25,882 nucleotides of DNA from a virus. Below are positions 1 through 25,882 of this stretch, piece after piece. The stretch spans positions 1 through 25,882 of the IMG/VR virus record IMGVR_UViG_3300042914_000213. One strand, written 5' to 3'. The notes below the pieces were generated by a model. It was given only the letters and a program-made list of their open reading frames with translations, did no database searches and was not told where the DNA came from. Both the position numbers and the translations under genes were made by a program. Positions within the stretch are counted from its first letter, which is position 1; each line of letters begins with the position of its first letter.

Positions 1-2
1 TC

Positions 3-140
3 AGTGACCCTGCACCAAGACGCATGAGGATTCGAGCATTAACTTGCTCATCGGAATATAGAAACCGAGGGGAGTCCTCAGTCGTGTTGGTGGCAGTGAA
101 CAATCGGCAGTGGCATATCGCACACGGATATAGGGAATAG
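3..140 (+). other. possible 3' end of an upstream plus-strand gene (uncertain)
   Basis: An open frame enters from the left edge and stops with TAG at 138-140, giving 45 residues rich in arginine (eight Arg). It shares the strand of the operon at 173-862 and ends 32 bases before it, as the tail of an upstream gene would. Against this, the Arg codons are mostly rare types (AGA, AGG, CGA), no domain is recognised, and the minus strand is also open here (a Cys-x2-Cys-x-Cys-containing frame with no good start codon). The stretch also contains half of a long inverted repeat. It may be non-coding leader. Confidence 0.2.
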
Positions 141-152
141 CTGTCACCAACA
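85..152 (+). promoter_or_regulatory. long-range inverted repeat / structured leader upstream of the HTH gene
   Basis: The arms at 85-96 (TGTTGGTGGCAG) and 141-152 (CTGTCACCAACA) pair over 12 positions. The only non-Watson-Crick position is G93 with T144, which is a G-U wobble in plus-strand RNA. The 44-base loop holds a smaller hairpin (ATATC at 115-119 with GATAT at 127-131) and one copy of a direct repeat GGCAGTG (92-98 and 106-112). The outer stem ends 11 bases before the AGGAG at 164-168. It could be a cis-acting RNA structure controlling the operon, a DNA operator, or the end of an upstream transcript. No known riboswitch class is recognised. Confidence 0.45.
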
Positions 153-163
153 ATCTTAACTAC

Positions 164-168
164 AGGAG
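164..168 (+). promoter_or_regulatory. ribosome binding site for the HTH gene
   Basis: AGGAG lies four bases before the ATG at 173 and fixes that start. It sits just downstream of the inverted repeat at 85-152, so folding of the leader could affect ribosome access. Confidence 0.7.
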
Positions 169-172
169 ATTT

Positions 173-367
173 ATGAAACTGCTCGACGAATTACAAAGCC
201 GGTTTGAGATTAAGAATGACCGTCAACTGGCTGCAAAACTAAACGTATCGACTCCAGTGATGAGCCGTATTCGTAACGGTAAATCCAAGGTATCAGCCGA
301 TATTATTATCCGTGTTCATAAAGTATTCGGTCTGCCGATCCTTGAGATTGAGGAACTGTCTCAATGA
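173..367 (+). CDS. small Cro/XRE-like helix-turn-helix protein
   Basis: This 64-residue protein is essentially one lambda-repressor-like HTH domain. Residues about 15-40 (DRQLAAKLNVSTPVMSRIRNGK) read as helix 2, turn and recognition helix, followed by the usual helix 4-5 region ending in ILEIEEL. There is no dimerisation or cleavage domain, so it is Cro-sized, not CI-sized. It opens a three-gene operon: its TGA overlaps the next ATG as ATGA at 364-367. Likely role: transcriptional switch or early-gene regulator, possibly acting on the adjacent inverted repeat (inference). Nothing else here suggests lysogeny, so calling it a lysogeny repressor is not supported. Confidence 0.8.
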   Translation: MKLLDELQSRFEIKNDRQLAAKLNVSTPVMSRIRNGKSKVSADIIIRVHKVFGLPILEIEELSQ

Positions 368-675
368 CTTGGGCAATTACGGAGCTAGACGTTATCCGAT
401 GGGCAGAAGCACGAGGAATCATTGAGAACTCGGATTCCAAGAATCAGCTACTCAAAGCAGTCTCAGAAATGGGAGAATTAGCCGATGCTATTATTAAACG
501 GGATAGACCTGCTATTGTTGATGGCCTTGGTGATGTGCTTGTGTGTCTTATTGTTGTGGGGGCTTTAGAGGACGTAGATCTAACCCGTTGCCTAGAATCG
601 GCCTATAACGAGATTAAAGACCGTAAAGGCTACCTTAATAAGAACGGAGTATTTGTTAAAGATGGATCAAGTTAA
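364..675 (+). CDS. MazG-like nucleotide pyrophosphohydrolase
   Basis: This 103-residue protein is one all-alpha NTP pyrophosphohydrolase domain. The metal-binding signature is visible as E35-x-x-E38 (SEMGELADAI) followed by D53-G-L-G-D57 (DGLGDVLV). That is the phage-type variant in which the canonical ExxD acid is displaced to a D-x-I/L-G-D motif. The family hydrolyses (d)NTPs to monophosphates; in phages it is thought to adjust nucleotide pools or remove modified or alarmone nucleotides. It is translationally coupled to the HTH gene (ATGA) and overlaps the start of the DUF3310 gene by 14 bases, so the three are co-expressed. The substrate cannot be read from sequence. Confidence 0.8.
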   Translation: MTWAITELDVIRWAEARGIIENSDSKNQLLKAVSEMGELADAIIKRDRPAIVDGLGDVLVCLIVVGALEDVDLTRCLESAYNEIKDRKGYLNKNGVFVKDGSS

Positions 676-862
676 TCATCCAGCACACTATACCGATGGT
701 GGTATTGAAACCATTGACTTCATTGAAGCCAAGAACCTAGACTTTCATCTAGGCAATGCCGTTAAATACATCTCTAGGGCAGGGAAGAAAGAAGATAAGC
801 TAAAAGACCTGCTAAAAGCCCAGTGGTACATTAACCGGGCTATTAGTCGGATTACACCTTAA
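662..862 (+). CDS. DUF3310 protein (T7 gp1.7-related nucleotide-metabolism family)
   Basis: The 66 residues begin with the family signature VNHPAHY, then GGIETIDFIEAK and LGNAVKYISRAGKK, and end with the Lys/Trp-rich LKAQWYINRAI. This is DUF3310, the domain also found in T7 gp1.7, a nucleoside-monophosphate kinase; this protein is far shorter than gp1.7, so catalysis by itself is uncertain. I chose ATG 662 over the in-frame TTG at 653. GGAG at 646-649 is only three bases from the TTG but 12 from the ATG, and family members usually start just before VNHP. The stop lies inside the 3' end of the convergent phosphoesterase gene. Pairing with MazG suggests a nucleotide-pool module. Confidence 0.8.
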   Translation: MDQVNHPAHYTDGGIETIDFIEAKNLDFHLGNAVKYISRAGKKEDKLKDLLKAQWYINRAISRITP

Positions 863-1808
863 TCAACTGACCCCTAAACACCACATGGTCATCATCCCAG
901 ACCTGACATAGCTCAGGCGGTAGCAGTTTTCCGTCCACAAAGGTTAGAACCGCAAAGCCTGATCTATGATTCTTAGGATTGTCCTCAGAATACTCAAACT
1001 GGTCACCATGCACATCAGCCAGTGAGCCTGTATCTACCCCATATCTATCGCCTCGGTAATCGCTCCACGGGGTTACTTTCAGGGAATGTAGGTGTCCGGT
1101 AACGATACTAATACCGGCCTTCATTGTGTTATTGTAAACAGCATGGATGCCATTATGATAACGGTGCTTAATCATCGTAGACTCGTTGACCATAATGCTT
1201 GTGGAGAACTTCCATCTAGGGAAATGGTCAGTCAGGTTCATGCCTTCTACGCCTCGCCAAGTATCCCCTACCTGAGCCGCTAAACGGGCGTTAAAGCGCA
1301 TATCGTGGTTACCCCATGTCCAGTGCAGGGCAGCGCCTTTTGCGGCCTTCTCGACCTCCTCTAGACGCTCCTGACAGGCTTCTAGCTCCTGTTTTACAGT
1401 AGGGATAACGCCCCATCCTGATACCGGATGCCGGGAGATACTAGCCCCGTCAAATACATCCCCATTCATAACGACCATCCGAGGCTTTAAATCTTTGATG
1501 ATCTTTACAAATGCACGATGTGCTGTGCTAACAACTCCGGGCCAGTAGTGGCAGTCAGACCCGACAACAATAACCCCATTTCCTAGCTCTACGTTGATCC
1601 TGACATTATTCTCTGGATACGTTACCTTGAAATCAGGGCTATTTTTAGCTACTCCAGCAAGGACAATCCCATACTTTTTTTCGATATTCCTGCGCCTAGC
1701 GTGTGTGTTTCTTTCATGAATACCTAATATTTTTGAAACTTTTGTTACTGATCCGTGTTTATTCCACAGACCTATAAATTCTTGGTCTGTGCAAGCTGAT
1801 TTGGTCAT
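852..1808 (-). CDS. metallophosphoesterase with N-terminal HTH-like domain
   Basis: In this 318-residue protein, residues about 70-310 form a calcineurin-like phosphoesterase. Metal ligands are seen in order: D85-x-H87 (SDCH), G116-D117 (NGDVFDG), G166-N-H-D169, a His in HRYHNGIH, and GHLH near 240. The dimetal core for phosphomonoester or phosphodiester hydrolysis is therefore complete. Residues 1-50 look like a separate HTH (EFIGLWNKHGSVTKVSKILG, then a basic helix), suggesting DNA binding and a nuclease or DNA-end-processing role (inference). The codons for residues 1-45 are much more AT-rich than the catalytic part, as if recently joined. It is the last gene of the minus-strand module, overlapping the plus-strand operon end by 11 bases. 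Confidence 0.85.
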   Translation of the reverse strand: MTKSACTDQEFIGLWNKHGSVTKVSKILGIHERNTHARRRNIEKKYGIVLAGVAKNSPDFKVTYPENNVRINVELGNGVIVVGSDCHYWPGVVSTAHRAFVKIIKDLKPRMVVMNGDVFDGASISRHPVSGWGVIPTVKQELEACQERLEEVEKAAKGAALHWTWGNHDMRFNARLAAQVGDTWRGVEGMNLTDHFPRWKFSTSIMVNESTMIKHRYHNGIHAVYNNTMKAGISIVTGHLHSLKVTPWSDYRGDRYGVDTGSLADVHGDQFEYSEDNPKNHRSGFAVLTFVDGKLLPPELCQVWDDDHVVFRGQLIKV

Positions 1809-1816
1809 GATCCCCT

Positions 1817-2011
1817 CTAGTTAGAAAATCGATGAAATTCTCCGCACCAATCATCCCTACCAACGACAGGAAAGGTGCTTTCATAGTTATCATCACCAAC
1901 GCTAACTAATGTCGGAGGATAACGTCTGCAATAGCCTAATTCTTCTTTTGGCTCACCCTCGAAGAATGAGCAAGATTGACACGCTGGCATCCAATCTTCT
2001 TTTTTAGGCAT
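1817..2011 (-). CDS. small Cys-rich hypothetical protein
   Basis: This 64-residue protein has cysteines arranged as C10-x2-C13, a third in GYCRRYPP and a fourth in the terminal DDWCGEF. The spacing is compatible with one zinc-binding site. It is acidic overall with Trp and Tyr near the ends. Its ATG overlaps the stop of the exported-protein gene upstream (TAATG), so it is coupled to the lysis cassette. No family function is known to me. Possible roles are a small metal-binding regulator or host-takeover protein, but neither is demonstrated. Confidence 0.65.
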   Translation of the reverse strand: MPKKEDWMPACQSCSFFEGEPKEELGYCRRYPPTLVSVGDDNYESTFPVVGRDDWCGEFHRFSN

Positions 2012-2310
2012 TATGATTTATTACCGCTAAATTCAGGCTCAACATCCAATAACTTAAAAGACGCTGCTGGCCATGTACGGTTCTCACCGTTCTCAAATAC
2101 TGCCAGAATCGCATTACCTCTGCGTGTCCAGCAAAACCGGATATAAGCCTCTTTACCAAAGGCATAACCATCATTTAGGCCAATCGGAGCGCAATACTGA
2201 TCCCTAGTGGTAATTACCGTCCAGCCACCAGCATTATTCTCAAAACCCGCTGCTTCTTGTGCAAAACTATAACAACTAATTAGCGATAAGACAACAGCGA
2301 GTTTCTTCAT
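2011..2310 (-). CDS. small exported protein, possible lipoprotein, in the lysis cassette
   Basis: The 99 residues begin with a signal peptide: n-region MKK, hydrophobic LAVVLSLI. Two cleavage readings are possible. L10-I-S-C13 fits a lipobox with Cys13 as the lipidated residue, and S15-F-A17 fits signal peptidase I. The mature part contains two further cysteines (DQYCAP and RFCW) that could form a disulfide, and aromatic beta-rich sequence. It follows the endolysin by one base, and the endolysin's last codons (GGA GGC) supply its GGAGG ribosome site. Its position suggests a periplasmic or outer-membrane job, possibly an o-spanin-like role, although it lacks the Pro-rich character of most o-spanins. 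Confidence 0.7.
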   Translation of the reverse strand: MKKLAVVLSLISCYSFAQEAAGFENNAGGWTVITTRDQYCAPIGLNDGYAFGKEAYIRFCWTRRGNAILAVFENGENRTWPAASFKLLDVEPEFSGNKS

Positions 2311-2311
2311 G

Positions 2312-2788
2312 TTAGCCTCCTAAATAAAGGGCTTTTTCATCGTTTCGCCTCTTTACAAGGCCTGGTAATACCTTACCCCCACCTCTTGTGTACTTTGAGA
2401 ACTCAGCAGCAGCACCTTGGTAATCGCCTCGGTTATGCTTCTGTCTTAGAGTGCTTCTCTGCAAAGCCCCTAGACCTACATTAAAGGAAAAGCTGACCAG
2501 CGCGTCCAACTGCCCTTGATTAGTAATAACAGGACAAAAACGGGATACGCCTCGTACAAACCGAGCAAGATCGGCCTTAAGAATCTCATCGATTTCCTCT
2601 TTGGAAAAGATACGGAAATGCTCAATCTTTAGTGGATATTTCATCCGGTCAGCCATGTTCAACTTACCCTGTTCAGGATACAGAACATGACCGACACCAA
2701 TAGTCCACAAGGCAGCAGGACAGCGGTAAGGCTTATTCCTTACCCCTTCATGATGCTTAATCATTTTTAATGCTTTATCGCTAATCAT
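2312..2788 (-). CDS. endolysin, GH24 (T4-lysozyme-type) muramidase
   Basis: This 158-residue protein has the usual size for single-domain GH24. The catalytic triad pattern E-8-D/C-5-T is present as E14, C23 and T29 (HHEGVRNKPY, then C, then TIGVGH), the Cys variant known in many phage lysozymes. Downstream family motifs are QLDALVSFSFNVG and GLVKRRNDEKALYL. It cleaves the beta-1,4 bond between MurNAc and GlcNAc in peptidoglycan. There is no N-terminal signal anchor, so it is cytoplasmic and needs the holin. Its ATG overlaps the holin stop as ATGA at 2785-2788. Confidence 0.92.
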   Translation of the reverse strand: MISDKALKMIKHHEGVRNKPYRCPAALWTIGVGHVLYPEQGKLNMADRMKYPLKIEHFRIFSKEEIDEILKADLARFVRGVSRFCPVITNQGQLDALVSFSFNVGLGALQRSTLRQKHNRGDYQGAAAEFSKYTRGGGKVLPGLVKRRNDEKALYLGG

Positions 2789-3300
2789 TTGCCAAAAGCC
2801 CGACCGCCAAAGTGGAACGCTATGATTGAGGCAAATAGTGCCTGAGTCTCATCATCCCAGAGCTGTTTAGACATTTCATCAAAGGAAACACCGGCCTCAA
2901 AGCCCTTGTAAGCCAGAGTAGCGTCAATAGCGCACAAAAGGCCAAAGAAGCCATAAGTAATCACAGGACGTACAGAAGCCCTGAGATTCTTCATCCACTG
3001 GCTAGTGCCTTCATTTAGGCTCATATCGTGGGCATAGATAGCTTGCATCTCAGCCTGTTGAGCGCCAATCAAAGCCATACGCTCGTCAGCAGCAGACTGA
3101 ACCTTTATCTCATCTAGCCTTATTTCCTCAACCTTTTGCTGTGCGGCATAACCTTCCTTAGCTAAGGCTAGTTCACGCTCAATCTGGAATCTAGCCATCT
3201 CAAGCTCGTGTTTCTTGTCAGACTTATCCTGAAAGAAATCCAACAACTTGGGCAAGCCACCCATCAAAAACGACATAAAAGTTGAAAAGACTGTAAGCAT
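2785..3300 (-). CDS. holin, 3TM gene-transfer-agent type
   Basis: The 171 residues resemble the GTA-type 3TM holins. There is an amphipathic hydrophobic N-terminus (residues 1-23), a charged helical or coiled-coil stretch of about 27-100, a membrane segment around 111-132 (VITYGFFGLLCAIDATLAY) and a final hydrophobic helix around 153-168 (ALFASIIAFHFGGRAF). The sequence ahead of the first strong TM (LRASVRPV) and the C-terminal FHFGGRAFGK are characteristic. It would form lesions in the inner membrane that let the adjacent endolysin reach the wall. It is coupled to both neighbours: TAATG with the upstream gene and ATGA with the endolysin. Confidence 0.8.
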   Translation of the reverse strand: MLTVFSTFMSFLMGGLPKLLDFFQDKSDKKHELEMARFQIERELALAKEGYAAQQKVEEIRLDEIKVQSAADERMALIGAQQAEMQAIYAHDMSLNEGTSQWMKNLRASVRPVITYGFFGLLCAIDATLAYKGFEAGVSFDEMSKQLWDDETQALFASIIAFHFGGRAFGK

Positions 3301-3854
3301 TAACTACCCCCTAACGTAAACATCCAAACAATACCGACTATTATCGCAATAGAAACTATTCCACCAATTACCATAGCAATTACATCTTGAATAAGTTGGG
3401 CTTTCTTGGCCTTTTCTCGTCTAGCAGCCATTTCCAAAGCCTTGAGATGCAACTTATGATCTATTTCCCTCTGTCTACGGTCAGCTCTTATCTTCTCTAG
3501 CCGCCCCATAAACTCGTCGTACAAGCCGGGTTCCTGAAACTGGTAGATAAACATCTCTTTCAGGTCTTTGTAGAACTGTCTTAGTTGCCTCTCAGCAACC
3601 ATCATTTCAATGACGATCTCGTAGTCGCTACGGCTGTCTTCTTGAGAAGGGTTTTCTTGGAGTTCCTTGGCCTTGGCTATGCCTTCCTCAGCCTTGCCAG
3701 CAGACGAAAAAAAACTGGTAAGCGCCCCTAGTGACTCATGAGCAGACTTACCAGCCTCAGCACATTCCCTGATTTCGTCAAAAGCCTCTTTAGCTACGTC
3801 AAAAGCTGCCTTAGCCCCTTTAATTACCATTAGGGCTGTAGCCACCTCAATCAT
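3300..3854 (-). CDS. coiled-coil protein with C-terminal membrane anchor, function unknown
   Basis: This 184-residue protein has an Ala-rich N-terminal helix (1-40), then a long charged helical region (about 75-150, many Glu, Arg and Lys) and a single C-terminal membrane helix around residues 155-180 (VIAMVIGGIVSIAIIVGIVW). The bulk would face the cytoplasm as a tail-anchored protein, which is opposite to an Rz-type i-spanin. It overlaps its neighbours as ATGA and TAATG, between a 61-residue membrane protein and the holin, so a lysis-related or membrane-remodelling role is plausible. No family is recognised. Confidence 0.7.
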   Translation of the reverse strand: MIEVATALMVIKGAKAAFDVAKEAFDEIRECAEAGKSAHESLGALTSFFSSAGKAEEGIAKAKELQENPSQEDSRSDYEIVIEMMVAERQLRQFYKDLKEMFIYQFQEPGLYDEFMGRLEKIRADRRQREIDHKLHLKALEMAARREKAKKAQLIQDVIAMVIGGIVSIAIIVGIVWMFTLGGS

Positions 3855-4036
3855 TTTGGCAACGTCCCATTACCGGCCATCCAGAACATAATACCCAATG
3901 CTCCAGCACCTACAATCCAAAATACTTTCTTAACCACGGAACGACCAACTTCTTCATAAATCTTCTTAAAAGCCACCTCTGCTGCACGTTCTGCAATGGC
4001 TTCTATTTGCTCATCAGTAAGAGGCAGCTTTTCCAT
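3851..4036 (-). CDS. small single-span membrane protein of the lysis region
   Basis: The 61 residues comprise an acidic helix (TDEQIEAIAERAAEVAFKK) and one membrane segment at about 39-56 (VFWIVGAGALGIMFWMAG). The topology is probably N-in. Small proteins of this design are common next to phage holin and lysozyme genes. It might be an additional holin, antiholin or pinholin-like protein, but this cannot be decided from sequence. It starts three bases after the fibre gene and couples to the next gene by ATGA. Confidence 0.65.
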   Translation of the reverse strand: MEKLPLTDEQIEAIAERAAEVAFKKIYEEVGRSVVKKVFWIVGAGALGIMFWMAGNGTLPK

Positions 4037-4038
4037 GA

Positions 4039-4758
4039 TTAGCTCTTCATAATGTATGCAAGCGCATAGTAAGGAGGCAGGTTAGCGTTAGTGCCAGAAG
4101 AACCAGTAGTGCTGTTAGACACAGTAACGCCTGTAGTATTGCTTGCCAATCCATTTCCAAATCCACCAATAGTGCCAGCAGCGTATCTGCCGCCTCCAGA
4201 CTGTGCAACAATAAAATCAAAGTTATTGTTTGCAACGTGAGTATGCCCAGGATCAGTAACGGTAGCTGTGTGCGTATGACTAACAACAATCGCATTTTTA
4301 GAGCCGCCAGTCGGAGTGGGAGATCCTGTAACTGTAGTCTTTGCAACTCCAGCATCATCAGAATGAGCGCCAATAATAAATTGATTGCGTAAGTCTGGAG
4401 TTCCGTTAGAGCCATTACACAGCAACCAGCCACTAGGAATCGTGGCAACAGTGCCTGACCACATTACGATAACACCAGTCGGAATAATGTCTCGCACAAA
4501 GGCAGTAGTAGCGAAGTTAGTGCTATCGTCAGATACAGATGGAGTCGATCCAGTAGCAGTACCAGTAACCGTCAGATTTCCGCCAACGGAAAAGTTATCG
4601 CCATCAGTACCTGATTGCTGGTCTTTAAGCTGCGCCATCAACTCACGGATAGCGTTATTAATGCCCGATGGAGCGCAGCCCTCTGCAATGTTAATACCGG
4701 CAATATCGGTATTATTTGCTGGTGTAGAGCTAAATTCGCTGATCTTGTTCTTTGCCAT
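4039..4758 (-). CDS. tail fibre protein with phage tail-collar domain
   Basis: The protein has 239 residues. The N-terminal 50 residues resemble the virion-anchoring part of short phage fibres (GCAPSGINNAIRELMAQLK). A beta-repeat stretch follows (NFSVGGNLTVTGTATG), then a typical collar domain at about 93-131 (PTGVIVMWSG, IPSGWLLCNG, TPDLRNQFIIGA). The C-terminus is rich in Gly, Ser, Thr and His (SHTHTATVTDPGHTH) and ends in NLPPYYALAYIMK, as in many microcollagen-like fibre tips, where His residues may bind metal. Likely a trimeric receptor-binding or short tail fibre. It sits between the ejection-protein genes and the lysis cassette, apart from the other fibres at 12-15 kb. Confidence 0.85.
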   Translation of the reverse strand: MAKNKISEFSSTPANNTDIAGINIAEGCAPSGINNAIRELMAQLKDQQSGTDGDNFSVGGNLTVTGTATGSTPSVSDDSTNFATTAFVRDIIPTGVIVMWSGTVATIPSGWLLCNGSNGTPDLRNQFIIGAHSDDAGVAKTTVTGSPTPTGGSKNAIVVSHTHTATVTDPGHTHVANNNFDFIVAQSGGGRYAAGTIGGFGNGLASNTTGVTVSNSTTGSSGTNANLPPYYALAYIMKS

Positions 4759-4767
4759 GATTAATCC

Positions 4768-6483
4768 TTACTGACCCAATAATCCGTAGGTTGGATTTAA
4801 ACTTTGCTGCAATTGCTGTTGTTCTGCTGCCATCAAAGCCCTACCAAAACCAGTCCTAAGAGATTCTGGCACAACACCACCAACCCTAGCACCAGCGCCA
4901 TAAATGTTTCCAATAACACCCTCTGGTTTTGCGCCAAGATATTTTTGAGCCATTACATTGCGAACAGGGCCAGACGTACCTAAATAAGCAGGTATAGCAA
5001 TAGGAGTCTGAAATAGTAATGAAAGTGGATCTCCATACGCAGCACGTTCAGCAGTACCGCTAGACGGGAATGCCCTTGGGAATGCTCCACTTAGCATTGC
5101 AGCAGTTTCAATCGGCTCTTTAGTCGTTCCATAAGTAGGACGCTTAGATAGTTCTTTAGACAGCTTTGCAGCACTTACGTTGCCCGTATCTGCATTAAAT
5201 GCCTTATCAATCAAGAACCAGTTAGACATGTCTTGACGACCCTGACGGAACTCCTTAAGAACCTGATTACCATTAGTTCTCATTAAATTTGCAGGGCTAC
5301 TTAAATAACGCTCAATAGAATCCTCAAGAGAATTTCTTAATGTTGTTAAAGCATTAATAGCAGTGCCAGCACCAGCTTTTTTAGCTTGGAATAAATTGTC
5401 ACCAATAGACTTCATTGACTGGAATGCTTGATTGCCAGTCATTCCTTGACTTGCAAACCCCTCAAAATCTTTAAGTATTTTTAAGGCACGTCTATCTTCA
5501 GCCGAAAGCAAAGAAGGTTTTAGGCCTTCAATTCTGCTAATTTCAGACTTAATACTAGTTTGAAATGCGTTATCACCAATAACAGCAGGAATGCGCTCAA
5601 GCGTCTTATATTTATCAAGAGCCTGTTTATAAGCAGATCTCATGCTTTCATTAGTAAGCGGAGCAGCAGCAGGGATATTGATTAATGATTTTGCAATCTC
5701 ATTAGTTTTTGCTTGGTTACCTTCTTCAAATCGAGTAAATGCCTCTCTTGCTATAGGAAAACGAGACTTAATACCTTCTTTGAGAGGCCCCCCATAACCA
5801 CTAATCTGTGTCGGATCAAGTTGGAAACCCTCAGCCAATGCTCTGCGACCAACTTCTTGCTGTTGCTCTGTAAGAGCAGGTGGTAATTGTGGAGCCAGAC
5901 CTACCTGACGCAAACCAAATTGCATACCACCACCAGCAGCCCCACCAACTCCAGCCTTTTCAATCATTTCTTGGGTTGAGCCACTAGGGGTTGTCATTGA
6001 ATACAAAGCACCACCAGCAGCGGCTTGAGGAATAGTAGTCGGCAACAAAGCACCGCCTAATCCAGCAGCAGCACCCCCAACTACAGGGGCCTTACCAGCA
6101 GCTTTTAGAGCCGTACCTCCAAGCAATGAAGTCAGCACATCAACACCAGTAGAGCCAATAATTTCAGCGCCACCAGTAGGTTCTGTAGCCCTATAAGTAG
6201 GTGACATAACAGAGCGAGATTCTTGCACACCAGCTTCATATTGGCGCAATGATTCAGGACTAGTAACGCCTAAAATATCACCAAGACGCAAGCCAGCACC
6301 GTACAGACCTTCACCTATCTGCGAAATACGCTTACCAGCACCAGAAATAACCCCACCTTGCTTTGGCTGTCTTGACTCTTGTATTTTAGTTATCTCAGCA
6401 GCAAGAAGACGAGCAGACGTAACATCACCTGCTTTGTCAGCCTCAAGCAGTGCTTGTTCCAAGTCTTGAATAGTTATAGCCAT
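4768..6483 (-). CDS. Ala/Gly-rich internal virion (DNA-ejection-type) protein
   Basis: This 571-residue protein starts with a helical segment (IQDLEQALLEADKAGDVTSARLLA cut here: a repeat-like helical pair). A Gly/Ala-rich hydrophobic section at about 110-190 (GGAAAGLGGALLP and similar) could associate with membrane, and it is followed by a long helical, Lys/Glu/Gln-containing region and a Gln-rich end. It is the last of four consecutive genes of this style downstream of the nozzle, the position occupied by T7 gp14-16 or P22 gp7/gp20/gp16. A role in DNA ejection is inferred from composition and position only. No lytic transglycosylase motif is seen. Confidence 0.6.
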   Translation of the reverse strand: MAITIQDLEQALLEADKAGDVTSARLLAAEITKIQESRQPKQGGVISGAGKRISQIGEGLYGAGLRLGDILGVTSPESLRQYEAGVQESRSVMSPTYRATEPTGGAEIIGSTGVDVLTSLLGGTALKAAGKAPVVGGAAAGLGGALLPTTIPQAAAGGALYSMTTPSGSTQEMIEKAGVGGAAGGGMQFGLRQVGLAPQLPPALTEQQQEVGRRALAEGFQLDPTQISGYGGPLKEGIKSRFPIAREAFTRFEEGNQAKTNEIAKSLINIPAAAPLTNESMRSAYKQALDKYKTLERIPAVIGDNAFQTSIKSEISRIEGLKPSLLSAEDRRALKILKDFEGFASQGMTGNQAFQSMKSIGDNLFQAKKAGAGTAINALTTLRNSLEDSIERYLSSPANLMRTNGNQVLKEFRQGRQDMSNWFLIDKAFNADTGNVSAAKLSKELSKRPTYGTTKEPIETAAMLSGAFPRAFPSSGTAERAAYGDPLSLLFQTPIAIPAYLGTSGPVRNVMAQKYLGAKPEGVIGNIYGAGARVGGVVPESLRTGFGRALMAAEQQQLQQSLNPTYGLLGQ

Positions 6484-6491
6484 AATCTTCC

Positions 6492-8558
6492 TTATTTGCG
6501 CCTATACTTCTCATAAGCACTACGTCCAGCAGGGCTTAACTCATCTTTTTTTAGAGCAGGAGGAATTACATTGCCTTCCAATATGTCATCAAACTCGCCT
6601 CTATAAGAATAAGTACGAGCATACTCATTAGGCAAATCTTTCATAGCCTTTTCAGAAACATTAATATATTGCTTTAATTGCCTTACTAGCTCATTTTTAT
6701 CCATACCAGCTTTCATCGATGCTTGAATTTTGGAAAGAGCTTCCATTTCCGCAATAGCAACGTTACCGACAGCACCACCAGTAGGTGAGGCAGTACGCAT
6801 TTGCTGCAAAGATGTAACAAAAGACCTTGTAAGCAAGTTTTGCAACAGCTCATTAGCAGCCATTGTTTCTGGATCCAGCACAACACCACCAATAGTTCCA
6901 GATCTTAATGGGGCAGTTCTGCTTGAAAGGGCTTCCAAGTATTTAGGATTATTAAGCAACGCTTTAGCTGAATTTCTTGCATCAACGACATTTCTCAATG
7001 TGTACCGAACTAAAGACTCAGTAGATGGTTGTGCTTGCAACAACTCCTGACGCTTAACCAATGGCAAGACATTCGGTGGCTGATTGATAAGCGCCTTATC
7101 AGATATGCTCTTAGGAACAAACTTAGATTCTGGCGCAGCCTGTGGAGCAGCTTCAGGAGCAGGAGCAACTTGGGCTGACGGAGCGACTCTAGGTGCAGGG
7201 GCAACTCTAGGAGCCGGAGCAACTCTAGGAGCCGGAGCGACTTCAGGAGCAACAACCTGTTGACGAACGCCTCCTCTACCAATGAATTCACCACGACCAG
7301 CAGGAACAGGTGCAGATACACCAAACTCTGCTTGAAGTTTTGTAGCCTCTCTAGCAAGTTCTGCTGTCTTGGCTGCATCAGGAGCATTTTGAAATCTGAT
7401 GATGTCTGCCATTTGGTCAGGCGTAAGTTTCGTCTGATCCATCGTGCCATACTTCATCATTGCGTAAGTGCCTTGCAAGCCCTCAAGGCGCATACCTTTT
7501 GCAGACTCTTGTGCCTGTCTGTAAATGTCTTGTATACCTGTGCGAATCTGATCCATGCCAAGATAGCCAGTTTCAGAAAGCCGCTTCAGAGCAGTAACCT
7601 GACCCTTAAAGTTTGCTGGCACTTCTTTTTCGATAGTGGCCCAATCAAACTGAGCCGTAGACATTTGCTTTAACTGGTCATCAATAGCCTTGATTGATTC
7701 TTCATTGGCTTTTCTTGTGTCTCTGGCTTCTTTTGTTGCAATCCCCATAAGGCTTCTATTTGCATCAAGAAGCATATTCTTTTGGGCAAGCAATTGAGCA
7801 TCTGGGCCTTGTTGTGCAACAGTAGTAACACCGGGCAACGCTGCCTCTGCTTGAGGCTCAACAGCACCAGTCATAAACGGTTGACCACCAAAGCCGGGTA
7901 CAGCTTGGAATGAAGGAACAGCCTGTTGTGGTGTTGGTTCAGCCTCAGTCGTTACTTGAGCAGGTGCTTGATGACGCAGACGCATCTCAACTTCAAGGCG
8001 ATTTGCTTGCTCCATCAACGCATCGCCCATAGGCTTGTACTGAGTGCCAAGCATATAAGCAGCATTAGCCTTAGCCCGTAAACTTTCAGGAGTATTATCA
8101 GCACCTTGTGTACCAGTAAATGCTTTGGAGCGCTCTCTAATAGCGACTTCCTCAGCAAACTTACCCGGATCAATGTCAGCCAATTGCGCTAGGTCAGGAT
8201 ATTTAACTTTCGCATCAGCAATAGATTTCAATCTATCCATTGCTTGTCTCTGAGTAAGTGCTGTACTCTGCAATTGCTGTTGCATCGCAATATTCTTCAG
8301 ACTTTGGTCAAATGCACCACCACCAGCAGCCATACCGCCAGACAATGCAGCCAGAATGTTCTCAGCAGCAGATCGACGAGGCCCGATACGGCTCATGCCC
8401 TGAGCTAGCGCCAAACCAGCACCAAGCAAACCCTGAATATTGGCTCGTGATTGCGTTTGTTGCAGTTGTTCAGGCGTAATCAGCCCAGCGCCAAGTAGAC
8501 CTTGATAGGTTCCGGGTGCTTGACCAAAGATGTTAGGGATGTAATCTGTAATAGCCAT
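6492..8558 (-). CDS. large Gln/Ala-rich internal virion protein with Pro-Ala hinge
   Basis: This 688-residue protein has an N-terminus with glycine-rich hydrophobic runs (GLLGAGLALAQG; ALSGGMAAGGGAF), then long helical Gln/Ala-rich regions. A Pro-Ala linker around residues 430-475 is built from repeated RVAPAP units, and a helical C-terminal domain follows. Length, low cysteine content and location fit a T7 gp15/gp16-like or P22 gp16-like ejection protein. No catalytic motif is recognised. It shares the MAIT start with the downstream gene product at 4768-6483, possibly a shared N-terminal signal. Confidence 0.6.
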   Translation of the reverse strand: MAITDYIPNIFGQAPGTYQGLLGAGLITPEQLQQTQSRANIQGLLGAGLALAQGMSRIGPRRSAAENILAALSGGMAAGGGAFDQSLKNIAMQQQLQSTALTQRQAMDRLKSIADAKVKYPDLAQLADIDPGKFAEEVAIRERSKAFTGTQGADNTPESLRAKANAAYMLGTQYKPMGDALMEQANRLEVEMRLRHQAPAQVTTEAEPTPQQAVPSFQAVPGFGGQPFMTGAVEPQAEAALPGVTTVAQQGPDAQLLAQKNMLLDANRSLMGIATKEARDTRKANEESIKAIDDQLKQMSTAQFDWATIEKEVPANFKGQVTALKRLSETGYLGMDQIRTGIQDIYRQAQESAKGMRLEGLQGTYAMMKYGTMDQTKLTPDQMADIIRFQNAPDAAKTAELAREATKLQAEFGVSAPVPAGRGEFIGRGGVRQQVVAPEVAPAPRVAPAPRVAPAPRVAPSAQVAPAPEAAPQAAPESKFVPKSISDKALINQPPNVLPLVKRQELLQAQPSTESLVRYTLRNVVDARNSAKALLNNPKYLEALSSRTAPLRSGTIGGVVLDPETMAANELLQNLLTRSFVTSLQQMRTASPTGGAVGNVAIAEMEALSKIQASMKAGMDKNELVRQLKQYINVSEKAMKDLPNEYARTYSYRGEFDDILEGNVIPPALKKDELSPAGRSAYEKYRRK
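7180..7251 (-). repeat. four 18-bp tandem repeats encoding RVAPAP-type units
   Basis: Consecutive 18-base units at 7180-7197, 7198-7215, 7216-7233 and 7234-7251 differ by a few bases each; on the plus strand the third reads GGAGCAACTCTAGGAGCC. They encode the Pro-Ala hinge of the 688-residue internal virion protein. Such repeats readily gain or lose units, so copy number may vary among relatives. Confidence 0.85.
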
Positions 8559-8565
8559 ATTTCAC

Positions 8566-9120
8566 CTAGATAAGCGAAACTTGCGGAACATTAGTCTGGA
8601 ATCTCTGCGCCTGCTGAGGCATAGGGTTCCCACGCATCAGGTTAGGATTTGCTTGAGGACGAGGAGGCGCTTGCAAGGCATTTTGAGCGCCCATCAGCGT
8701 CATTTGCGTAAGAACAGGGTTCTCGCCAGTAAACGATTGAAATGCCTTTGGAATCTCAGACACCGTCTGCATAAATGTTGGAGAAGCCGCAGGAGTAGCA
8801 GCAGTTACAATTCCTTGGGCCAATGGAGTGCCAGAAGTCGGAACTGCCGACATACCAGTTACAGGGAAATAAGCAGATCCACCGCCAGCAACACCACTAC
8901 CTGCAACTGGCATATATGCAGAACTACCAGCACCAGCTAGAGCGCTAGTTCCAGCAGGAGCAGCCAATTTAGATCCTGCCAAGGTCTGAGCGCCACCTAA
9001 TACACTCCCGCCAATGCCACCTAAAGCACCGCCAAGCAAAGCGCCTTGCAACGGATTTCTTCTATTTGCGACAGCTCCAATAGCAGAGCCAATAAGTATC
9101 GGAGCAGCAGCAGCACCCAT
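8566..9120 (-). CDS. glycine-zipper internal virion protein
   Basis: The 184 residues open with a hydrophobic Gly/Ala segment (about 5-45, IGSAIGAVANRR, then GALLGGALGGIGGSVLGGA) with GxxxG spacing typical of glycine zippers that insert in membranes. The rest is Ser/Gly/Pro/Ala-rich and ends in a Gln/Pro-rich tail. It overlaps the preceding gene by one base (9120) and is followed after seven bases by the 688-residue protein. Candidate membrane-inserting ejection protein, similar in logic to T7 gp14 (inference). Confidence 0.6.
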   Translation of the reverse strand: MGAAAAPILIGSAIGAVANRRNPLQGALLGGALGGIGGSVLGGAQTLAGSKLAAPAGTSALAGAGSSAYMPVAGSGVAGGGSAYFPVTGMSAVPTSGTPLAQGIVTAATPAASPTFMQTVSEIPKAFQSFTGENPVLTQMTLMGAQNALQAPPRPQANPNLMRGNPMPQQAQRFQTNVPQVSLI

Positions 9121-9824
9121 TATTTACCCCCTTGTGGAGTAGCTGTAGTCTTAGTCTCCAGAGGAGCGCCATAAAAGACATTAGAAGCCTCTTGCAGTCT
9201 TCGCATCGGCAGTTCTTGTGCAGCCAAACGTCCTTGAATATCTTGAAGTCTGTAACCTTCTTCAGCCTGACCTGCTTGCAGGAGTCGCTGAATATCAGCA
9301 TAGTCAGCAGCCGCCATCGTAGGAGCAGCCTGAGCAGCCTCCATTTGACGGGCACGTTCAGCCTCAGCAGATTGGAAAGCCAGTTGACCACCCTGTTCAG
9401 TCATAGCACGGGCAAATACGTCTTGAGCGCGTCCCTCTTGTTCAGCCATAGCTCCAGAACCATAACGGCCCATCGAGGAAGCACGAGACTGTAAGCCCTG
9501 TACGCCCTCTGTAAACTGCTCACGAGCCAGACGGTTAGACTGCTCCAAAGCACCCGCTAGGAATGGATTAACGCCTCGTCCTTGGATCGTAGCTAGTTGC
9601 TCTGCTTGTGCAGCACTCAAGAGAGGAGAACCAGCCTGAGCGCGTTCCGCTGCTCTTTGAATAGCCTGTCGAGAGAATGCCGATTGCTCAGGAGCCAAGG
9701 TAGCAGGAGCCTCTGGCATCCCTTGATAAAGCCGTTGAGCCTCACCCAGAGAGTAAGTAATGTACGGCTTAAACTCCGGGCTTATCTCTGTCTTTGTTTG
9801 TTCAGTTCCGCCACCACCACCCAT
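9120..9824 (-). CDS. Gln/Ala-rich helical internal virion protein
   Basis: This 234-residue protein begins with a Gly run (MGGGGGTEQ) followed by SPEFKPYITYSLGEAQRLYQ, a start seen in many podovirus internal proteins, and then long Ala/Gln/Arg/Glu helices. The frame is open to 9905, but I place the start at 9824: GAGG lies six bases upstream, and the preceding gene's TGA is at 9826-9828, so the longer form would overlap it by about 80 bases. Likely the first of four ejection-type proteins. No enzymatic motif is seen. Confidence 0.7.
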   Translation of the reverse strand: MGGGGGTEQTKTEISPEFKPYITYSLGEAQRLYQGMPEAPATLAPEQSAFSRQAIQRAAERAQAGSPLLSAAQAEQLATIQGRGVNPFLAGALEQSNRLAREQFTEGVQGLQSRASSMGRYGSGAMAEQEGRAQDVFARAMTEQGGQLAFQSAEAERARQMEAAQAAPTMAAADYADIQRLLQAGQAEEGYRLQDIQGRLAAQELPMRRLQEASNVFYGAPLETKTTATPQGGK

Positions 9825-9825
9825 A

Positions 9826-10227
9826 TCACACCTCGCATATCCATTTTCGAGGCCGGAATCCATAAGCCTTAGCCCTACGATTCCAGCCCGGTCTATGACT
9901 AGCAAATGTCAAATATTTAACGTTTGCCTCTCTAGCCATATTTTTTATAAATTGTAAACCTTTTTGCACCACTTGATAATCATTTTCTAACGTCCATGCC
10001 GCCCAAATGTGCAATTCCTCGCCCATTGGTTGCAAAATAAAGAAGCCATAAAAATGGTTATTCTCTAGTATTACCCACAGCATCGCCTTCTGGTTCCAGC
10101 AATCTGTGTATACGTCTTCAGGTATCCAATTCTCAGGGCTTCTGCCCTTGATCTTGTCCAAACCAGCCCGGATACTAGGCCACCATTTGCGGAGATCATC
10201 CACAGGAATATGTTTAAATTCTGTCAT
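9826..10227 (-). CDS. GNAT-fold-like virion-associated protein (T7 gp13-like position)
   Basis: The 133-residue protein has an acetyltransferase-like layout: W-rich N-terminal helix (LRKWWPSIRAGL), central strands (AMLWVILENNHFYGFFILQ, then ELHIWAAW), a helix (VVQKGLQFIKNMAREA) and a closing strand-turn (YLTFASHRPGW, then AKAYGFRP). The A-x-x-x-G-F end resembles GNAT motif B. The acetyl-CoA-binding Q/R-x-x-G-x-G/A is not evident, so catalysis is doubtful. It lies between the jelly-roll protein and the ejection proteins, like T7 gp13. It probably has a virion-assembly role. Confidence 0.6.
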   Translation of the reverse strand: MTEFKHIPVDDLRKWWPSIRAGLDKIKGRSPENWIPEDVYTDCWNQKAMLWVILENNHFYGFFILQPMGEELHIWAAWTLENDYQVVQKGLQFIKNMAREANVKYLTFASHRPGWNRRAKAYGFRPRKWICEV

Positions 10228-11012
10228 CCCACAATTATATAACCGTAGGTCTTATTCGCCGTACTATTAGCCCAATGAGATATAGTTGCTTGTCCTTGTT
10301 GCTGGCTTGAAACATACAGGTTCGTTGTCGCAGCAGGAGCCACATAGCTCATCGTTACAATGGCAGACGGAATTGATGGTCTTGTCGGGCTTGTACTCGT
10401 GTCAAAATGCTCAAGCGAAACACCAATATTAGTCGTTCTCCATATAATCTCAACATAATCACCAGCGTTCATTTCCAGAAAGAAATTCATCGCGGCAATT
10501 AAGTGAGATGGATCGCCAGTGCTTTTCCTAGCTGGCATATGAAACCGGCTATTAGATCCAGCAACATTAGTACCGTTCTTACGGAACCAAACGTCTATAT
10601 CCTGACCATCGTTCGTGGTGTTCTTAAATTGCAAACTAAACTGTATGTTATATATACCGTAGTTTCTGACATTTAGCCGAGAACTGTTGGATAGGTATAT
10701 TCCGTTACTGTAATCTGTTGTGTTATAGGTAATAGCATAGGCTGTTGTGGTATTGGCGGCAGTCTGGTCTGTAGTGTCCTGAAACGCTCCATAAGGCGCT
10801 GAATCTTCTTCTGCCTCATCAGATACCGGAACAAAGAAAATCAGGCTGTCGTAGCCTATACGCTCGTCAAATAGGGTAGTTGTGGTGGCATTGCCGGTTG
10901 CTAAAGTAATTTCGCCAGTATTGTTGGTTTTTCCGTCCATAATCCCACGGACAACCTCAGCAACAGATCGCTGATCTCCTCCAAATGGCGGTAATGTGCG
11001 AAATTGCCTCAT
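10224..11012 (-). CDS. putative jelly-roll virion protein
   Basis: The 262 residues divide into an N-terminal part of about 80 residues, starting MRQFRTLPPFGGDQRSVAEVVRGIMDGK (28 residues, split here as MRQFRTLPPFGG and DQRSVAEVVRGIM), and a beta-rich domain from about 85 to 230. The beta-rich domain has alternating aromatic/Asn/Thr strands (GIYNIQFSLQFKN, DVWFRKNG, FFLEMNAGDYVEIIWRT), as in C1q/TNF-like jelly rolls. Likely a virion surface or neck protein. It overlaps the nozzle gene by four bases (ATGA) and the GNAT-like gene by four. The exact place in the particle is unknown. Confidence 0.55.
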   Translation of the reverse strand: MRQFRTLPPFGGDQRSVAEVVRGIMDGKTNNTGEITLATGNATTTTLFDERIGYDSLIFFVPVSDEAEEDSAPYGAFQDTTDQTAANTTTAYAITYNTTDYSNGIYLSNSSRLNVRNYGIYNIQFSLQFKNTTNDGQDIDVWFRKNGTNVAGSNSRFHMPARKSTGDPSHLIAAMNFFLEMNAGDYVEIIWRTTNIGVSLEHFDTSTSPTRPSIPSAIVTMSYVAPAATTNLYVSSQQQGQATISHWANSTANKTYGYIIVG

Positions 11013-12427
11013 CGATCACCCTGTTTCACAACAGTAAGCTCTAAACCAAAGGCTGTTTCCCAATTAGCACCAGTAGGAGTTAGTCTAAGCCTGTGATATT
11101 CGCCATTACTCCGCAAGCTCACACGGTTTTCAGCGTCTGGGGCCACATCTGCGCTAAATTCCACCTGTTCAGCAAGATTATCTCGGCTAGAAACAGCGAT
11201 TAGACCGCTACCTTTGTCCACAATCGGCCTTGCCAGCGTCACAGTAGACCTACCTACGTCAATATCACCCGTTGTTATGTTGGCAGTCTTGGGCTGACCA
11301 GAGAAAGAAATGATCTTCTGACCAGAAACACCTGCAAACAGCAGTTGTCCACCAGCAAATACACGGGAATCAAGCGGAATATCAAGAGCATCAATGCTTG
11401 AGCTATAGTTATCAACCTGTTCTAACGTTGCAGAAGGCGTTAATACATAAGCAATAGACGTTGCTGTAGTATCGGCATAAGACCATTTATCCAAATCAAT
11501 GGAATACATCAGGAGATTCTTACCGCCAAACGTATTATTAAACTTCCATATTACTAATTTATTAATAGGGTCAACCGTGGCGCTCATTCCTGTCGGGATT
11601 TGATTAGGAATAGCGTTATCAAAGAACCAGCGGTTTACTTTCTCAGTACCTATATTTTTTGTAGATTGCCCATCACAGACGTAAAAACCATCGTCAGCAA
11701 GGAAATAGGTCAAGTTACCGTATTGAGCAATAGAGCCGTTAGAAATACAGCCCAAAGACCTAGAAATAGCGTCAAACTGGAAGAAAAACGGAGAGCCAGC
11801 ATAGCTCATCCGGTAGATAGCTCGTTCCAAGAAGATAAGCCCGTACTCACCACCAGCAATACCAGTAATATCACCGCCATCAGGCAGGATCTGGCTGTCA
11901 GCCTGAGAAGCAGCAGCAGGAGTCCAGTCTGTCTCATCATTAATATCAGACCAGTAAACCTTGCTCGTATCCGTCCCGTCATTCGCAGCCACCACAAAAT
12001 CACGGACAACTGTTACAAACTTTGCAATAGGGGCATCAGAAGACAAATTGGCAAAGCTAGTAGAGGAATTTAACGTCCATGCTTGCAGCTTATCCTGACC
12101 ATTAGCCAGAATCATCTTGGGGCCAAACTGCGTTACATCCCAACCCTCAACAGCCGTGTATCCTGTAGTCGTAGCTGCATCCAGACTAGCATCATTGCTG
12201 TCAAACTTGTAAATCTGAGTTGTACTAGCCGCAAACAATGAGCTTACCCCGCCAAACTTGCCAGCAAAGGTAATCAGCAGGTTTGCCCCGGCAGCATCAG
12301 AATAATCAGCTTCAGACTTTAAAGGAGCATAACCATTAGCAACTGGATAACAGTTTTTAGCATCTGTTACCGCACCCGTAACACCCGGCTGATCTGGCAA
12401 CCACTCACCGAATAGAATCTTTTGCAT
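11009..12427 (-). CDS. tail nozzle / DNA-stabilisation protein (P22 gp10-like)
   Basis: This 472-residue, beta-rich protein starts with FGEWLPDQPG, then TDAKNCYPVANGYAPLKS, a start widely seen in podovirus nozzle proteins. Repeated WD/Kelch-like blades follow (YKFDSNDASL, TDWTPAAASQ, SYAGSPFFFQFDAIS, DDGFYVCDGQS, NRWFFDNAIP). This resembles the P22 gp10-type beta-propeller hub that plugs the tail. It would sit beneath the adaptor and bind the fibres or spikes. It is located after the fibre block and before the ejection genes, and overlaps the next gene by ATGA. Confidence 0.65.
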   Translation of the reverse strand: MQKILFGEWLPDQPGVTGAVTDAKNCYPVANGYAPLKSEADYSDAAGANLLITFAGKFGGVSSLFAASTTQIYKFDSNDASLDAATTTGYTAVEGWDVTQFGPKMILANGQDKLQAWTLNSSTSFANLSSDAPIAKFVTVVRDFVVAANDGTDTSKVYWSDINDETDWTPAAASQADSQILPDGGDITGIAGGEYGLIFLERAIYRMSYAGSPFFFQFDAISRSLGCISNGSIAQYGNLTYFLADDGFYVCDGQSTKNIGTEKVNRWFFDNAIPNQIPTGMSATVDPINKLVIWKFNNTFGGKNLLMYSIDLDKWSYADTTATSIAYVLTPSATLEQVDNYSSSIDALDIPLDSRVFAGGQLLFAGVSGQKIISFSGQPKTANITTGDIDVGRSTVTLARPIVDKGSGLIAVSSRDNLAEQVEFSADVAPDAENRVSLRSNGEYHRLRLTPTGANWETAFGLELTVVKQGDR

Positions 12428-12574
12428 TTATTCCTCTGCCGGTAATGGTTGGTTGCCTTCTTCAAGCCACTTCAGGAAAGCCTGATAGTCGGTGTTCACA
12501 GGATCAAAGGGGATGAATGCGTTGTCGGATAGGCGCACAACTTGATTTTTATCAAATTTAGAAAGTTTGTACAT
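12428..12574 (-). CDS. small tail-assembly-chaperone-like protein
   Basis: This 48-residue ORF starts MYKLSKFDKNQVVRLSDNAF and continues with IPFDPVNTDYQAFLKWLEEG, then NQPLPAEE. The N-x-D-Y-Q-x-F/Y-L-x-W-x-x-x-G-N-x-P core matches small phage tail-fibre assembly chaperones, which help trimerise or attach fibres. I chose ATG 12574 because GGAG lies eight bases upstream. The ATG at 12580, overlapping the previous stop as ATGA, would leave only two bases. It sits directly after the receptor-binding-like gene, as expected for its chaperone. Confidence 0.75.
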   Translation of the reverse strand: MYKLSKFDKNQVVRLSDNAFIPFDPVNTDYQAFLKWLEEGNQPLPAEE

Positions 12575-12576
12575 TT

Positions 12577-13575
12577 TCATAACTCCGATGCCATTGCCGC
12601 AGTGCTTTGCCTACTAAAATTTCCCGTTGCAAGGATATTTACTTGGTAAAAAAACCCGTCAGCAGTAATAAAATGGGTGTTATCAGTATTTGTGTTGGAT
12701 GCACTTATATTCGTAAATGAAATTGTCGGAGAGCCGCGCATTTTGACTTTAAATGCAATATATGAGCCTTGGCCCACATTGGCCCCATTTCCATTGTAGG
12801 ATGTGCCAACACTTACGGCTTGTTGCAAATAGTAGCGCTGACACAACGCCAACATCGTACCCTGCGGCCTGTAATCAAAGCTCGTCGCTGTGCTGCCTTT
12901 TTCTAGTTGGACATTAGATATATCAAGTGTAAAGTTTTGTGCGGCTGTTTCTTCAGTCCATACAAATACCGTAATGTTATTAAATGATGATCCAAGCGTT
13001 CCGGTAAGTGGCACACTAAGTGTTGTCCAAGTATTTGCTGAAGGTGTAATGCTTCCGACAGCTGTTACAGTAGTCGTTGTGCTAATGAAGAATTGACCTT
13101 CCGTGTACGTCGAGTTTGTCCAACTGTTAACAACATCGCTAGTCACAGAATCTGCTGTGCCTGTCCATTCAAGAATGGCGTAACGCACCGCTTGAGAACC
13201 AGAAACGCGCACCTGAAAGTTTAATGTTACAGCCCCACCTCTTAAATCTCTGCAATTTGAACTTTCAATGATTTGAGCTAATCCCATGCGTTGTGCAGAG
13301 GATTGATTTTGTGTTAGCCTAATATTGAATGGAATACCGTCTTGTTGATTTGTCTGTTGCGAAACATTAACAGATGCAGTTTGCGTTAATACATACCAAC
13401 GATCAAAACAATAGACATCGTCTGCAACAGCAGTTGATGCTCCAGAATTCCGCTGGTCAATCCGCATATCACCGTTGATAATGCGGTTCTTAAACCCAAA
13501 TCCTGTCGCAGCAGTAGTCTGAGTGCTGTTATCGTTAAACGTAAAGCCGTTAGTGCCGTTAATGGTAACGCTCAT
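12577..13575 (-). CDS. putative receptor-binding tail protein
   Basis: The 332 residues have a virion-type N-terminus (MSVTINGTNGFTFNDNSTQTT). A carbohydrate-binding-like beta-sandwich follows, opening with KNRIINGDMRIDQRNSG and closing at DISNVQLEKGSTATSFDYRP. That LEKG-x-x-A-T-x-F-x-x-R-P end is characteristic of a widespread phage tail domain. The last 90 residues, after LALCQRYYLQQ, form a short tip. Likely binds host surface sugar. It begins in the TAATG overlap with the S74 spike and is followed by a chaperone-like small gene. Confidence 0.7.
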   Translation of the reverse strand: MSVTINGTNGFTFNDNSTQTTAATGFGFKNRIINGDMRIDQRNSGASTAVADDVYCFDRWYVLTQTASVNVSQQTNQQDGIPFNIRLTQNQSSAQRMGLAQIIESSNCRDLRGGAVTLNFQVRVSGSQAVRYAILEWTGTADSVTSDVVNSWTNSTYTEGQFFISTTTTVTAVGSITPSANTWTTLSVPLTGTLGSSFNNITVFVWTEETAAQNFTLDISNVQLEKGSTATSFDYRPQGTMLALCQRYYLQQAVSVGTSYNGNGANVGQGSYIAFKVKMRGSPTISFTNISASNTNTDNTHFITADGFFYQVNILATGNFSRQSTAAMASEL

Positions 13576-14396
13576 TATTGGGCCTCCAATGCGGCTACTT
13601 TGGCCTGTAGTGTTTCGATCATTTGCTGTTGTTCTTGGATGGCTTTTACAAGGCGGGCTTCAGTTTTGCTCCAGCCGGTAATGGAAAGTATTTTTTCTTC
13701 CGAATCATCAGCAGACACAACGTCTGGGTAAACGGCTTGCATTTCTTGAGCAATGAAACCGACTTGATGACCGCCGCCATAAGACTCAACGTAGTCAAAC
13801 TCAACAGGTCGCAAAGCAAGGATATTTTGCAATTGCGATGGCAAAACTTTTATGTTTTCTTTAACGCGCTGGTCAGAAGTAGAGCCAAATGCTGCTGTGT
13901 TCGCACCGTTAGCGTTGATTTTTCCGCAAGATGTCGCGGTGTTATTAACCTCGAACTTTATGAAAGTTTGCGAGGTCGTTGTGTTGTTGTCGAACTTGGA
14001 GATGATTACAGCGTTGTTTGATACGTCACCTGCGGCAGTCGAACGAAAATATGCAACTCGCCCACCATTAGCTGAAGCAGAATCTTGAACGATGTCCAAC
14101 TTAGCAACTGGCGTTGTGCCAACACCCAAATTACCACTGGAGTCGATACGGGCGCTTTCAACACCGCCCTCAGCAAAAGCTATAGTGTCAGCAGCAGGGA
14201 AGAATATTCCAGTATTCGTATCACCAGTTGTATAAATTGCAGGAGCCGATGCAGATCCAGCAGGAACCTCATTGACAGCACCAGACATATTCATAGTTCC
14301 ATCAACAGCCGGAACAGTAATTGTTTTATCTGATGCTGTATTAGCACCCTGAAGAATTACGCCGCCGCCAGAAGCTGTGTTTAACTTGATTGGCAT
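13575..14396 (-). CDS. tail spike/fibre with C-terminal S74 self-cleaving chaperone
   Basis: This 273-residue protein has beta-repeat sequence over residues 1-170 (ILQGANTASDKTITVP; TTGDTNTGIFFPAADTIAF; IDSSGNLGVGTTP). The last 100 residues are the intramolecular chaperone/peptidase S74: S174-D-Q-R-V-K179 gives the Ser-Lys dyad with the five-residue spacing seen in endosialidases, followed by FDY, GFIAQEMQAVYPDVV and a terminal coiled coil (QEQQQMIETLQAKVAALEAQ). After trimerisation the chaperone is released by cleavage before Ser174, leaving a 173-residue mature stalk. No enzymatic (sialidase or lyase) domain fits in the short mature part, so it is probably a structural or adhesive fibre. 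Confidence 0.88.
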   Translation of the reverse strand: MPIKLNTASGGGVILQGANTASDKTITVPAVDGTMNMSGAVNEVPAGSASAPAIYTTGDTNTGIFFPAADTIAFAEGGVESARIDSSGNLGVGTTPVAKLDIVQDSASANGGRVAYFRSTAAGDVSNNAVIISKFDNNTTTSQTFIKFEVNNTATSCGKINANGANTAAFGSTSDQRVKENIKVLPSQLQNILALRPVEFDYVESYGGGHQVGFIAQEMQAVYPDVVSADDSEEKILSITGWSKTEARLVKAIQEQQQMIETLQAKVAALEAQ

Positions 14397-14397
14397 C

Positions 14398-15108
14398 TTA
14401 TTGCCTCATCCAATTATCAGAACCTGCGTTTACATTCGTCCAAGTATTCGATCCAGCAGAAACTGGTGTCCATGTATCGCTACTTGTTCCTACATTCGTC
14501 CAGTCGTTGCTACCTGCGCTCTGCTCAGTCCAATTAGTCTCTTCAGGAGTTAAATCTGACCACTCCTCACCAATAATCTGACCATTCGCACTAATTATTG
14601 CCAGAGCATTAACATAACCAACACCAGCAAATATCGCATTAGCATTACAAGTTACTGTTGCCAGAGCGTTAATACTTGCATTACCCTGATAAACAACACC
14701 ACCGTTAGCTACAACTGTCGCAGTTCCAGTAATCGATCCAACAGCAAGTCGAATCCTAATTCCTGTCGCTGTAACCGTTGCTGTACTACTTACCGCAGCG
14801 TTGCCAAATTGTACTCTTGTTGCATTAGCTGTAACAGTAGCCGTTGCGTTTATTGCAGCTACGCCGCTAAATATCGCTACACCAGCCGCTGTTACAGTAG
14901 CATTGCCAAATACCGTAGCAGTGCCAAAATTTAACCTACCACCGTTTGCCGATACCGTAGCAGCACAGTTAATTGAACCTGCCGCCATCCTTTGCCGTGT
15001 ACCAGCAGCAGATACCGTTGCCAGAGCATTTATACTCGCAGCACCGAATAACGTCGATCCACCTAATGACGCATATGGAGACTGAGCATAAGTGCTAATC
15101 CCAAACAT
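14398..15108 (-). CDS. tandem-repeat virion protein: eight 20-residue repeats plus Trp-ladder tail
   Basis: The 236 residues have three zones. Residues 1-19 form an N-terminal cap (MFGISTYAQSPYASLGGST). Residues 20-179 are eight contiguous repeats of exactly 20 residues without insertions, consensus x-x-G-x-A-S-I-N-A-x-A-T-V-x-A-N-G-x-x-I, alternating small and beta-branched residues as in a beta-solenoid or stacked beta-hairpins. Residues 180-236 carry Trp at 183, 193, 203, 213, 223 and 233, exactly every ten residues, in alternating WT-x-x-SAGSN and WTNV-type units. It lies among tail-fibre genes and overlaps or abuts its neighbours, so it is likely a fibre, decoration or receptor-contact protein. 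No family function is known to me. Confidence 0.75.
   Translation of the reverse strand: MFGISTYAQSPYASLGGSTLFGAASINALATVSAAGTRQRMAAGSINCAATVSANGGRLNFGTATVFGNATVTAAGVAIFSGVAAINATATVTANATRVQFGNAAVSSTATVTATGIRIRLAVGSITGTATVVANGGVVYQGNASINALATVTCNANAIFAGVGYVNALAIISANGQIIGEEWSDLTPEETNWTEQSAGSNDWTNVGTSSDTWTPVSAGSNTWTNVNAGSDNWMRQ
14401..14562 (-). repeat. Trp-ladder repeats (10 residues, 30 bp)
   Basis: This encodes residues 183-236 of the repeat protein. Six tryptophans fall exactly ten residues apart. The units alternate between two types (WTxxSAGSN and WTNVxxxSD), so the true period is about 20 residues (60 bp). It is visible in the DNA as recurring plus-strand ACATTCGTCCA at 14431-14441 and 14492-14502. 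Confidence 0.8.
14572..15051 (-). repeat. eight 20-residue (60-bp) repeats
   Basis: This encodes residues 20-179 of the repeat protein. Units begin LFGAASINALATVSAAGTRQ, then RMAAGSINCAATVSANGGRL, and so on to FAGVGYVNALAIISANGQII. Every unit is exactly 20 residues. The DNA copies are diverged, so this is an old duplication array under protein-level constraint, not a fresh expansion. Confidence 0.88.
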
Positions 15109-15609
15109 TTAGACAATCGTCCAGTTTGCGCCAGAAGGCACAGTAACCGTCACCCCGTTAGCAACCGTTGTATTCTTGCCGCTAATGCCCTCATAGCCGC
15201 TTGGGAACGTCATAGACGTACTTACAATCTGGTTGGTCAGCAAAATGCCATTAGAGGCCGCTAAATGCAGCGCATAAGCCACATTATCAGCATCCTCATG
15301 GACAGACTTATCAGATGGATACGTTACAAATACGTCCTTGCTATTAGCCGCAAAGTTAATCGCAGCCGTAGTGCCAGAGCTATTTGAGAGGATCGTATTA
15401 CGAGCTAATGTCGTACCAGAAGCCGTATAAGTTCCGATACCGACTTCCCATGTACCAGCAGTAGAATCAACAATAGCGTAATAGGTGGTATTACCATTAC
15501 CTATATCCGCAAATGAGCGAAAGCCAATAGAAGCGCCAGCTAACGTCAATGTACCTGTACCGGATGTCGTACTGGTCTCTTTTATCCTATCTTTAACGAC
15601 CAGAGGCAT
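15109..15609 (-). CDS. small virion structural protein
   Basis: This 166-residue protein starts MPLVVKDRIKETSTTSGTGT, followed by LTLAGASIGFRSFADIGNGN and TTYYAIVDSTAGTWEVGIGT, a domain repeated in many phage tail-appendage proteins and fibre N-termini. KDVFVTYPSDKS closes the domain. A 50-residue beta-rich tail follows (GYEGISGKNTTVANGVTVTV). Likely attaches appendages to the tail or is itself a short fibre base. It has a good AGGGG site before ATG and abuts the repeat-protein gene without spacing. Confidence 0.7.
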   Translation of the reverse strand: MPLVVKDRIKETSTTSGTGTLTLAGASIGFRSFADIGNGNTTYYAIVDSTAGTWEVGIGTYTASGTTLARNTILSNSSGTTAAINFAANSKDVFVTYPSDKSVHEDADNVAYALHLAASNGILLTNQIVSTSMTFPSGYEGISGKNTTVANGVTVTVPSGANWTIV

Positions 15610-15619
15610 TTTCTACCCC

Positions 15620-16006
15620 TTATGCCAGAGTTACGCTCAAGCTGCCGACAGCAATCTTAAAGATATCTCCTGAGTCAATCGTCTTAGACGCATCCAGAGC
15701 CGTGTGATATAGCAGGTTGCCACCAGTCAACGAATCCTCAATGCCGATCCAACCTACGGTTCCCCATGATCCTGTGGCTTGCGGGAACTCAATCGCAGCA
15801 CTGTTGGTACTAACACCATTACTAGGAGCGCCAAAAGTAACAGCCTGACGAGCATAAGATCCACCAGAAACCTCAGTTCCTGTATCAGCATCAGTCGGAT
15901 CAGACGTATACAGGCCGACATAAACCGTTGTAGGACTCGTATAGCTCGTATTCCGCAAGGTAGCGTTAATCAGAGCGTTTTCCAGATAGTTCGACATTTC
16001 TGCCAT
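15620..16006 (-). CDS. virion/tail structural protein of the MSNYLEN type
   Basis: The 128 residues resemble a common phage structural family: MSNYLENALINATLRNTSY, then TTVYVGLYTSDPTDADTGTE, SYARQAVTFGAPS, IEFPQATGSWGTVGWIGIED and a C-terminal IDSGDIFKIAVGSLSV. The predicted fold is all-beta. A GAGGTG Shine-Dalgarno precedes the start. The in-frame Met at residue 4 begins the usual family start, so translation could also begin there. Probably a minor tail or appendage-connecting protein. Confidence 0.65.
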   Translation of the reverse strand: MAEMSNYLENALINATLRNTSYTSPTTVYVGLYTSDPTDADTGTEVSGGSYARQAVTFGAPSNGVSTNSAAIEFPQATGSWGTVGWIGIEDSLTGGNLLYHTALDASKTIDSGDIFKIAVGSLSVTLA

Positions 16007-16010
16007 GATT

Positions 16011-16631
16011 TCACCTCACGTTATAAGACATTGCCATAGGCTGACCACTGTACTCACTAGACTGGTCAGCACTAGAAATAGACGCTATCGCCCGGTCATA
16101 CAGAGAAGCCCAGACCTGCAATCTTGCATCGTTCATCAGGTACGGTTCAGCCTCAGCCAAAGCCGCATACAGCAGGGCATCCGGGCAGTTAGCCAAGAAG
16201 ACATTGCTTGTGTTGGAGTCACTCAGAAGCGGAGGCTTTGCGTAGTACAGCATCTGAGCCGTGTACGCAGTATCAGGAATAGGTGCAAACTGAATCTCTG
16301 AAGCCAGAACCGTGTAAGTCCGTGGGATACCAGACTCAGTAGCCCGTGTGCTTTGGTAGAAGCTATTAGGAGCCTCGTAGGAGACAGAGCTGATCGGGGT
16401 AGTCTTGAAGTGAATATCTCGCATCTCTAGGAAGTCTGTAGGTAGACCAACCGTAGAATCACCGCCCGTAGTATCAGCGGTAGCTACCACCAGCATCTGA
16501 CGGATTCTCAGGTCTCGACGCAGACGCTCCTCAGCCAGCCGGATAAAGTCAGGGATAACTGAGTTCAGGTCACTACGAGCTAGGTAGTTCGCTATCGTAG
16601 TCTTTAGGTCACTGTAGCTCGTAAATGCCAT
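16011..16631 (-). CDS. head-tail adaptor protein (SU10/P22 gp4-like)
   Basis: This 206-residue, mostly helical protein begins with SYSDLKTTIANYLARSDLNS and IPDFIRLAEERLRRDLRIRQ, the characteristic adaptor N-terminus. A beta insert (VGLPTDFLEMRDI; PRTYTVLASEIQFAPIPD) and C-terminal helices (ALLYAALAEAEPYLMNDARL) follow. In SU10-like and P22-like podoviruses such proteins form a dodecameric ring under the portal. Separation from the portal by the capsid genes and a glycosyltransferase is compatible with this. Confidence is high for adaptor, lower for the exact subfamily. Confidence 0.78.
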   Translation of the reverse strand: MAFTSYSDLKTTIANYLARSDLNSVIPDFIRLAEERLRRDLRIRQMLVVATADTTGGDSTVGLPTDFLEMRDIHFKTTPISSVSYEAPNSFYQSTRATESGIPRTYTVLASEIQFAPIPDTAYTAQMLYYAKPPLLSDSNTSNVFLANCPDALLYAALAEAEPYLMNDARLQVWASLYDRAIASISSADQSSEYSGQPMAMSYNVR

Positions 16632-16633
16632 GT

Positions 16634-17314
16634 TTATTTCCCGTTATTGTGCGCCTCTATAGCGCCTTCCTCTACATCTTCCCATCGATACTCGTAAGTC
16701 CCAATGTGCCCAATATGCTTGGATAGGCTGTGATCTACATAGGTCTGAAAGCCCGCATCCAAGGCCTTGATGCAAAAATGCACATCCTCGCCAATAATGC
16801 CCTTAGACCCCCAACCCACATCAAACCAAGGCTTAGGAACCTTCTCAAACACTTCCTTGCGAATCATCACCACACCAAAACCAACCGCTGTGACAGGCTC
16901 TATACCCTCCCTGCCCATCGAATCTACCTTGTGCCAAGCGTGACGAATAATCTTACCCTCGTCATCCTTCTCAATCTCAAGGTTTAACGCAGTCGGTAGC
17001 GTAGGCTTACGTCTAGTTACCGCATTGACACCAACAATCGGAACCTCACGGCTTAGCAAAATGTCAATCGTGTCAGCCGGGAACCTCATGTCTGAGTCAA
17101 TAAACAGAACCGCATCACATCCTTCAGCCAGAGCAGCATCTACTAGCTTCTCTCTCTGATCGAATATCAGCGTTCCTGCCATCGTATAGAGCTTTAGCCC
17201 GTTGCCATCTTTGGAACACCTGTGCTTAGAATCCCTGCCAACCATCTTGGCAAAGTCAAAAGCAAATGCAGTGTGAACCTCGTCCCTAGCTGGTACACAA
17301 ACTCCTACGTTCAT
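16634..17314 (-). CDS. GT-A-fold glycosyltransferase among the head/tail genes
   Basis: The 226 residues show an N-terminal nucleotide-binding start (NVGVCVPARDEVH), a Q-R-x-K-L-V-D-A-A-L helix, and the metal-binding D73-S-D75 in AVLFIDSDMRFP. A downstream acceptor region (AVGFGVVMIRKEVF) and IIGEDVHFCIKALDAGF, with the E-D-x-x-x catalytic-type motif, follow. The layout is that of a small inverting GT2-like enzyme transferring sugar from a nucleotide donor. It is locked between structural genes, with its ATG overlapping the previous stop (TGATG) and the adaptor starting three bases later. That argues for late expression and possible glycosylation of virion proteins. Donor and acceptor are unknown. 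Confidence 0.82.
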   Translation of the reverse strand: MNVGVCVPARDEVHTAFAFDFAKMVGRDSKHRCSKDGNGLKLYTMAGTLIFDQREKLVDAALAEGCDAVLFIDSDMRFPADTIDILLSREVPIVGVNAVTRRKPTLPTALNLEIEKDDEGKIIRHAWHKVDSMGREGIEPVTAVGFGVVMIRKEVFEKVPKPWFDVGWGSKGIIGEDVHFCIKALDAGFQTYVDHSLSKHIGHIGTYEYRWEDVEEGAIEAHNNGK

Positions 17315-17622
17315 CAGTTCCCCTTAGAGATAGTGCCACGATAAGTTTTCCAAACCGCATTATCGGGATTATTAAGCCAACTAGCAAACGCTGCGTCATC
17401 CACAATACTAAAGCCCTTCATGATGCCAATCTTGTTCAAGTCATCAATGACCGTGAACGGGATTCTGGCTACATGATGAAGCTCGTTAAGATGCCCAGTC
17501 CTCTGCTTGTCAAACTCTAATTGAGCCTTGTTAGCCTCAATGATCTCCGATACATCCTGTTTAGTCTCGATGACGATACCGCCATCACCATCTGCGTGTA
17601 CTGCTGTATCTCTAAAGTCCAT
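17314..17622 (-). CDS. small hypothetical protein downstream of the major capsid gene
   Basis: The 102 residues are acidic and helical in the middle (SEIIEANKAQLEFDKQRTGH), followed by VARIPFTVIDDLNKIGIMKG and a Trp-containing end (FASWLNNPDNAVWKTYRGT). Similar small genes occur beside capsid genes in SU10-like genomes, but I know no established role. It starts just after the hairpin at 17636-17661, with GAGG four bases before ATG. It may be a minor head protein. Confidence 0.65.
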   Translation of the reverse strand: MDFRDTAVHADGDGGIVIETKQDVSEIIEANKAQLEFDKQRTGHLNELHHVARIPFTVIDDLNKIGIMKGFSIVDDAAFASWLNNPDNAVWKTYRGTISKGN

Positions 17623-17635
17623 AAATCCTCATAAC

Positions 17636-17661
17636 TCCCCCAGACCCTAAGGCCCGGGGGA
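17636..17661 (-). promoter_or_regulatory. 11-bp RNA hairpin after the capsid gene (attenuator or mRNA-end element)
   Basis: On the plus strand the arms are TCCCCCAGACC and GGCCCGGGGGA around a CTAA loop. In minus-strand RNA all 11 positions pair (nine Watson-Crick, two G-U) with a UUAG tetraloop. In plus-strand RNA the same two positions would be A-C mismatches, so the element is built for the minus strand. It lies in the 53-base gap between the capsid stop and the next start. No U-tract follows, so it is not a standard intrinsic terminator. It may protect the 3' end of capsid mRNA or lower downstream transcription. Confidence 0.7.
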
Positions 17662-17675
17662 TATACAAAACTCCG

Positions 17676-18620
17676 TTACAGAGCCATGTTCAGGTCAGCC
17701 ACGATGCCATGAGCAGCCTCGTTTTTGACCTCGAGCGTGCACTCGACCAAGATTTGAGTCTTGTCAGCATCGCCAGCCTTAGCCAGTTCGTTCGTCTGGA
17801 ACGGACGCAGGTAAGCAATAGCTGCATACTCAGGATCAAGGATCAGAGCATCACGGGTACGCATGAAGCGGTTAGGAACCACCGACATATTGCCGAAGTC
17901 GCTGACGTAGATGTCAGCAGCGCCGATAATCGTCGAAGGAGCAGCACCAGTCACGTTGAAACGAGTCTCAGCGATACCAGTGAACGAAGACACCTTCTGC
18001 TTACCAGTTGCGCCAACCATCAGCACTTTAGGCGAGCCACCGGAAACGAACACCTCAGCCACAACTTCTTTCAGCAGGGCTTCAGTGAAGGTACGGGTGT
18101 TACCGTCAGTACGGGTAGAAACACCGATAGTCGTAGGATCGCCACCGTTGGTTTGAGCCGACGAGTTGGTTTTGATCCAAGACAGCAGCGAACCCATCTT
18201 ACGAGCGTTAGAACCGTCACCAGCCGAACGACCTTGGTTCGACAGCAGGATGGTTTCCAGATCGCGTTTGATCTCTTGCGAAGCCTTAGCCAACTGATAA
18301 GCCTTTTCAGACTTACGACCAGCCTTGTTCACTGTGTCCAGAGTGCCAGAGACCTTGATAGTCTTTTGCAGGATCTGGGTGTAGTTACCAAGACGAACAG
18401 TCGGAGACAGGGTAGCGTCCGAAGCATCAGCACCTTCAACAGCAGCGTTAGCGGTAGTAGCGGCTGCAAGGGTGTCGGTCTGCCACTCGTGGTAAACAGC
18501 CGTAGCTTTCGTCTTGCCAATCGAAGACATGAAAGGAGTCTCGGTTGGGCTGATGTCATAGATAACATCGGTAAGGTCTTCACGCTGACCAATAGCGGTA
18601 TGGGCGGTATAAGTTGCCAT
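17676..18620 (-). CDS. major capsid protein, SU10-type HK97 fold
   Basis: The 314 residues match the SU10-type capsid family: N-terminal REDLTDVIYDISPTETPFMS, then KATAVYHEWQTDTL, NYTQILQKTIKVSGTLD, the ELA-like helix EKAYQLAKASQEIKRDLETI, and C-terminal FGNMSVVPNRFMRTRDALIL, DPEYAAIAYLRPF and LECTLEVKNEAAHGIV-like strands. Many copies assemble the shell. Codon use differs from neighbours (CTG, AAC, TTC, GAC, GCT favoured), as expected for the most highly expressed gene. That bias also empties the antisense strand of stops. The gene is preceded by the scaffold gene at 11 bases and followed by the strong hairpin. Confidence 0.9.
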   Translation of the reverse strand: MATYTAHTAIGQREDLTDVIYDISPTETPFMSSIGKTKATAVYHEWQTDTLAAATTANAAVEGADASDATLSPTVRLGNYTQILQKTIKVSGTLDTVNKAGRKSEKAYQLAKASQEIKRDLETILLSNQGRSAGDGSNARKMGSLLSWIKTNSSAQTNGGDPTTIGVSTRTDGNTRTFTEALLKEVVAEVFVSGGSPKVLMVGATGKQKVSSFTGIAETRFNVTGAAPSTIIGAADIYVSDFGNMSVVPNRFMRTRDALILDPEYAAIAYLRPFQTNELAKAGDADKTQILVECTLEVKNEAAHGIVADLNMAL

Positions 18621-18631
18621 GATTACATTCC

Positions 18632-19612
18632 TTATAAGAATCGTTCAAATACACTTGCGGCATCAGCCACCCTCCCGGACGACTTAGCTCGCGCTTTAAG
18701 TTTCCTCAGTTCCTCGCTATTACTGTCTCTTGGCTTTGATACTCCGGGCTTAATCGCCTTGGGAGCCTCAGAAACCTTCTTATTAACAGCAGGTTTGCTC
18801 GACTGTAACTTGTCGTATTGCATAGCCTTATACAGCGTCAGAACTGCACGGGAATCAAACACATTCGTCAATTCCTCGTCAGAGAACCCCATCTGCCTAC
18901 CAAAATTGCGAATATCCTTGCGGATAGTCTCGCTTTTTTCTGGATCAGCAAAGGCGGGAATCGCAGCAGCCAGCTTCTCGGACTCAGCAGAAATTACCTG
19001 CCTCATCTGTTGTTGCCGGTCATATTCCTGCTGTTGAGCTATACGCTCACGTTCAGCACGAACCTGCGCTAACTGTTTCTCCTTCTGAGACATCTCGGCT
19101 ACTTTGACAGCGTAACCAATAGGATCAGTCTCTTTCAGATAATCCAGATTCTCCGTTTCCTGCGGCTGGTTCAACATCTGCTCGATGATCTCCAACCTTT
19201 GCGCGTATTGATCGCGCACAGCCTTAGCCTCTTGAATCGCTTGGCGCTCGGCCTCAACCGCCTTGCGTTCTTCAGCTACAGCTTGCGATTTCTTGGTGTA
19301 ATCAGTGCCAAGTTGATAAGACTTGATGAGATCATCTAGGGTTACCTCCCGTTCTTCACCAGCGGCTTTGACACGGAATTTCTGAGGCTCCTCTGACTCA
19401 TCCTCGCTATCTTCTTGTTCTACCTCCGGCTCATCTGAATATTCCTCAGACTCATCGGATTCGGCATCGCTATCGTTGGCCTCTGCTTGGAGTTCCGGTT
19501 GTTCCTGTTCGGAGCCTTCATCCCCACCCATCAGACCCAAGATAGCGCTTGCTGCACTATTCACATTTAACTCACCACTACCCTCAGGTGTCGTGTTTTG
19601 AGTATCGCTCAT
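18632..19612 (-). CDS. capsid scaffolding protein
   Basis: The 326 residues are strongly acidic over about 25-80 (runs of Glu, Asp and Ser such as DAESDESEEYSDEPEVEQED). A strand/helix module follows (KFRVKAAGEEREVTLDDLIK), then long coiled coil at about 105-215 (VAEERKAVEAERQAIQEAK) and a basic C-terminus (APKAIKPGVSKPR; LRKLKARAKSSGRV) ending in VFERFL. Acidic/helical with a basic C-terminal coat-binding tail, immediately before the capsid gene, is the standard scaffold arrangement. No protease motif is visible, so removal may be by exit or by host/other protease. Confidence 0.85.
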   Translation of the reverse strand: MSDTQNTTPEGSGELNVNSAASAILGLMGGDEGSEQEQPELQAEANDSDAESDESEEYSDEPEVEQEDSEDESEEPQKFRVKAAGEEREVTLDDLIKSYQLGTDYTKKSQAVAEERKAVEAERQAIQEAKAVRDQYAQRLEIIEQMLNQPQETENLDYLKETDPIGYAVKVAEMSQKEKQLAQVRAERERIAQQQEYDRQQQMRQVISAESEKLAAAIPAFADPEKSETIRKDIRNFGRQMGFSDEELTNVFDSRAVLTLYKAMQYDKLQSSKPAVNKKVSEAPKAIKPGVSKPRDSNSEELRKLKARAKSSGRVADAASVFERFL

Positions 19613-19629
19613 AAGTTTCCTAAATTATA

Positions 19630-19650
19630 TCGGGAACCGCCCGACTCGGG
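19630..19650 (-). promoter_or_regulatory. alternative small hairpins ahead of the scaffold gene
   Basis: Three short elements TCGGG (19630-19634), CCCGA (19640-19644) and TCGGG (19646-19650) allow two mutually exclusive hairpins in the 38-base gap before the scaffold gene. One has a 5-bp stem with a 5-base loop. The other is nearly perfect palindromic CCCGA-C-TCGGG. They sit upstream of a minus-strand TATAAT at 19624-19629. They could modulate translation or processing before the scaffold and capsid genes; this is weak evidence. Confidence 0.3.
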
Positions 19651-19881
19651 TTACAAAATCTTTATCCTTCTCTCGTCAATCATCTTCTGAGCAGCAATGC
19701 TTTCGAGATAGGACTCTATCGATTCCAAGACCCGGAGGCGCATATACGCTTGTTCCCTGATCTCAGTATCACCATAATCACTTGTTGTAAACTTGTTAAG
19801 CTCTGTGCCTCGGAGGTCTTCCATCATCTCCTGAAACATAGGCTCTCGTAGCAGGTTAATAGCCCACTGTGCTTTATCCAC
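19651..19881 (-). CDS. small hypothetical protein between portal and scaffold
   Basis: The 76 residues are predicted all-helical (MDKAQWAINLLREPMFQEMM; AYMRLRVLESIESYLESIAA) and charged, ending in Arg/Lys (DERRIKIL). It overlaps the portal stop by eight bases. Small helical proteins occur at this place in several podovirus genomes, but no function is known to me. It could be a minor head-assembly factor. Confidence 0.7.
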   Translation of the reverse strand: MDKAQWAINLLREPMFQEMMEDLRGTELNKFTTSDYGDTEIREQAYMRLRVLESIESYLESIAAQKMIDERRIKIL

Positions 19882-21976
19882 CAGTTAGGCTCCCTAGCTC
19901 TTTAATTGTCTTCAGAACAATCTCAGCCTGTTTGTTACGGGTTTGCTCGTCAGCCAAGTCCATAGCCAGAATCGCTTGTAATTCCTTGACAGCCAACTCA
20001 GCCTCTTTAATCCGAATATCAGCCTGATCCTTCTGGCTCTTCATCTGCATCTCAATGCCCTTGCGGGTGAACTCAGCCTCCAAGGTCTGACGCTCCAAAT
20101 CCAGCTTGGCAGCATCAATCTGGGCCTTGGCCTGTATCTTCTCACGCTCAACCTCAGCCAGCATCTGAGCTACTTCAGCCTGTGCATCAGGGCTAGGAGG
20201 CTGTGGCTGCGACAGCATAGCGTCCTGCTCAGGCGTGATCTCGTTCATGAAGGCATCAGCATCCTTGAACCCTGCCGCCTCGATAAACCGAGCCAATGTG
20301 TTGCGGTACTGACCAACCGTTACTAGCGGGTTAGACGGGCCATACGTCTGAATAATCTGTTCCTGCTTGGCAAGGATCATCTGGAGCATAGCCAACTTCT
20401 GATCCCGGTCACCTGCACCCAAGCCAACATTAATCGAAACATCGTACTCGTTAGCCCATGTGCGAGGATCAAACTGCACATACTTGCCACGCATACGGAC
20501 GATCTTGGGCTTGTCCTGATACTTGCCCAACAGCCGTAATATTCCTTTGAATAGGCTTTTAACGCCAGTTTCTGCAAATATTCTGGCAATCAACTCCAAT
20601 TTGCCAGAGTTCGACTTCATCATCGCAGCAACAGCAGCAGCCGTTACATTCGACAAGACATCTGGATCAAGACCCTGTTGCGCGTCATTAATACCTGTAC
20701 GCTTAGTCTGGATCTCGTCCATGTACTGAAGCATAGGCATAGCCTGACCAAAGGTAGACTGAACCTCAAGCGGAACCAGAGCGTTAGGGCTTTTCAGACG
20801 GACAATGCCACCAGGAGTAGCGTTCAGCAGGTCATCTAGATTCACCTGACCATCAACAGCGCCCACACGGTTATTGTTCGTCAGGTAGAGATTATCGAGA
20901 GACTGACGGGTAATAGTGGACTTGATAAGCTGGATGTCCATAGTTCTGTCGGCCAGCGACTGACCAAAGAACTTGTGCGGAATCGGAATAGGACAAATGC
21001 TGTGGAACGGTACGTAATCACACTCGTCATCCTCTAAGATTTCTGAGCCGCAATAAACAATCCGGCGCAACTCAGCCAGACCATCGCCATCCTCATCGAT
21101 ACGGATATAGCACTCGTACACCTCAACCGTCTGCATAGCAGGATCAAGGCTTTGTGCTTCGTCTGGCTGTTCCCCTTGGTCAAAACGAGCTACTCGCTCA
21201 GGGCTAAACGTCAGATCATCATAAGAAGGCAGCTCATCTACGATGTCTTTGTCGTAGCCCAGTGCAATCAATTCTGACCGCTGCATGAGCTTACGATGAG
21301 CTACAAAGGGAGCATCCTCAATAGTTCTAGCCGCCTTGGAAATCAAGAACTCCTCTGGCGGGACGTTCTCAATCTTTACGCAGCCATACTTCTTAACACG
21401 CTTTACCTCAATCTCGTACACAGGAGCCATAATCGGCTGGCCCATCATATCCATGCCAGCTTCAATGAACTCGACTTCCTGCTCGACAACTTCCAGAGAC
21501 TCATCCGACAGAAGCAAAGCCAACTCATCCTCTGTCAGGTTCTCGTATTCCTCTTTGGTAACTTCCTCGCGCTCGTCCCAATAAGACTTAACTACTCCTA
21601 CCTTCTGAAGCAGGGCATCCTTGAACCAGTTGTGCAGGATCAACAGGCCATCGTTCTCACGATAGAACACCCAGTTACAGTAGTCGGTAGCTTGTTTGGC
21701 AGACTCCTCGTCATTGGCTGACTGAGGCTCAAAGTAGACAATATCCTCTGTTGTCGTAAAGACACGGATAAGTTGTGGCAGCGCAGCATCGATGGCCTCG
21801 GCAACCTCACCAGTAACAATCTGGCTACGGCCTTCTACCTCGTTTCCATAAGGATTACGCAGGTAATAGTCCAGCGCTCTACGACGATCTTCTGTAGTTT
21901 CTGTCTCAATGTAGCCGATTGAGTTATCTATCTCGGCTTCAAGGATGCCTTTAATCTGGCCTTCATCCATCTTCAT
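19874..21976 (-). CDS. portal protein, P22-like
   Basis: The protein has 700 residues, close to P22-type portals (about 725). It starts with a helical N-terminus and the typical RRALDYYLRNPYGNEVEGRS-type motif, then VTGEVAEAIDAALPQLIRVF and QATDYCNWVFYRENDG. A wing region, the crown/stem stretch (GQSLADRTMDIQLIKSTITR; YLTNNNRVGAVDGQVNLDDL) and a C-terminal Ala/Gln/Lys helical barrel (about 600-690) follow. Twelve copies form the DNA channel for packaging and ejection. AAGG lies upstream of the ATG at 21976; an in-frame ATG at 21970 is possible. It directly follows the large terminase, as expected. Confidence 0.9.
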   Translation of the reverse strand: MKMDEGQIKGILEAEIDNSIGYIETETTEDRRRALDYYLRNPYGNEVEGRSQIVTGEVAEAIDAALPQLIRVFTTTEDIVYFEPQSANDEESAKQATDYCNWVFYRENDGLLILHNWFKDALLQKVGVVKSYWDEREEVTKEEYENLTEDELALLLSDESLEVVEQEVEFIEAGMDMMGQPIMAPVYEIEVKRVKKYGCVKIENVPPEEFLISKAARTIEDAPFVAHRKLMQRSELIALGYDKDIVDELPSYDDLTFSPERVARFDQGEQPDEAQSLDPAMQTVEVYECYIRIDEDGDGLAELRRIVYCGSEILEDDECDYVPFHSICPIPIPHKFFGQSLADRTMDIQLIKSTITRQSLDNLYLTNNNRVGAVDGQVNLDDLLNATPGGIVRLKSPNALVPLEVQSTFGQAMPMLQYMDEIQTKRTGINDAQQGLDPDVLSNVTAAAVAAMMKSNSGKLELIARIFAETGVKSLFKGILRLLGKYQDKPKIVRMRGKYVQFDPRTWANEYDVSINVGLGAGDRDQKLAMLQMILAKQEQIIQTYGPSNPLVTVGQYRNTLARFIEAAGFKDADAFMNEITPEQDAMLSQPQPPSPDAQAEVAQMLAEVEREKIQAKAQIDAAKLDLERQTLEAEFTRKGIEMQMKSQKDQADIRIKEAELAVKELQAILAMDLADEQTRNKQAEIVLKTIKELGSLTGG

Positions 21977-22003
21977 AGCAAGCCCTTACAGGAATTTTGC
22001 CTA

Positions 22004-23263
22004 TTATACAACCCATTTGGCATTGATAGGCAAATCTGACGACCATGAATCATCGCTCTCGTCAAGCCCGATTGCTAGGTATCTAAACGCATCTGAGTAG
22101 TGGCTAGACCAGTCATGCAGTGGCTTGTCGTAGAACACCTGTTGCTTCTCGTTATATTCACGACGATAGTTCCGCAAAGCATCTAGTCCCGTCTTAGTCT
22201 TGTGGTCAAACCAGCAACGTGGGAGCAAGCGTCTGACAGCTTGTATTCCATCGGCTACAGACAGTCTAGGCGCAACTGTAATCTCTAAGCCAGCCTCGTT
22301 AAGAACCTCCTTACGGCTCTTACCAGTGCCTAGTTCCCTTACCTCCACATCGTGCGGCAGTATCTGTGCAAAGCCTTCGTACTTGTTTTCCCTGAGCCAC
22401 GATACATACCAGTCCAAACCGACTCCGTGGTTCTCGACGCAATCGATAATCCTAACTTCTTTGCCAGCCAACTGAGCAACGAACAAGCATGTAGAGTCAC
22501 CCATACCGAGATCCCAAGCAACAAAAGACCGGCAAAGATCATCCCGGTCAATAGTCGTGATCCTAGACTTGGCTTCGAGATCGTTAATAATCTGACCATA
22601 ATAACTACCCTCAACTGGTGCATCAAAAGAACACTCGAATTCTTGCAAATACTTATCTTCTCCCATTTCTTGACGAGAAGACCATAGCTCTTTCTCTGGG
22701 ATAATATTTGTCTGCGAAGCCCTAAACTCAACTAACGCCCAATCCTCAGTTACTTTGGCTCTATCGCGCAACCCTTTATAGTGATTGTTCCCTTTCGGGG
22801 TTCCGATGAATAGCGCCCATCCAAGACGATCAGCTAGGGCAGGACGAAGAATCTCGTTCCAAATCTTAGGATTCATATCGCCAACTTCGTCTAGCACTAC
22901 TCCATCGTAGTACCCACCTCGTAACGAATCTGGGTTTTCAGCGCCATGTAGCGAAATCCTACGTCCCCAGAAATCTACCCTAAGTTCCGATATATTAGCC
23001 ACTGCACCTAGTGGAGCCGTATATTTAACTAAATAATCAAAGGCAATTCTTTTGGCTTGGGCATAAGTTGGCGCGACATAGGCGTATCTAGGAGCCTCTA
23101 GCTGGCACTCTATAGCCTGTTTAACAATCTGGTTAATAGCTGCAACAGTCTTGCCAAACCGCCTGTGCATAACTCCGACAACGAAGCGGTTATTGTCTAA
23201 CGCCTCATGCAGAGTTAGTTGATGTTCCCTTGGCTTATAAGGGATCTCGATTACTTCACTCAT
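22004..23263 (-). CDS. terL: terminase large subunit
   Basis: This 419-residue protein is a packaging motor with ATPase and nuclease domains. The P-loop is H33-R-R-F-G-K-T39, an Arg-rich variant seen in Terminase_6-type enzymes. Walker B is DGVVLDE at 120-126 with E126 as the catalytic Glu, and motif III follows at FIGTPKG. The C-terminal RNase H-like nuclease shows the first acid in FVAWDLGMGDST and a late acid in SSHYSDAFRYLAIG. It cuts concatemers and drives DNA through the portal. The ATG overlaps the methyltransferase stop (ATGA at 23260-23263). It ends 28 bases before the portal start. Confidence 0.93.
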   Translation of the reverse strand: MSEVIEIPYKPREHQLTLHEALDNNRFVVGVMHRRFGKTVAAINQIVKQAIECQLEAPRYAYVAPTYAQAKRIAFDYLVKYTAPLGAVANISELRVDFWGRRISLHGAENPDSLRGGYYDGVVLDEVGDMNPKIWNEILRPALADRLGWALFIGTPKGNNHYKGLRDRAKVTEDWALVEFRASQTNIIPEKELWSSRQEMGEDKYLQEFECSFDAPVEGSYYGQIINDLEAKSRITTIDRDDLCRSFVAWDLGMGDSTCLFVAQLAGKEVRIIDCVENHGVGLDWYVSWLRENKYEGFAQILPHDVEVRELGTGKSRKEVLNEAGLEITVAPRLSVADGIQAVRRLLPRCWFDHKTKTGLDALRNYRREYNEKQQVFYDKPLHDWSSHYSDAFRYLAIGLDESDDSWSSDLPINAKWVV

Positions 23264-23871
23264 ACAAATATCTTTTGCTTTTGTGCATCATTTATTCGGT
23301 CACAAGCAATATCAAAATATTTTCTTTCTCGTTCTATCCCAATAAACTTTTTCCCCGTTTGCACACAAGCAACACCAGTGGTTCCAGATCCCATAAATGG
23401 ATCAAGAACTGACTGTATGTTTCCAGCTTTTTCTAGTGTCCAAAGCATTACCTTTAAAGGCTTCATGGTTGGATGAATCTTTTTTTCACCAGACCAATGA
23501 TGTGACAAATGCCTAACTTGTTTTCCAAAATTAGTCCATGCCATTTCGCATTCACTGAAACTTCTTCCGTCATTTTTTTTGTGCCAAATTAACCAATCAT
23601 TTGTCGGTGGTAATTGATCCGAAAAATAATTTCCACCCCAAAAACAGGCATATTTAGAAACACTTAACCAAATAGAAACATCTGGGGCTGATTCATCCCA
23701 ATCCCCACCACGATCAAATTCTTTCTTACCTTTGCCTAATGTTTGTTTATTTGCGCTTATTCCATACGGAGGATCAGTAATCACAGCATCAACTTTGTCT
23801 AATGTCGGCAGTATGTCCATGCAATCGCCAAGGTATAGGGTAGCGTCCCCTATTGTGACTATTTCTGCCAT
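23260..23871 (-). CDS. DNA methyltransferase, beta-class N6-adenine (or N4-cytosine) type
   Basis: The 203 residues have catalytic motif IV D33-P-P-Y36 (AVITDPPYGI) before the SAM-binding motif I DPFMGSGTTG at 157-166, the order of the beta class. HPTMKPLKVMLWTLEKA lies just before motif I. DPPY favours adenine N6. No restriction endonuclease adjoins, so it is an orphan that may protect phage DNA or mark packaging sites. It is inserted between the small- and large-terminase genes, overlapping both. Sampled 60-base lines are about 33-38% G+C against 45-57% in the terminase genes, suggesting separate acquisition. It carries an A8 run in the coding strand (23573-23580). Confidence 0.9.
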   Translation of the reverse strand: MAEIVTIGDATLYLGDCMDILPTLDKVDAVITDPPYGISANKQTLGKGKKEFDRGGDWDESAPDVSIWLSVSKYACFWGGNYFSDQLPPTNDWLIWHKKNDGRSFSECEMAWTNFGKQVRHLSHHWSGEKKIHPTMKPLKVMLWTLEKAGNIQSVLDPFMGSGTTGVACVQTGKKFIGIERERKYFDIACDRINDAQKQKIFV

Positions 23872-24158
23872 GTAACCACGTGCTGCTGAGGAGCACCGTC
23901 AAGTCCTGTGACCTCAGTCCTAGCCAACTTAGGGATATGGTACTCAGATAGCTTCTGGATAATGTCCAATGCCTTATGAGGATCTTTATCAGCCACCTCA
24001 TTAAGCCATCTATCCATGTTAGGAGCATTGCGCTCTAGTAGGTTAGCTATAGCTTCTCTTACGATGCTTGTGGACTTATTAGGCATTCCCTTAGGTCTAC
24101 CCGGCCCTGCTAGTCCTTTGCCGATTTCTGGCGTTTTAAAATCGCTATTTGTTTCCAT
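23859..24158 (-). CDS. small terminase-like DNA-binding protein
   Basis: The 99 residues contain the basic motif GRPKGMPNKSTSIVREAIAN, which is found at the N-terminus of many phage small-terminase or DUF5681-type proteins, then a helical section (LLERNAPNMDRWLNEVADKD and HKALDIIQKLSEYHIPKLAR). It probably recognises packaging DNA and recruits the large subunit. Small terminases are poorly conserved, so this rests mainly on the motif and on position upstream of terL. AAGGA lies ten bases before the ATG. It overlaps the methyltransferase start by 13 bases. Confidence 0.65.
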   Translation of the reverse strand: METNSDFKTPEIGKGLAGPGRPKGMPNKSTSIVREAIANLLERNAPNMDRWLNEVADKDPHKALDIIQKLSEYHIPKLARTEVTGLDGAPQQHVVTWQK

Positions 24159-24179
24159 AATTGCATTATCCTTTGGATG

Positions 24180-24887
24180 TCATGCGTAGAACATATCGTA
24201 CATATCTGGCCTGTTAGCCTTTATCCACTCTCGTGGTTCCTCATGGCATTTCTTGTAGTCAGTCCCTACTGTCTGGCTCCCTGCATGATGCACATAAGCC
24301 CTCGATACGAAATGCCTAAATCCTGCCTCTTGCAGGTCATGGCATATTATATTATCGGAATACCAATTAGTGCTAGGAAACTTGGCTGTCTCCCATGCCT
24401 TCCTGCTTATGCTGGCAAATATCGGAGCAATTACGCCAGTTTCCTTAATCTTTGACTCACTAGCCCACCTCAGCCCTACCTGCTGATCTTGCTCTACAGG
24501 GAATCTAATGTTTTGGTCATGCAGCACATAGTCAGACCTAGCTCCCAAGAAACCTACCTCAATGTTGTTCTCTTGGATAAGTTTATAGTCTGTCCCCAAT
24601 AACTTTATAGTCTCAGGATTCAGCACAACATCGTCATTACTCAGGATTACCGAGTCAAACTTCCCATGCTCGAAAGCGTAGTCTGTAGCTACATTGTAAG
24701 CATCGCCAAAGTTATCAGCCTGATTCGGCCTCCAGACCAAGTTAGGCAGGATGCTCTTAGCCCTATGCCAAAGCTCTAGACTATTCCCAGATAGGTATAC
24801 AGGCATCGTTGGGGCATAGACCCTGATACTCTCCAGCAATACAGTTACACCCGGATTCTTAATCGTACAGATGACTATTGCTTGCAC
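24180..24887 (-). CDS. GT2-like glycosyltransferase
   Basis: The 235 residues follow a GT-A plan: N-terminal strand (QAIVICTIKNPG), donor-site strand (VYLSGNS), the loop DNFGDAYNVATDYAFEHGKF, metal/donor motif N84-D85-D86 in SVILSNDDVVLNPE, and an acceptor half with GLRWASES, SRKAWETAKFP and a late His-rich strand (SRAYVHHAGSQT). It begins with GTG at 24887 inside the preceding methyltransferase gene, without a strong ribosome site, so it is probably translated by coupling. With the acetyltransferase and methyltransferase it forms a glycan-modification block. The acceptor is unknown. Confidence 0.8.
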   Translation of the reverse strand: MQAIVICTIKNPGVTVLLESIRVYAPTMPVYLSGNSLELWHRAKSILPNLVWRPNQADNFGDAYNVATDYAFEHGKFDSVILSNDDVVLNPETIKLLGTDYKLIQENNIEVGFLGARSDYVLHDQNIRFPVEQDQQVGLRWASESKIKETGVIAPIFASISRKAWETAKFPSTNWYSDNIICHDLQEAGFRHFVSRAYVHHAGSQTVGTDYKKCHEEPREWIKANRPDMYDMFYA

Positions 24888-25405
24888 AGTGTTACTTTCA
24901 TGGAATCTACTGCTCTTGGCGTTCTAAGAATTTCCTGATCGGGAAGTCCGGCCTCTGACATCTCTGTGCCCAATTCCGTCAGCTTGAACTGGATTTCTTC
25001 TAGCTTAAACCCTGACTCCCACCCCAAATACCAGCACCAATCAGTGTAATACAGCCAACTGTTCTCATTAAATGCCCGTACATGAGTCGGATCTTGCCAT
25101 GCACCCAGACTTAATTCATACGGAACAGAAATAATAAATTTCCCGTTCGGTAAAAGCAGGTCTCGGCAGTTCCTCATGGCGCTAACCAAATCTGGGATAT
25201 GCTCCAGAACATCGTTAGCTAAGATAGTGTCAAATATCTCTGGCCTTATCTTGATCTGACCAAAGCGGGTCTCAATTACCTCACCCCATTGCACTTTAGA
25301 AATATCACATACCCAGTCAGGTTTTACCCTTGCCTGAATATCTGAATTTAAACAGTCTTCTCTCCAGTCTTTGCCGGAGCCTAAGTTAAGGGTTAAGGGC
25401 TGCAA
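24875..25405 (-). CDS. SAM-dependent methyltransferase, class I (Methyltransf_11-like)
   Basis: The 176 residues show motif I as LNLGSGKDW (G9-x-G11) with the acidic strand-2 end at D22. Then comes the post-motif ILANDVLEHIPD (62-71), and LLLPNGKFIISVPYE, a typical motif III strand. It is short for the class. The start is TTG at 25405, supported by GAGG six bases upstream and by motif I beginning at residue 6; no ATG fits. It overlaps the acetyltransferase by 20 bases and the glycosyltransferase by 13. A small-molecule or sugar substrate is more likely than DNA (inference from neighbours). Confidence 0.82.
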   Translation of the reverse strand: MQPLTLNLGSGKDWREDCLNSDIQARVKPDWVCDISKVQWGEVIETRFGQIKIRPEIFDTILANDVLEHIPDLVSAMRNCRDLLLPNGKFIISVPYELSLGAWQDPTHVRAFNENSWLYYTDWCWYLGWESGFKLEEIQFKLTELGTEMSEAGLPDQEILRTPRAVDSMKVTLCKQ

Positions 25406-25882
25406 TTAGATCCTCTACGTTATCGGAACATAATAAAGGGATAAGCTCTTTGATACGGCTGTCAGGTAGATTCCACCACGGTTTTTTTAAAAGCCTTTCT
25501 ATCTGGTCTTCAGTGAACCGCAGCTTCAATACTTTGGCCGGGTTCCCACCAACAATCGAATAAGCAGGAACATCCTTAACCACAACAGCCTTAGCCGATA
25601 TAACAGCGCCATCGCCAATCGTTACCCCTGAGAATATCGTAGCGCCTGACCCTATCCAGACATCGTTCCCAATGACAACATTACCCTTAGTTGCCGGGTG
25701 TCCTTTGCCATGCCAAGGGAATTTGTCCTGATGAATATGCCCAAACGGATAAGTAGTTACCCAGTCAGTTCTATGATTTCCACCGAGGAATATCTCTACA
25801 TTGTCAGCAATAGAACAAAAAGCGCCGATTAATACATCAGCGCCCTCACCCCATTCCCTTAAACGGATGTTTTCAATCCCAT
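25386..25882 (-). CDS. hexapeptide-repeat (LbH) O-acetyltransferase, xenobiotic-acetyltransferase type, 5' partial
   Basis: The frame runs open to the right edge, so the N-terminus is missing; 164 residues are visible. They show left-handed beta-helix turns (VLIGAFCSIADNVEI; VVIGNDVWIGSGATIFSGVT; IGDGAVISAKAVVVKDVPAY), the loop GGNHRTDWVTTYPF with the family's catalytic His (36th visible residue, codon 25773-25775), and SIVGGNPAKVLKLRF before a C-terminal helix. These are hallmarks of XAT/CatB-like trimeric enzymes using acetyl-CoA. Such enzymes acetylate drugs or sugars; beside a glycosyltransferase, sugar O-acetylation is the better guess. Position within a longer surface-modification cluster to the right is likely. 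Confidence 0.88.
   Translation of the reverse strand, partial: GIENIRLREWGEGADVLIGAFCSIADNVEIFLGGNHRTDWVTTYPFGHIHQDKFPWHGKGHPATKGNVVIGNDVWIGSGATIFSGVTIGDGAVISAKAVVVKDVPAYSIVGGNPAKVLKLRFTEDQIERLLKKPWWNLPDSRIKELIPLLCSDNVEDLIAALNP

Follow-up and report, generated by a model that had tools for sequence, protein, structure and literature searches.

P0001, a protein of 236 amino acids encoded in the window (the whole stretch of 25,882 nucleotides of viral DNA that was analysed), is on balance probably a modular tail-fibre (adhesion) component of a short-tailed phage, in which a plug at the N-terminus is followed by a beta-solenoid-like rod and a tip of regularly spaced Trp residues. Its family, which is large and undescribed, occurs in aquatic short-tailed phages. 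The evidence comes from the exact periodicity of the protein and its relatives, the position of the gene in a fibre cassette, the linkage of the N-terminal peptide to a neighbouring gene, and purifying selection.

Three-part build and family

The P0001 gene (236 codons plus stop) encodes three distinct parts (Table 1). A first part is the N-terminal peptide, of which M1, F2, G3, P11, and L15 are invariant among close relatives. The second part, the body, comprises eight consecutive 20-residue units without any insertion or deletion (approximate consensus GxAxIxAxATVTANGxRVxF), and the third part is a tail with six Trp residues that are exactly ten apart (residues 183, 193, 203, 213, 223, and 233); both regularities had been described in an earlier note on this DNA. 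The self-identity of the body at lags of 20, 40, and 60 residues was 0.36, 0.42, and 0.39, respectively, and the periodicity scores of the body and of the Trp tail were each matched by none of 2000 shuffles. The additional alternation of two unit types in the tail, a 20-residue superperiod according to the same note, was not significant, as 22 of the 120 unit orders scored equally well and the identity among the 109 relatives with six Trp was 0.31 at lag 10 versus 0.34 at lag 20.

Table 1. Coordinates of P0001, its parts, and the surrounding genes in the window.
Feature	Position	Strand	Evidence
Nozzle protein, closing the fibre cassette	11009..12427	-	8zkk nozzle gp16, E 1e-8
Tail fibre (phrog_4492), accessory	12577..13575	-	Profile match; locus comparison
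S74-chaperone fibre, accessory (absent from many relatives)	13575..14396	-	Profile matches; locus comparison
Repeat/Trp-ladder protein P0001	14398..15108	-	ORF of 236 aa, periodicity, purifying selection
C-terminal Trp tail of P0001, residues 179-236 (GEEW, then six Trp at a spacing of exactly 10 residues)	14401..14574	-	Periodicity analysis
Body of P0001, residues 19-178 (eight gap-free 20-mers)	14575..15054	-	Periodicity analysis; AF2 models
N-terminal plug peptide of P0001, residues 1-15 (MFGISTYAQSPYASL)	15064..15108	-	Comparison with relatives
Conserved partner gene, 166 aa, fibre N-domain type (VKDRIKETSTTSGTG...)	15109..15609	-	Co-occurrence with MFG plug
Homologue of GP4 fibre I protein gp80	15620..16006	-	PF23140, E 5e-52; PDB 8jou_a, E 8e-13
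Head-tail adaptor	16011..16631	-	SU10 adaptor 7z47, E 2e-11

A direct search of IMG/VR retrieved 47 loci with P0001 relatives and a profile search 312 loci. Among isolates and records, relatives were found in Venkman, a phage of the OM43-clade Methylophilales (gp51), and in three Manatee Spring records. A set of 84,980 species genomes of bacteria and archaea yielded none; therefore, P0001 is a phage protein. No PHROG or NCBIfam model covers it, which agrees with the earlier suggestion that it may be undescribed, and the literature yielded no description of phage fibre repeats of 20 residues or of Trp ladders. Virion proteomics data were likewise looked for and not found. Venkman EXVC282S gp51 and the 'serine-rich adhesin' of MW202481 and MW202462 are homologous to P0001 over most or all of their length (38-42% identity) and are encoded, as in the window, between gp80 and nozzle homologues; gp51 carries four Trp instead of six, and its body has a one-residue insertion. 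Both the latter name and that of gp51 ('putative E3 ubiquitin-protein ligase HERC6') look like spurious names.

The lengths of the relatives (176, 236, 256, 317, and 416 aa) differ almost only by multiples of 20, apart from one to three residues at the N-terminal end and occasional single insertions. The number of body units ranges from 4 to 17, almost always as whole 20s, so that the repeat spacing first noticed in P0001 is regular among its relatives too. Six Trp residues were present in 63 and four in three of the 66 proteins with a GEEW-type junction, always at a spacing of exactly 10, and the register between body and tail was fixed in nearly all of these proteins. Similarly, among 132 TATVTA-type proteins with 10-spacing, selected for having at least three Trp, six Trp were counted in 109, four in 22, and three in one. 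A search with only the Trp tail of one locus (L048) returned Streptomyces phage tape-measure proteins at weak E-values, which were regarded as chance matches.

When the N-terminal peptide was used alone as a query, without repeats or Trp, nearly all matches had the three-part build of P0001; the same peptide was also found in phages with unrelated neighbour genes. Several of the sister bodies look unrelated in sequence (TATVTANG, ALTGVSASGSVGTVT, SITENVxLADxxTQxSAFLQ, and others), and tblastn searches with these bodies gave few isolate matches, such queries perhaps being masked by low-complexity filtering. The best body period was 20 in 166 of the 169 distinct proteins sharing the build, and unit length is hence the property of the body that is constrained. 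The TGV and TEN bodies are followed by Trp at a spacing of 11, and among 37 sister proteins with this spacing the best body period was still 20 in 35. As 20-residue bodies are thus paired with an 11-residue Trp spacing, body and tail are separate modules. A 20-residue rhythm shared by both domains, from which one continuous fold had been proposed, is therefore not general, and the sister families do not support a single fold for both halves.

Fibre cassette and partner gene

The P0001 gene is located between the adaptor and gp80-like fibre I genes upstream and the nozzle gene, which forms the downstream limit. It is hence encoded beside adaptor and nozzle in the fibre cassette, the position by which a podophage tail fibre or adhesin is recognised; this supports its earlier placement as a fibrous, virion-type protein among fibre genes and, without proving it, is positional evidence that P0001 acts as a fibre or adhesin. 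In many relatives, only a homologue of the partner gene and the repeat gene lie between gp80 and nozzle (L039, L084, L099, L102-L105, L112, L136, L148, L155, L190, L193, and L199), and in many loci the repeat gene directly abuts the nozzle gene. In two loci with the MADLL plug that were read gene by gene, the repeat protein is the sole gene in the cassette. One of these, MW202462, is a complete circular genome in which the automatic annotation names no other fibre gene; unlike the window, it has a MADLL plug and no partner gene.

Concerning known podophage fibre systems, the adaptor of the window resembles that of SU10 (fibre system gp12/gp13) and its fibre I protein resembles 8jou_a of GP4, a phage with three fibre types. 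The long fibres of SU10 dock on the adaptor through their N-termini (PMC9509320). P0001 differs from these systems, since a sequence search of the PDB returned nothing credible and no relation to any solved fibre there.

Three N-terminal types occur on the same TATVTA body and tail, namely MFG and, replacing it in other relatives, MSLQYV..YDYW (also MSLQYV.YDYW) and MADLLPPWT (MADLLPPWT.DSLD). Among the loci spanning gp80 to nozzle, a homologue of the partner gene was adjacent or near in all 65 with an MFG plug and in none of the 22 with another plug type. In MSLQ loci (L044, L248, L257, and L263), a gene beginning MSTIVTRAGKGSALTHNEVDANF occupies the partner position; in the two MADLL loci read gene by gene nothing was present there, and no partner homologue was found in ten MADLL-type loci. 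The nozzle-gene tree, which contains one bad long branch (L203), displayed at least five plug-type changes on supported branches, each together with the partner gene; independent plug/partner pairs were concordant in five out of five cases (sign test, p 0.06). Furthermore, the partner gene was present in 35 of the 37 loci of 11-spaced sister proteins, the phages of which show little or no detectable similarity in adaptor or capsid.

The simplest reading of this linkage is direct docking, whereby the N-terminal peptide of 15 residues would plug P0001 into the virion, most likely via the adaptor-type protein encoded by the partner gene. The linkage could instead reflect co-inherited cassettes without binding. 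A broader proposal, considered tentative and rather doubtful, is that aquatic phages share a widespread plug-and-socket fibre system, in which every type of interchangeable N-terminal peptide has a specific adaptor protein of its own, the rods may be built of any of several unrelated bodies with 20-residue units, and a Trp-ladder end (spacing 10 or 11) acts as a new surface-contact module.

Several further observations were made on these loci and on the window. The partner-type gene pairs with MFG-plug repeat proteins across unrelated phages and switches side between loci, being located before or after the repeat gene. In L044, L248, L257, and L263, strings of small fibre-like genes occur between gp80 and the repeat gene, several of which end in VSIFR/VAVFR or INIMYE and look like exchangeable tip cassettes. 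The gene at 16634-17314 of the window is located between capsid and adaptor; the gene in the same place in a related record is annotated as a putative glycosyltransferase, an enzyme for which this position would be unusual. At the window end (24180-25880), a run of genes assigned by eye looks glycan- or methyl-transfer-like (hexapeptide acyltransferase-like, methyltransferase-like, and glycosyltransferase-like). A 442-aa open frame antisense to the capsid and scaffold genes (17709-19037, plus strand) is probably mechanical.

Fold of the repeat body

Structure prediction (AF2) of P0001 with 33 relatives was poor (mean pLDDT 45), the model displaying 20-residue coils with three short strands. 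The 416-aa relative L039 was modelled better (mean pLDDT 59; most of the body 55-79), its body forming a solenoid with continuous strands, three short strands per 20 residues. The beta-solenoid suggested in the earlier note is consequently backed, at moderate to low confidence, by a model with 20 residues per coil for the body of this longer relative, whereas nothing was obtained for the Trp tail (pLDDT about 30-37, no confident model). A Foldseek search of the AF2 model against the PDB gave no significant match, and the best viral matches were unnamed phage proteins; no confident match to a known non-repeat fold was encountered. A re-examination of only 23 weak Foldseek matches by VIA-align aligned the L039 body with the beta-helices of HK620 tailspike (3.5 Å over 299 residues), bactofilin (2.1 Å over 99 residues), and CsgA at Z 10-20; these beta-solenoids have no sequence similarity to P0001, and the model confidence is too low for membership. 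In the preferred reading, the body is a stiff rod rich in beta-structure, with a beta-solenoid of 20-residue coils as its probable fold, and its length would change by whole coils.

An alternative that retains the fibre role, and that is given a minor share of the probability, is a body of stacked beta-hairpins (beta-flower/Tubby-like repeat, Bflower_3) or a trimeric fibre shaft. Bflower_3 (PF21786), which like P0001 has about 20 residues per unit, folds as a six-fold beta-flower and belongs to clan CL0395 together with the Tubby C-terminal domain (PMC10584680). This model matched 23 of 33 family members and neither of two shuffles of L084 (one of composition, one parity-preserving). The hairpin stack is a serious rival to the solenoid because two relatives, L094 (44 bits) and L101 (34.5 bits), the only ones among those scored individually, pass the curated cut-off of 34 bits. 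In addition, the inward positions of the unit (Ala/Gly/Val/Ile) alternate strictly over 15 residues and are followed by a frequent Asn/Asp-Gly turn (N/D 49%, G 63%); the turn position and the parity of the inward pairs fit a two-residue hairpin turn, although the pattern seems compatible with solenoid and hairpin stack alike. Against the hairpin stack, P0001 itself is far under the cut-off (17.4 bits), the strands run continuously in the AF2 model, which resembles a solenoid, and an open-ended series of 4 to 17 units, eight in P0001, would not fit a closed flower with six petals. P0001 also differs from Bflower_3 in having no C-terminal hydrophobic helix. The solenoid remains the preferred fold. 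As for the Pfam family itself, two open-ended phage repeat proteins (L094:1221-2171 and L101:4001-4957) exceed its cut-off, and it may draw in proteins other than six-fold flowers. No Pfam match was obtained to choline/cell-wall-binding repeats either, which are aromatic-containing units of about 20 residues (PF01473 type).

Selection, function, and significance

At the DNA level, the copies of the 20-residue unit are only about 50% identical to one another and Tandem Repeats Finder reported no 60-bp array in the P0001 gene, indicating an old repeat that has been preserved as protein sequence. Elsewhere in the window, an 18/36-bp tandem array was found at 7144-7251, within the 688-aa gene at 6492-8558. 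When codons were compared among 19 relatives of equal length, purifying selection was evident across P0001, with a pN/pS of about 0.2-0.4 (0.19-0.39) in every unit and of 0.22 in both the Trp tail and the N-terminal plug. Positive selection on the Trp tip was looked for in this comparison and none was seen; the tail is no more variable than the body and in this respect differs from a typical strain-specific receptor tip.

The six-Trp ladder would constitute a separate tip module that contacts either the cell surface or an adjacent fibre, and sugar binding by its putative aromatic stripe is possible. Conservation without hypervariability is unusual for a receptor-binding tip and counts against the adhesin reading. 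Since the tip is conserved like the plug, it would bind a conserved surface feature or contact another virion protein. The latter leads to a less probable explanation, with perhaps a modest chance of being correct, namely that P0001 serves within the tail as a structural strut or connector, whose Trp ladder binds the nozzle or another fibre and whose length tunes geometry. The purifying selection on the tail, the retention of six Trp whatever the body length, and the direct contact of repeat and nozzle genes in many loci favour such a strut; yet a strut of fixed geometry should not differ between related phages by as much as 4 versus 17 coils, Trp numbers and spacing differ in sister families, and the repeat gene is the sole fibre-like cassette gene in the two MADLL-type loci read. 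Low-complexity drift without specific function, with the spacing as a by-product of recent duplication, could account for the simple Ala/Thr/Val/Gly-rich composition but is very improbable, being contradicted already by the conservation data, the divergence of the DNA units, the lack of a 60-bp array, the purifying selection, and a spacing that is exact over hundreds of loci, even where the body sequences are unrelated.

A tail-fibre component with plug, rod, and tip is hence the preferred interpretation of P0001. The bacteria that a phage can infect are decided by its fibres. In abundant aquatic podophages, most of these fibres lack an annotation or bear a wrong name ('HERC6', 'serine-rich adhesin'), and the P0001 family gives a recognisable fibre architecture and reveals which genes go together. 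It also makes the docking of the fibres and the length of the rods testable, as the partner gene can be predicted from the N-terminal peptide and natural rod length varies by whole 20-residue steps. The P0001 family probably helps aquatic short-tailed phages to attach to bacteria.

Follow-up and report, generated by a model that had tools for sequence, protein, structure and literature searches.

A conserved hairpin behind the major capsid gene of SU10/LUZ24-type phages, a possible 3' border of the capsid message

The gap behind the major capsid gene of the window (the whole 25,882-base stretch of a viral record analysed here, with its late genes on the minus strand) holds a genuine hairpin of 11 consecutive pairs (Table 1). 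Judged by sequence, the hairpin is constant across the family of related phages and the U-run behind it is labile, and it seems somewhat probable that the element serves as a 3' border keeping capsid mRNA above the downstream messages, by a block to decay where it is U-less and by partial termination where it is U-rich. Tailed phages need capsid in excess, many more capsid than tail subunits being made from one late transcript, and they usually meet this need with a terminator behind the capsid gene. A family that keeps the hairpin yet often does without the U-run suggests that the same excess may also be reached through RNA decay. In the mechanism we propose, the capsid-sense hairpin would fix the 3' border of the capsid part in the late polycistronic message. 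The U-less form of the window would be mainly a decay barrier, 3'-5' exonucleases halting at the GC-rich stem, so that once the downstream RNA is cut or ended the capsid segment would outlive the tail-side segment, as in malE-malF of E. coli. In relatives with a U-run the hairpin would additionally be a partial intrinsic terminator for host RNA polymerase, and by either route capsid message would come to exceed downstream message.

Table 1. Features of the capsid locus in the window, in window coordinates
Feature	Position	Strand	Basis
Scaffold gene upstream of capsid, 326 aa	18632..19612	minus	PHROG 3927
Major capsid gene, 314 aa, SU10_MCP	17676..18620	minus	Pfam PF17236 E 9.6e-105, PHROG 1328
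Capsid stop codon	17676-17678	minus	
Spacer from capsid stop to hairpin, 14 nt	17662..17675	minus	
11-bp hairpin, UUAG loop	17636..17661	minus	transcript pairing, folding energy, relatives
Hairpin arms	5' arm 17661-17651, loop 17650-17647, 3' arm 17646-17636	minus	
Tail after stem, GUUAUGAGGAUUU, without U-run	17623..17635	minus	
Gene 3' of capsid, 102 aa	17314..17622	minus	PHROG 3982 (no assigned function)

Two of the 11 stem pairs are G-U in the minus-strand transcript and read A-C on the plus strand, just as an earlier note on this DNA had described, and the folding energies that the note called for agree with its assignment of the hairpin to the minus-strand RNA: a 38-nt segment reaches -25.5 kcal/mol when folded as the minus strand (z -5.1, equalled by none of 200 shuffles) vs -13.6 kcal/mol as the plus strand (z -1.9, equalled by 8 of 200). 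Taken alone at -21.3 kcal/mol, it is the strongest simple hairpin (a perfect stem of at least 8 pairs) in a census of both strands of the window. None of 200 shuffles of its own 78-nt gap reaches the real value; the best hairpins from 30 whole-strand shuffles range from -11.9 to -20.9 kcal/mol, one of them lying within 0.4 kcal/mol of the window hairpin. The earlier note had placed it exactly after the capsid stop; it does follow the capsid gene but begins 14 nt past the stop codon, in a gap of 53 nt before the 102-aa gene. The note's further statement that almost every other junction in this region overlaps was too strong, since 4 of the 13 other minus-strand junctions in the ORF list from 23871 to 12427 overlap, the remaining nine comprising six spaced by 0-11 nt and three with gaps of 27-149 nt. 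Across the whole window Rfam gives no match above gathering score, and a known RNA family was set aside for the hairpin on this ground.

The presence of the hairpin in close relatives was followed in 81 loci, namely the window and the best 80 of at least 591 IMG/VR capsid relatives (74-100% identical), with next-gene starts restricted to ATG and GTG. All 81 carry a strong hairpin in the post-capsid gap, each at -14.7 kcal/mol or better; among the 50-nt sense windows of its own locus it is always in the top 1%, and it ranks first in 48 loci. These loci yield 30 distinct hairpins, with stems of 11 bp in 15 and 10 bp in 6, and a tetraloop in 26 (UUCG in 10 of the 26, UAAC in 5). When each was set against 200 shuffles of its own gap, 28 of the 30 had no shuffle as good, and of all 6000 shuffles 3 reached the real value. 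In seven of nine long contigs the post-capsid hairpin is the strongest intergenic simple hairpin; stronger ones are a minus-strand hairpin in G008 and a U-run hairpin outside ORFs in G013.

A wider set of 185 loci was assembled from capsid searches with Venkman, HTVC106P and LUZ24 (the best 80 of 205, the best 80 of at least 599, and 9 relatives) together with 16 annotated records; 11 loci ending at a contig edge were left out and 174 used. Within 80 nt downstream of the capsid stop, 137 of the 174 have a simple hairpin of -10 kcal/mol or better, and 36 of the other 37 loci were refolded and all reach -10 kcal/mol within 75 nt, which is a loose test. The form varies: short stems of 7 bp are frequent in the LUZ24 and Venkman groups, GNRA-type loops occur in 11 of 43 hairpins of the wider set, and in 32 pelagiphage-like loci a single stem closes a loop of roughly 11-15 nt that in some cases holds one or two inner pairs. 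The fold of L265 is unlike a single hairpin, and the gap of L094 is too short for any. In SU10 an 11-bp hairpin includes the capsid stop codon, and the SU10 record marks a terminator one gene later. In pelagiphage-like loci (for example L193, L222 and L231) the 5' side of the loop repeatedly shows, by eye, the letters GUAAYCU, a possible contact site. A second hairpin was seen further downstream in L045-type loci and in L060.

Covariation was measured on two sequence-only alignments, of 26 and of 15 distinct gaps, against 500 shuffles each. Two-sided changes that keep the pair account for 30 cells in the first alignment (12.3 in shuffles, with none of 500 reaching 30) and for 17 in the second (6.5 in shuffles, with none of 500 reaching 17). 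According to the earlier note, a lack of compensatory changes in relatives would refute its reading; such changes do occur there, so that this refutation is not borne out, though the measures of covariation disagree. Sliding the partner by 1-3 columns in the first alignment lowers all measures. Three of the five measures (the covariation score and the numbers of paired and of doubly changed cells) exceed all 500 shuffles, and these three are inflated by kinship; the two least inflated lie within the range of the shuffles, with pairs showing two-sided change at 6 vs 4.8 (104 of 500) in the first alignment and 4 vs 2.8 (91 of 500) in the second, and pair types at 17 vs 15.0 (71 of 500) and 8 vs 8.0 (333 of 500). 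The 86% of cells paired in the first alignment is an underestimate, because MAFFT shifted the rows that have a base in column 48 out of register by one position.

The strand typing of the earlier note extends to the relatives. Among the 30 distinct hairpins, with G-U and A-C equally allowed, 68 G-U stand against 12 A-C, and in 28 of the 30 the sense strand folds more stably; the 17 distinct U-less hairpins have 32 G-U vs 9 A-C, and the 73 distinct hairpins of both sets together have 122 vs 30. The excess of G-U over A-C and the stability of the sense strand make capsid-sense RNA most likely the selected molecule, and the same excess disfavours a DNA-level element.

The tail behind the stem is where the family diverges. 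With 11 bp at -21.3 kcal/mol (or -25.5 kcal/mol for the longer segment), the window hairpin has the GC-rich stem-loop of an intrinsic terminator, and it lacks the U-run, as the earlier note had seen: GUUAUGAGG follows the stem, with 3 U in the first 8. The hairpin is not among the 16 terminator-like sites of a scan of the window, and it scores -13 against a cut-off of zero on a d'Aubenton Carafa-type score, used to rank U content and stem strength only, which was built for E. coli and may not suit the phage's host. The score is passed by 27 of the 81 close loci, and by 49 of 218 when these are pooled with the wider set. Other tails, such as ACUACGAAA and ACCACUAGG, are nearly free of U with a strong stem kept. 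Terminator-like and other forms are separated by at least 9 changes on the capsid tree (74 non-HNH rows), or at least 8 under a strict cut (68 rows), these being parsimony counts on a quick tree whose forks are often weak; recombination can also swap the gap. Three relatives with capsids nearly identical to that of the window (L002, L006, L007) have a different hairpin with a UUUUCU tail. In L002 the gap is unlike that of the window throughout left flank, hairpin and tail, with 100-nt blocks 84-100% identical upstream of the gap and 93-99% downstream; the contrast with the similar flanks suggests that the gap may be exchanged as a cassette. In G011 and G012 (L045, L049) the post-capsid hairpin is U-less and a separate U-run hairpin lies elsewhere. 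A common 16-bp hairpin with a U-run occurs at G008:17364-17400, G012:29768-29804 and G013:21412-21448 (0-based starts, capsid-sense strand); the copies in G008 and G012 overlap small ORFs (of 51 aa in G012), and the hairpin is likely a true terminator in all three.

The main competing explanation, which we find doubtful, is that the window's hairpin, like the U-rich ones, works by partial intrinsic termination, its stem pausing and releasing host polymerase with the weak-U GUUAU, perhaps with help from NusG/NusA or Rho, and read-through feeding the downstream genes. It is favoured by the position, which is shared with the annotated terminators of LUZ24 and tf, the predicted one of UFV-P2 and T7 Tphi, by the UUUUCU tails of relatives with near-identical capsids, and by the compatibility of a short or imperfect U-run with partial termination or pausing. 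The polymerase would also suit it: no T7-type RNA polymerase was found in 12 relatives' contigs, some of them perhaps incomplete, or in LUZ24, with T7 as a positive control, so that host polymerase likely reads these late genes. Against it stand the 54 of 81 loci below the cut-off, many of them nearly U-free with the strong stem kept.

T7 Tphi resembles the window hairpin in its place immediately behind the major capsid gene, with gene 10 on one side and gene 11 on the other, and sets capsid above later messages. It differs in having a U-run and in acting on T7 RNA polymerase, a type of polymerase not found in the 12 relatives' contigs or LUZ24. In the records of LUZ24 and tf a Rho-independent terminator is annotated immediately behind the major head gene, and for UFV-P2 the published account predicts a terminator after the head gene and derives two nested late modules (PMC3890496). 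The position of a hairpin after an SU10/LUZ24-type capsid is thus already known. In these phages as in the window, the element is on the strand of the SU10/LUZ24-type head gene, in the interval before the small gene that follows, and LUZ24 and tf share the GC-rich stem and the tetraloop; their stems have 7 and 9 bp with U-rich tails, whereas the window has 11 bp and no U-run, UFV-P2 being compared by description. Relative to these terminators, the less ordinary feature is a constant hairpin with a U-run that is present in some relatives and absent from others.

For a border that blocks decay, the nearest parallels are bacterial. In E. coli, according to one study, 26 of 34 stabilised 5' operon segments end just past a stable hairpin without a uridine tract, and in those 26 cases Rho-dependent termination was not detected (PMC5927463). 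The malE-malF operon of E. coli (PMC5927463) and the puf operon of Rhodobacter have, like the window, a stable U-less hairpin at the 3' border of a stabilised 5' operon part; they differ in being bacterial operons, and 17 of the 26 E. coli structures lie inside the next gene (PMC5927463). The window hairpin is of this kind by sequence, a stable U-less intercistronic hairpin 3' of the capsid gene, and the malE-malF precedent would carry over, by analogy, to the phage hairpin. The earlier note's suggestion of a 3'-end stabiliser or partial terminator would be consistent with the post-capsid place and the missing U-run. From the same features we infer, as our favoured reading, a decay barrier in the window and a role in capsid stoichiometry. 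More tentatively, SU10/LUZ24-type phages may share an RNA element at the capsid 3' border in which the hairpin is what selection keeps, evolution toggling it between terminator and decay barrier, with decay setting the capsid excess in many of them. The 30 distinct hairpins in 81 loci form a compact natural series for setting terminator against decay barrier. Our literature search, with most subscription journals outside its coverage, found no U-less capsid-border hairpins and no mapped 3' ends for LUZ24.

The spacing around the hairpin bears on the gene with which it goes. From the capsid stop to the hairpin the spacer is 3-28 nt in 81 of 81 close loci (median 11); the 137 wider loci have a median of 13 nt with a middle half of 9-14 nt, vs a middle half of 14-66 nt to the next start (132 loci). 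Among 50 distinct non-HNH close gaps the middle halves are 14-16 nt to the next start vs 7-12 nt to the stop. The large departures in spacing fall downstream of the hairpin, not on the capsid side: an HNH gene in seven loci, a tRNA gene in phiM5, and long spacers in HTVC106P and L045-type loci. On balance these distances suggest that the hairpin belongs with the capsid gene, and a link to the next gene may exist. That the hairpin instead controls the next gene, by hiding or spacing its ribosome-binding site or by protecting the 5' end of the downstream message, appears improbable. It draws on the tight distance to the next start within the close set, and on the seven of 81 loci in which the ribosome-binding site GGAGG of an HNH gene lies inside the 3' arm, as in T4-type homing endonucleases, so that hiding this site is an evident further use of the hairpin there; for phage homing endonuclease genes (I-TevI, mobE), PMC2988022 describes a hairpin that hides the ribosome-binding site. 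The window differs from these in having no HNH gene and a free GAGG at 17630-17627 (minus strand), in the tail outside the stem, which is likely the ribosome-binding sequence of the 102-aa gene. A free GAGG or AGGA outside the stem is likewise found in the typical close locus, and hiding of the site is disfavoured as a general role for this reason; the wider set is moreover loose toward the next start and tight toward the capsid stop.

The HNH endonuclease gene (identified as Pfam HNH_3 on L005) lies directly 3' of the hairpin in L005, L031, L048, L056, L063, L066 and L069. Its stop overlaps the next-gene start as ATGA, with an open next frame in six of these loci and the same letters in L048. 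The HNH state requires at least 6 changes on the capsid tree, again a parsimony count on the same quick tree. A capsid stop followed by CG (TAACG...) was seen in 12 of the 81 loci, namely five of the seven HNH carriers and seven loci without HNH, including the window (17674-17678, minus strand), and is possibly a trace of past homing or cassette exchange.

A processing site, at which RNase III or another endonuclease parts capsid from downstream message, is also quite improbable as an explanation of the hairpin. It would find its best case in the L038-L068 group (for example L041:5943-5998), where a 4-bp GUAG/CUAC helix was seen under the stem, across a 4x1 internal loop; the helix is present in aligned register in 13 of 15 distinct rows, with 93% of cells paired. 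A helix and internal loop of this form resemble bacterial RNase III substrates. This lower helix, however, shows no two-sided change in the alignment and was not seen in the window's group, and most close-set stems have only 10-11 bp, which is short for RNase III. Stem-loops do act as cleavage signals in the cip-cel operon of R. cellulolyticum, as reported in PMC10311766.

A chance hairpin, or a DNA-level element such as a cruciform or replication structure, is barely credible: one of 30 whole-strand shuffles coming within 0.4 kcal/mol and two covariation measures not above shuffles are outweighed by the rarity of equally good gap shuffles (3 of 6000) and conservation in 81 of 81 close loci, which reject chance, and by G-U far above A-C.

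Several features of the neighbourhood were noted in passing. A 7-bp terminator-like hairpin spans the capsid stop at 17669-17685 (minus strand), just upstream of the main hairpin; the scan giving it returned 16 sites vs 13.5 expected, and it may be chance. Genes for an SU10 portal and a head scaffold lie upstream of the capsid gene, and downstream of it come genes for an SU10 adaptor and for a protein of GP4 gp80 type. A glycosyltransferase-like gene at 16634-17314 (PHROG 1574, without assigned function, and with a Pfam match below cut-off) separates the adaptor gene from the 102-aa gene, and the Venkman record has no gene at this place. Upstream of the terminase, at 23260-23871, a 203-aa protein matches the C-terminal part of the DNA methylase family PF01555.
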